Assembly: GCA_028291945.1 (NCBI GenBank)
Contig: JAQGNH010000019.1
Location: forward strand, 1-44,566
Length of the DNA stretch: 44,566 nucleotides
Origin: Betaproteobacteria bacterium
GTDB lineage: Bacteria > Pseudomonadota > Gammaproteobacteria > Burkholderiales > SG8-41
Reading direction: 5' to 3'
Positions 1-44,566 of the stretch are shown piece after piece. Within the stretch, counting starts at the first letter, position 1, and each line of letters begins with the position of its first letter. The position numbers and the translations under genes were made by a program. The notes under the pieces were generated by a model. That model saw only the letters and a list, made by a program, of their open reading frames with translations, was not told the DNA's origin and did no database searches.

Positions 1-799
1 GACATCCTGAGAGGTGCCGGCCGGCACGAACACGGCCTGCCATCCACCAAACTCATATCCGGGAACCGTCTCCGCGATCGTGGGCAGCTGCGGTAGCGAC
101 GGCAACCGTTTAGAGCTGGTAACTGCGAGCGTCCGCACCTTGCCGGTTCTCATATGAGTGAGCGCAGTGGAGACGGGCGAAAACGACAGATGCGATTCTC
201 CGCTTACGACTCCGACCACGAGCTGCCCTCCGCTCTTGTACGGAATATGGGTCATGTTCACCTTAGTCATCGCCTTGAAAAGCTCCCCTGCAAGATGACT
301 GGTCGAACCGTTGCCTGCCGAACCCATCAGAAGCTCCGATTTCGAGCGACCAACCACGATGAGCTCCTTCACGTTTCTCGCGGGCACCGAAGGATGAACG
401 GAAAGCGCGTTGAAGAATTGCGACACGAGCGAAACCGGCGAGAAATCCCGCACCGGATCGTACGCCACTCTTGCGTACAACGCCGGACTGATCGCCATCG
501 ATACCGACCCCGCCGATGTACAGCGTGTATCCATCGGGCGGCGACTTCGCTGCGACTTCGGACCCTATGATCGCACCTGCACCGCCACGGTTGTCCACGA
601 TGACCTGCTGCCCCAGCGCCTCCGTCATTTTACTGGCAAGGCTGCGCGACATGAGATCGGTGCCGCTGCCTGCACTCCACGGCACGATCACCCGCACGGG
701 TTTGGAGGGATAAGACTGCGCGCCGACGTTCGCACCGGCAAAGCACGCTGCGACGATACCCGCTTTCATCATCGTTATTCTTGTTGTGACGATACACAT
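1..799 (-). pseudogene. Bug/TctC-family solute-binding protein, frameshifted and cut by the window edge
   Basis: This would be a periplasmic binding protein of the Bug (TctC) family, which captures carboxylates for tripartite tricarboxylate-type transport. The N-terminus has a hydrophobic signal-like stretch ending in GANVGAQ, then the family hallmarks YPSKPVRVIVPWSAGSGTD, a GQQVIVDNRGGAGAI segment and SPPDGYTLY. At about 505-515 the reading frame shifts by one. The first frame runs into unrelated residues and stops at 263. The other frame continues with perfect family sequence (MAISPALYARVAYDP, VPARNVKELI, SSKRLPSLPQLPTIAE) to base 1. The start at 799 has GAGGAG five bases upstream; ATGs at 772 and 769 are alternatives. 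The shift could be a real mutation or an assembly error. It is the last visible gene of the minus-strand cluster. No TctA/TctB membrane genes are visible. Confidence 0.85.
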
Positions 800-853
800 G
801 CGTACTCCTCGTTACTTCCGCTCCGCGATTCGGCCGGGTTATTGCGCGTTACA

Positions 854-873
854 GCTGACGGCTGAGCGCTGAC
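854..873. repeat. Short GCTGAC-type intergenic repeat
   Basis: The gap between the aldo/keto reductase and the frameshifted Bug gene holds imperfect 7-bp units (GCTGACG, GCTGAGC, GCTGACG). Related units occur at 34196-34220 and as an inverted pair at 41496-41508 and 41625-41637. Function is unknown. Confidence 0.5.
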
Positions 874-874
874 G

Positions 875-1858
875 TCAAAGTCCCACACCCTTCAGAACGT
901 TCTCAGCGTATCGCGGCCCGGCACCCGCACCCAATGCGAAGATCTCGCTCAGACGCGTCACATCGGCGTCGCTCAACTCGAGATCGGCTGCGGCTGCATT
1001 CTGCTCGACGTTCACCACATGATTCGTACCCGGTATCGCCACGATGTCATCCCCTTGTCGGAGGAGCCAGGCGAGAGCCATCTGTGCAGGGGACACACCG
1101 CGGCTTGACGCAAGCTTTTCCAGCTCGTGCACGAGCTCGACGTTGCGCGCGAGATTCTCCGGCAGGAAGCGCGGGTTGCGGCGGCGGCGATCAGTCTCCG
1201 GCAAATCATCGACGCTTTTGATGCGGCCAGTCAGCAGCCCACGTCCGAGCGGGGCATAAGCCACGTAGCCGATGCCCAGCTCGCGACACGCGGGGAGTAT
1301 GTCGCGCTCTACTTCGCGAAACCACAACGAATATTCGGTCTGCAGCACGGTGATCGGATGCTCGCGATAACCGCGGCGCAACGTTTTCACACCCGCTTCG
1401 CAGATGCCGACGAATCGCACTTTTCCCCGGGAGATGAGCTGGGCCATCGCGCCGACCGTATCCTCGATCGGCACGTTCGGATCGACCCGATGCAAATAGT
1501 AGATGTCGATGACATCGACGCCGAGGCGCTTCAGGCTCGCATCGCAACATTCGAGAACGTATTCCGGTCTGCCGTTGGTCGCCTTCTTCCCATCGGGCAG
1601 ATCGATGTTGCCGAACTTGCTTGCGATCAGCGCTTCGTTGCGCCTGCCTTTCAGCGCCTTTCCGAGCAGAACCTCATGACGCGTACCCCAATACGCATCG
1701 GAGCTATCGAAGAAATTGATGCCGAGATCCAGCGCGCGCCGGATCGTTGCGTTGAACTGCTGCTCGAGCGGCTCTCCGACGCGCACAGGCTCGCTGCCGC
1801 GACCCAGACTGATTGCCGATACCTGGGGGCCACTCTTGCCGAGACGACGGTATTTCAT
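875..1858 (-). CDS. Aldo/keto reductase
   Basis: A 327-residue NAD(P)H-dependent aldo/keto reductase, predicted to be cytosolic and to interconvert carbonyl and alcohol groups of a small substrate. The TIM-barrel family signature is clear. It begins MKYRRLGKSGPQVSAISLG. The catalytic tetrad is visible as Asp51 and Tyr56 in FFDSSDAYWGTR, Lys in ASKFGNID and His in YYLHRVDP. A C-terminal NADPH-binding segment (VAIPGTNHVVNVEQN) is present. Length is normal. No obvious Shine-Dalgarno precedes the ATG. It lies 77 bases after the Rid-family gene and probably belongs to the same catabolic transcript. The actual substrate cannot be inferred. Confidence 0.93.
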   Translation of the reverse strand: MKYRRLGKSGPQVSAISLGRGSEPVRVGEPLEQQFNATIRRALDLGINFFDSSDAYWGTRHEVLLGKALKGRRNEALIASKFGNIDLPDGKKATNGRPEYVLECCDASLKRLGVDVIDIYYLHRVDPNVPIEDTVGAMAQLISRGKVRFVGICEAGVKTLRRGYREHPITVLQTEYSLWFREVERDILPACRELGIGYVAYAPLGRGLLTGRIKSVDDLPETDRRRRNPRFLPENLARNVELVHELEKLASSRGVSPAQMALAWLLRQGDDIVAIPGTNHVVNVEQNAAAADLELSDADVTRLSEIFALGAGAGPRYAENVLKGVGL

Positions 1859-1935
1859 AAAGGTCTATGCCACTCCTTCGTACGCGGCGCGGGGAGGCGC
1901 ACCTATGGGCCTATGGCCGCTTGGTGTTATCCCGC

Positions 1936-2328
1936 TCATACTACCGCCACGCCCTGGATTTCAATCACGATTCCGGGCCGCGAAAAACCGGACACGGTAA
2001 TCAACGCACTCGCCGGAAACCGGCCATCCTTGAAAGTCTGCCCGCGCACCTTGACGAACTCGTCTCCGTAGCGGGGATCGTTGATGAAGACGGTCATCGT
2101 CACCAGATTGGCCAGCGTGCCGCCGCATCTTCTCAGCGTCTTCTCCATCAAGGCAAAGATGGTGCGAGCCTGCGCGGAGCAGTCCCCGGCGATACTGGCG
2201 CCTTCCTCGTCGACGAGCGTCGTCTGTCCCGCCAGCCACACGGTCTTGCCGCCTTCCGTGATGACCGCGGGTGAAAATGCGCGGCTCTTCTGATGCTCGG
2301 AGCCTTCGAGGTAATCAATCTTCCCCAT
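1936..2328 (-). CDS. RidA/YjgF/UK114-family protein lacking the catalytic arginine
   Basis: A 130-residue Rid-superfamily protein. The fold signature is present (AFSPAVITEGGKTVWLAGQT, then LVTMTVFINDPRYGDEF and IEIQGVAVV). RidA proper deaminates reactive enamine/imine intermediates using an Arg in the motif FPARS near the C-terminus. Here the aligned stretch reads FPASA, so the Arg position is Ser, and imine deaminase activity is doubtful. Rid subgroups without this Arg often sit in catabolic operons and have other or unknown hydrolytic roles. GGGAGG lies six bases before the ATG, supporting the start. It follows the 3-hydroxyisobutyrate-dehydrogenase-like gene by 85 bases on the same strand. 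Confidence 0.9.
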   Translation of the reverse strand: MGKIDYLEGSEHQKSRAFSPAVITEGGKTVWLAGQTTLVDEEGASIAGDCSAQARTIFALMEKTLRRCGGTLANLVTMTVFINDPRYGDEFVKVRGQTFKDGRFPASALITVSGFSRPGIVIEIQGVAVV

Positions 2329-2413
2329 GCATATCCTCCCTCATAAGCGAACCTTCTCCAGGCTGAAGAAGCAAGATTGGTGGTGCCGATAACGCGAACA
2401 ACTTGCGCTGAAT

Positions 2414-3346
2414 TCAGCTCGACAGTCCGTCCCCGATTTCGACGTTCTCGGGCTTCAGTTCCATGCCCGACGCTTTCGCCTGGAGCAGGAGCAGCGTGGA
2501 GAAATCCTGGTCGGTAAAGCCATGACCGATCAACGTCTGAACAATGTCGCGCGTGAGTGAGGTCAACGGCATGGGCACTCCATACGTCTTGCCTGCGTTC
2601 AAGCCGAGGTCGATGTCCTTGCGCAGGAGCTCCGGTGTGAACGTGACGTGAAAATCGAGATTGGAAAGTGCGGGCGTCTTGTAGCGCGTAAACATCGAGC
2701 CCATGACGCTCTTGTTGAGGAAATCGAGAAAGGCATGCCGCTTCATGCCGGCTTTCTCGGCGAGTATCGTGATCTCGCATAGATTCTGAATGACGACACC
2801 CAGCATCACGTTGTGGCAGATCTTGGCGATACGCGAGAGCTCACCATCACCTACATAGGAAACGCCCTGGCCGATCGCCGAAAGATACGGCGCGACCGCA
2901 TCAAAGGCATCCTGAGGTCCTGAGGCGACGACGGTGAGCTTTCCAGCCTTGATGACTTTTGCATTTCCCGAAACGGGCGCAGCGAGGAACTTGACGTTGT
3001 GCTTGGCGAGCTTCTCGCGAATTTCCGCCGATTCCTCGAGCGAGATCGAAGTGCTGTCGACGACGATCTTCGGCGCCTTGCCTTTGGCCATGACGCCGTT
3101 TGCGCCGAACAGAACTTCCTTCACGTCCTTTCCTGTCGAGACCATCGTGAACACGATGTCGCATTCACTGAGATCGGCGAGCGCGCTCGCCACCTTCGCG
3201 CCGGACTTGGCAAGCGGCTCCGCTTTCGCGCGCGTGCGGTTCCATACCGAGATATCGCAGCCCGATTTCGCGAGGCGCTCCGCCATTGCATAGCCCATGC
3301 GGCCGATTCCGATCCAGCCGAGCTTGTGCTGCTTCATGTTCGACAT
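2414..3346 (-). CDS. NAD(P)-dependent beta-hydroxyacid dehydrogenase (3-hydroxyisobutyrate dehydrogenase family)
   Basis: A 310-residue member of the 3-hydroxyisobutyrate / 6-phosphogluconate dehydrogenase superfamily, which oxidises beta-hydroxyacids to semialdehydes or reduces the reverse way. The N-terminal Rossmann motif is GWIGIGRMGYAMAERL. The substrate-binding block is VDSTSISLEES and AAPVSGNAKVIKAGKLT, where the usual second Gly of SGG is Asn. The catalytic Lys lies in RIAKICHN (about residue 180). The C-terminal all-helical domain is complete. TGGAGA precedes the ATG by about ten bases, and the gene starts 15 bases after the dioxygenase stop, so co-transcription is likely. The exact substrate is unknown. 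Confidence 0.92.
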   Translation of the reverse strand: MSNMKQHKLGWIGIGRMGYAMAERLAKSGCDISVWNRTRAKAEPLAKSGAKVASALADLSECDIVFTMVSTGKDVKEVLFGANGVMAKGKAPKIVVDSTSISLEESAEIREKLAKHNVKFLAAPVSGNAKVIKAGKLTVVASGPQDAFDAVAPYLSAIGQGVSYVGDGELSRIAKICHNVMLGVVIQNLCEITILAEKAGMKRHAFLDFLNKSVMGSMFTRYKTPALSNLDFHVTFTPELLRKDIDLGLNAGKTYGVPMPLTSLTRDIVQTLIGHGFTDQDFSTLLLLQAKASGMELKPENVEIGDGLSS

Positions 3347-3361
3347 TGCTGTGTTCTCCAG

Positions 3362-4297
3362 TTACGCGAGCGCGGCGCGGGGATGTCGCCCGCTTGTAAC
3401 CGCCTCGGGTTTATTGAATGGCTTCGTTCCTTTTATCACCAGCCGATGCAGGACTCGGCGCGCCTTCGGATCGAACGGTTCGCGCCGGTGCATCACGCAC
3501 CGGTTGTCCCACATGAGCACATCACCCGGCTGCCAGTCGTGAAACCAGGCCAGCCCGGCTTGTGTCGCGTGCGTCCAGACGGTGTCGAGCAGCGCTTCCG
3601 ATTCTTCGAGCTGTAATCCGACGAGATAGGACTTGACGCGCCTTCCAAGAAACAGGCAGTTGTGGTGAGTCTCGGGGTGCGTGCGTACTAGCGGGTGCAC
3701 CGCGCCCGGGCTCGTTCGGACATCGGCGTTTTCGGCGTGCGCGAAATTCCGGCGCACATAGCCTGCCGCGTCGATCGTCGCATCGTGCTTCAGCATCAGG
3801 TTCTCGATGCGCGAACGCAGCGCCTCGGGCAGCGTGTCGTACGCGGCATACATATTGTTGAAGCCGGTCCGACCGCCGCTGGGCGGGACGTCAAGCGCAT
3901 ACAGCGTCGTCTGATTCGGCGGCGCTTCGAAGCTCGACATGTCGCTGTGCCACACGAGCTCGCCGTCACCGAGTCCTCCAAGGGCGACGCCGTTTTCGAT
4001 CACGTTCGACACCACCGTAATTTCGGGATGTGCATCCTGCCTTCCGCCCTGCGCGACTTTACCTTCGTTGGCAAGCGGGCTCGGCAAGGGATTCGAATAC
4101 TGGAACTCGCCGAAACGCCTGCCGAACGCGATCAGATCGGCATCGCTGAATCGCTGGCCACGGAACAGTACGACGAGGTGGTCGAGCCACGCCTGGCGAA
4201 TCTCGGCCGCCGTCACGTCGTCGAGCGATCGCAAGTCGCCGCACCAGATCTCTGCCCCGAGCGGGCCGGCGGAAGGCAGCACTTCGATGCGAGCCAC
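3362..4297 (-). CDS. TauD/TfdA-family 2-oxoglutarate-dependent dioxygenase
   Basis: A cytosolic Fe(II)/2-oxoglutarate dioxygenase that hydroxylates its substrate while decarboxylating 2-oxoglutarate. The iron triad is visible: His and Asp in LVWHSDMSS, and the distal His in VLMWDNRCVMHRREPFD. The 2-oxoglutarate-binding Arg is in RRVLHRLVIKG. I place the start at GTG 4297 (VARIEVLPSAGPLGAEI), seven bases after the rhodanese stop. An AAAGG site about ten bases upstream supports it. A TTG at 4330 would add 11 residues and overlap the rhodanese gene. Family members act on taurine, chlorophenoxyacetates, alkyl sulfates and others; the target here is unknown. Confidence 0.9.
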   Translation of the reverse strand: MARIEVLPSAGPLGAEIWCGDLRSLDDVTAAEIRQAWLDHLVVLFRGQRFSDADLIAFGRRFGEFQYSNPLPSPLANEGKVAQGGRQDAHPEITVVSNVIENGVALGGLGDGELVWHSDMSSFEAPPNQTTLYALDVPPSGGRTGFNNMYAAYDTLPEALRSRIENLMLKHDATIDAAGYVRRNFAHAENADVRTSPGAVHPLVRTHPETHHNCLFLGRRVKSYLVGLQLEESEALLDTVWTHATQAGLAWFHDWQPGDVLMWDNRCVMHRREPFDPKARRVLHRLVIKGTKPFNKPEAVTSGRHPRAALA

Positions 4298-4304
4298 GAG
4301 TGAT

Positions 4305-5165
4305 TTACCTTTCGATCGGGGCGCCGACAAGATTGCCCCATTCGGTCCACGAGCCGTCGTAGACGCGAACCTTTTCGTAGCCGAGGAGCTCGGTCAGCGC
4401 GAAGTAGAGGACCGTCGCCCGATGACTCATGCGGCAGTACGTGACGACAGGGGCGTCAGATGTCGCGCCTCGCGCTTTGACAACGTTACGCATCTCGTCC
4501 TCGGACTTGAAGCTTTTGTCTGCGTTCAGCAGCTCTTCGAACATGAGATGCCGCGCGCCCGGTATGCGTCCATAGCGCAAAGCGCCCGAATCCGGGTTGC
4601 CCGGGACTCCGACGCGCTCACCTTTATATTCTTCGGTGGAGCGCCCATCGAGTATCACCTGCCCGGAATTGCCGAGCGCCTGGCGCAGTTCGTCACGGCC
4701 GATGCGCATCTGCTCGTTACGATTCACGGGCGTGTAGGTCAAGGCTTTGCGAACTGCGCTGCGTTCAGACGTAAGCGGCCGGCCTTCCGATGTCCAGCGA
4801 TGGCGTGCGCCGTCGAGTACCTTCACTTTTGCGTGACCGCAGTACTTGAATGCCCACCACGCGTAGATGCCGAACTGCACCGGCTCGCCATAGAAAACGA
4901 CCGTCGTATTGTTGCCGATGCCCGCTTCGCCGAGCCTGCGTGCGAACAATTCGGCATCAGGGAAATCACGCATGTGACTGTCCCACAGCATCGCTTTCCA
5001 TTCCCATCCCAGCGCCCCTGGGATATGGCCCGCGTTATACGCCTGCATCTGCTCCTGTCCCATCCCGGCGATTTCGATCAGCTGCACATTTGGGTCACTG
5101 AGGTGCTCGCTCAGCCATTCAGGATCGACGAGCGCCGAGTGCGCTGATGTTGCAAGCGTGCTCAC
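4305..5165 (-). CDS. Two-domain rhodanese-type sulfurtransferase
   Basis: A 286-residue protein with tandem rhodanese domains, as in thiosulfate / 3-mercaptopyruvate sulfurtransferases, which move sulfane sulfur from a donor to a thiophile. The inactive N-terminal domain (VDPEWLSEHL, GHIPGALGWEW) precedes a catalytic domain with the persulfide Cys in VVTYCRMSHRATV and the conserved GRIPGARHL block. It begins with GTG overlapping the stop of the E2 gene (GTGA), so translation is probably coupled. Its place in a 2-oxoacid dehydrogenase operon is unexpected. It may process a sulfur-containing intermediate or have a housekeeping role. Confidence 0.9.
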   Translation of the reverse strand: MSTLATSAHSALVDPEWLSEHLSDPNVQLIEIAGMGQEQMQAYNAGHIPGALGWEWKAMLWDSHMRDFPDAELFARRLGEAGIGNNTTVVFYGEPVQFGIYAWWAFKYCGHAKVKVLDGARHRWTSEGRPLTSERSAVRKALTYTPVNRNEQMRIGRDELRQALGNSGQVILDGRSTEEYKGERVGVPGNPDSGALRYGRIPGARHLMFEELLNADKSFKSEDEMRNVVKARGATSDAPVVTYCRMSHRATVLYFALTELLGYEKVRVYDGSWTEWGNLVGAPIER

Positions 5166-6499
5166 GACTGCAGATCCTGGGACCAGCTGCGGGTTTCGAT
5201 GATCAGCTTCAGCTCGCGCAGGAATGCCGCGGCATAAGCACCGTCGACCGCGCGATGATCGAAGCTTTGCGCGAGCACACCGACCGGACGAACCGCAATG
5301 CTGTCGCCTTCCGGTGATTCGATGACGACTGGCTTTTTGCGCACGGCGTCCGTAGATAATATCGCGACCTGCGGCTGGTTGATGATAGGCGCAGTGATCA
5401 CGGTGCTGTAAGCGCCATTGTTGGTGATCGTATACGTGCCTTCGGTAAGCTCGTCCGGCTTGAGCTTTCCTGCACGCGCTCGCCCTGCGAGATCGTTGAT
5501 CTCTCGCGCGAGTTGCGGCAGGGATTTGTTAGGAACGTCTTTGACGACCGGCACCATCAACCCTTCGAAATTCATGTCGACCGCGATGCCGATATTGATC
5601 CGGCGCTGCACGGTAATCGTATCGCTGCCGAAAGTCGAATTCAGCTTGGGATAGCGGCCGAGCGCGATCGACAGGGCACGCACGACGAACGGCAGATACG
5701 TGAGGCTGTGGCCTTCGCGTTCCTTCCACGCGGCACCAAGCTCGCGGCGCGCCTGTTCGACGCGGAAGAAATCGGCTTCCACCACTTGCAGCACGTGCGG
5801 CACCGTGGTCCACGACCTCGTCATGTTTTCGGCTACGCGCTTGCGCACGGCATTGAGCGGGAGCACCTGTCCCGGACTTCCGGTGAGCGCAGGTTTTAGC
5901 GCCGACGGCGCCGTGGGTTCGATGCGCTCGGACGGCGTCTGCGGTGCACGCGTCACCGGCGTCACCGGCGGCATCGTCCGCGATTCCGGCTGCTCCCCGC
6001 GTTTCGCCACGTGACTCGTAACGTCCTCGCGCGTAATGCGGCCGTCGCGGCCGGTGCCCTGGATCTCGCCCGGGCTCAGGGCGTGCTCGGACATCAGCTT
6101 GCGCACGACAGGGGACAGCCTCGCCTGTGCACCTTCGCTGGGCACGAGCGGTGGCTTGGCGATTTCGGACGCGTGCGCGGCAGTCGGGCTGATGCGTTGC
6201 GCGCCGGTGCCATCGGCGCTGATCGCGGCCGCAAGCGGAGCCGTGGTCGGTGCAGCCGCAGCGGCCTGGCTCTCGCGGATAACGGCGAGCCGTTCACCGA
6301 CCTTCGCTGTCACGCCTTCCTGAACCAGTATTTCGGCGACGACGCCGGTCGCCTGGGCCGGAATCTCAGTGCTGACTTTGTCGGTCTCGACGTCGAAAAG
6401 TACTTCGTCGGCTTTCACAGCATCGCCGACTTTCTTGTACCACTTGGTGACTACGCCTTCGGCAACGGTTTCGCCGAGCTGCGGCATGATTACGTCCAT
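5162..6499 (-). CDS. 2-oxoacid dehydrogenase complex E2 (dihydrolipoamide acyltransferase)
   Basis: The 445-residue core subunit transfers the acyl group from E1-bound lipoamide to CoA. Domains in order: lipoyl domain (residues 1-75) with the lipoylated Lys41 in ETDKVSTE; an Ala/Pro-rich linker; a peripheral-subunit-binding domain (LSPVVRKLMSEHALSPGEI, TGRDGRITREDV); a second linker; and the catalytic acyltransferase domain ending with the active-site SFDHRAVDG. I start at ATG 6499 because AGGAGC lies six bases upstream and the lipoyl domain begins there; an upstream in-frame start at 6526 lacks support. It is separated from E1-beta by a repeat-rich gap. The acyl specificity (pyruvate, acetoin or branched-chain) cannot be fixed by eye. 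Confidence 0.95.
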   Translation of the reverse strand: MDVIMPQLGETVAEGVVTKWYKKVGDAVKADEVLFDVETDKVSTEIPAQATGVVAEILVQEGVTAKVGERLAVIRESQAAAAAPTTAPLAAAISADGTGAQRISPTAAHASEIAKPPLVPSEGAQARLSPVVRKLMSEHALSPGEIQGTGRDGRITREDVTSHVAKRGEQPESRTMPPVTPVTRAPQTPSERIEPTAPSALKPALTGSPGQVLPLNAVRKRVAENMTRSWTTVPHVLQVVEADFFRVEQARRELGAAWKEREGHSLTYLPFVVRALSIALGRYPKLNSTFGSDTITVQRRINIGIAVDMNFEGLMVPVVKDVPNKSLPQLAREINDLAGRARAGKLKPDELTEGTYTITNNGAYSTVITAPIINQPQVAILSTDAVRKKPVVIESPEGDSIAVRPVGVLAQSFDHRAVDGAYAAAFLRELKLIIETRSWSQDLQS

Positions 6500-6516
6500 C
6501 GACTGCTCCTGAACAG

Positions 6517-6679
6517 CGAAAAGCATTTACCACGAAGGGCACAAAGGACACGAAGGAAATCAAAAAACTTTCAAAGGACGCAAGACCATCTGCGTGTACA
6601 TACAAGAGACCTTTGTTGTTCGATCTCCCTGCCTTGAAGCTGTTCGATGTTCCTTTATGTCCTTCGTGTCCTTTGTGGT
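6517..6679. repeat. Intergenic inverted-arm repeat element built from AAGGACACG-type units
   Basis: Between E2 and E1-beta, 6529-6559 reads as ACCACGAAGG, GCACAAAGG, ACACGAAGG units. 6650-6679 carries the reverse complement of similar units (CCTTTATGT, CCTTCGTGT, CCTTTGTGGT). The arms could pair across about 90 bases. The 22 bases at 6517-6538 are identical to 8741-8762 in the second element, so the two elements bracket the E1-alpha/E1-beta pair. Similar units are common as non-coding repeats in environmental bacterial genomes. Function unknown. Confidence 0.7.
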
Positions 6680-6709
6680 TATAACTTTGGTTTTGCCTCG
6701 AAGACCACT

Positions 6710-7687
6710 TCAGTCGATCTTATCGCGGATCTCTCTCACGATCCGCTCCACCGACGGAATCGTCGCGTCTTCGAGCTGGTCCGCAGACGGCAACGGAATG
6801 TGCGGCGTTGTAATGCGCAGGATCGGACCGTCGAGATTCCAGAAGCATTCGTCCGCTGCAATCGATGCAATCTCGGCGCCCCATCCGCACAGCCGCGGGT
6901 TTTCTTCGACGGTGACCAGACGCCCGGTCTTCACGATTTCGGAGAGTATCGTCTGTGTATCGAGCGGCACGAGCGAACGCACGTCGATGACGGTGCACGA
7001 GATGCCGTGTTCCTTCTCGAGTATCTGCGCTGCATCGAGCGACTTGTGCACCATCGACGCCAGCGCCACGATCGTGCAGTCCGTGCCATGGCGAAGCACG
7101 CGGGCTTTGCCCAGTTCGTCGACGTATTCCCCGTCGGGCACTTCGCCTTTCATGGAGTACAGCGATTTCTGCTCGAAGAACAGAACCGGATCCGGGTCGC
7201 GCACCGCAGCAGCGAGCAGACCTTTGACATCGGCGGGAAATGCCGGCGCGACGACCTTGATGCCGGGGATCGCCATCGCCCAGTTCTCTACGGCTTGCGA
7301 ATGCTGTGCGCCGAAACGCGAGCCGGCGCCATTGGCAGTACGGATCACGAGCGGCAACGAGATCTGACCATTGGTCATGTAGCGCGTTTTGGCGATCTCG
7401 TTCGCGACGATGTCCCAGCACACCGCCAGAAAATCCGAGAACATGATCTCTGCGATCGGGCGCAACCCGGTCATCGCTGCGCCCATCGCGGCGCCGAGGA
7501 TCGCCTGCTCCGAGATCGGACAATCGCGCACGCGCCTGGGCCCGAATTGCTCGAACAGTCCGACGGTCGCCTTGAACACACCACCTGCAGCGCCAATGTC
7601 TTCGCCCAGGAACACGACGCTTTCATCGCGAGCCATCTCCTGCGCGATGCCCGCCGCGACCGCATCGCGGTATGTTAATTCCGCCAT
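6710..7687 (-). CDS. 2-oxoacid dehydrogenase E1 component, beta subunit
   Basis: A 325-residue beta subunit of a thiamine-diphosphate-dependent heterotetrameric E1, which decarboxylates a 2-oxoacid and acylates the E2 lipoyl group. It shows the transketolase pyrimidine-domain hallmarks (ESVVFLGEDIGAAGGVFKAT, PISEQAILGAAMGAAMTGLRPIAEIMFSDF) and a C-terminal transketolase domain (VIDVRSLVPLDTQTI, TVEENPRLCGWGAEI). The ATG is preceded by GGAGGT at ideal spacing. It overlaps the E1-alpha stop by 13 bases, consistent with coupled, stoichiometric synthesis. It resembles AcoB/PdhB/BkdA2-type subunits. Confidence 0.95.
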   Translation of the reverse strand: MAELTYRDAVAAGIAQEMARDESVVFLGEDIGAAGGVFKATVGLFEQFGPRRVRDCPISEQAILGAAMGAAMTGLRPIAEIMFSDFLAVCWDIVANEIAKTRYMTNGQISLPLVIRTANGAGSRFGAQHSQAVENWAMAIPGIKVVAPAFPADVKGLLAAAVRDPDPVLFFEQKSLYSMKGEVPDGEYVDELGKARVLRHGTDCTIVALASMVHKSLDAAQILEKEHGISCTVIDVRSLVPLDTQTILSEIVKTGRLVTVEENPRLCGWGAEIASIAADECFWNLDGPILRITTPHIPLPSADQLEDATIPSVERIVREIRDKID

Positions 7688-8700
7688 GCTGCACCTCCGT
7701 TGGCCCAGACGTCCTTCTCGATCGCGTCGAGCCCGGGCACCGGCGACACCTTGGCCGCTTCGGTCGCGTGATTCACTTTCTTCATCGCCTCTGCTTCCAT
7801 GTCCTTGAGTGTCGCCTCGGCAAACCCCAGCTCGAGCAAACGGCTGCGATACATATCGATCGGATCACGCTTGAGCCACTTCTCGAGCTCGCCATCGGGC
7901 CGATACTTCGCAGGGTCAGCGCGCGAGTGCCCGCTGTGACGGTAGGTCATTGCCTCGATCAGCGCCGGGCCTCCGCCTTTTCGGGCGCGCGTCATATATT
8001 TAACTGCCGTCTTGTAGACCTCGTCGGCGTCATTGCCATCGATCACAATCGATTCGAGACCGTAGGCTGACGCGCGGTCCGCAGCCGGGTGCTTGACCGC
8101 AGTGACCGTATCGATCGGCGTGTACTCCATGTACAAATTGTTTTCGCACACGAAGATGACCGGCAGCTTCCATACGGCAGAGAAGTTGAGCGCTTCGTGG
8201 AACGCGCCGATGTTCGTCGTGCCGTCGCCGAAGAAGCAGACTGCGACTTGCTCAGTGCCGCGATATTGCGCACTCCACGCCGCACCTGCTGCGACCGGCA
8301 GATGCGCACCGATGATCGCATACGAACCCATCGCACCGTGCTTGACGTCGGTCAGGTGCATCGATCCGCCTTTGCCGCCGAGAAGACCGCATTGCCGTCC
8401 CATGAGCTCACCGAGCACGCCGGTCATCGACGCGCCGCGCGCGAGCGTGTGGGCGTGGCCGCGATAGGTGCAGAACGTCCAGTCATCCGGACGCATCGCC
8501 ACGCCGAACGCAGCGGCAATCGCCTCCTGGCCGAGGGACAGATGGCTCGTGCCTTTGATCAGGTTCTGCAGGAAGAGATCGTACGCGCGCTTCTCGCAAT
8601 AGCGCAGCTCGAGCTGCAGGCGGTAGAGCTCCATGCGCGTTTCCTGACCGATGTCGATGTCGGGTTGCGCGGGTTTCTTACGTTTAACGGTTGTGTCCAC
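7675..8700 (-). CDS. 2-oxoacid dehydrogenase E1 component, alpha subunit
   Basis: A 341-residue alpha subunit of the same E1. The thiamine-diphosphate motif is GDGTTNIGAFHEALN followed by VIFVCENN. The family blocks CTYRGHAHTLARG, GGKGGSMHLTD and YRHSGHSRADP are all present. The start is GTG with GAGGTGA five bases upstream. E1-alpha, E1-beta and E2 are all here, but no E3 (dihydrolipoamide dehydrogenase) is encoded nearby, so the complex would borrow the cell's common E3. The overall form is closest to acetoin or pyruvate dehydrogenase E1 alpha, but specificity is open. Confidence 0.95.
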   Translation of the reverse strand: MDTTVKRKKPAQPDIDIGQETRMELYRLQLELRYCEKRAYDLFLQNLIKGTSHLSLGQEAIAAAFGVAMRPDDWTFCTYRGHAHTLARGASMTGVLGELMGRQCGLLGGKGGSMHLTDVKHGAMGSYAIIGAHLPVAAGAAWSAQYRGTEQVAVCFFGDGTTNIGAFHEALNFSAVWKLPVIFVCENNLYMEYTPIDTVTAVKHPAADRASAYGLESIVIDGNDADEVYKTAVKYMTRARKGGGPALIEAMTYRHSGHSRADPAKYRPDGELEKWLKRDPIDMYRSRLLELGFAEATLKDMEAEAMKKVNHATEAAKVSPVPGLDAIEKDVWANGGAAWRN

Positions 8701-8740
8701 TGATCACCTCAAAACAGACAGCATTAGCGCCAGGAAAAAC

Positions 8741-8928
8741 CGAAAAGCATTTACCACGAAGGACACAAAGGACACGATGGAAACCGAAAGAGCGTCATGG
8801 CACGAAACGAAAATGCACAAACGACAAGTGCCTTCCGCGTTCTTCATTTGCTTCTATTTCCCTTTTGTTCTTCGTGTTGAGCTGTTGCTTTCCTTCGTGT
8901 CCTTCGTGTCCTTCGTGTCCTTCGTGGT
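8741..8928. repeat. Intergenic inverted-arm repeat element, second copy
   Basis: Between E1-alpha and the M24 gene, 8753-8783 carries ACCACGAAGG and ACACAAAGG-type units. 8890-8928 carries the opposite-strand form with perfect tandem 9-mers CCTTCGTGT repeated three times. The two arms are about 105 bases apart and could fold into a long hairpin. 8741-8762 is identical to 6517-6538. No ORF in the stretch looks real. Confidence 0.75.
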
Positions 8929-8937
8929 TAAAAGCTG

Positions 8938-10296
8938 TTAGTACTTATTAGCTATCGGAAGCTCCTGCGCCGGAAACAGCGTTATCACTTGTGCTCCTTT
9001 CGGCGTCAGCACGACCTCTTCTTCGATCCGCGCGGCTGAGACGCCATCGCTCGCCGGGCAGAACGTCTCCACCGCGAACACCATTCCTTCTTTGAGCTCG
9101 TACGGATCCTTGAACGAGTTCAGCCTCGATATCAGCGGCCGCTCGTGCAGACCGAGCCCGAGCCCGTGGCAGAAGTTGAGTCCGAACGCCGACATTTCGG
9201 TCTCGAACCCGATCTCGGTGCTCTTCGGAAACGCTCGTGCCACTTTGTCCGTCGAAACGCCGGGCTTCAGCATCGCGATCGCGTTGTCCATCCACTGCCG
9301 CGCTTTCTTGTATGCGTCGTGCTGCGATTTCGTCGCCGAGCCCACAGTAAACGTGCGGTAGTAGCACGTCCGGTAACCCATGTACGACTGGATGATGTCG
9401 AAGTACGCCTGATCGCCGGGGCGGATCATGCGGTCGGTGAAATTGTGCGGGTGCGGACTGCAGCGCTCGCCGGCAATCGCATTGATCGCTTCGACGCAGT
9501 CGGAGCCCATCTCGTAGAGACGCTTCGTGGCCATCGCGACGATTTCGTTCTCGCGCACGCCCGGCTTCAGCGCTTCGAAAATGTCCTGATACACGCCATC
9601 GCCCATCGCGGCGGCCATGTTAAGCAGCGTGATCTCGTCGTGGCTTTTGATTTCGCGCGCATCGAGCATGATCTGCTGCCCATCGCGCACTTCGATCCCA
9701 AGCTTCTGCAGCGCGAACAGGAAAGGCGGTTCTACGACGTCAATGCCGACCGGCATGTCGGCGACACCTTCCTGCTGTAGAACGTCTTTCACTTCCTGCG
9801 CCATCTGCTCGAAAAGACCGACTCGCGGCGACACGGCGCCACGCAAACCGGTGAGGCCCGCCAGGCAATGGTTCTTCGGCAGCCATGGCGCATAGATCTT
9901 GTGATGTCTCGCCGCAGAGCCGAAATCCCACACCCACGGCTCACCATTGCCGGTAAGCAAACACCAGCGCGTGAGCTTGTCCCGCGCCCATTCTCCGATG
10001 ACGGTGCTCGAGATATAGCGGATGTTGTATTGATCGAATACGAGCAACGCGCCGAGTCCTGATCTCGCCAGAGCGTTGCGGGTTCGTGCAAGCCGGTAGT
10101 TATGCAAGCGACGAAAGTCGACGCGCTCCTCGAAATCCACCTGCATACGCCCCGGCGCCTGTAACGGGCGCTCCCAGCGGTGGTTCGGATCCGCGGGGTC
10201 CACGAGAACGTCAGGCGCTTCGGACACACGCCGCTTAGGATCGATGTCCGACGGCGTAATGCGCTTCGGCTGCCTCTTTCTGGTTTTGGTTGCCAT
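8938..10296 (-). CDS. M24-family (creatinase/aminopeptidase P fold) protein with substituted metal ligand
   Basis: A 452-residue protein of the M24 superfamily, which includes Xaa-Pro aminopeptidases, creatinase and the DMSP lyase DddP. An N-terminal creatinase-like domain (LLVFDQYNIRYISST) precedes the pita-bread domain. Of the five usual metal ligands, Asp300 (AYFDIIQSY), His377 (FCHGLGLGLHERP), Glu410 (VFAVETF) and Glu425 (ARIEEEVVLT) are present. The second Asp of the DxxRTF motif is Cys311 (CYYRTFTVG). The catalytic His384 is kept. The enzyme may bind one metal, use Cys as ligand, or be a metal-free creatinase-like hydrolase. It lies 17 bases after hydrolase A. Peptidase function should not be assumed; a C-N or C-S cleaving role on a small molecule is equally possible. 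Confidence 0.88.
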   Translation of the reverse strand: MATKTRKRQPKRITPSDIDPKRRVSEAPDVLVDPADPNHRWERPLQAPGRMQVDFEERVDFRRLHNYRLARTRNALARSGLGALLVFDQYNIRYISSTVIGEWARDKLTRWCLLTGNGEPWVWDFGSAARHHKIYAPWLPKNHCLAGLTGLRGAVSPRVGLFEQMAQEVKDVLQQEGVADMPVGIDVVEPPFLFALQKLGIEVRDGQQIMLDAREIKSHDEITLLNMAAAMGDGVYQDIFEALKPGVRENEIVAMATKRLYEMGSDCVEAINAIAGERCSPHPHNFTDRMIRPGDQAYFDIIQSYMGYRTCYYRTFTVGSATKSQHDAYKKARQWMDNAIAMLKPGVSTDKVARAFPKSTEIGFETEMSAFGLNFCHGLGLGLHERPLISRLNSFKDPYELKEGMVFAVETFCPASDGVSAARIEEEVVLTPKGAQVITLFPAQELPIANKY

Positions 10297-10313
10297 TTCA
10301 GTCTTTCGGTTTG

Positions 10314-11411
10314 CTATTTGCGCTCATTCGCGTTTGGCGCGAGCTGAGTGGCCATCCAGTCCGCGGTCTGATCTCGATAGCGGTACCACAGGTTGTTCAC
10401 GACGTGATTGCCCCCTTCGATGACCGAGAGCACGCACGGTCCTGAAACTTCGGCGGCGAGCTTCCGCGCTTCTTCGGGCGAGGTCAGCCGGTCTTTGGTG
10501 CCGGCAACGATGTAGATAGGGCATGTGATGTTCGTGGCGTGGCCGCGCAAGGTCATGCGCGCCGCCGTCTTGCTCGCTTCTTCGAGGTTCGCACTGTGGG
10601 AGCGCACTCGAAACGCTTCGACATTGATGATCGGACGCCCTTCGAATGTCGGCTTGCGCTCGTAGGCGCCGGAGAGCGCAACGCACGCCTTGATGCGCTT
10701 TTCAAATGCCGCGGCGCGAGGCGCGTAATAACCGCCGAGCGAAACGCCCCATATGCCGATCCGCCCCGCGTCGATGTCGGAACGCGTTTCGAGGTAATCG
10801 ATTACCGCGGCCACAGGTTTCTCGTACTCGGGACAGATCGGAAACTCGTACTCGGCTTCACCCTGGCCCGGACCGTCGAATGCGAGCGTCGCGAGACCGC
10901 GCTTGAGGAAACGGTTCTCGTAGTCGTCCATCTCCTCCTTGGCGGAGTCGAGGCCCATGCACATGACGACGACCGGCGCCCGCGTGACGCCGAGCGGCTT
11001 GCGAAAATTTCCATAGAGGTGCTTGCCTTCGTAAGGGATGGCCACGCGCTCGCCGGGCGGCCGCAAAAGCGGGAGTGCTCGATTGCGGCACTCGACCGAT
11101 TTCATGTGCGCCTGCCGCAGCTGCGCCATGTCGTTCACGAAGAGAAACTTGCCGAAGTGATAGCACACGGCCGCCCGCGTCCAGTGCTCGCCTGCGGAGA
11201 GGTTGAATCCCTGCGCGTGCGATGTATTGCCGAGCTCCTCGTGCACACCGGCGCGCGCGCTCCACGCATTGCACCAGTCCTCCCACCGCTCTATGCCTGC
11301 AGTCACCTCCTGAAAATCGGTGAGCGGCACCCCGTTGATCACGAAGCGGGGTGCCCAGTGCGAAATCGCGGACAGCACGCGCTCGTCTTTTTTACCTGTT
11401 GGCATATCCAT
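10314..11411 (-). CDS. Alpha/beta hydrolase A, 2,6-dihydroxypseudooxynicotine-hydrolase-like
   Basis: A 365-residue cytosolic alpha/beta hydrolase with an N-terminal helical cap, of the family that includes the C-C-cleaving 2,6-dihydroxypseudooxynicotine hydrolase. The nucleophile elbow is GIWGVSLGGYY (Ser224), the acid Asp307 is in GTKDRLTSP and His336 is in GGNHVVNN. Other conserved blocks are CMGLDSAKEEMDDYE and LAFDGPGQGEAEYEF. The triad spacing (83 and 29 residues) matches what I recall for the nicotine-pathway enzyme. GAGG lies about seven bases before the ATG; a second ATG at 11405 is possible. It is the third of three paralogs in the cluster (with 11515-12597 and 14604-15689). Substrate unknown. 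Confidence 0.9.
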   Translation of the reverse strand: MDMPTGKKDERVLSAISHWAPRFVINGVPLTDFQEVTAGIERWEDWCNAWSARAGVHEELGNTSHAQGFNLSAGEHWTRAAVCYHFGKFLFVNDMAQLRQAHMKSVECRNRALPLLRPPGERVAIPYEGKHLYGNFRKPLGVTRAPVVVMCMGLDSAKEEMDDYENRFLKRGLATLAFDGPGQGEAEYEFPICPEYEKPVAAVIDYLETRSDIDAGRIGIWGVSLGGYYAPRAAAFEKRIKACVALSGAYERKPTFEGRPIINVEAFRVRSHSANLEEASKTAARMTLRGHATNITCPIYIVAGTKDRLTSPEEARKLAAEVSGPCVLSVIEGGNHVVNNLWYRYRDQTADWMATQLAPNANERK

Positions 11412-11457
11412 ATCAAAACCTCACATTGCTTCCTGATTTGCAGTCACTCAGAACACC

Positions 11458-11481
11458 GCTTAGGCGGCCGCGCCGCTAAGC
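11458..11481. other. GC-rich hairpin between two hydrolase genes
   Basis: GCTTAG and CGGC pair with GCCG and CTAAGC, with one bulged base and a three-base loop. It lies in the 103-base gap between hydrolase B and hydrolase A on the transcribed minus strand. No U-run follows the stem in that direction, so it may be an RNA stabiliser or weak attenuator rather than a terminator. Confidence 0.4.
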
Positions 11482-11514
11482 AAATTTAAACCTGACCATC
11501 ACGTCGCACGCCGT

Positions 11515-12597
11515 TCAGCTTTTTGGCACGCGCAACTGCTCCGCCATCCAGTCTGCCGCCTGAGTCTGGTAGGCATAGCGGCGATTGTTGACCACGTGAT
11601 TGCCGCCTTTCACGATCTGGAGGACTTTCGGTCCCGATACTTCGGCTGCGATGCGTTCGGCATTCGATGGCGGCGTGAGGCGATCGAGCTCACCCGCGAC
11701 GATGTAAATCGGACACGTGATATTCATCGCTGCGCCTTCTAGCGTCAGCGTCATCGCTTTCTCCCGCGCCTCTTCCATCGTCCTGCTGTGGCTGCGCACA
11801 CGGAAAGCTTCGCGCGAAAGCTCGTTGCGCCCATCGAAGATTTCGACCCAGCTGTACGGCCCCGAGAACGAAAGACACGCTGCGATGCGTTTGTCGAATG
11901 CCGCAGCTCGCGCCGAATAGTAACCTCCGAGCGAAACGCCCATGACGCCAATGCGATCCAGATCGAAATCGCCACGTGTCTTGATGTATTCGATTACCGC
12001 CTGCACCGGCGCTTCGTAATCGCCGCGGATCGCCATGTCGTATTCGGCTTCGCCCTGGCCTGGCCCGTCGAACGCAAGCGTCGCCATCTTGCGCTCCAGA
12101 AAGATGTTCTCGTAGACATCGAGCTCTTCCTTGGTCGAGTCGAGGCCGACGCACATGATGACAACCGCCGCGCGTTCTATGTCGTTCGGCTTGCGCAGAA
12201 TGCCGTAGAGCCTTTTGCCTTCATAGGGAATCGCGACGCGCTCTCCTGGTGGATCGAGATGCGGGAGCGCGAGATTGCGGCACTCGACGACTTTCTCGTG
12301 TGCGCGGCGCATTTCCTCCGGCTTGTGCACAAACATGAATTTGCCGAAGTGGTAACACAGCGCAGCCCGCGTTAGATGGCCTGCGGCGGAGAGCGCGTAA
12401 CCCGCTGCAAGCGCTTCGCGCCCGAGCCCCTCGTGCACACTGCCGCGCTGCGACCACACCGCACACCACTCGTCCCAATGCGTAATCGCCGCCGTCACTT
12501 CGTCGAAGTCCGCGAGCGGAACGCCGGCGGACACGAAGCGCGGCGCCCAGTTGTGAATTGCGATCTCGACGCGTTTGTCTTTTGCTACAGCCGCCAT
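11515..12597 (-). CDS. Alpha/beta hydrolase B, paralog of hydrolases A and C
   Basis: A 360-residue alpha/beta hydrolase colinear with its two paralogs from end to end. The catalytic Ser is in GVMGVSLGGYYSARAA, the Asp in GELDRLTPP and the His in GGNHVVNN. The N-terminal cap domain (IAIHNWAPRFVSAGVPLADF) is shared by all three, as is the CVGLDSTKEELDVYE block. It begins five bases after the stop of the upstream Bug gene, so the two are almost certainly co-transcribed. The paralogs are clearly diverged, suggesting related but different substrates rather than a recent copy event. Whether it cleaves a C-C, ester or amide bond is unknown. Confidence 0.9.
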   Translation of the reverse strand: MAAVAKDKRVEIAIHNWAPRFVSAGVPLADFDEVTAAITHWDEWCAVWSQRGSVHEGLGREALAAGYALSAAGHLTRAALCYHFGKFMFVHKPEEMRRAHEKVVECRNLALPHLDPPGERVAIPYEGKRLYGILRKPNDIERAAVVIMCVGLDSTKEELDVYENIFLERKMATLAFDGPGQGEAEYDMAIRGDYEAPVQAVIEYIKTRGDFDLDRIGVMGVSLGGYYSARAAAFDKRIAACLSFSGPYSWVEIFDGRNELSREAFRVRSHSRTMEEAREKAMTLTLEGAAMNITCPIYIVAGELDRLTPPSNAERIAAEVSGPKVLQIVKGGNHVVNNRRYAYQTQAADWMAEQLRVPKS

Positions 12598-12602
12598 GTT
12601 CG

Positions 12603-13565
12603 TTATTCCGCTTTCGCGCCGGAGTCTTTGACGATCTTACCCAGCTTGACGACTTCAGAGCGCAAATACTGATCGAACTGATCGGGTGTCATCGGGAAAG
12701 GGTCGGCGCCCTGATTCTGCATCTGCTTGCTGACATCGGACAGCTGCAGGATCTTGGCGATGCCCGCGTTGAGCTTGTCGATCGTAGGCTTCGGCGTTCC
12801 GGCAGGGACTAGCACACCAAACCATGGATCGAACACGCAATCCTTGACGCCGGCCTCCACCATCGTCGGCAACTGAGGAAAAGCCGCAGAGCGCTTGGTC
12901 GTGCTGACCGCAATAGGCCGCACTTTATTCGCCTGGATGTGCGGCGTTGCGAGGATCGCCGGCGCGAACGTCATTTCCAGGCGCCCGGCGATGATCTCCG
13001 TCACCTGATCGGCGAAACCCTTGAAAGGCACGTGAACGATATTGATGCCCGCCGTGCTGCGAAAAAGCTCGCCGTTGAGGTGCGAGGCGGATCCGATTCC
13101 CGCCGACGCGTAGTTCAGCGCCCCCGGTCTCGCCTTAGCGAGCGCCACGAGCTCTTTCACGTTTTTCGCCGGCACCGAAGGATGCAGGATCAGCACGTTC
13201 GGAATCAGCGCTACCGGCGTCACGCCGGCAAAATCCTTGATGGGGTCGAAAGGAAGCTTGCTGTAGAGCGTCGCGTTGATCGCATGACTCGCCGATACCA
13301 TGAGCAGCGTGTAGCCGTCGGGTGGCGATTTCGCCGCAACCGCGGTGCCGACGACGCTTCCCGCACCGGGCCTGTTCTCGACGATCACCTGCTGGCCCCA
13401 GGCTTCAGTCATTTTCTGTCCGATGATGCGCGCGAGCGCATCCGTCGCACTGCCTGCAGCGAAGGGGACCACGAACCGGATCGGCTTCGCCGGAAATTCC
13501 TGTGCGCGGGGCGCGCTGCAGATGAACGTGAGTGCAGCTGCGACAAATAATGAAAGTGCTTTCAT
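12603..13565 (-). CDS. Bug/TctC-family periplasmic solute-binding protein 1
   Basis: A 320-residue tripartite-tricarboxylate-type binding protein. The signal peptide MKALSLFVAAALTFICSA ends at an APRAQ cleavage region, followed by the hallmarks FPAKPIRFVVPFAAGSATD, GQQVIVENRPGAGSVVG and KSPPDGYTLL. The C-terminal domain has VPVSTTK-type and FGVLVPAGTPKP segments. I take the ATG at 13565 because it begins the signal peptide and has GAGA upstream; an in-frame extension to 13832 is an overlap artefact with the neighbouring gene. It would deliver an organic acid or related anion to a membrane permease that is not in this window. Confidence 0.94.
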   Translation of the reverse strand: MKALSLFVAAALTFICSAPRAQEFPAKPIRFVVPFAAGSATDALARIIGQKMTEAWGQQVIVENRPGAGSVVGTAVAAKSPPDGYTLLMVSASHAINATLYSKLPFDPIKDFAGVTPVALIPNVLILHPSVPAKNVKELVALAKARPGALNYASAGIGSASHLNGELFRSTAGINIVHVPFKGFADQVTEIIAGRLEMTFAPAILATPHIQANKVRPIAVSTTKRSAAFPQLPTMVEAGVKDCVFDPWFGVLVPAGTPKPTIDKLNAGIAKILQLSDVSKQMQNQGADPFPMTPDQFDQYLRSEVVKLGKIVKDSGAKAE

Positions 13566-13572
13566 CGCGATC

Positions 13573-14553
13573 TCAGTCTGCACGAGCGCCTGCCGCCTTG
13601 ATGACTTTTGCCAGCTTATCGATCTCGACGCGAATGAAAGCATCGAACTGCTCGGGCGTGCTCGGCTTGGCGACGGCGCCCTGCGTCTGGAAAGTCTTGC
13701 GCACGTCGGGCAGGTCGAGGATGCGCGCGATCTCTTTCGAAAGCTGGTCGAGCACCGGCTTGGGCGTCGCGCGCGGCGCGAGGATTCCGTACCACTGATC
13801 GTACTCGAATCCCGGCAGTGCTGCCTCAGCAACCGTGGGCACGTCAGGCAGAACCGGGGAGCGCTGCGCCGTGCTCACCGCCAACGCGAGCAGCCGGCCT
13901 TCCTTGATGAAAGGCGTCGCAGGCACCAGCGGCGAGAAGAAGAACTGGATGCGGCCCGTCATGGTGTCGGTCAGCGTTTCAGGCGTGCCTTTGTACGGGA
14001 CATGCACGACGTTGATCCCGGCGGCGACCTTGAACTGCTCGGCGTTAATGTGCGTGCCGCTGCCGATGCCCGCGGAACCGAAGTTGATCGCACCCGGTTT
14101 CTGCTTCGCGAGCGCGATCAGGTCTTTCACCGATTTAACGCCGAGCGAGGGCGCCACCACCAGCACGTTCGGAACGCTCGCCACCTGAGAGACGCCGGCG
14201 AAATCGCGCAACGTATCGAATGGCAGCTTGGTATAAAGCGATGCATTGATCGCGTGACCGACCGAGTGCAACATGAGCGTGTGCCCATCCGCCGGTGCGG
14301 TCGCGACGATCCCCGCTGCGATCGTGCCGCCGGCGCTCGGCCGATTGTCGACGACGATCTGCTGTCCCCAGTTCTCGTTCATCTTTTGGCCGATGAGCCG
14401 CGCGAGGATGTCGGTCTGGCTGCCGGCGGAGAACGGCACGATCATCCGTATGGGCTTCGACGGAAACTTCTGCGGTTGCGCGTGCGCGCACGGCGCAGCC
14501 ATTGCGGCAGCGAGCACGGCTGCCGTGCGTGCGCTGTGGGCGATGAATCTCAT
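13573..14553 (-). CDS. Bug/TctC-family periplasmic solute-binding protein 2
   Basis: A 326-residue Bug-family binding protein. The signal peptide spans the first 26 residues (MRFIAHSARTAAVLAAAMAA, then CAHAQ), followed by FPSKPIRMIVPFSAGSQTD, GQQIVVDNRPSAGGTIAAG and the C-terminal YGILAPRATPKP. The ATG at 14553 has GAGGAACA upstream. An in-frame extension through the upstream hydrolase gene to 15369 is not real. It lies seven bases before binding protein 1, so the two form a tandem pair with about family-level similarity. Different ligand specificity is likely but not provable from sequence. Confidence 0.94.
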   Translation of the reverse strand: MRFIAHSARTAAVLAAAMAAPCAHAQPQKFPSKPIRMIVPFSAGSQTDILARLIGQKMNENWGQQIVVDNRPSAGGTIAAGIVATAPADGHTLMLHSVGHAINASLYTKLPFDTLRDFAGVSQVASVPNVLVVAPSLGVKSVKDLIALAKQKPGAINFGSAGIGSGTHINAEQFKVAAGINVVHVPYKGTPETLTDTMTGRIQFFFSPLVPATPFIKEGRLLALAVSTAQRSPVLPDVPTVAEAALPGFEYDQWYGILAPRATPKPVLDQLSKEIARILDLPDVRKTFQTQGAVAKPSTPEQFDAFIRVEIDKLAKVIKAAGARAD

Positions 14554-14603
14554 ATTTGTTCCTCGTTCTGATGGCCTTACCGAGAATGATCGATGACCGC
14601 GCG

Positions 14604-15689
14604 CTAGCGTGCAGCGGCGAGTTGCTGCGCCATCCAGTCCGCCGATTGCGTCCGGTAACGATAAGCTCGATTGTTCGCCACGTGATTCCCGTCGTGAATC
14701 AGCAAAAATTCGACCGGACCGCGGACCGCTCGAGCAAGGCGCTCCCCGTCCTGCCAGGGCACGATGCGATCGAGCTTGCCGGCCACGATGAACAGCGGGC
14801 ACGTAATGTTCGACGCGACGCCTTTGAGCGTGAGGCCGCGGCCATAATCGTGCGCAGCTTCTGCGCTCGCGCACTTCGCGCGTACGCGGAACGCTTCGCG
14901 GGTGAGGGGGTTCATCTGCGGCCAGAGACTGGCCCAGTCGTACGGTCCGGAGAGCGCAATGCACGCTTTCACGCGCTTTTCGAACGCAGCCGCGCGCGGT
15001 GCATAGTAGCCGCCGAGCGAGACGCCCCATAGGCCGATCCGGTCGAAGTCGATGTCGCTGCGGGTCTTCACCCAATCGACGACGCTTTTTACCGCAACCT
15101 CGTAATCGCCTCGAATGCGTAACTCGTACTCGGCTTCCCCCTGACCGGGTCCATCGAAGCTGAGCGTCGCCATACCGCGAGCGAGAAAGATCGATTCGTA
15201 CGCATCCATTTCCTCCTTCGCCGAATCGAGCCCCATGCACATGATGACGAGGGGCGCACGCGAGGCGCCGTCCGGTTTGCGCAGAATGCCGTACAGAAGC
15301 TTTCCTTCGTAGGGTATCTCTACGCGCTCTCCGGGTGGATCGAGGTGAGGCAGCGCAGCCAGACGGCATGCGACTGCTTTCTCATGCGCAGCGCGCATCT
15401 GCTCGATGTCGTGAACGAAAACGAACTTGGCAAAGTGGTAGCAGACCGCGGCGCGCGTCAAATGCTCGGCGCCGGATAACGGGTGCCCACCCGCCAGCGC
15501 CTCGTTGCCCAGCCCCTCGTGCACCGATGCGCGGCGTGACCAGGCGCTGCACCAGTCCTCCCAGCGCTCGATCGCTGCGGTAACTTCCTGGAAATCGGTG
15601 AGGGGCACACCATTCGCTACAAAACGCGGTGCCCAGTGAGCGATTGCCGCGTCGACTCGTGCGTCCCGGGGCTTAGAGGCTGCTTCCAT
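14604..15689 (-). CDS. Alpha/beta hydrolase C, first paralog in the cluster
   Basis: A 361-residue alpha/beta hydrolase of the same 2,6-dihydroxypseudooxynicotine-hydrolase-like group. The nucleophile is in GLWGVSLGGYYAPRAA, the Asp in GKLDRIVPW and the His in DGNHVANN. I place the start at ATG 15689 (MEAASKPRDARVDAAIAHW) because AGAGAGG precedes it and the length then equals the other paralogs; a longer in-frame reading to 15794 overlaps the upstream gene. It differs from A and B around the acid residue (IVPW for LTSP/LTPP), which hints at a changed active-site rim. It lies 17 bases after the binding-protein gene. Confidence 0.91.
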   Translation of the reverse strand: MEAASKPRDARVDAAIAHWAPRFVANGVPLTDFQEVTAAIERWEDWCSAWSRRASVHEGLGNEALAGGHPLSGAEHLTRAAVCYHFAKFVFVHDIEQMRAAHEKAVACRLAALPHLDPPGERVEIPYEGKLLYGILRKPDGASRAPLVIMCMGLDSAKEEMDAYESIFLARGMATLSFDGPGQGEAEYELRIRGDYEVAVKSVVDWVKTRSDIDFDRIGLWGVSLGGYYAPRAAAFEKRVKACIALSGPYDWASLWPQMNPLTREAFRVRAKCASAEAAHDYGRGLTLKGVASNITCPLFIVAGKLDRIVPWQDGERLARAVRGPVEFLLIHDGNHVANNRAYRYRTQSADWMAQQLAAAR

Positions 15690-15706
15690 ACGTTCCTCTC
15701 TGCACG

Positions 15707-16597
15707 CTATGCATCGAGCGCCTGGTTCATGTAGGAAAGGTCCATGTAACGCTCTGGCCTGCTTTTCGGCGTGAGATAGCCCTCCGCTTCCCACACGATG
15801 TCGATCACCTGCTGCAGCCCTTCAGCCTTGAGCTGGGGCCGCGGACGTTGCGCAAACTCCTTCAAGGCTTTCAGAGCGGCCGCCGGTGCGATATTCAGAT
15901 GTGCGGGCAACATGTCGAGCGCCTGCCCATGGTTCGACGCATCCTGCAACCAGGCATATGCGGCATCGTAAGCGCACACGAAAGCGAACATCAGTTGCTC
16001 GTGCTCGCGCGCCCAACTGCGCCGAGCGGCCATCACGGATCCGGGATAGGTTGGGAAACGCGTCGGCATGCGCGCGAGCACGGCATAACCTTCCACAGCG
16101 AGACTCGCATCGAAGGGCGGATTTAACAAGCTCGCAGCAGCCTTGCCGCTTTTCAGGGCGTCGTAGCGCTCACGTGAGCCTCCGAACTCCTCGAACACGA
16201 TTTCCGCATCAGTGAGTCCGTCCTCCCTGAGGAGGCGCCTCAGCAGCAACGCATAGCCGGTACGAGCACCATCCACCGCGATGGTTCGTCCCCGAAATTC
16301 ACCGATGTTCTGCGTGCCCGGCGCTGCCACCAGAGAGAGATCGGGCGCATGGCCATGCGGCATGAAAATGAAAAGATCGCTGCCCTGCTCGACTGCCCGT
16401 ATGACGTGATCCGCCTGCTGAAATCCGATGTCGAAGCCGCCGCGGATCAACTCGTGTTGCTGCCGGACCGACGAACCCGTAACTGTGACGTCTACGGCAA
16501 TGTCTTCGCGTGCGAACTGCCCGCACGATTGCGCGATGTAGAGCGGCCACGTATTCGTGCCTTCGGAAATCAGTCCGAGTTTTACGGTGCCGATCAT
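15707..16597 (-). CDS. NMT1/SsuA-type substrate-binding protein without a signal peptide
   Basis: A 296-residue protein of the ABC substrate-binding (NMT1/THI5-like, SsuA/TauA) fold, seen in KLGLISEGTNTWPLYIAQSCGQF, GGFDIGFQQADHVIRAVEQG and FRGRTIAVDGARTGYALLLRRLLREDG. The start is ATG 16597, with GGAGG four to five bases upstream. Neither this start nor an in-frame extension to 16690 gives a signal peptide, so the protein looks cytosolic. It could be a ligand sensor, an enzyme of the THI5-like type, or a binding protein exported another way. It is the promoter-proximal gene of the 16.6-kb minus-strand cluster. Confidence 0.85.
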   Translation of the reverse strand: MIGTVKLGLISEGTNTWPLYIAQSCGQFAREDIAVDVTVTGSSVRQQHELIRGGFDIGFQQADHVIRAVEQGSDLFIFMPHGHAPDLSLVAAPGTQNIGEFRGRTIAVDGARTGYALLLRRLLREDGLTDAEIVFEEFGGSRERYDALKSGKAAASLLNPPFDASLAVEGYAVLARMPTRFPTYPGSVMAARRSWAREHEQLMFAFVCAYDAAYAWLQDASNHGQALDMLPAHLNIAPAAALKALKEFAQRPRPQLKAEGLQQVIDIVWEAEGYLTPKSRPERYMDLSYMNQALDA

Positions 16598-16661
16598 GCT
16601 CCTCCAGGAATGAACAACGAGCGGGGTGGGGTCCCGCGTCATGGCTGATTTATGGCTGTGG

Positions 16662-16690
16662 ATGCTAGGCGCCGATGAACCAATTGTCAA
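16662..16690 (-). promoter_or_regulatory. Sigma-70 promoter of the catabolic cluster
   Basis: Read on the minus strand, a perfect -35 TTGACA (16685-16690) is followed after exactly 17 bases by TAGCAT (16662-16667). Transcription would begin near 16655, leaving a leader of about 58 bases before the ATG at 16597. The -35 and spacer overlap the first GAACCAATTG operator copy, which is consistent with repression. Confidence 0.7.
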
Positions 16691-16720
16691 TGAAACGAAC
16701 CAATTGACCTTATTGGTTCA
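16676..16720. promoter_or_regulatory. Putative GntR operator region
   Basis: GAACCAATTG occurs at 16677-16686 and again at 16697-16706, exactly 20 bases apart. A third, inverted copy (ATTGGTTCA) is at 16712-16720. TGAACCAAT at 16676-16684 and ATTGGTTCA form a perfect inverted repeat. The spacing of two helical turns places regulator dimers on one face of the DNA. The sites overlap both divergent promoters, so the adjacent GntR protein probably controls the cluster and itself. Confidence 0.65.
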
Positions 16721-16732
16721 CCAGCGCACAAT
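16704..16732 (+). promoter_or_regulatory. Candidate promoter of the GntR regulator gene
   Basis: TTGACC (16704-16709) and CACAAT (16727-16732) are separated by 17 bases, and the TTG start of the regulator lies 28 bases further on. The inverted operator copy sits in the spacer, which would give autoregulation. The -10 is a moderate match. Confidence 0.45.
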
Positions 16733-16759
16733 CGATCGACTAAACACGCGAGGCACACA

Positions 16760-17455
16760 TTGGCGGCATCGGTAAACCGCGATTCATCGCGCAGCCGAGC
16801 ACGGCGCATACGCGACTATATTGTGAGCAGTGCGGCTGACGGCAAACTTGCGCCTGGGACGAAGCTTCCAACCGAGCGCGAGCTCGCAAAACGCTTTGCA
16901 GTGCCGCGCAATGCCGTGCGACGGACGCTGGCGCAGCTCGAAGCTGAAGGTTCGATTACTCGCCACGTCGGCCGCGGCACCTTTCTCGCAGGCGGTCCCT
17001 CCGAGGCCGCGCACTTCCCTGCCGACAGCGTCACGCACACGAGTCCCGCCGAGCTCATGGAAGCGCGGTTGCGCATCGAGCCCGCGCTGGCTGAGCTCAT
17101 CGTAACCAACGCGACCGCTGCTGATTTCGAGCGTATGGAAATGTGCATCGAGAAAGCCGAACGTGCGACGACCCTGGACGAGTTCGAGTTGTGGGACGCC
17201 GCCTTACACCAGGCGCTTGCGACGGCGACGCACAACCGCTTCGTGACGCGCGTGCTCGACATGGTGGCGGCGGTCCGGGAGCAATCGGAATGGGGCAAGC
17301 TCAAGGACCGCATCGTGACGCCTGAACGCCGGCTGAAATACCAGTCGGAACATCGCGCGATCGTCCAGGCGCTGAAAGCCCGCGATGCCGAACGCGCGCG
17401 TGATTCGATACTCGCGCATTTGCAGCACGCGCGGCGGAATCTGTTTGATTATTAG
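16760..17455 (+). CDS. GntR-family (FadR subfamily, FCD domain) transcriptional regulator
   Basis: A 231-residue repressor/activator. The N-terminal winged helix is clear (IRDYIVSSAADGKLAPGTKL, PTERELAKRFAVPRNAVRRT, HVGRGTFLAGG). The C-terminal FCD ligand-binding domain has candidate metal-binding residues (Asp and His in WDAALHQALATATHN, His in SEHRAIVQAL and in HLQHARRNL). FadR-type regulators commonly respond to organic acids from the pathway they control. The start is TTG at 16760. It is transcribed away from the catabolic cluster across a 162-base gap containing the operator repeats, so it is very likely the cluster's regulator. Confidence 0.92.
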   Translation: MAASVNRDSSRSRARRIRDYIVSSAADGKLAPGTKLPTERELAKRFAVPRNAVRRTLAQLEAEGSITRHVGRGTFLAGGPSEAAHFPADSVTHTSPAELMEARLRIEPALAELIVTNATAADFERMEMCIEKAERATTLDEFELWDAALHQALATATHNRFVTRVLDMVAAVREQSEWGKLKDRIVTPERRLKYQSEHRAIVQALKARDAERARDSILAHLQHARRNLFDY

Positions 17456-17598
17456 GTGCCAGCGCAAAAAGAAGATAAAAGGGCGCCAAGGGATCAAGCT
17501 CAGCGAGCAGCAATAACAGTTTCACGCCCGTCTGATTTCGGGCCGATCTGAGAAAGGATCACAACCGAGTTCTACTGCGCTCCAAGTAACGAAATACG

Positions 17599-17637
17599 CC
17601 TTGGTGTCCTTTGTTGTTCCTTTGCGACCTTGGCGTT
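17599..17637. repeat. AAGGNCGCAAAGG-type intergenic repeat arm
   Basis: Between the GntR and MarC genes, the minus strand reads AACGCCAAGGTCGCAAAGG followed by AACAACAAAGGACACCAAG. This is a variant of the repeats at 6517-6679 and 8741-8928 and of 34231-34250. A looser opposite arm (GCGCCAAGG) lies near 17486-17494. The rest of the 217-base gap has no recognisable gene. Confidence 0.5.
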
Positions 17638-17672
17638 GACGCTTTTTGGATTTTCCATCGCCTACTGTTCCA

Positions 17673-18272
17673 GTGGACATCTCTCTCTCCTCCGCCGTCG
17701 TGATCCTGCTGCTCGTCATGGATCCAGTCGGCAACGTTCCGCTCTTCGTCTCGCTTTTGCGCAACGTGCCGCCCGAGCGCCGCCTGCGAATCATCGTGCG
17801 CGAATGTCTGATCGCCTACGCCGTGCTGCTCCTGTTCGTGTTCTTCGGTCCTGCGATCCTGCGGCTGCTCGGCTTATCGGACGTGTCCCTCAACATCGCA
17901 GGAGGCGTCATACTCTTCATCATCGCGCTGCGGCTCATTTTCACGCACCCACGGGGCATCTTCGGCGACGCGTTTCACACTGGCGAGCCCTTCATCGTCC
18001 CGCTTGCGATCCCTTCGATCGCCGGCCCGACCGCGATCGCAACCGTGGTGCTCATGGTCGCGCGCGCTCCGGAACGCGTCTGGGAGTGGGCCGGCGCCCT
18101 GACCATTTCCGCGGTCGCTACGCTTCTATTGCTGCTCTTCGCGGACCGCATAGCCAAGCTCGTAGGCGCTCGCGGACTGGCGGCGTTGGAACGGCTGATG
18201 GGCCTGCTCCTGACAGCAATCGCAGTCGAGATGCTCCTCAAAGGGATACAGAGTTTCGTACGGCAGCTCTAA
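17673..18272 (+). CDS. MarC-family integral membrane protein
   Basis: A 199-residue inner-membrane protein with about six transmembrane segments. The family signature near the N-terminus is VMDPVGNVPLFVSLLRNVPPERR. Later conserved blocks are IAGGVILFIIALRLIF, FIVPLAIPSIAGPTAIATVVL and RLMGLLLTAIAVEMLLKGIQ. MarC proteins were once linked to multiple antibiotic resistance, but their function is unresolved. I choose GTG 17673 so that the first helix begins immediately, as in the family; a TTG at 17646 would add nine residues. It is a single gene convergent with the spermidine-synthase-like gene. Confidence 0.88.
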   Translation: MDISLSSAVVILLLVMDPVGNVPLFVSLLRNVPPERRLRIIVRECLIAYAVLLLFVFFGPAILRLLGLSDVSLNIAGGVILFIIALRLIFTHPRGIFGDAFHTGEPFIVPLAIPSIAGPTAIATVVLMVARAPERVWEWAGALTISAVATLLLLLFADRIAKLVGARGLAALERLMGLLLTAIAVEMLLKGIQSFVRQL

Positions 18273-18310
18273 GCTAACTCGGGCGGGCTGCGGCGTCCCG
18301 CGTAAGGCAT

Positions 18311-18319
18311 TGATATAAT
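18311..18319 (+). promoter_or_regulatory. Extended -10 promoter element without an obvious gene
   Basis: TGATATAAT at 18311-18319 is a perfect extended -10 (TGnTATAAT). The -35 position is poor, which an extended -10 can tolerate. The predicted transcript would start near 18326 and run into the convergent gene's 3' end. No convincing ORF follows, so it may drive a small RNA or be fortuitous. Confidence 0.35.
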
Positions 18320-18353
18320 TGTAAAAACCAACGCTGACCGGCACCTCAAAACC

Positions 18354-18374
18354 ATCCACAAAATTTGTGGATAA
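18354..18374. promoter_or_regulatory. Palindrome containing a perfect DnaA-box match
   Basis: 18354-18372 is a perfect 19-base palindrome (ATCCACAAA, A, TTTGTGGAT). On the minus strand 18366-18374 is TTATCCACA, the consensus DnaA box; the plus-strand half CCATCCACA is a 7/9 match. It could bind DnaA, or form an RNA hairpin if transcribed from the element at 18311. No replication genes are near. Confidence 0.4.
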
Positions 18375-18520
18375 CTCTGGGGGTAAACGGTGAACCATCG
18401 ATGGCTCGACACATTACACCGGGCTACGCCCAGACAAAACCGGAACTGCGCAAGATTTGATCAGGAGGCATTTTTTCCTTAGCGCGGATCGCTGGATAGC
18501 GTGAAGCAGGCGTCGGTGCG

Positions 18521-20554
18521 TCAGGGTTTGAGAACATGCAACAGGTTATAGAAGTCGTCAGTCCACACACGGAAGCCCGGCCTCGGGAACAGCACTTGCG
18601 CAACGGAGCGCACCGGCTGAGCGGCGAGCAACGCCGCGCTTCGCGTGACGATGATCTGCTCGGTATGAGAAGTCCAGTACTCGACGCCATTGCTTTCCGA
18701 ATTGTCCTGCGAATCGGACACGAGAACTGCCGTATACCCGAACTGCGCGGCAAGCCGCTCGACCACCGGGGAAATATCGACAAAACGATTCGTCGCCTGA
18801 AAAACGATTGCGCCGTCGGGTTTCAGGTGCCGTATATAGGTCGCCATCGCTTCACGGGTAATGAGGTGCATCGGGATCGAATCACCCGCAAACGCATCGA
18901 TCGCAAGCAAGTCGTAGCCTTGCGGCTGCTCGCGCTCGAGCGAGAGGCGTCCGTCACCCAGCACGATGTCGACCTGAGCGGGTGTGTCGCGCAGAAAGCT
19001 GAACTCCCTCATCGCTACAGCGGCGACCTGCGGATCGATCTCGTAGAAGCGGAACACATCTCCGCGCCGGCCGTAGGCGGCGAGCGCGCCTGCGCCCAGA
19101 CCGATGATGCCGACTCTTCGCGCACCTGCGGGGAGGCTCTCGAACACACGGCCATACGCGCTCGTTCGGCTGAAGTATGTCGTCGGCAGCCGGCGATACG
19201 CCGCATCGAGGAACTGCCCGCCGTGGTTGATTGCACCGTGATACATCGCCCGAAAGCGAGGTGGCTCCGGGAAATCACGGGTACGCACAACCCCATAGAA
19301 GTTGCGTACCATGACACGCATATCAGTGCGGTACTCGCGCACCTGGTAAACAGCGATTGCAATGGTCGCCACGCACACTGCCACGGCGCCGGAAGTCAGC
19401 CACCAGGTCGCTCCGCGGGCCTGCCACGCAAAAAGCAATGCGCACAGGACGAGCGCGATTGCGAGCTCGTAGTAGCCATGCAGCACCATCGGCGCACCGA
19501 GACCTATCGCGAGTGCGCCCAGTGAGCCGCCGACGGCGATCATCAAATAGAACGTTGTGAGATGGCTGGGGCCCGGCCGCGTGCGATACAGCTCGCCATG
19601 ACAGACCATGCACAGTATGAACAGGCCGGTTGCATACAGCGGCGCGGCCACCCACAAGTTGAGCGATTCGCTGAACCACGCCATGGCCGGCAGCATCAGT
19701 GCGGCAGCCGCCAGGAACAAAGGTCTCACGTACCAACGTGGATGATCGAAGCAAAGAATGAACGTGATGAGATACAACGATAGCGGCACGACCCATAAGA
19801 ACGGGATCGATGGAATGTTCTGTGTTAGATGATTGGTTACGCCCAGCAGCAGACACGAGCTCATCGCGGCCAACACGACCCACAGGAGGCGATCGCGAAC
19901 AGAGGGCGCAGGCAGACCGTCACCCGCCGCAGAAGCTTGCTCGCGCTCGGCAGCGTGTAACGGGGCGTGGCGCAGCGTGGAGATTGCCGTGGCGGCGCAA
20001 AGGATTACGAAAATGGCGTAGGCCGCCGACCACGAAATGGATTGTCTGACGAGCGTAAGCACGGGTTCGACGGCGACCGGATACGAGAGCAGCGCGAGCA
20101 GCGACGCAAGATTGGAAAGGGCAAACAGGCGGTAGGGGGCGGCATGATGAAATCGCCTCCAGAACCACGCCTGGACGAGCGGGCTCGTGGCCGACAGCAG
20201 AAAATACTGAAGTCCGATGGTCGCACCCAGCAGCGTCAGTATCGAAAGCGCCGGACCCGTTGCATCAGCGGTGCCGCCTGGTTTCCACCGCGTTTCGGGA
20301 ATGATCGGCAGGAGCGCGAGACTCGCGAGCAGCAGCGCGACATGCAATGCCGCCTGCGTTCGGGGTTTCAATGACCGGGTGCTCCAGTCTGCGTAGGCGT
20401 AGCCAAACAGCAGCACAGTCTGGAAGAACACCAGGCACGTCGCCCAAACGGACGCAGAGCCCCCGAACCAGGGGAGGATCTGCTTGGCGATGATCGGTTG
20501 AACCAGGAAGAGCAGGAACGCGCTTAGGAATATCGTTGCAGCGTATAGGTGCAT
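18521..20554 (-). CDS. Membrane-anchored spermidine-synthase-like protein (fused)
   Basis: A 677-residue fusion. Residues 1 to about 440 form roughly ten or more transmembrane segments (for example IFLSAFLLFLVQPIIAKQIL, with the conserved PWFGGSASVWATCLVFFQ). The C-terminal third is a spermidine-synthase/methyltransferase fold, with the nucleotide-binding loop VGIIGLGAGALAAYG, the acidic strand end FYEIDPQVAAVA and IVLGDGRLSLE plus LLAIDAFAGDSIPMH. Such fused proteins are widespread and mostly uncharacterised; the true substrate is unknown and need not be a polyamine. No Shine-Dalgarno is visible at the ATG. It stands alone, 50 bases after the dehydratase gene. Confidence 0.88.
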   Translation of the reverse strand: MHLYAATIFLSAFLLFLVQPIIAKQILPWFGGSASVWATCLVFFQTVLLFGYAYADWSTRSLKPRTQAALHVALLLASLALLPIIPETRWKPGGTADATGPALSILTLLGATIGLQYFLLSATSPLVQAWFWRRFHHAAPYRLFALSNLASLLALLSYPVAVEPVLTLVRQSISWSAAYAIFVILCAATAISTLRHAPLHAAEREQASAAGDGLPAPSVRDRLLWVVLAAMSSCLLLGVTNHLTQNIPSIPFLWVVPLSLYLITFILCFDHPRWYVRPLFLAAAALMLPAMAWFSESLNLWVAAPLYATGLFILCMVCHGELYRTRPGPSHLTTFYLMIAVGGSLGALAIGLGAPMVLHGYYELAIALVLCALLFAWQARGATWWLTSGAVAVCVATIAIAVYQVREYRTDMRVMVRNFYGVVRTRDFPEPPRFRAMYHGAINHGGQFLDAAYRRLPTTYFSRTSAYGRVFESLPAGARRVGIIGLGAGALAAYGRRGDVFRFYEIDPQVAAVAMREFSFLRDTPAQVDIVLGDGRLSLEREQPQGYDLLAIDAFAGDSIPMHLITREAMATYIRHLKPDGAIVFQATNRFVDISPVVERLAAQFGYTAVLVSDSQDNSESNGVEYWTSHTEQIIVTRSAALLAAQPVRSVAQVLFPRPGFRVWTDDFYNLLHVLKP

Positions 20555-20604
20555 CGCGTTCAGTCAAAGAACAGGCGTGAATCTGGACCTATGCGGAGCG
20601 CGAT

Positions 20605-21588
20605 CTAGAGCAGCCGCGCGAGGTGCTTCAGATCGGCGTTGCCTCCGGAAAGAATGACGCCGACCCTTCCTCCGCGCACGTCGAGCTTGTTTTCGAGGAG
20701 CGCCGCGGCGCCGAGCGCGCCCGTCGGCTCCACTATGATTTTCAGGCGCTCCCACAAATACCACATCGTGCGTAGAAGCTCGCTGTCATCGACCGTTAAC
20801 ACATCGGCCACATAATGCATGATCAGCGGGAAAGTAATGGCGCCAGGTGCCGAGGTTCGCGCACCGTCGGCGATTGTATCGGGATTATGAACGGACTGGA
20901 TAACGCCGGAATGGAACGAGCGCCTCACGTCATCCCCGGCCGCAGGCTCGACCCCAATCGTGCGTATTCCGGGCGAGAGCACTGCTGCGGCGATCGCACA
21001 GCCCGTAAGCAAGCCCCCGCCTCCGCAAGGCACGAGCAAAACGTCGAGTGGACCGGTTTCTTCGAACAGTTCGTATGCGGCGGTGCCCTGGCCTGCGACG
21101 ATATGCTGATGATCGAACGGGGGGATGAGCGTCACCCCGCGCTCGTGCGCGAGCTTTGCTGCGATTGCCGCGCGATCGTCGCGCGCGCGGTCATAGGGGA
21201 CGACTTCGGCGCCATACCCCCGCGTTGCGTCGACTTTGACTTGCGGCGCATCGGAGGGCATGACGATCGTCGCGCTGATGCCGAGCATGCTGCCTGCAAG
21301 GGCGACCGCCTGAGCGTGATTGCCGGAAGAATACGCGACGACTCCTCTCAGTTTCTCGTCGGCGCCGAGGTTGGCCATTGCGTTATACGCGCCCCGGAAT
21401 TTGAAAGCGCCGCCCCGCTGCAGGTTTTCGCATTTGAAAAAGACGCGTGCACCGGTCCGACCGTCCACGGTCCGCGACGTGAGAACCGGTGTTCGGTGCG
21501 CCTTGCCTTCGAGCAGACGCGCGGCTGCCTGCACATCGGCGTACGACACCGCAAGAGAAGGCGTACGACCGTCGTCGTCGGATTTCAT
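20605..21588 (-). CDS. PLP-dependent threonine/serine dehydratase
   Basis: A 327-residue fold-type II PLP enzyme that would deaminate L-threonine or L-serine to the 2-oxoacid, or racemise serine. The Schiff-base Lys is in FKFRGAYNAM, the cofactor phosphate loop is VPCGGGGLLTG, and the substrate loop is AYSSGNHAQAVAL. The protein ends at ILSGGNADL, so it has no C-terminal ACT regulatory domain and resembles the catabolic rather than biosynthetic dehydratases. AAAGG lies about five bases before the ATG. An alternative is a hydroxyaspartate dehydratase. It lies upstream of the spermidine-synthase-like gene and may share its transcript. Confidence 0.9.
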   Translation of the reverse strand: MKSDDDGRTPSLAVSYADVQAAARLLEGKAHRTPVLTSRTVDGRTGARVFFKCENLQRGGAFKFRGAYNAMANLGADEKLRGVVAYSSGNHAQAVALAGSMLGISATIVMPSDAPQVKVDATRGYGAEVVPYDRARDDRAAIAAKLAHERGVTLIPPFDHQHIVAGQGTAAYELFEETGPLDVLLVPCGGGGLLTGCAIAAAVLSPGIRTIGVEPAAGDDVRRSFHSGVIQSVHNPDTIADGARTSAPGAITFPLIMHYVADVLTVDDSELLRTMWYLWERLKIIVEPTGALGAAALLENKLDVRGGRVGVILSGGNADLKHLARLL

Positions 21589-21726
21589 TTCAGCCTTTCC
21601 GCTACAGCGGACAATTTGATGGGTGCCAAAGTGCCTCCTTGATTTGCAATAGCTCTACGAGCGCGACACGTCCAAGCCACAATCGATTCCACAGGGGTTC
21701 AACAAGGGTACAGGGGAGCGCAGAGG

Positions 21727-21942
21727 ATGGCCAAGCGTCGCAAGGATGATGAAGAACCGGCAGCCGGGCTCGAAAGCCGTTACGACGACGAGCTGCTTTG
21801 CGCAAACTGGAACCCCGTCATCGATCTGCTCGGCGCATCCTGCGAGAAAACTCGGAATGAAACCACCCGCGATCCTGCGCGCGATGTCGCTCGAGAAGAC
21901 CCCGACGCCTTTCTGAACCGCATCTACAAACTCGGCAGTTGA
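21727..21942 (+). CDS. Small acidic hypothetical protein
   Basis: A 71-residue ORF standing alone between two minus-strand genes. It starts MAKRRKDDEEPAAGLESRYD, contains a DELLCANWNPVIDLL segment and ends NRIYKLGS. It is highly charged, with no signal peptide or membrane segment. A GGGGAG site lies about ten bases before the ATG, and the gap it fills (21589-22014) would otherwise be empty. I do not recognise a family. It could be a genuine conserved small protein or a chance ORF. Confidence 0.5.
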   Translation: MAKRRKDDEEPAAGLESRYDDELLCANWNPVIDLLGASCEKTRNETTRDPARDVAREDPDAFLNRIYKLGS

Positions 21943-22014
21943 GCTCTACCCCGCTCCTCCCCTAAAGCGACGCGCTTACAAGCGTGCTTATGCGCCTATC
22001 GCTGCCCATCGGCA

Positions 22015-24141
22015 TTACGCGACGAGGGCGGAGATCAGGCGCTCACGCGTAAACGGCATGTCCCGCAGTCTCACTTTCATCGCGTTGTAGCACGCGTTAC
22101 CGATCGCCGCAGCGGTTGGTCCTTGCGTCCCCTCGCCCGCTCCGAGCGGCGGCAACTCCGGCCTGTCGATCAATACTACGTCGATATCGGGCACCTCGTT
22201 GAACGTGAGGATCGGATAGTCGTGCCAATTGAGGGTAGTCACCCCCTCACTGTCGTAGCCCACGCGTTCTTTGAGCGTCCAGCTGATCGTCTGCACGATG
22301 CCGCCTTCGATCTGATTGATAACACCATCCGGATTGATGACCTGCCCGACATCCACGGCCGACCAGGCGCGCTCGACGCGCACCGATTCCGCGATCGACA
22401 CTTCCACGATCACCGCGATGTAACACCCCAGATTCTTGTAGCGGGCAAAACCGAGCCCGCGGCCATGCTCGGCATCGCCCTGCTCTTTCGGGCGCCAGGC
22501 CGCCATCTGCGCGACTTTTTCGATCACGGCACGGGCGCGGGTATCCTTGAGGTGGCGCAATCGAAATTCCACGGGATCGGCATCGACGATCAGCGCGAGC
22601 TCATCCATGAACGATTCGATCGCAAATACGTTGGCATGTGCGCCCAGCGAGCGCAATGCCGACGAACGCAGTGGCGCTTCGCGGACGAGATGGTTGGTCA
22701 CGCGTTGACGAGGAAATTCGTAAAGCGGGATGGCGTTGCGATGGCTTCCCCCTGCGGGTAAAGGCGGATTTCCAGGGCGTGCGGCTTTTAAAGGTTGCGC
22801 GAGATGCCACGCCGCAAGCAGGTTCACCCCGCCCTTGCCGCCCGGGCGCGTGCTGTGACCGTGACTCCATAGGTCATGCGTCCAACTTGCAATCCGGCCC
22901 TGGGCATCGAGCGCAGCCTGCATGCGCACAACCATCGGGGAGCCGTAAGGCTCCCATGCAAATTCATCTTCACGCATCCACTGGACCCGAATGGGGCGAC
23001 CGGGTACAGCGCGTGCCAAAAGCATCGCGTCGCACGCAACGTCGTCAGCCCCGTTATGGCCATAGCATCCTGCGCCTTCCATATGCAGAACCGCGATGTC
23101 AGCCTCGGGTACGTCAAGCGCGACCGCAAGGTCCGCGCGCAGTGGAAATATCCCCTGGCTGTGGGTCCACAGCGTGTAACGGCCGTCGCGGCATTCGGCT
23201 ACGGCGCACGAAGGTCCCAGTGAAGCGTGGGCGATGTGCGGCCGCGAGTATTCCGCGCTCAACGTTCGCAGGCCATTTGCGGGGGCCCCCTCGCCTTTTG
23301 CGCTGATCACTTCGTCTTCGGTTTGCGACTCCAGCAGGTAACGTGGATCTGCACTAGCGGGGAGAGCGCCCGCCCGTTGCCATTGAGCCAACCGACTGAG
23401 GCGTCGCGACGCGCGAATCGCCTGTTCCTCACGATCTGCAACGACGCAGAGAAATGAACCGTCGCGTACGACTTTCACGACGCCCGGCATCTTTTGCACC
23501 TCCGCCCAATCGACATCCGCCAGCCGCATCGCGGGCGCCGCCGGCCGGACGACGCGCGCGTGCAGCATTCCGGGCAAGTCAAGATCGTGGACATAGACCG
23601 GATCGCCCTTTACCTTGAATGGAATGTCGACGCGCTCGATCGCGCGCCCAATGAGCGAATACTCCGCAGCCGTTTTCGGCAGGGCTTCCCCGGTGGCGTT
23701 GCGACGCAGCAGCGCGTCATCTGCGAGCTCCCAATACGTGACGCTGCCACCCGTGCGCGCACTCACCACACCGTCGGTGACGCTCAGCTGCTCAACCGAG
23801 ACACCGAGTTTTTCAGCCGCTCGCGAGATCAGCAGCTCCCGCACTTCCGCCGCCGCGAAGCGCAGCGCGATGCCGCTTTCCTGTATGGAGCGGCTTCCCG
23901 AGGTGATGCCCTCATTGGGACTGAGCGTCGTTGCAGCAGCAACGAGCCGGATCCGCTCTATCGCGACATCGAGCTCCTCTGCCACGATCTGTACAAGCGC
24001 GGTGAGTATCCCCTGTCCGATTTCGACTTTGCCGGGCCGTACGGTGACTGTGCCGTCTGCGTTGATCGACAGCCAGAGATCGAGCGCTCGATTCGTTTCG
24101 AGGCTTCCCGGCAGCTTGCGTGCAGCAGCCGCAGCGCTCAT
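22015..24141 (-). CDS. Molybdenum hydroxylase large subunit (xanthine dehydrogenase / isoquinoline 1-oxidoreductase beta type)
   Basis: A 708-residue molybdopterin-cytosine-dinucleotide-binding catalytic subunit, which hydroxylates aromatic N-heterocycles or aldehydes using water. The start region (LDLWLSINADGTVTVRPGKVEIGQG) and middle (GAGCYGHNGADDVACDAMLLA, REDEFAWEPYGSPMV) match the family. The catalytic Glu is in LGAGEGTQGPTAAAIGNACYNA. No twin-arginine or signal peptide is visible, so it appears cytosolic. Its start overlaps the stop of the iron-sulfur subunit gene by four bases (ATGA). No FAD subunit or cytochrome c subunit is next to it, so the electron acceptor is unclear. Substrate not predictable. 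Confidence 0.9.
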   Translation of the reverse strand: MSAAAAARKLPGSLETNRALDLWLSINADGTVTVRPGKVEIGQGILTALVQIVAEELDVAIERIRLVAAATTLSPNEGITSGSRSIQESGIALRFAAAEVRELLISRAAEKLGVSVEQLSVTDGVVSARTGGSVTYWELADDALLRRNATGEALPKTAAEYSLIGRAIERVDIPFKVKGDPVYVHDLDLPGMLHARVVRPAAPAMRLADVDWAEVQKMPGVVKVVRDGSFLCVVADREEQAIRASRRLSRLAQWQRAGALPASADPRYLLESQTEDEVISAKGEGAPANGLRTLSAEYSRPHIAHASLGPSCAVAECRDGRYTLWTHSQGIFPLRADLAVALDVPEADIAVLHMEGAGCYGHNGADDVACDAMLLARAVPGRPIRVQWMREDEFAWEPYGSPMVVRMQAALDAQGRIASWTHDLWSHGHSTRPGGKGGVNLLAAWHLAQPLKAARPGNPPLPAGGSHRNAIPLYEFPRQRVTNHLVREAPLRSSALRSLGAHANVFAIESFMDELALIVDADPVEFRLRHLKDTRARAVIEKVAQMAAWRPKEQGDAEHGRGLGFARYKNLGCYIAVIVEVSIAESVRVERAWSAVDVGQVINPDGVINQIEGGIVQTISWTLKERVGYDSEGVTTLNWHDYPILTFNEVPDIDVVLIDRPELPPLGAGEGTQGPTAAAIGNACYNAMKVRLRDMPFTRERLISALVA

Positions 24142-24599
24142 TCAGCACCGCTTGCGACAGAACGTATCGCTTTCAGCATGCGTGTGTGAGTGCCGCAACG
24201 GCACAGATTGCCTGAGAGCGCCGTACGGATCTCGCCGTCAGTCGCCTTTGGATTCGCGTCGAGCAGCGCTTTGGCGCTCATGATGATTCCACTGACGCAG
24301 TAGCCGCATTGCGCTGCCTGCTCCCGAATGAACGCGCGCTGCAGAGGATGCAGACGATCGGACGTACCGATGCCTTCGATGGTCGTGATCGATCGGCCGA
24401 CCACAGCGCTCACGGGAACGTCGCAGGATTGCACGGCTTTGCCATCCACGATCACGGTGCATGCACCGCACTGCCCGAGCCCACATCCGTAGCGCGCGCC
24501 TTTGAGCTTGAGATCATTACGCAACACATACAGCAGCGGCGTCTCGGGCTCCGCCGCGACATCATGCGACTCGCCGTTGACGTGCAGCACGAGCGACAT
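24138..24599 (-). CDS. Molybdenum hydroxylase small subunit, 2Fe-2S x2
   Basis: A 153-residue electron-transfer subunit. The plant-ferredoxin-type cluster ligands are in RYGCGLGQCGACTVIVDG with the fourth Cys in VQSCDVPV. The second all-helical cluster domain has QCGYCVSGIIMSA and GNLCRCGTHTRMLKAI. It passes electrons from the molybdenum site of the adjacent large subunit. AGGAGG sits seven bases before the ATG. The usual isoquinoline/nicotinate-type enzymes have just these two subunits, with a cytochrome c domain or partner as acceptor; none is visible here. Confidence 0.94.
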   Translation of the reverse strand: MSLVLHVNGESHDVAAEPETPLLYVLRNDLKLKGARYGCGLGQCGACTVIVDGKAVQSCDVPVSAVVGRSITTIEGIGTSDRLHPLQRAFIREQAAQCGYCVSGIIMSAKALLDANPKATDGEIRTALSGNLCRCGTHTRMLKAIRSVASGAE

Positions 24600-24771
24600 G
24601 TATTTGCCTCCTGAAAAATGCCGCTTTCGCGACCAGAATATCGTTTACACGTAAAAACAGGACCTTAAAACAGGCGTACCCGAGAGGCGTACACGTGCCT
24701 GGAAGCATCTCGTTTTTTATTTTCTTTAGGCTTATACTGAGGGCGTCAAAGTCGGTATGAGGAAAGTGCCC

Positions 24772-24981
24772 ATGATACATACCACCGACGGTGAAGTGCT
24801 CCGGCAGCGCATTGACCAACTGCACCTTGAGCACCGCGACCTCGATGACGTTATTTCCCGCCTTTCTCAAAGCCCCATCCAAGACCAGCTGCAGTTGCAA
24901 CGCCTCAAGAAACGCAAGCTTTACCTGAAGGACCAGATCGCCATTCTCGAACGTCAACTCACGCCCGACATTCGGGCCTGA
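24772..24981 (+). CDS. DUF465 (YdcH-like) small coiled-coil protein
   Basis: A 69-residue protein of the DUF465/YdcH family. It is almost entirely helical and heptad-like (LRQRIDQLHLEHRDLDDVI, then LQLQRLKKRKLYLKDQIAIL). The conserved family features are the early LxxEHxxLD and the later KKxKLxLKDxI. I choose ATG 24772 because GAGGAAAG precedes it by about six bases; an ATG at 24757 would add MRKVP. A possible -10 (TATACT) is at 24733-24738. The molecular function of the family is unknown. It is divergent from the molybdenum hydroxylase genes. Confidence 0.88.
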   Translation: MIHTTDGEVLRQRIDQLHLEHRDLDDVISRLSQSPIQDQLQLQRLKKRKLYLKDQIAILERQLTPDIRA

Positions 24982-25031
24982 AGTCGTAAGACCTGCGCGC
25001 ACGTCGCGCGACCGTCAAGCGTAAAGCGCGG

Positions 25032-25523
25032 TCAGTTGCGCGAGCGCGCGCGCAACGCGATGAACACACAGAACAGTGCCAGCACGACAAGCCATACCAG
25101 AGACCAGCCTGCGATCGTCAGCCCCAGAAAACGCCATCCCGCTTCAGCGCATTCACCCGAGCCCGCAAAAATCTTCTGTAGCGCCTGGCCGAGGGGAAAC
25201 TGTTCGAGCATGTATCCAAGCCCGGGTCCGCACGCGGGTACCTGGTTTGGCGGAAGGTGCTGCAGCCACACCTGACGGCCCGCAACTGCGGCCCCTATGG
25301 CCGCAATCAAGAACAGCAGCGCACTGTAGACGACCGCACCACGACGCTGTGGCCCATGCAGGGCGCCGACCGCGAACACCGCCATCATTGCAATGAAAGC
25401 GACACGCTGCAGAATGCACAGCGGACACGGATCCTGTTGCTCGTAATATTGCAGGTACAGCGCGAAAGCAAGCAGTCCCGCGCAAATCATAAAACCGAGT
25501 GCATAGCCGACGCGTGTTGTCAT
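25032..25523 (-). CDS. dsbB: Disulfide bond formation protein DsbB
   Basis: A 163-residue inner-membrane quinone reductase that reoxidises periplasmic DsbA. Four transmembrane helices are visible. The first periplasmic loop carries the redox pair Cys33-Pro-Leu-Cys36 (QDPCPLCILQRVAF). The second loop carries the other pair (NQVPACGPGLGYMLEQFP and GSGECAEAGWRFLGL). The start at 25523 overlaps the upstream stop codon by four bases (ATGA), which supports it over an in-frame extension to 25565. It is the last gene of a three-gene coupled operon. Confidence 0.94.
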   Translation of the reverse strand: MTTRVGYALGFMICAGLLAFALYLQYYEQQDPCPLCILQRVAFIAMMAVFAVGALHGPQRRGAVVYSALLFLIAAIGAAVAGRQVWLQHLPPNQVPACGPGLGYMLEQFPLGQALQKIFAGSGECAEAGWRFLGLTIAGWSLVWLVVLALFCVFIALRARSRN

Positions 25524-26011
25524 AGGTAGGCGATTAAGCGGCCACAAGCGAGTACGCTGAACCACAGCATGAGCGACGCTGCAGCGTGTACCCTGACAGC
25601 TGCAGGTACGCTCGAATCTTTATCCCATTGCTTGACCGAACGGTACACGTTCGTGTGGAACACTCCCGCGTTCACAGCCGCAAACAGGATCAGCAGCAGC
25701 TTCAGCTGGAAAGCGCGATTGCCGATGAAGTCGGAGGCATGCGCGATGAACATCAGCAAGCCTGTCGGCACGATCATCAGCAGGGCAGCGAAGCTCCAGG
25801 GCAGAACGTGACGCGTCAATGCGCTGACAGGTAGTCCTCGCGACAAGCCCAGCAAACGCAGGTCCAGAACCACGATGGAACCTACCAGCACGACGAATCC
25901 TGCAATGTGCGCGACTTCGATGACCGGATAAAGCCAAAGATCGTGCCGCATCGCAACCGCGAGCGGCAGCGACTCGAGCGAACCCAGCGCGCCGGTTGCC
26001 CCTGCCTGCAT
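25520..26011 (-). CDS. Four-helix membrane protein, possibly DUF6644
   Basis: A 163-residue membrane protein with about four transmembrane segments (YPVIEVAHIAGFVVLVGSIV, SFAALLMIVPTGLLMFIAHA, QLKLLLILFAAVNAGVFHT and LMLWFSVLACGRLIAYL). Conserved His residues (EVAHIAGF, FHTNVY) could bind haem or metal. It resembles the uncharacterised DUF6644-type proteins, but I am not certain of the family. Its ATG overlaps the stop of the DUF6152-like gene by one base (TGATG), and its own stop overlaps dsbB, so all three are translationally coupled. Confidence 0.75.
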   Translation of the reverse strand: MQAGATGALGSLESLPLAVAMRHDLWLYPVIEVAHIAGFVVLVGSIVVLDLRLLGLSRGLPVSALTRHVLPWSFAALLMIVPTGLLMFIAHASDFIGNRAFQLKLLLILFAAVNAGVFHTNVYRSVKQWDKDSSVPAAVRVHAAASLMLWFSVLACGRLIAYL

Positions 26012-26364
26012 CAGCGAAGCTCGACCGTTTTGCCTCCGATCGTGATTCGTTCCGCACGCATTTCTTCGGGTTTCTTGCGGTTCGCGTACCCCACAACTTC
26101 GGCCTTCGTGCCGACTTTCAGGTCGGACGCGGGCAGGCCGCGCGCGGTCATACGCGAGGGCGGCGCAAGCACCACGAGCCAGGTCTTACCCGGCGTCTCG
26201 AACTGCAAGTGGCCGTGCGGATGCTCGTAACCTGCTTCTCTGATCACCCCCTTCAGGTTGAGCGTATTCGAGCCGTCATATTCGCTCCAGCCATGGTGCC
26301 CATGAACCGCACCTGCCGCGAGCACGCCGATGAAAGGAATAAAACGCCAGAGTGTCGTGTTCAT
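26011..26364 (-). CDS. Exported DUF6152-like protein
   Basis: A 117-residue secreted protein. A signal peptide (MNTTLWRFIPFIGVLAAGAV) is followed by HGHHGWSEYDGSNTLNLKG and YEHPHGHLQF, a His-rich start typical of the uncharacterised DUF6152 family. The remainder is predicted beta-rich (an OB-like fold is my inference). I choose ATG 26364, which has GAGG about eight bases upstream and begins the signal peptide; a longer in-frame reading to 26478 is unlikely. The clustered His residues suggest metal binding, but no function is established. It is the first gene of the coupled operon with dsbB. Confidence 0.78.
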   Translation of the reverse strand: MNTTLWRFIPFIGVLAAGAVHGHHGWSEYDGSNTLNLKGVIREAGYEHPHGHLQFETPGKTWLVVLAPPSRMTARGLPASDLKVGTKAEVVGYANRKKPEEMRAERITIGGKTVELR

Positions 26365-26395
26365 GTAATGACCTCGCCCGCGATACCGCGCGTTC

Positions 26396-26423
26396 CTGAT
26401 AAGATGTCTTATTCTACCTTCAA
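26396..26423 (-). promoter_or_regulatory. Candidate promoter of the DUF6152-membrane-dsbB operon
   Basis: On the minus strand TTGAAG (26418-26423) and TATCAG (26396-26401) are 16 bases apart, about 32 bases before the ATG at 26364. Both hexamers are partial matches. Confidence 0.3.
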
Positions 26424-26502
26424 CCTCCAACCTAGAAGCCGCTTGCTGCAGCGCGCCGAACGCGCCAACGCGTTCCACATCATCGCAGCATCAGATCCAA
26501 CC

Positions 26503-26928
26503 ATGATACGGATCAACGATCAGATCGCTCTCAGCGAAGCGGAGATCGACGAACGCTTCGTGCGCGCATCCGGGCCCGGCGGCCAGAACGTCAACAAGGT
26601 TGCGACCGCCGTCCAGCTGCGCTTCGATGCGGCTCATTCCGCATCGCTGCCCGAGCGCATACGTACACGCGTGTTGCGCCTTGCAGGCTCGCGGGCGACC
26701 GCGAGCGGATTCATCGTGATTACCGCGGATCGCTTTCGATCGCAAAGTCGCAATCGCGCAGACGCGCTGGCGCGGCTCGTCGAGCTGATACGCAAAGCCG
26801 CACAACCGATCAAGCCGCGTCGCGCGACTGTGCCCACTCGCGCCTCGCGCGAGCGTCGCCTCGAAGAAAAAAAACGGCGTGGCAATGATAAGCGCGCGCG
26901 GCGGGCGCGTCCGACCGTCGTCGAGTGA
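26503..26928 (+). CDS. arfB: Alternative ribosome-rescue factor ArfB (peptidyl-tRNA hydrolase)
   Basis: A 141-residue release-factor-like protein that rescues ribosomes stalled without a stop codon. The catalytic GGQ loop is in FVRASGPGGQNVNKVAT. The C-terminal tail is long and very basic (PRRATVPTRASRERRLEEKK, RRGNDKRARRARP), as needed to enter the empty mRNA channel. The length equals the usual ArfB. I start at ATG 26503 (MIRINDQIALSEAEIDERF); the longer in-frame ORF from 25996 crosses the opposite-strand gene and is not real. No clear Shine-Dalgarno is visible. Confidence 0.94.
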   Translation: MIRINDQIALSEAEIDERFVRASGPGGQNVNKVATAVQLRFDAAHSASLPERIRTRVLRLAGSRATASGFIVITADRFRSQSRNRADALARLVELIRKAAQPIKPRRATVPTRASRERRLEEKKRRGNDKRARRARPTVVE

Positions 26929-27027
26929 CGACACGCTACTGCTGCAAGGCCCTTGGCAGTTTGTTCCCAGCGGCACTGGAGATGATAATAGCCGGCCCTT
27001 TTGCCAGCGGTTCCGCTCAAGTCTTCG

Positions 27028-27582
27028 ATGCAAGACCCTACCCTAGGCTACACGCGCACTGCTATCGCTTTGCACTGGATCATCTTCGTAACCGTGCTCT
27101 GCGGCTGGGCGCTCGGCCAGTACATGACGGGCCTCCCATTCTCGCCTCAGAAGCTGCGTTACGTCTCGTGGCACAAGTGGATCGGTGTGAGCACTTTCAT
27201 TTTCACCGTGTTGCGCCTCGCATGGCGCGCCTACCGGCCCGCACCGCAGCTGCCGTCGACGATGAGCCCATTGCAACGTCGTGCCGCAATCGCGATACAC
27301 GTATTGCTGTACGTGCTGGTCATCGTGGTGCCGATCAGCGGCTGGGTCTTCAGCTCTGCGCTCGGTGTGCCCACGGTTTATCTGGGGCTCCTCCAGTTGC
27401 CTGATCTCCTCCACAAGGACAAAGCGATTGCCGAGGCGCTCAGACAGGTACACGCGACACTCAACTGGGCTTTGCTCGTACTGGTGTGCGGTCACGCGGC
27501 GTTTGCGCTCAAGCATCACTTCGTCGATCGTGACGGCATACTCGCTCGCATGATTCCCATCCTCCAACCTCGCATCCGGTGA
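27028..27582 (+). CDS. Cytochrome b561-family protein
   Basis: A 184-residue four-helix inner-membrane dihaem cytochrome b, of the YceJ/CybB type, that shuttles electrons from the quinone pool. Candidate haem-ligand His residues are in TAIALHWIIF, SWHKWIGVS, AIAIHVLLYV and HAAFALKHHF. I start at ATG 27028 (MQDPTLGYTRTAIALHW); a TTG at 27001 would add nine residues. It is followed after three bases by a YceI-family gene, repeating the yceJ-yceI arrangement of enterobacteria. Confidence 0.9.
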   Translation: MQDPTLGYTRTAIALHWIIFVTVLCGWALGQYMTGLPFSPQKLRYVSWHKWIGVSTFIFTVLRLAWRAYRPAPQLPSTMSPLQRRAAIAIHVLLYVLVIVVPISGWVFSSALGVPTVYLGLLQLPDLLHKDKAIAEALRQVHATLNWALLVLVCGHAAFALKHHFVDRDGILARMIPILQPRIR

Positions 27583-27585
27583 AGC

Positions 27586-28155
27586 ATGATCCGCCTTCTA
27601 CTCGCGCTCCTGTCCTCGGCTACTCTGTATCCACACGCTGTTTTCGCGCAGGCGATCGACTATGCGCGCAGCCAGATCACGGTGCTATCACGGCAGATGA
27701 ACGTTCCGGTCGAAGCGCCGTTCAAGAAGTTCACGGCGCAAGTGACCTTCGACGCCAACAAACCAGAAGCGTCGTCCGCACGCGTCGAGATCGAACTTAA
27801 CAGCTTCGACATCGGCGATGCGGAAACGAATGACAATGTCAAAGACAAAAACTGGTTCGACACGAAGACCTATCCGATCGCGCGCTTCGCGTCGTCGGCG
27901 ATTCGCTCGCTGGGAGGCGGCCGATTTGAAGTGCGCGGACCGCTCATGCTCAAAGGCAAGACGATGGATGTCGCGGCCCCTTTCAGTGTTAAAGCAAGCG
28001 GCGCGGACAGAATTTTTGAAGGCGCATTTCCAATACGCCGCCTGCAGTTCAACGTCGGAGATGGCGTGTGGCGGGATACGAGCGTGGTCGCGGATGAAGT
28101 GCAGATCAAATTCAGCCTTTACCAAGTGGCGTCAAAACCGGCCGCCGCAAAATAA
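27586..28155 (+). CDS. YceI-family periplasmic lipid-binding protein 1
   Basis: A 189-residue exported protein of the YceI family, lipocalin-like barrels that bind isoprenoid chains. The signal peptide is MIRLLLALLSSATLYPHAVFA. The family core is visible (FTAQVTFDANKPEASSARVE, FDTKTYPIARFAS, RGPLMLKGKT, VADEVQIKFSLYQV). It departs from the family at YARSQITVLSRQMNVPVEAP, where the usual HSxIxFxVxH pattern is weaker. Three bases separate it from the cytochrome gene, so both are co-transcribed. The partner cytochrome suggests a role with quinone-like lipids, which is inference. Confidence 0.88.
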   Translation: MIRLLLALLSSATLYPHAVFAQAIDYARSQITVLSRQMNVPVEAPFKKFTAQVTFDANKPEASSARVEIELNSFDIGDAETNDNVKDKNWFDTKTYPIARFASSAIRSLGGGRFEVRGPLMLKGKTMDVAAPFSVKASGADRIFEGAFPIRRLQFNVGDGVWRDTSVVADEVQIKFSLYQVASKPAAAK

Positions 28156-28182
28156 CCCGCCAATATTCGAAGGAGATCCCGC

Positions 28183-28752
28183 ATGAGGTCACGCTTTGTG
28201 TGTCTTTCCGCTCTAGTCCTGTCTTTGCCTACAATGGCCGCGCAGGACGTCTTTATCAATGATCCGGCACATACCGCGGCTTCCTTCGAAGTGGGGCACC
28301 AAGGCGTTTCGTGGATCAGGGGCCGGTTCAATGCGGTCGAGTCGAAAATAGTTCTGGATCGGACCGCGAAACAGGGCACCATCGATGCTGTTATCAAGAC
28401 CGCTTCGTTCGATACGGGCCACGAGGCTCGCGACCGCATCGTTCGCGGCGAGGACTATCTCAACGTCGAGAAATTTCCAACGATGACATTCAAATCGACC
28501 AAGCTCAAGTTCGACGGGGACAATCTCGTCGGCGCAGACGGCGAGCTGACGCTGGCCGGCGTGACCAGACCCGTGTTGGTCGACATCCCGTTTTTCAAGT
28601 GCGTCTCCAATCCGGCGCGGAAGACAGAACAGTGTGGGGCCGACGTTCGAACGATGATCAAGCGGTCGGATTTTGGCGTCAAAAGAGGCGCCACGACACC
28701 CATGGCCGACGAAGTGAAAATCGCAATTCAGATCGAGGCCTACAAGCAGTAG
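28183..28752 (+). CDS. YceI-family periplasmic lipid-binding protein 2
   Basis: A 189-residue second YceI protein, closer to the family norm. The signal peptide is MRSRFVCLSALVLSLPTMA, followed by DPAHTAASFEVGHQGVSWI, RGEDYLNVEKFPTMTFKST, GADGELTLAGVTRPV and the C-terminal DEVKIAIQIEAYKQ. A Cys pair (FFKCVSNPARKTEQC) could form a disulfide. AGGAGAT lies before the ATG at good spacing. It is 27 bases after YceI protein 1 and ends the b561-YceI-YceI operon. The two YceI copies are diverged, so they probably bind different lipids. Confidence 0.92.
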   Translation: MRSRFVCLSALVLSLPTMAAQDVFINDPAHTAASFEVGHQGVSWIRGRFNAVESKIVLDRTAKQGTIDAVIKTASFDTGHEARDRIVRGEDYLNVEKFPTMTFKSTKLKFDGDNLVGADGELTLAGVTRPVLVDIPFFKCVSNPARKTEQCGADVRTMIKRSDFGVKRGATTPMADEVKIAIQIEAYKQ

Positions 28753-28777
28753 GCTCGCGCTCACGCGGAGCGCGTCT

Positions 28778-30910
28778 TCAGGCCGTTTTCGGCGCCATCC
28801 GGTTGAGCGTCACGTAATCAGTCTTGCCGCTGCCCAGTAGCGGCAGTGACGCGACCTTGACGATGCGGCGAGCGACGGCAAGATCCTGTGCGCCGATCTG
28901 CCGCGCCGTTCGTACGAGCATCATGCGGTCGAGGCGCGCGTCGGTCGTGAAGAGGATCGTGCTCTCGCCACTGCCGCTGATCTGCTCGACCGTCGCCGCA
29001 TGCTTGTGCGCCGACGACGCGGCATACGCAATCCGTTCGACGAGCTCGAGCGAAACCATTTCACCTGCGATCTTCGCGAAGCGCTTTACACGGCCGAGTA
29101 TGGTCACGTACCCGTCGTCGTCGATCTCCACCACATCACCGGTGTTGTACCAGCCGAGCCCCACTTCGGAGCGCGGCGGGTGGAGCACAGCGGGCTGCTC
29201 GTAAAAATAGTAACCGGTCATCAGATGCGCACTGCGCACGTGCAATGCGCCGCCACGCGCGATGCCCGGGACCGTGACGACCCGCGTCTCTATGCCTGGA
29301 AGCAGACGGCCGACGGTGCCTTCTCTGTAATTGAGCGGCGTGTTGAGCGATAGCGTCGGGCCGCATTCCGTCGCTCCGTATCCTTCCATAATGCGCAAGC
29401 CAAACTTCGTCTGCCATAACTGCTCAACTTCGGGACTGAGCTTCTCGCCTCCCGATACGACGACGCGGACACGGTAGAAATCGTAGGGGTGTGCGTGGCG
29501 CCCATAGTGTCCGAGGAACGTGCTCGTGCCAAACATATAAGTGCAGTCCCGCGTATAGGCAAATTCGGGTATCACGCGGTAGTGCAGCGGCGTCGTGTAC
29601 AGGAACAGCGGCGTCCCCGCCAGTATCGGCATGAGCGTGCACGCCGTGAGCCCGTACGTGTGGTACATCGGCAGCGCGTTCAGATACTTGTCGTTGGGGC
29701 CGAAATCGATTACGGCGCGCATCTGCGCCATGTTTGCGAGCATGGCATCGTGAGAAATTGCGACGCCTTTCGAGCGCGCTTCCGAGCCTGAGGTGAAGAG
29801 CACGACGGCAACCGCACTGGGGTCCTGCCCAGGCACTGCTGCTCGTGGCCTGAGCAGCGCCCCGGCTATCCACAGTTTGTCGCGGCGCTTCAGGTTGGCT
29901 CGCAAGTCTTCAAGGTAGACCAAGTCTATGCCGTGCAGGGCTCGCGCAGTCGCTTCAAGCCGGGCGGCCTGCACAAAGCGGCGCGACGTAATCACGGTCT
30001 TGATGCCCGCGGCGGTACAGGCTGCGCTCATCGCTTCGGGTCCCGCGCTGTAGTTCAGCATCGCAGCCACGCGGCGCCTCGCGGTCAATGCGAACACCAG
30101 GGCGACGGTCGTCGACAGATTCGGCAGCATCACCCCGACCGTCTCTCCCTCGGTGCTCACGCGAGAGATGAGCCTCGCAAGCGCAAGCGTGGTCTTCAGC
30201 AGCGCGCCGTAGGTTTCCGGCTGTTGGCGCACGTCTTCGATGATCGTCGTCGATCGTCCGTGCAGCTCTGCCGCTTCGACTAACGCATCGAACAGCGTCT
30301 GCCTGCGCCTTCCATCGAACATCATGCGCTGCATCAGCTTGAGCATCTCATCGGCGAGCGCCCGCCTGCGCTCCCGAATAGGCCGATGCGACACTGGGGG
30401 AACATCTACGGGGGACTGGATAGTCAACACGACACGTGGAAACAGGCGTCGCGGCCACCGTCCCGTTACCCGTGACTGATACGTTTGCAAAGTGCCCGAG
30501 ATGTGCACTGGAACGATTTGCGCATTGGAGCGTGCAGCAATCACACCCGCCGAGTCGTATACCTTCATGATCGTGCCGGTCGTCGAGACACGGCCTTGCG
30601 GGAAAACCGCGACGACCTCGCCTCTTTGGACCTGGCGTATCAACCTTTTCACTGCGAGCGGACGCGCGGGATCGAGCACCGCAAAGCGAAGCGTTCTCCG
30701 AAACAAGCGCACGAGCGGGTGGCGCAAAGTCTCGGGCGTGACAACGACGGTGGCGAGGCCCGGCAGAAAAAGTGCGAGCAGCGCGCCGTCCAACAGGGAA
30801 TCGTGATTCGCAACGACAAGCTTGCGGCCGCCGCGCAGGACCGAGACATCGCCTTTGACCCTGACGCGCAGCAATGCGCCCAATGTCCAGCGCAGAATCG
30901 TGTGTATCAC
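28778..30910 (-). CDS. aas: Bifunctional 2-acyl-GPE acyltransferase / acyl-ACP synthetase (Aas)
   Basis: A 710-residue inner-membrane-associated protein colinear with E. coli Aas, which activates free fatty acids onto ACP and reacylates lysophospholipid. The N-terminal PlsC domain has the HX4D motif in VVANHDSLLDG; the third block reads FPQGRVSTTG, where E. coli has FPEGR. The AMP-binding domain has VVLFTSGSEARSKGVAISH, YHTYGLTACTLMP, EGYGATECGPTLS and GWYNTGDVVEIDDDGYV. It keeps KIAGEMVSLE and ends GSGKTDYVTLNRM. The start is GTG. It is transcribed divergently from the DSF synthase gene, which suggests a link through fatty acyl-ACP metabolism. Confidence 0.92.
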   Translation of the reverse strand: MIHTILRWTLGALLRVRVKGDVSVLRGGRKLVVANHDSLLDGALLALFLPGLATVVVTPETLRHPLVRLFRRTLRFAVLDPARPLAVKRLIRQVQRGEVVAVFPQGRVSTTGTIMKVYDSAGVIAARSNAQIVPVHISGTLQTYQSRVTGRWPRRLFPRVVLTIQSPVDVPPVSHRPIRERRRALADEMLKLMQRMMFDGRRRQTLFDALVEAAELHGRSTTIIEDVRQQPETYGALLKTTLALARLISRVSTEGETVGVMLPNLSTTVALVFALTARRRVAAMLNYSAGPEAMSAACTAAGIKTVITSRRFVQAARLEATARALHGIDLVYLEDLRANLKRRDKLWIAGALLRPRAAVPGQDPSAVAVVLFTSGSEARSKGVAISHDAMLANMAQMRAVIDFGPNDKYLNALPMYHTYGLTACTLMPILAGTPLFLYTTPLHYRVIPEFAYTRDCTYMFGTSTFLGHYGRHAHPYDFYRVRVVVSGGEKLSPEVEQLWQTKFGLRIMEGYGATECGPTLSLNTPLNYREGTVGRLLPGIETRVVTVPGIARGGALHVRSAHLMTGYYFYEQPAVLHPPRSEVGLGWYNTGDVVEIDDDGYVTILGRVKRFAKIAGEMVSLELVERIAYAASSAHKHAATVEQISGSGESTILFTTDARLDRMMLVRTARQIGAQDLAVARRIVKVASLPLLGSGKTDYVTLNRMAPKTA

Positions 30911-31097
30911 ATCAAGTATCGCGGTTAAGTAGCTGAGTTTTTGATGTTCCTTTTAGCCCGTCCCGTCCCACTCGTCAAACTCCAACGAATTACGTCAACG
31001 GGCCGCTGCTTTCGGTGCAAGTTGTGCAGTGCCAGTATTTACAGAAGGGACTGCGACCATAGCTTGTATTAGAGACTGTTTCTAAAGCACAAAAGGG

Positions 31098-31120
31098 AAA
31101 TCTATCAGTTTGTTAGATTT
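31098..31120 (+). other. AT-rich hairpin with T-run upstream of rpfF
   Basis: AAATCTA (31098-31104) and TAGATTT (31114-31120) form a perfect 7-bp stem with a nine-base loop, followed by GCTTTTT. It resembles a weak intrinsic terminator on the plus strand. It lies upstream of the predicted rpfF promoter, so it could end stray transcription entering the region. Confidence 0.4.
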
Positions 31121-31148
31121 GCTTTTTAATGACGGCTGCATTGTAATC

Positions 31149-31168
31149 TTCGTGACGCAGTTCACGAA
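31149..31168. promoter_or_regulatory. Perfect dyad abutting the -10 element of rpfF
   Basis: TTCGTGACGCAGTTCACGAA is a 7-bp perfect inverted repeat with a six-base centre. TATAAG (31169-31174) follows it directly as a good -10, and TTGTAA (31141-31146) lies 22 bases before that -10. A dyad inside an overlong promoter spacer is the arrangement recognised by MerR-type activators. The downstream gene encodes a protein with a MerR-type domain. Confidence 0.5.
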
Positions 31169-31199
31169 TATAAGACTCAGCACCCCCGGGAGACCTATC

Positions 31200-32129
31200 A
31201 TGGAAATGCACATCCCCGCCGCCATTCTCGAAGCCCGCCGGAATCCGCCCAGCGCTTCCGTTGCCCAAGGGCTCGAGTTCACTTTCTCGCCGCAACTTAC
31301 CGCGAGCTTCGACAAAAACACCCGGGCGATGTGGTCACGCTGGACCGCGCGCCCTCGCGCCTGTTTCAACCCGAAGCTGCTCGCCGAGATCAGGACATAC
31401 TATGAGTTCCTGGCCCAGACTGACGGCCGGCTGGAATGCGCAGGGGAGGAGCACCCGATCGAATACGTGGTTCTCGCCTCCGGTATGCCCGGCGTGTTCA
31501 ATCTCGGCGGGGACCTGGAACTGTTCAAACAGCTGATTGCGTCGCAGGATCGTGCAGGACTGCAACGCTACGGACGCGCCTGCATCGACGTGCTGTACCG
31601 CAACTATGTTGCTCATGATCTCCGCGGTGTCACCACGGTGTCGCTCGTACAGGGCGAATGCCTCGGGGGCGGTTTCGAAGCGGCGCTCTCGTCAGACGTC
31701 ATCGTGGCCGAAAAAGGTTCACGCTTTGGGTTTCCGGAAATCCTTTTCAACCTCTTCCCCGGGATGGGGGCCTACTCGTTTCTCGATCGCAAAATCGGAC
31801 AAAAAGGCGCTGAGGCACTGATCACCAGTGGAAAAATCTATACCGCCGACGAAATGCAGGCGCTCGGCGTCGTGGACGTCGTGGCCGAAGACGGGTGTGG
31901 CGAACCCGAAGTCGACGCGCTGATCAAAAGACGCAGCCGCAGTCGCAACGGTCTGGCAGCGCTGGCCGCCACGCGTAGACGCGTTCATTCCATTACGTTC
32001 GACGAGCTTCTCGACGTGGTCCAGATCTGGGTCGATGCAGCCCTGCGCATCAATGTGCGCGATTTGAAGCTCATGCAGCGGCTGGTCTCACGCCAGAACG
32101 GGATCAAGGAGCCTGAACTGGTGCACTAG
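31200..32129 (+). CDS. rpfF: RpfF-type diffusible signal factor (DSF) synthase
   Basis: A 309-residue crotonase-fold enzyme that makes cis-2-unsaturated fatty acid signals by dehydrating 3-hydroxyacyl-ACP and releasing the free acid. The family-defining block is QGECLGGGFEAALSSDV followed by GFPEILFNLFPGMGAYSFLD. Glu160 and Glu180 are spaced like the catalytic Glu141 and Glu161 of Xanthomonas RpfF. The oxyanion region is ASGMPGVFNLGGDLELF. I start at ATG 31200, with GGGAGA about eight bases upstream; the open frame extends to 31110 without support. A GGDEF-EAL gene follows by 119 bases and aas is divergent. The alternative, an ordinary enoyl-CoA hydratase, is unlikely given the FPGMGAYS block. 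Confidence 0.92.
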   Translation: MEMHIPAAILEARRNPPSASVAQGLEFTFSPQLTASFDKNTRAMWSRWTARPRACFNPKLLAEIRTYYEFLAQTDGRLECAGEEHPIEYVVLASGMPGVFNLGGDLELFKQLIASQDRAGLQRYGRACIDVLYRNYVAHDLRGVTTVSLVQGECLGGGFEAALSSDVIVAEKGSRFGFPEILFNLFPGMGAYSFLDRKIGQKGAEALITSGKIYTADEMQALGVVDVVAEDGCGEPEVDALIKRRSRSRNGLAALAATRRRVHSITFDELLDVVQIWVDAALRINVRDLKLMQRLVSRQNGIKEPELVH

Positions 32130-32147
32130 GCACCGCAAATCCTAAGC

Positions 32148-32165
32148 GGCGCGTCTTCGCGCGCC
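32148..32165 (+). other. Short GC hairpin between rpfF and the GGDEF-EAL gene
   Basis: GGCGCG (32148-32153) pairs with CGCGCC (32160-32165) around the loop TCTTCG. No T-run follows, so it is not a clear terminator; it may reduce read-through or protect the upstream mRNA. Confidence 0.3.
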
Positions 32166-32248
32166 AGCGGGCACTTTGGTAAACTCAGCCGAAAAGACCG
32201 GTTCCGTAATCAGCGGAGGCTGGCGCGCTGTATGCCCGGGAGGCACCA

Positions 32249-34195
32249 TTGTCCGCGTCAGATATGGAATACAGCATACAAGAAGTCTCGGAGTTGCTGG
32301 GCATCCCGATCCAGAAGCTGCGCCGCTGGGACGTGCAAGGCGTGCTGGTCGCGCTCAGGACGGCGGGCGGACATCGACGCTATGCAAAGGAGCTGATCGA
32401 CCGGCTCGCGGCATCGGGGCTGAATGCGACCGCTGACAAGGCCTCGCAGGAGCTCGCAACCGTCAAGCGCGCGCTTGCCGAAAAACGCCGCATCATTCAA
32501 TTGCTTCTGGAAAGCGAGAACCGTTATCGCGATCTCGTCGAAACATCCCACGATCTGATCTGGGCTACAGACGCCCAGGGCCGCTTCACCTACCTCAATA
32601 CCGCCTCGAACGATATCTTCGGTCTTGCACCGAAGGACCTGATGGGTCGCTGCTTCTTCGATTTCGAAGCGGGCGCCGCTCACATCTCGAACCGTCGTTT
32701 TCTCGCCCTCCTGAGGAAGAACGGCGAAGTAAAAAGCTATGCCACGCACGTTCTGACAGCCGGACGCGAAGACCGCTGGATCGGTATCAATGCGCGCCTG
32801 ACTCACGACGACAATGGCGAGGTTCTGGGCATTCGCGGCACCGCCCGCGACATCACCGAGCAGCACCTCGCGTCCCGACGGATCGAGCATCTCGCGCTGC
32901 ACGATTCACTCACGGACCTGCCGAACCGGCACAGCTTGCAAAGCCGCATCGAGGCGGCACTGGGGGAGAGCCGCGTGGGCGCGCTGCTCTTCATCGACAT
33001 CGATCACTTCAAATACGTCAACGACAACTTCGGCCACCGCTCTGGTGACCAGCTCATCATCGGCATCGGCAGCGTGCTGCGCGATGTGATGCGGGATTGC
33101 GGTGGAGAGCTGCACCGGTTGGGCGGAGACGAGTTCGCCATCCATTTGCCGGAGGCGCTGCGCAAGCAGGCGAGCGATACCGCGGAGAGCGCACTCGATG
33201 CGATCCGGCACTATCGTTTTCCAGCCACCGAACAGCGGATTATCTCGAACCTGTCAGTATCGGTGGGTATCGCCCTCTATCCGTTTGACGGCGCCGACGT
33301 TCCCAGCCTTTTTTCGAACGTGGACATTGCGATGTACCAGGCGAAAGAGCTTGGCCGCAATCGCCACGTCGTGTTCGATCAGGCGTCGGACAATCTGCGC
33401 AGCACGCACAAACGCATACATTGGGCGAAGCGGCTGCGCGATGCGCTCGATGAGGACCGGTTCTGTCTCTTTGCTCAGCCGGTCGTGCGGCTTCGCGACC
33501 AGAAGGCGGTTCACCACGAGATCCTCGTGCGTCTGCGCGACGACTCAGGCGGCTACATCCTGCCTTCGACCTTCATCGAGCTCGCAGAATCACTCTCACT
33601 CGTGCAGGAGATCGATCTGCTGGTGGTGGAGAAGCTCCTCGCCTTCATGCGTAAGCACAATCAGGTGGGCAAGAAGCTGCGCTATTTCGTGAATCTGTCT
33701 CGCGTTTCGATATCGGATGAACGCTGGATCAAGCGTTTCATGTCGCTGCTCAAGGCAAGCGCAACCGATCCGAGCCAGCTCGTATTCGAAATCACCGAGA
33801 CGGCCGCGATGACCGAAGTCGACGTCACCATGACGTTCATCAGCCGCCTCAAGGACATGGGTTGCCGGTTCGCGCTTGACGATTTCGGAGCGGGCTTCAG
33901 CTCGTTTTACTATCTGAAGCGCTTCGAAGTCGACTATCTCAAGATCGACGGCGGATTCATACGCGATCTCGCGACCGACGAAGGTAGCCGCCTTTTCGTG
34001 CGCGCGCTAAACGATGTCGCGCGTGGGCTCAACAAGCAGGTCGTCGCCGAGTGGGTGGAATCGCCCGAAGTGCTAAAGCTGCTCGTCGAAATGGGGGCGC
34101 AGTTCGGGCAGGGCTATCTGTTTCGTAGACCGATGCCGCTCGAAGAGACGTTGCGCCTTCCGGCAACGCGGATGATGCGGGCGAAGGCGAGCTGA
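32249..34195 (+). CDS. MerR-type HTH / PAS / GGDEF / EAL protein, RpfR-like c-di-GMP enzyme
   Basis: A 648-residue multidomain protein. Residues 6-55 are a MerR-type helix-turn-helix (YSIQEVSELLGIPIQKLRRW, then RTAGGHRRYAKELIDRL). Residues 60-90 look like a coiled coil, and 90-205 are a PAS domain (NRYRDLVETSHDLIWATDAQ). GGDEF is intact at 292-296, with FIDIDHFKYVNDNFGH before it; the RxxD inhibitory site is absent. The EAL domain has EIL at 424-426, FVNLS, FEITETAAM, DDFG at 544-547, YLKIDG and AEWVE at 600-604, so it is probably an active phosphodiesterase. Burkholderia RpfR binds DSF with PAS-GGDEF-EAL but has no MerR domain; here DNA binding replaces or adds to its N-terminal module. The TTG start has GGGAGG five to six bases upstream; ATG 32264 is further away. 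Confidence 0.93.
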   Translation: MSASDMEYSIQEVSELLGIPIQKLRRWDVQGVLVALRTAGGHRRYAKELIDRLAASGLNATADKASQELATVKRALAEKRRIIQLLLESENRYRDLVETSHDLIWATDAQGRFTYLNTASNDIFGLAPKDLMGRCFFDFEAGAAHISNRRFLALLRKNGEVKSYATHVLTAGREDRWIGINARLTHDDNGEVLGIRGTARDITEQHLASRRIEHLALHDSLTDLPNRHSLQSRIEAALGESRVGALLFIDIDHFKYVNDNFGHRSGDQLIIGIGSVLRDVMRDCGGELHRLGGDEFAIHLPEALRKQASDTAESALDAIRHYRFPATEQRIISNLSVSVGIALYPFDGADVPSLFSNVDIAMYQAKELGRNRHVVFDQASDNLRSTHKRIHWAKRLRDALDEDRFCLFAQPVVRLRDQKAVHHEILVRLRDDSGGYILPSTFIELAESLSLVQEIDLLVVEKLLAFMRKHNQVGKKLRYFVNLSRVSISDERWIKRFMSLLKASATDPSQLVFEITETAAMTEVDVTMTFISRLKDMGCRFALDDFGAGFSSFYYLKRFEVDYLKIDGGFIRDLATDEGSRLFVRALNDVARGLNKQVVAEWVESPEVLKLLVEMGAQFGQGYLFRRPMPLEETLRLPATRMMRAKAS

Positions 34196-34250
34196 GCGTC
34201 AGCGGTCAGCGGTCAGCAGCAAAAAGCCTCAACGCCAAGGACGCGAAGGA
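34196..34250. repeat. Two repeat families side by side
   Basis: 34196-34220 has tandem AGCGGTC 7-mers (AGCGGTCAGCGGTCAGC), matching the inverted pair at 41496 and 41625. 34231-34250 reads AACGCCAAGGACGCGAAGGA, a unit of the AAGGACACG-type family. The remainder of the gap to 34456 separates two convergent genes and shows no convincing ORF or terminator. Confidence 0.55.
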
Positions 34251-34456
34251 TCCAATATTCAACTGCGCGTAACGGAATCTGATTATTGTTTGTCACGATC
34301 AGCCGCGACTTGACTTGAGTACCGCGCAACTTCAACGCAGCGCTCTCTTGTCCGCTATCCTGCCGAGGTTGAGCCGGCTTGGCGTCCCTGCTCTTCCTTG
34401 GCGGCCTTCTTTTCCCGCTTTGCAATCCGTCCCGTTTTGGAGACCCCTGACTGCAA

Positions 34457-35023
34457 TCAAACCTTCCACTCCCCCCGCACGATCTTGTCGGCCCACAGGA
34501 GCCCCGTCAGCGCCTTCGTTTCCGTGATGCGCCCCTCCCGCACCCATTCGAGCGCTTCCTCGACCGTGAGCGTAAATACCTCGAGGAATTCATCCTCATC
34601 GAGTGCGTTGCCCACGTGCTTGAGATCGCGCGCAAGATAAAGCTCGATATTCTCGTTTGCGTAGCCGATGCATGGATTCAACGTGCCAAGATGCCGCCAC
34701 TGCGCCGCCTCGTACCCGCATTCCTCGCGGAGCTCGCGCTGAGCGGTGTGAAGCGGATCCTCGCCGGGATCGATCTTTCCGGCCGGCAGCTCTATGAAGT
34801 GGCGCCGCGCGGGGTAGCGGAACTGACGCTCGAACAGCAGCGTGTGCTCATCGACAAACGCGAGCACCGTGGCGGCGCCGGGATGCTCGATATATTCGCG
34901 AACCGCTTGGCGCCCGTTCGGCAGCTTTACCGTGTCCTCGCGCACGTGGAGCAGCACACCATCGAACACCTTGCGCGATGAGATCGTGTGCTCGGTGAAA
35001 TCAGACTCGTCCGGTTTGGACAT
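34457..35023 (-). CDS. NUDIX hydrolase, ADP-ribose pyrophosphatase-like
   Basis: A 188-residue cytosolic NUDIX enzyme that would hydrolyse ADP-ribose or another nucleoside diphosphate derivative. The Nudix box is complete (GKIDPGEDPLHTAQRELREE followed by CGYEA), and the preceding FIELPAGKI block is typical of ADP-ribose pyrophosphatases. The start region ISSRKVFDGVLLHVREDTVK also fits that group. GAGGG precedes the ATG. It lies 12 bases after the DUF2818 gene at the end of the complex I run, an arrangement seen in betaproteobacteria. Confidence 0.93.
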   Translation of the reverse strand: MSKPDESDFTEHTISSRKVFDGVLLHVREDTVKLPNGRQAVREYIEHPGAATVLAFVDEHTLLFERQFRYPARRHFIELPAGKIDPGEDPLHTAQRELREECGYEAAQWRHLGTLNPCIGYANENIELYLARDLKHVGNALDEDEFLEVFTLTVEEALEWVREGRITETKALTGLLWADKIVRGEWKV

Positions 35024-35035
35024 GGGACCCTCGAA

Positions 35036-35335
35036 TCACGGCGCTCGGCGCCACAAGTATCGATACAGAAAGCCGGGGTAGGCAAACACCAGGAAAAGGC
35101 ATGCTGTGACCGCGTAAAACTCCCAACGCTGTGCATGCACCGGGCCTACGCGGCTTTCCATGAGATAGGCGACGGCGCCGGTAACAAAATAGAGGGCGAT
35201 CAGCTCGGCAATGCGCAGCCACGCGCTTTTTTGCCCCGATCGGGGCAGCCATACCAGAAAGAGACGTTCGCTCAGGAATGGCAGGTTCGCGAACATCATG
35301 GCGAGCAGCAGCAGTGCCGCCACGGTCCAGTTCAA
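35036..35335 (-). CDS. DUF2818 membrane protein
   Basis: A 99-residue membrane protein with about three transmembrane helices (VAALLLLAMMFANLPFLSER, LIALYFVTGAVAYLMESR, FYAVTACLFLVFAYPGFLYR). This matches the DUF2818 family, found next to nuoN in betaproteobacteria and suspected but not shown to assist complex I. The start is TTG with AGGGATC six to seven bases upstream, nine bases after the nuoN stop, so it is part of the nuo transcript. Confidence 0.88.
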   Translation of the reverse strand: MNWTVAALLLLAMMFANLPFLSERLFLVWLPRSGQKSAWLRIAELIALYFVTGAVAYLMESRVGPVHAQRWEFYAVTACLFLVFAYPGFLYRYLWRRAP

Positions 35336-35344
35336 TGAAGATCC

Positions 35345-36793
35345 CTACAGCGAAGCCTGTATCGAGTACAGGCAAAGCGCCATCAGCGGCTGAGGCATGA
35401 TGCCGAAGATCAGGACGGCGGCACCATTCAAGCTCATGAGGACCTTTACATCGGCCGCCGGAGCCAGCGGCGCGGTGTCTTCCGGCGCATCGAAGTACAT
35501 GAGCTTTACGATGCGCAGATAGTAGAACGCGCCCACCACGGAGAACACCACCGCGACCACCGCGACGCCGAGGTAACCCGCCGTGAGCAGCGATTGCAGC
35601 ACAGCGAGCTTGGCGTAGAAGCCCACGGTCGGTGGAATGCCGACCATGGAAAACATGATCAGCAGCATGATGAAGGCGTACCAGGGACTGCGTTGATTGA
35701 GGCCTTTGAAATCCTCCAGGTTCTCGGCTTCGAAGCCGCTGCGCGAAAGGAGCAGCATCATGCCGAAAGCGCCCAGATTCGTGAGCACATAGACGATGAC
35801 GTAAAACATCGCCGCGCTGTAACCATTTTCATCGCCCGCAAGCGCGCCGAGCAGCACAAAACCCATGTGCGAGATCGTGGAATACGCGAGCATGCGTTTC
35901 AAGTTGGTCTGAACGATCGCCGTCACGTTGCCGATCACGAGCGACAGCACGGCCATGACGACCAGCATCTGCTGCCACTCGACGCTGAGCTGTTCGGCAC
36001 CGAGAGCCTGCCCGAGCAGGCGAATGATCAGGGCGAAGCCCGCTACTTTCGGAACGCTGCTCACGAACAGCGCCACCGCGCCGGGTGCACCCTGGTATAC
36101 GTCGGGAACCCACATGTGGAACGGCACGACGCCCAGCTCGAACCCGAGCCCCGCGACGATGAACACGAGACCGAATATGAGCACCGGCCAGTTCACCGTT
36201 CCCTCCGCGATCAGCTGTGCGAGCTCGGTGATTTCGAGGGTACCGGTCGCACCATAGATCATCGACATGCCGTAGAGCAACATGCCGGACGCGAGCGCGC
36301 CCAGCACGAAATACTTCATGGCCGCTTCGGTCGCCGTCGCCGAGTCCCGCTGAAGCGCGACGATCGAGTACAGCGACAGCATCATCAGCTCGAGCCCGAG
36401 GTACAGGACGAGCAGATGGTTGGCCGAGATCATCACCATCATGCCGAGCGTGGCGAACAGCAACAGCGCGAAGAATTCGCCCCGGAAGAGGCCGCGCGCC
36501 GCGATGTAAGGTCTGGAGTACGCCAGCACCACCATCACAGACAGACACACGAAAAGCTTGAGCACGTCGGACATGAGATCGTCCACGAACATGCCGCTGA
36601 AGGTGTATACCGGCTCACGGGTCGCCCACGCCCACGTCAGAAAAATGCACGCGGCGAGCGCACCTTGCGTCAACCCGTAGGTGACGACGCGGTTCTCGTC
36701 GCGTACGAAGAGGTCTGCTATCAGGATCACGCACACCGACAGCAGCAGGAAGAGCTCGGGGAACGCGGGCCACAGAGGCTGGATGTACTCCAT
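35345..36793 (-). CDS. nuoN: NADH-quinone oxidoreductase subunit N
   Basis: A 482-residue antiporter-like proton-pumping subunit in the membrane arm of respiratory complex I. About 14 transmembrane helices are visible. Family blocks include [58 protein letters not shown] and [19 protein letters not shown]. Charged residues typical of the proton path (Glu in LGLELM, Lys in NLKRML, Lys in FYAKL) are present. GGAAAG precedes the ATG, and nuoM ends 12 bases upstream. It is the last nuo gene of the operon. Confidence 0.97.
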
Positions 36794-36805
36794 TGTTTCT
36801 TTCCG

Positions 36806-38296
36806 TCAGGGCGAAGGAATCTTGCTCTGCGCCACGTGGTTGATGAGGTCGTCCACGGATGCATGCAGCACCTCGGCAAACGGCGCCGGATAGATGCCCA
36901 TCCAAAGCACGGCAATCGCGAGCAGACCGAGCACGAGAAATTCGCGCAGGTTAATGTCCCTCAGATGCGCAACGTGTTCGTTCGCGACGGCGCCGAAGAT
37001 GACCCTCTTATACATCCACAACGTGTAAGCCGCGCCGAAAACGAGGGTGGTTGCGGCTGCGAAGGCATACCAGAAATTGACTTTGACGGCGCCCAGTACC
37101 ACGAGGAACTCGCCGACGAATCCGCTCGTGCCCGGCAATCCGGAATTCGCCATTGCGAACAGCATGAAAAGCGTGGCGAATACCGGCATGCGATTGACGA
37201 CGCCGCCGTAATCGGCGATTTGCCGCGAATGCAAACGGTCGTAGAGTACGCCTACGCAGAGGAACATTGCACCTGAGATGAACCCATGCGAGACCATCTG
37301 GATCACGGCGCCCTCGATGCCATGGGCATTGAATATGAAAATGCCGAGCGTCACGAAGCCCATGTGTGAAATCGACGAATACGCGATGAGCTTCTTCATG
37401 TCGGATTGAACCAGCGCGACGAGGCCGATGTACACCACGGCCACGAGCGAGAGCGCAATCACGAAGCCCGCCAGGTGCTGGCTCGCGTCGGGCGCAATCG
37501 GCAGCGAAAGCCGCAGAAAACCGTAGCCGCCGAGCTTGAGCATGATGGCGGCAAGCACGACCGATCCTCCAGTGGGCGCCTCCACGTGCGCGTCCGGGAG
37601 CCACGTGTGAACAGGCCACATCGGCACCTTCACTGCGAAAGCGGCAAAGAGCGCGAGGAAAATGAGAATCTGCGCGTGCAGTGGCAGCGGCACCTGGTAC
37701 CAGTCCAGAAGTGAAAAGCTGCCGCCCGAGACGTTATACAGATAGATGAGCGCGATCAGCGCCAGCAATGACCCGAGCAGCGTATAAAGAAAAAATTTCA
37801 ATGCCGCGTATACGCGCTTGGGTCCGCCCCACATGCCGATGATCACGAACATCGGGATCAGCGTCGCTTCGAAGAACACGTAGAAGAGAAGGCCGTCGAG
37901 GGCCGCGAACACCCCGTTCATGAACCCGGAGAGGAAAAGAAACGCCGCCATGTACTGCGCCACGCGCTCCTGAATGACCTGCCAGCCGGCGATCACCACC
38001 AGCACCGTCGTGAAGCTGTTCAGCAGGATGAGCAGCAGCGAGATGCCATCGATCCCGAGGTGGTAGTTGACATTGAACACTTCGATCCATGGTTTCAGCT
38101 GGACGAACTGAAAGCCGCGGACATTCGGATCGAAGCCGGTATACAACGGCAGCGTCACGAGCAAACCGAGTATCGCTCCGGTCAGCGCCATGATGCGCGC
38201 TACGCCGGCGTGCCGGTCGGAACCGGTCGTCAGGACGGCAAAGCCGGCGACGATCGGCACCCAGATCGCCAGAGATAGAAGCGACGAACCCTGCAT
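36806..38296 (-). CDS. nuoM: NADH-quinone oxidoreductase subunit M
   Basis: A 496-residue antiporter-like subunit of complex I with about 14 transmembrane helices. Hallmarks are NYHLGIDGISLLLILLNSF, FFEATLIPMFVIIGMWGG, MWPVHTWLPDAHVEAPTGGS, SDMKKLIAYSSISHMGFVTL and NSGLPGTSGFVGEFLVVLG. Conserved charged residues (Glu in FFEATLIP, Lys in VKVPMWP and MKKLIAYSS, Glu in VGEFLV) are in place for proton translocation. AAAGG lies about nine bases before the ATG. It sits 26 bases after nuoL. Confidence 0.97.
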   Translation of the reverse strand: MQGSSLLSLAIWVPIVAGFAVLTTGSDRHAGVARIMALTGAILGLLVTLPLYTGFDPNVRGFQFVQLKPWIEVFNVNYHLGIDGISLLLILLNSFTTVLVVIAGWQVIQERVAQYMAAFLFLSGFMNGVFAALDGLLFYVFFEATLIPMFVIIGMWGGPKRVYAALKFFLYTLLGSLLALIALIYLYNVSGGSFSLLDWYQVPLPLHAQILIFLALFAAFAVKVPMWPVHTWLPDAHVEAPTGGSVVLAAIMLKLGGYGFLRLSLPIAPDASQHLAGFVIALSLVAVVYIGLVALVQSDMKKLIAYSSISHMGFVTLGIFIFNAHGIEGAVIQMVSHGFISGAMFLCVGVLYDRLHSRQIADYGGVVNRMPVFATLFMLFAMANSGLPGTSGFVGEFLVVLGAVKVNFWYAFAAATTLVFGAAYTLWMYKRVIFGAVANEHVAHLRDINLREFLVLGLLAIAVLWMGIYPAPFAEVLHASVDDLINHVAQSKIPSP

Positions 38297-38322
38297 TTAT
38301 AACGCCTTTAAGATTCTTCTTG

Positions 38323-40365
38323 TTATCGCCAGTCCACGAAGACCAGCGTAAGCAGTACCAGAATGCCGATGATCATCGTAAACGCGTAATGATAGATGTA
38401 GCCCGATTGGAAGTAGCGAATCACTGACGCAAACCAGCCGACCAACCGCGCCGAGCCGTTCACCAGAAGACCGTCGATAATCCCGACGTCGCCGCCTTTC
38501 CACAGTCCAGTGCCGATGGCGCGCGCGCCTCCGGCGAACAGCCACGAATACAGCTCGTCGAATCCGTACTTGCGATCGAGTATGTTGTACAGCACCCGGA
38601 ACCTCTGCCGTATCACCGCGGGGACGTCAGGCCGCAGCAGATACAGGTACGCAGCCGTCGCAATACCGGCAAGCGCGAGCCAGAAGGGCAATGTCCGCGG
38701 CGCGTGGAGCATCATCGCCACAACCCCATGGAATTCGCGCGCCATTTCAGCGAGCACGTCGTGCTCGGGCGCTACGAAAATAGCATTACTGAAAAAGCCG
38801 CCGAATAGCACCGAGCCGATCACCCAGCCGGCGCAGATCGAAGGAATGGCGAGCGCAATGAGCGGAATAGTCACGACCGCGGGCGATTCATGGGGCTCGT
38901 GGGCGTGCTCGTGTGCCGCGTGCTGGCCTTCATCGTGCTCGGTGAGCGCGTTCTCGCCATGGCCGTGCTCGCCGCGTGCGTCCGCGACAGGCGGTTCCCG
39001 GAAACGCTCGGGACCGTGGAAGGTCATGAACATCAGCCTGAAGGTATAGAGCGCCGTCACGAACACGGTGGTGACGACGCAGAAATACGCGAAGCCCGCG
39101 CCCGGTATCCTGGAGAGATGCGCCGCCTCGATGATCGATTCCTTCGAGAAAAAGCCCGAAAAGCCGGGAATCCCGGCGCTCGCCAGCGCGGCAATGAGCA
39201 TCGTCCAGTAGGTAATCGGCATGTACTTGCGAAGCCCGCCCATGCGCCGCATGTCCTGCTCGTGGTGCAGCGCGATGATCACCGACCCCGCCCCCAGGAA
39301 GAGCACGGCTTTGAAGAATGCATGCGTGACGAGATGGAACATCCCCGCAGCGTATGCTGAAGCGCCGAGCGCCACGGTCATGTATCCCAGCTGGGACAGC
39401 GTCGAGTAGGCGACAACGCGTTTGATATCGTTCTGAACGATCGCGATGAGCGCCATGAACAGTGTCGTGATCGCACCGATCACAATGACGAACGACAACG
39501 CGGTTTCAGACAATTCGAACAAGGGCGACATGCGGGCGACCATGAAGATGCCCGCTGTCACCATCGTCGCGGCGTGGATCAGTGCCGAGATGGGTGTGGG
39601 GCCTTCCATGGAATCCGGCAGCCACACGTGCAGTGGAAATTGCGCCGATTTGCCCATCGCGCCGATGAACAGAAGAATGCAGATCACAGTCATCAACGAC
39701 CAGGCGCTGCCGGGTATGATTTCGATCGTATTGGTCGCGAGCATACGGGCGTTTGCAAATACAGCCGCGTAGTCGAGCGTTCCGAAATACGTCAGGACGA
39801 GGGCGATGCCGAGCAGAAAACCGAAGTCACCGACGCGATTGACGAGAAAAGCCTTGAGATTGGCGTAGATCGCCGTGGGCCGGGTGTACCAGAAACCGAT
39901 GAGCAGATAGGACACGAGGCCGACCGCTTCCCAGCCGAAGAACAGCTGTAGGAAATTGTTGCTCATGACGAGCATGAGCATCGCGAACGTGAACAGCGAG
40001 ATGTACGAGAAAAAGCGCTTGTAGCCCGGATCGTCGGCCATATAGCCGATCGTGTACACGTGCACCATGAGCGAGACGAACGAGACGACAATCATCATCG
40101 TCGCAGAGAGGCGGTCGATCAGAAAACCGATTTCGAAGTTGGTATTGCCCGACGACATCCACGTGTACACGTGCCCGTTGTAAACGTTCCCATGCAGCAC
40201 ATCGTAAAACACGATCGCGGAACCCACAGTGCAGACGATCATGCCGAAGATCGTGACGAGATGTGCCCCGCGACGTCCGATCATCCAGCCGAAAAGTCCC
40301 GCCACGATCGCCCCGAAGAGCGGCGCCAGCGGGATGACGAGGTAGAGCTTTTGCATCGTTGTCAT
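38323..40365 (-). CDS. nuoL: NADH-quinone oxidoreductase subunit L
   Basis: The 680-residue distal antiporter-like subunit of complex I, with about 16 transmembrane helices and the C-terminal lateral amphipathic helix. Blocks include LQLFFGWEAVGLVSYLLIGF, MGKSAQFPLHVWLPDSMEGP, QNDIKRVVAYSTLSQLGYMT and SAGIPGFSGFFSKESIIEAA. A His- and Glu-rich cytoplasmic or periplasmic loop (ARGEHGHGENALTEHDEGQH) is longer and more charged than usual. I use ATG 40365; ATG 40356 (MQKLYLVIPLAPL) is equally plausible and 40380 unlikely. A gap of 108 bases separates it from nuoK. Confidence 0.95.
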   Translation of the reverse strand: MTTMQKLYLVIPLAPLFGAIVAGLFGWMIGRRGAHLVTIFGMIVCTVGSAIVFYDVLHGNVYNGHVYTWMSSGNTNFEIGFLIDRLSATMMIVVSFVSLMVHVYTIGYMADDPGYKRFFSYISLFTFAMLMLVMSNNFLQLFFGWEAVGLVSYLLIGFWYTRPTAIYANLKAFLVNRVGDFGFLLGIALVLTYFGTLDYAAVFANARMLATNTIEIIPGSAWSLMTVICILLFIGAMGKSAQFPLHVWLPDSMEGPTPISALIHAATMVTAGIFMVARMSPLFELSETALSFVIVIGAITTLFMALIAIVQNDIKRVVAYSTLSQLGYMTVALGASAYAAGMFHLVTHAFFKAVLFLGAGSVIIALHHEQDMRRMGGLRKYMPITYWTMLIAALASAGIPGFSGFFSKESIIEAAHLSRIPGAGFAYFCVVTTVFVTALYTFRLMFMTFHGPERFREPPVADARGEHGHGENALTEHDEGQHAAHEHAHEPHESPAVVTIPLIALAIPSICAGWVIGSVLFGGFFSNAIFVAPEHDVLAEMAREFHGVVAMMLHAPRTLPFWLALAGIATAAYLYLLRPDVPAVIRQRFRVLYNILDRKYGFDELYSWLFAGGARAIGTGLWKGGDVGIIDGLLVNGSARLVGWFASVIRYFQSGYIYHYAFTMIIGILVLLTLVFVDWR

Positions 40366-40473
40366 CGGGCGCGATCCCACGAACGGGTGAAGCGGCAGGC
40401 CCGTGATGCAGCAGCGCGTGACACCTTTTGTTGTTTATGCTTTTGCTCGCTCACTGGTTCACCATTGACTCGT

Positions 40474-40779
40474 TCAACCTTTCAGCCGGTCGAGGTCCTC
40501 GACGTGTATCGTGTTGATGTTGCGGAACAGGACCACGAGGATCGCAAGTCCGATAGCCGACTCGGCCGCCGCAACCGTGAGGATGAAAAACACAAAAATC
40601 TGGCCCGCCGTGTCGTCCTGGAAATGCGAAAACGCGACGAAATTCATATTGACCGCGAGCAGCATCAGCTCGATCGCCATGAGCAGTACGATCAGGTTCT
40701 TGCGGTTCAGGAAGATCCCGATGATGGCAATTGCGAACAGAATCGCCGCAAGCACCAGGTAGTGCGCGAGGGTGATCAT
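40474..40779 (-). CDS. nuoK: NADH-quinone oxidoreductase subunit K
   Basis: A 101-residue, three-helix membrane subunit of complex I. The two membrane-buried glutamates essential for coupling are visible in [16 protein letters not shown] and [16 protein letters not shown] start at ATG 40779 ([20 protein letters not shown]), the normal family length; the frame is open to 40818 without support. It lies 73 bases after nuoJ. Confidence 0.96.
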
Positions 40780-40852
40780 GCGGCCGCACGCATCAGAAAC
40801 GGAGAGCGGAAACACCACAGGCCGCGCTGGGCGCCCCAGGTCGCGTCGTAAC

Positions 40853-41485
40853 TCACGCCTCTTTCCTCACTGCTGGGGCATCATCGGATGTCTCTGACGG
40901 CATCGAGACGACGCGAACGCGGTCCTGCCGCCGCACGTTGATCTGGGTGGCAGGATCGATGTACTTGCTATTCTTGCGCCGGCGCAGCGTGAGCGCGATG
41001 GCGGCGACGATGGCAACCAGCAGGATCACGGCGGCGATCTCGAAAGGATAGACGTAATCGGTATAGAGCAAACGCCCAAGCTCCTTCGTGTTGCTGTAGC
41101 CGCTTGGCAACGGGCCCGGTGCGGGTGAGCCTTCGAGTCCGAAATAGCCTCGGCTCACGATAAAGCCCATCTCGAACACGAGCAGGACGGCCACCACCGC
41201 ACCGGCCGGCAGATAATTCCAGAATCCGGCTCGCAGCCGGGCAAGATTGATATCGAGCATCATCACGACGAACAGGAAGAGGACCATCACGGCGCCCACG
41301 TAGACGAGCACGAGCGCAATCGCGAGAAATTCGGCCTGCAGCTGTATCCAGATACCCGCTGATGTAAAGAATGCGAGCACGAGGAATAGCGCCGCGTGTA
41401 CGGGGTTGCGCGCGGTGATGACCGCGACCGCCGCGAACAGCAGGATCGCCGAAAAAGAATAGAAGATGAAGGCTTGAAAGGTCAT
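40853..41485 (-). CDS. nuoJ: NADH-quinone oxidoreductase subunit J
   Basis: A 210-residue membrane subunit of complex I with five transmembrane helices, including the conserved [20 protein letters not shown] region with the pi-bulge typical of helix 3. Its C-terminus is a hydrophilic tail ([20 protein letters not shown]). Its distance from nuoI (159 bases) is unusually large for this operon and contains inverted repeats. Confidence 0.95.
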
Positions 41486-41495
41486 TGAGTGCGTA

Positions 41496-41637
41496 AGCGG
41501 TCAGCCGTAAAGGCGCTGGGTAACTTGCAATTGCTGTTCACGACTTGCCGATGCTCCCCTGCTTTATCGATCCTGTTGTTTGCCGCGCGGCTCTGCATCC
41601 GCTTGCGTTGATCGTCAAACGATCACGGCTGACCGCT
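41496..41637. repeat. Inverted repeat pair inside the nuoI-nuoJ gap
   Basis: AGCGGTCAGCCGT at 41496-41508 is the exact reverse complement of ACGGCTGACCGCT at 41625-41637. The 13-bp arms enclose about 116 bases with no ORF that looks real. The same 7-mer unit occurs at 34196-34220 and, more loosely, at 854-873. This looks like a small inserted element within the complex I operon. Confidence 0.65.
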
Positions 41638-41644
41638 GACGACC

Positions 41645-42136
41645 CTACCGATACGCCGCATCCGCGGCCCTGTCCTTCGCAATCTCGTCCTCGTAACGGT
41701 CGCCGATCGCAAGCAGCATCGGTTTGGTATAGATCAGATCGCCGCGCTTCTCGCCGTGATATTCGAGTATGCGAGTCTCGACGATCGAGTCGACGGGGCA
41801 CGATTCTTCGCAGAAGCCGCAGAATATGCATTTCGTGAGATCGATGTCGTATCGCGTCGTGCGCCGCGTACCGTCATCCCGCTGTTCGGACTCGATCGTG
41901 ATCGCGAGTGCGGGGCACACGGCTTCGCAGAGCTTGCACGCGATGCAGCGCTCTTCGCCGTTGGGATAGCGCCGAAGTGCGTGCAGACCGCGAAAGCGCG
42001 GGCTCTGAGGCGTTTTTTCCTCGGGGAACTGCACCGTGATTTTGCGTGCGAACAGATGCCGTCCCGTGAGCATCATGCCTTTCACGAGCTCGAACAGCAG
42101 AAACGTGCGGAAGAAATCGCGAATGCGCGTCATCAT
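41645..42136 (-). CDS. nuoI: NADH-quinone oxidoreductase subunit I
   Basis: The 163-residue peripheral subunit of complex I carrying the N6a and N6b clusters. Two 4Fe-4S motifs are complete: [16 protein letters not shown] and [19 protein letters not shown]. The N-terminal membrane-anchoring helix ([20 protein letters not shown]) and [20 protein letters not shown] are typical. Two ATGs lie in tandem at the start (42136 and 42133). Confidence 0.97.
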
Positions 42137-42149
42137 ATAGCACCCACTC

Positions 42150-43193
42150 TCACCACCATACCCACAGCGGGGTTTGCATCCAGATGCCGAGAACGACGAT
42201 CCAGACCAGCGTCACCGGTATGAAGACTTTCCAGCCCAGACGCATGATCTGATCGTAGCGGTAGCGCGGGAACGTCGCGCGAAACCAGAGGAAGCTCGAC
42301 ACCACGAGGAAAAGCTTGAGCAGCAGCCAGCCGACGCTCGGCGCGCCGAGCACGGGTATCGACTGGGGAAACGGCGAAAGCCAGCCGCCCAAGAACATGA
42401 TCGAGCACAACGTCGAAATCAGGATCATGTTCGCGTACTCGGCCAGGAAGAATACGGCGAACGCGATGCCCGAATATTCGACATGGAATCCGGCCACGAT
42501 CTCCGATTCACCTTCGGCTACGTCGAACGGCGCGCGGTTCGTTTCCGCAACGCCGGAAATAAGGTACGTGAGAAACAGCGGGAACAGCGGTATCCAGAAC
42601 CAGTTCAGAAGGCCATAGCTGCCGGCCTGGCCCTGAACGATGTCTCCGAGATTCAGGCTTTGCGCAGCCATCAGCACGCCGACGAGGGCAAAACCCATCG
42701 CGATCTCGTAGGACACGATTTGCGCGGCGGATCGCATCGCGCCGAGAAACGCGTATTTGGAGTTCGACGCCCAGCCGGCAATGATCACGCCATAAACCCC
42801 CATGGACGTGATGGCGAGGATGTACAGCAGCGACGCGTCGATGTTCGAGAGCACCAGCTCAGGCGAGAACGGCACGACGGCCCACGCGGCAAGGGCAGGC
42901 ATGATGGCCATCACCGGTGCGAGCACGAACAGAAACTTGCTTGCCCCCGTGGGAACGATGATTTCCTTGAGCAGCAGCTTGAGGCCATCGGCAATCGGCT
43001 GCAGCAGTCCTTTCGGCCCGACACGATTGGGTCCGAGGCGCACCTGGATCCAGCCGATGACCTTGCGCTCCCACAGCGTGAGATAGGCGACTGCGAGCAT
43101 CAGCGGCGCGACGATCGCCACGATTTTGGCGATAGTCCATACGGCAGGCCACGTGGGCCCAAAGAGCTGCTGCAGCGTGCCCAGGAATTCCAT
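42150..43193 (-). CDS. nuoH: NADH-quinone oxidoreductase subunit H
   Basis: A 347-residue, eight-helix membrane subunit of complex I at the quinone-binding junction. Hallmarks are [40 protein letters not shown] and [21 protein letters not shown] use ATG 43193 ([15 protein letters not shown]). A GTG two codons earlier overlaps the nuoG stop, so nuoG and nuoH are translationally coupled either way. nuoI begins 13 bases after its stop. Confidence 0.97.
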
Positions 43194-43195
43194 GG

Positions 43196-44566
43196 TCACA
43201 CCGCGACCTTCTGCTGCGCAGCCACGCGCTCCGCAGTCACGATGCCGAACATGGCGCCCAGCGGAGCCGTCTCCGGCCGTGCGGCGGCGAGTCGGATGCA
43301 GCCATGCGGCAGGCGGCTGTCGACCGCGACTGGCACGATGATCTCAGCCCCTTCGCTACTTACGCGCAGAAAATCGCCTGCACGCAGGCCGAGGCGCTCG
43401 TACAGCACGGGGCTCACGAAGGCTGCAGGCGGCTCGGCGTCCCGGGTTTTTTGCAGCGGCGGCGAACGGCGCACCAGCGGATCGGAGGAATAAAGCGGAA
43501 CTTCGCCGACGCGCTGAAGACCCTCTTCGACCGCAGGTTTCACGGGCGCGAGCGCCGAAAGAGCAATGCGGTTGTCGAGCTTGCGCGCGATGTCGCCCTC
43601 GCCCAGCACCTCGCGTTTGACCGCGTCTGCGCTGTCGTAATCGAAACCGGAAATCCCAAGCATGTTGCCGAGCACGCGCAACACTTTCCAGGCGGGACGC
43701 GCTTCACCCAAAGGCTGAACGCAGCCGGTAAAGCTCTGAACGCGGCCCTCCATATTGATGAAGGTTCCGGCCGTTTCCGTGAAAGGACCGATCGGCAGGA
43801 TGACATGCGCGTACTCGAGCGCGCCGTGCTCGAACGGGCTCATGGCCACAACCAGCTCTGCTTGCCGCAGCGCGCTCAATGCGCCTGCGGGGTCGTGAGT
43901 ATCGAGCTCCGCTTCGAGACCCAAAAGAAGGTACGCGTTCAGGGGCTCAGCGAACATTTGTGCGGCGTTTTTGCCGTTTGGTGTGCCGAACGGCACCGCG
44001 CCGGCGACATAACCACCGACGCTGTTCGCAGCCTCGCTCAAAACGCCCAGTCTCGCACCGGTGATATCGGCAAGTGCTTGCGCGAGCGCGTGCAGCACCG
44101 ACGCGGCCGGGTGATGCTGCGCGATGTTGCCGAGAAACACGGCTGACTTGGCGCCGGACGCGAAGCCCTGCGCGAGCGTTCGAGCAGCCTCGTCGACCTC
44201 AACGCTCTCAAGCGCGCTTCGCACACTCGCGGGAATCGCGACGTTTTTGGCCGAGGCTGCCGCCTTGACGACTTGCGCAAGCGTATGCGCCATTGCCGCA
44301 GGCGCGACGATCGCCTTGTGCGCAACGCGCATGAGCAGGTCGTCATCGACCGGATTCACGAAGGAAAGCTCGAGACCTTTCTTGGTGGCCTGCCGCAGGC
44401 GGTGCGCGATGAGCGGATGCTCTTTACGCAAGGTGCTGCCGATCACGAGCACGCGGTCGAGCTGCGCGATTTCCGCGATGCTCATGCCGAGCCACGGTAT
44501 GCCGCTGCCCGCGCCGTCGCGGCTGAAATCGGACTGGCGCAGGCGGAAGTCAACGTTGCCGGAGCC
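43196..44566 (-). CDS. nuoG: NADH-quinone oxidoreductase subunit G, C-terminal part
   Basis: The C-terminal 456 residues of the large iron-sulfur subunit of complex I; the N-terminal part with the iron-sulfur ligands lies beyond the window. The frame is open to base 44566 (reading [18 protein letters not shown], then [20 protein letters not shown]), so the internal ATG at 44485 is not the start. It belongs to the molybdopterin-oxidoreductase-like domain, with [39 protein letters not shown] and a C-terminal domain near [19 protein letters not shown]. It heads the visible part of the nuoG-N run. Confidence 0.95.

Follow-up and report, generated by a model that had tools for sequence, protein, structure and literature searches.

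A MerR-PAS-GGDEF-EAL protein encoded beside a presumed DSF synthase gene: a candidate one-component regulator in a DSF/c-di-GMP circuit

Introduction

Could the protein encoded beside a DSF synthase gene be both the receptor of a fatty-acid signal and the transcription factor that acts on it? The question is raised by a 44,566-nt stretch of DNA (the window, meaning the whole stretch that was analysed) on contig JAQGNH010000019.1 of assembly GCA_028291945.1, from Betaproteobacteria bacterium (Burkholderiales; SG8-41). A sequence-only reading had noticed there an RpfF-type synthase gene followed by a gene for a MerR-coiled coil-PAS-GGDEF-EAL protein (merR below), and had proposed that this protein could sense a fatty-acid signal through PAS, change c-di-GMP levels and control a promoter directly. 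Our comparison across genomes indicates that merR probably encodes a one-component transcription factor that binds a predicted 23-bp operator within a DSF/c-di-GMP circuit. The hosts of the gene pair are uncultured environmental bacteria.

Results

An RpfF-type synthase gene precedes a gene for a five-part protein

ORFs, Pfam matches and an AlphaFold2 model bore out the gene pair and its domain order, with the following layout:

28778..30910, minus strand: aas-like gene (acyltransferase / acyl-ACP synthetase), oriented away from rpfF
31098..31120, no strand: 23-bp palindrome AAATCTATCAGTTTGTTAGATTT (window score 39.4), at which the MerR-PAS-GGDEF-EAL protein is proposed to bind as its operator
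31119..31124, plus strand: putative -35 element TTGCTT, which at its start overlaps the palindrome's right arm
31142..31147, plus strand: putative -10 element TGTAAT, a conserved TnnAAT-like block 17 nt past the -35
31200..32129, plus strand: rpfF-type crotonase gene, presumed DSF synthase (Pfam, NCBIfam, alignment to Xanthomonas RpfF)
32249..34195, plus strand: MerR-coiled coil-PAS-GGDEF-EAL gene (ORF, Pfam, AlphaFold2)
32270..32410, plus strand: MerR winged helix-turn-helix (HTH), residues 8-54 (PF00376 and PF13411 above cut-offs)
32432..32542, plus strand: long helix (coiled-coil linker), residues 62-98 (AlphaFold2 model)
32540..32866, plus strand: PAS domain, residues 98-206 (PF08448, E 4e-16)
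32894..33364, plus strand: GGDEF domain, residues 216-372 (PF00990, E 3e-40; motif intact in the window)
33428..34132, plus strand: EAL domain, residues 394-628 (PF00563, E 8e-68; catalytic residues intact in the window)

The rpfF ORF runs on the plus strand from ATG 31200 to a stop ending at 32129 (309 aa); the program-listed ORF opens upstream, at TTG 31110. Its product matches Pfam ECH_1 (E 7e-21) and NCBIfam PRK08788/NF006452 (342 bits, cut-off 177), scores below the cut-off of the RpfF equivalog NF053515 (208 bits versus 550), and aligns to Xanthomonas RpfF (3m6m) as a crotonase-family member with two conserved glutamates. A catalytic role is assigned to these glutamates in RpfF, and their motifs GGGFE and PExxF occur in 63/69 and 62/69 orthologous rpfF matches, respectively, some of the remainder being partial. 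We presume the product to be a DSF synthase. The divergent aas-like product has Pfam AMP-binding and Acyltransferase matches and scores 819 bits against NF005959, below the cut-off of 886; its gene shares the palindrome-bearing intergenic region with rpfF, and aas matches are divergent from rpfF in most of 72 orthologous loci.

In a single FastTree phylogeny with midpoint root, RpfF proteins of MerR systems clustered with the RpfF of locus L213 and with RpfF copies adjoining response-regulator/kinase ORFs, and lay apart from B. cenocepacia RpfF, leaving RpfR unsupported as a direct ancestor. By eye, kinase-like and response-regulator-like ORFs adjoin rpfF of genome G036; in G021 and G001 such ORFs adjoin the second rpfF copy.

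The merR product (648 aa; TTG start, in-frame ATG at 32264) could have begun with a fold that does not bind DNA, which would have undone the earlier proposal. Instead, its N-terminus scores as a MerR HTH against PF00376 (residues 9-45, E 9e-10, 38.6 bits, cut-off 28.2) and Pfam MerR_1 (E 2e-9), and a profile search gives matches to TipA and CarH chains in the PDB. AlphaFold2 (mean pLDDT 84) places a winged HTH at residues 3-55 and one long helix at 62-98, the succession typical of the MerR family, followed by PAS, GGDEF and EAL. Foldseek gave PA0861 for the complete model, whereas its N-terminal half drew generic PAS folds at the top; no MerR chain was among the best 50 matches of either, so the HTH assignment draws on sequence and the AlphaFold2 model. 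The MerR-PAS half is 61-86% identical across 72 other loci, and the arrangement is therefore not a chance one.

Linkage of merR and rpfF across genomes

A family set of 74 genomes gave matches in 58 at E 1e-8; with PAS-only rows left out, an ortholog was counted in 50, those of G062 and G068 being partial. In all 50 MerR-PAS genomes, rpfF shares both contig and strand with merR, and rpfF lies upstream of merR on the same strand in 70 of the 72 named orthologous loci. With merR homologs almost always adjoining rpfF, the second outcome that would have undone the sequence-only proposal, a lack of association with rpfF across genomes, did not arise. In a profile search of the class, the MerR-PAS combination was absent from each of the 368 further genomes sampled. 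Thirty of the 369 class genomes, besides the window's own, matched the profile at E 1e-22 and were not counted, being matches to the PAS half only: they begin at profile position 56 or later, except that of G156, which begins at 25.

Most loci also keep nudix and nuo genes beside the pair, as would be expected if the linkage were mere synteny of an aas-rpfF-merR-nudix-nuo chromosomal block, without functional meaning. We regard this as very improbable. Loci L160 and L164 keep aas, rpfF and merR together with nudix, nuoN and nuoM not detected, L213 has the order rpfF-merR-aas in one direction, and 13 genomes that retain nudix-nuoN lack rpfF and merR jointly. Synteny would also leave palindromes at unlinked promoters (see below) unexplained, unless another protein binds there. 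The linkage (50/50 and 70/72) and the joint absence fit a synthase-receptor pair; loci L150 and L151, which have merR without rpfF and without the palindrome, run counter to such pairing.

A palindrome at the putative rpfF promoter recurs elsewhere, mainly in genomes with merR

The -35-like element of rpfF lies partly within a 23-bp palindrome, AAATCTATCAnnnTGTTAGATTT, for which 60 of 64 rpfF upstream regions, the window's included, score at least 19.9. Of the 117 over-threshold matches in 1.0 Mb, 116 fall upstream of rpfF (both strands were counted, so that most sites appear twice). Against its being an operator, L161 and L168 have no palindrome at rpfF, L153 and L162 score weakly, and the two arms show little covariation. 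The best spacer between -35 and -10 is 17 nt at 52 of 58 sites, with ties broken towards 17; a stricter consensus scan of the rpfF upstream region found no promoter. MerR activators usually have their operator between a -35 and a -10 that stand 19-20 bp apart; here the palindrome, assuming that it is the operator, lies upstream of and overlapping the -35, and the spacer is 17 nt. We lean towards activation as the sign of regulation because the -35 is weakly conserved beyond TTG.

Within the family, 14 of 16 merR-positive genomes have palindrome matches elsewhere than at rpfF, versus 4 of 15 genomes verified to lack merR, and by eye only one of these 15 has a match that is palindromic. Six genomes were left out of the verified set as uninformative: G035, G040 and G042, whose palindromes without merR might pass for counter-examples, lack the nudix gene or have it truncated by the end of a contig; nudix was not found in G047 and G057; and the contig of G038 stops 244 bases past it. 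Genome G070, which kept rpfF and lost merR, has no palindrome site, and neither does G072, with the same loss, though its rpfF upstream region is off the contig. Across the order, sites away from rpfF occur in 20 of 43 merR-positive and 15 of 352 merR-negative genomes (Fisher p 6e-13, uncorrected for kinship). Several observations go against the main reading: 23 of those 43 genomes have no extra site by the pattern used, G033 and G060 carry merR yet no further sites, and G041, a true exception, has lost the locus and retains one palindromic site.

Because of the unlinked sites, we reject a chromosomal neighbour as the explanation of the palindrome. These sites recur before a limited number of genes connected with c-di-GMP, secretion or the surface. 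Enzymes of c-di-GMP metabolism account for 8 of 69 site-adjacent ORFs but for 4 of the 213 remaining ORFs on those stretches (p 0.002). Two targets are recurrent: one is a diguanylate cyclase gene that the window's genome shares with G007 (59% identical), the other an ABC exporter common to G050 and G567 (63% identical). The proposal of direct promoter control thereby gains comparative support, in that a palindrome at rpfF and other promoters tracks merR.

Enzymatic residues are intact in the window and altered in many relatives

The GGDEF motif is intact in the window protein. The EAL residues, of which the earlier reading had most retained, are all present: 9 of the 9 that we take to be catalytic. 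RxxD, an inhibitory-site motif found upstream of GGDEF, is absent by eye. Among 65 full-length members, 35, the window's included, keep GGDEF and all EAL signature residues and 30 have GGDEF and/or EAL residues altered; c-di-GMP turnover therefore cannot be essential everywhere. A 17-member lineage carries GEDQF or GEDRF and E601K; its HTH and PAS remain 61-73% identical while GGDEF/EAL fall to 41-54%, and palindrome sites are still present in five of its genomes.

These data bear on whether the protein is simply a local RpfR-type c-di-GMP enzyme that answers the RpfF signal, its MerR domain serving only to tether or dimerise it and some other regulator binding the palindrome. The intact residues of the 35 members would suit such an enzyme, as would a PAS-GGDEF-EAL architecture matching RpfR, PdeR and PA0861. 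We nevertheless think it unlikely, given the altered residues of the other 30, the better conservation of HTH-PAS in the enzyme-diverged lineage and the scarcity of the palindrome where merR is lost. Nor is another binder apparent at the locus, since neither the rpfF nor the aas product has a Pfam DNA-binding domain above cut-off. No free-standing regulator sharing this HTH turned up at E 1e-3 in eight merR-less genomes, four of which (G035, G040, G042, G045) have the locus unassembled or cut.

The PAS domain and its ligand

According to PMC6361424, the RpfR PAS residues that contact BDSF are S169, N172, Y183, R187 and N202. Only N202 aligns to an identical residue (N181) in the window protein, in a by-eye alignment at ~30% identity whose register is uncertain. 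The four unmatched contacts, together with LOV and flavin PAS domains among the top Foldseek matches of the N-terminal half, give some weight to a DNA-binding regulator of rpfF and c-di-GMP genes whose PAS responds to a different cue from the RpfF product (redox, a flavin or another ligand), with rpfF as a target and not as the source of its signal. The near-invariable rpfF linkage and the 13 genomes that lack both genes argue against this, and we hold it possible, with considerable doubt.

Discussion

Domain order, pairing with rpfF, the palindrome, its recurrence at further promoters and its scarcity in genomes that lost merR are supported by comparison. The mechanism that we propose from them is as follows. 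A dimer of the protein, its MerR-type winged HTH joined through the coiled coil to the PAS sensor and GGDEF-EAL, would bind the palindrome AAATCTnnCAnnnTGnnAGATTT at the -35-like element and so control the rpfF promoter and c-di-GMP, secretion and surface genes; PAS would sense what RpfF makes, or a similar fatty acid, and c-di-GMP bound or cleaved by GGDEF-EAL would tune DNA binding.

A close parallel is RpfF-RpfR of Burkholderia and Cronobacter, in which a DSF synthase gene also adjoins a PAS-GGDEF-EAL gene (PMC6361424, PMC9684580). B. cenocepacia RpfR is 30% identical to the window protein over residues 96-632, the PAS-GGDEF-EAL core common to both, and the two RpfF proteins are 37% identical. 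RpfR has an N-terminal RpfF-interacting (FI) domain and a gene convergent with rpfF, whereas the window protein begins with a MerR HTH and its gene lies downstream on the same strand; its BLAST alignment to B. cenocepacia RpfR begins at residue 96, and no FI domain was found. RpfR is described in PMC9684580 as working with separate regulators, BerB and GtrR. In the present system, receptor and transcription factor would in effect be fused into one chain.

E. coli offers partial likenesses. PdeR-MlrA teams a PAS-GGDEF-EAL protein with a MerR-like transcription factor (PMC5052742), in a bacterium without a DSF synthase (PMC6361424); PdeR is 31% identical to the window protein over residues 96-630, and a 93-residue stretch of MlrA is 32% identical (E 4e-4 when five sequences were compared), but these are two separate proteins. 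BluR-BluF, a MerR-like regulator under a degenerate EAL protein, likewise comprises two proteins and has a BLUF light sensor (PMC3509220). PdeL is an EAL protein that itself binds DNA (PMC5052742), as is predicted for the window protein. With a DNA-binding and an EAL domain in one chain by Pfam, the latter has the feature that marks PdeL. The HTH of PdeL is LuxR-type, and that protein is not known to have a PAS domain, a GGDEF domain or a DSF synthase link. The MerR-type regulators CarH and TipA share the HTH family and have separate sensor domains of types other than PAS; neither is known to have a c-di-GMP module. RpfF-RpfC-RpfG, another set of RpfF partners, is a two-component relay rather than a one-chain regulator. 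Among the open-access literature matches listed, judged by title and start of abstract, no MerR-PAS-GGDEF-EAL protein appeared, alone or beside rpfF.

The fullest form of our reading, which we put slightly short of an even chance, is that the DSF quorum-sensing receptor is the transcription factor itself: one chain would combine fatty-acid sensing, c-di-GMP sensing and promoter binding, and would control its own synthase and a c-di-GMP/surface regulon; in at least one lineage the enzyme half would have decayed into a presumed receptor, with the HTH-PAS half retained. PMC9684580 describes signal transduction downstream of RpfFR as little known. Here a single chain holds sensor, c-di-GMP module and DNA-binding domain, and both an operator and a list of targets are predicted for it, which would make ligand, messenger and promoter occupancy testable on a single purified protein. 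The neighbour of a DSF-type synthase gene appears to vary by lineage: a kinase and response regulator, RpfR, or a MerR-PAS-GGDEF-EAL protein.

Organization of the rpfF-merR locus

The window's contig (C271) belongs to a 7.1-Mb draft genome and carries the RpfF-type crotonase gene rpfF together with merR, the gene for a MerR-coiled coil-PAS-GGDEF-EAL protein, separated by 119 bases on the forward strand.

Features of the rpfF-merR locus
Upstream of rpfF, divergent: aas-like acyltransferase/acyl-ACP synthetase gene (aas), from family searches
31098-31120, upstream of rpfF: palindrome AAATCTATCAGTTTGTTAGATTT
31200 (ATG) to 32129, +: rpfF, ORF
32249 (TTG, or ATG at 32264) to 34195, +: merR, ORF
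Downstream of merR: NUDIX gene (nudix), with nuo genes beyond (nuoN and nuoM are our own labels)

The rpfF product is a crotonase near RpfF that scored far above the cut-off of PRK08788 and far below that of the RpfF equivalog model; aligned to Xanthomonas RpfF, it retains both of the glutamate motifs that are catalytic in RpfF. The sequence-only reading, in which the merR product starts with a MerR-type helix-turn-helix (HTH) joined to PAS, GGDEF and EAL, was borne out by a domain search that placed MerR HTH (E 9e-10), PAS, GGDEF and EAL in that order from the N to the C terminus. An AlphaFold2 model (648 residues, 40-sequence alignment; mean pLDDT 84.4, pTM 0.44) contains a winged HTH, a single 37-residue helix and the PAS, GGDEF and EAL domains, whose relative arrangement is not fixed because pTM is low. 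A tandem pair of YceI-like genes (27586-28155 and 28183-28752) adjoins aas; members of the YceI family bind isoprenoid or fatty-acid ligands, and a link to lipid handling is possible.

Conservation of the gene pair and other partners of rpfF

Of 74 family genomes, 53 carry rpfF and 50 carry the MerR-PAS region (partial at a contig end in G062, broken in G068), with 50-444 bases between the matched parts in 47 genomes and 902, 1342 and 1793 in three. Two peptide patterns run against 84,980 species genomes picked out 78 loci. In 72 of these (L099-L170) the MerR-PAS region is 61-86% identical, ending with the contig at residue 144 in L167 and lying in broken pieces in L166 and L168; in the remaining six the match begins only at residue 57 or later. 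The neighbourhood survey suggested from the sequence alone showed that merR homologs almost always adjoin rpfF: the two share contig and strand in 50/50 family genomes, and rpfF, whole or partial, lies upstream of merR on the same strand in 70/72 loci (a piece at a contig end in L163, a fragment in L166), counts that are not independent because the loci overlap the family genomes. The fetched stretches of L150 and L151 hold merR orthologs with neither rpfF nor the palindrome. By their record titles, all 72 loci come from metagenome-assembled or binned genomes, mostly of Betaproteobacteria or Burkholderiales (L110 is just 'bacterium'; L160 and L164 are Proteobacteria/Pseudomonadota). Three metagenome records (L120, L130, L136) are titled Bordetella parapertussis yet carry this environmental betaproteobacterial locus, and these titles look like misassignments. 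The order yielded a MerR-PAS match in 47 of 399 genomes and 17 of 159 genera; at E 1e-22 the combination was found in none of 368 other class-sample genomes, three of them from the window's order.

Of 369 class genomes, 68 (counting that of the window) contain an rpfF homolog. Searching up to 1.5 kb of flank by tblastn with the window protein revealed no GGDEF-EAL match beside the 29 best outside homologs; at many of 19 outside loci inspected by eye, a histidine-kinase-like ORF adjoins rpfF. The nuoN-nudix slot of G036 contains an rpfF of another type (L207, G036:C258:6500-14500, at 3055-3924; 41% identical) without merR, followed by membrane kinase-like and response-regulator-like ORFs, and is a case of a different rpfF partner at the same chromosomal locus. 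G021 (L214, C47) and G001 (L215, C95) have, besides the MerR system, another rpfF copy that lies in an operon of the order rpfF-response regulator-kinase; these genomes may thus harbour two DSF-type systems side by side. In a FastTree tree of 53 sequences, MerR-linked RpfF proteins form one clade, which adjoins the second-copy/response-regulator-kinase RpfFs and that of L213. L212 (G703) and L213 (G579) are divergent, 41%-identical relatives whose N-terminal HTH looks degenerate; the gene order in L213 is rpfF-regulator-acyl ligase on a single strand.

A palindrome at the putative rpfF promoter

A weight matrix for the palindrome was trained on 64 rpfF upstream regions including the window's, 60 of which score ≥19.9 (weak scores: L162, 12.4; L168, 11.8; L153, 11.3; L161, -2); because training used those same regions, it is the specificity of the matrix, not the presence of the palindrome, that is informative. 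Matches above 12 in 1.0 Mb of locus sequence number 117, of which 116 lie upstream of rpfF; this count takes both strands, so that most sites entered twice. The palindrome is absent before rpfF in L168 and the related L161. Arm positions are 79% paired at the symmetry axis versus 11-38% at shifted axes; covariation beyond shared composition is weak (375 pairings observed against a shuffle mean of 362, with 1 of 1000 shuffles reaching 375).

The right arm enters the TTG that begins a -35-like hexamer, and a TnnAAT-like hexamer lies 17 nt past this hexamer in 52 of 58 sites, in a search that permitted spacers of 15-19 nt and resolved ties towards 17. Because a general promoter scan with stricter settings found no promoter upstream of rpfF, the assignment rests on conservation. 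The -35/-10 geometry puts the palindrome centre at about -46, which suits an activator adjoining RNA polymerase as well as a repressor covering the -35 element.

Association of the palindrome with merR

Comparison across genomes supports the view that the predicted operator tracks merR. In the window genome, the pattern with up to three mismatches matched the rpfF site, C358:25480 (one mismatch), C468:3244 (two) and C491:2306 (three); a backwards control pattern had no match. Among 16 merR+ family genomes that we chose, 14 had at least one further match (none in G033 and G060), and the control gave hits in G024 and G063. In the 22 family genomes that lack a full merR, the pattern matched in nine and the control in six (G026, G040, G057, G064, G066, G071). 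G035, G038, G040, G042, G047 and G057 give no information, their locus being unassembled or cut; palindromes are present in G035, G040 and G042. In G068, merR is missing the greater part of its HTH and a portion of its PAS, and only the rpfF site is retained. Absence of merR was verified through the flanking NUDIX gene in 15 genomes: 12 with nudix-nuoN and neither rpfF nor merR (G025, G026, G041, G046, G048, G049, G055, G064, G066, G067, G069, G071), G070 and G072 with rpfF and no merR, and G036; G061, a thirteenth empty slot, was left out of the pattern search. Four of the 15 matched, G041 with a palindromic site and G046, G048 and G049 with one non-palindromic match each, as judged by eye.

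An order-wide scan of 399 genomes used a second pattern with one mismatch and excluded four genomes with divergent or broken merR. Sites more than 3.5 kb from merR, unscreened for symmetry, occurred in 20/43 merR+ genomes (with the truncated G062 and the broken G649 and G813 still counted) versus 15/352 merR- genomes (Fisher p 5.8e-13, uncorrected for kinship). Control matches occurred in four genomes (G468, G579, G603, G800, by our reading of the table). Extra sites were missing from 23 merR+ genomes; since 17 of these had zero matches, even before rpfF, the second pattern probably fits those 17 poorly. Single unlinked sites persist in G649 (L166/L210, CP070775) and G813 (L168/L211), where merR is broken.

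Sixty stretches around extra sites, a subset of those listed, were fetched (40 from the family search, 20 from the order scan); the site scores above 20 in 59. Putative target ORFs, picked mechanically as starting at most 450 bases downstream, resembled the window GGDEF and/or EAL in 8/69 cases versus 4/213 other ORFs of the same stretches (Fisher p 0.0019). Several putative targets recur in more than one genus or family: a diguanylate cyclase (G007 and the window genome, 59% identical; in the latter at L354:1928-3076, C336, with the palindrome 27 bases upstream), a GAF-GGDEF-EAL protein (G007, with an N-terminal receiver domain, and G476, 43%), an ABC exporter (63% identical between G050 and G567) and a gene with a GCV_T domain (63% between G007 and G054). 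A site in G002 precedes a pilG-like response regulator, and look-alikes of it, judged by eye, follow sites in G040 and G041; G012, G018 and G024 share a 126-aa protein that has no Pfam match. Further putative targets encode GspG, a family 4 glycosyltransferase, RHS and Ig-like proteins, a papain-like protease and a DnaJ-domain protein; many site neighbours had no Pfam match, and two sites adjoin IS200-like transposase ORFs.

The conserved half of the predicted regulator and a proposed mechanism

We scored 65 full-length members, the window's included, for GGDEF (GGDEY and SGDEF taken as intact) and for nine EAL residues taken as catalytic. All were kept in 35; changes affected both domains in 19, EAL only in 10 and GGDEF only in one. 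A 17-member GEDQF/GEDRF lineage, with E601 replaced by Lys in 17/17, is 41-54% identical to the window protein over GGDEF and EAL versus 61-73% over HTH-helix and PAS, and its members G012, G014, G015, G018 and G024 (L142, L131, L165, L146, L133) retain several palindromes. Degenerate modules of other proteins bind c-di-GMP (PMC5052742), and degenerate modules in this family may do so too.

The window protein has no FI domain, unlike RpfR, and is therefore not an RpfR. It would unite in one chain what are separate proteins in RpfR and its transcription factor (PMC9684580) and in PdeR and MlrA; like PdeL, it would join DNA binding to EAL (both PMC5052742). Among the open-access matches listed, we found no description of a MerR-PAS-GGDEF-EAL architecture or of its link to rpfF; such descriptions may exist elsewhere.

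We propose that a signal from RpfF, or a related fatty acid, would enter PAS, whose state the coiled coil would pass to the HTH dimer; comparative evidence suggests that this dimer occupies the palindrome at rpfF and at c-di-GMP and surface genes, and GGDEF-EAL would tie the state of the regulator to c-di-GMP. Binding of the protein to the palindrome is very probable from the genomic comparisons, we give sensing of the RpfF product by PAS an even chance, and the scheme as a whole, from PAS-sensed signal to c-di-GMP coupling, seems to us rather likely. Since GGDEF and EAL have decayed where HTH-PAS and palindromes were kept, what stays constant in this family seems to be DNA binding and the PAS function, with c-di-GMP turnover optional.
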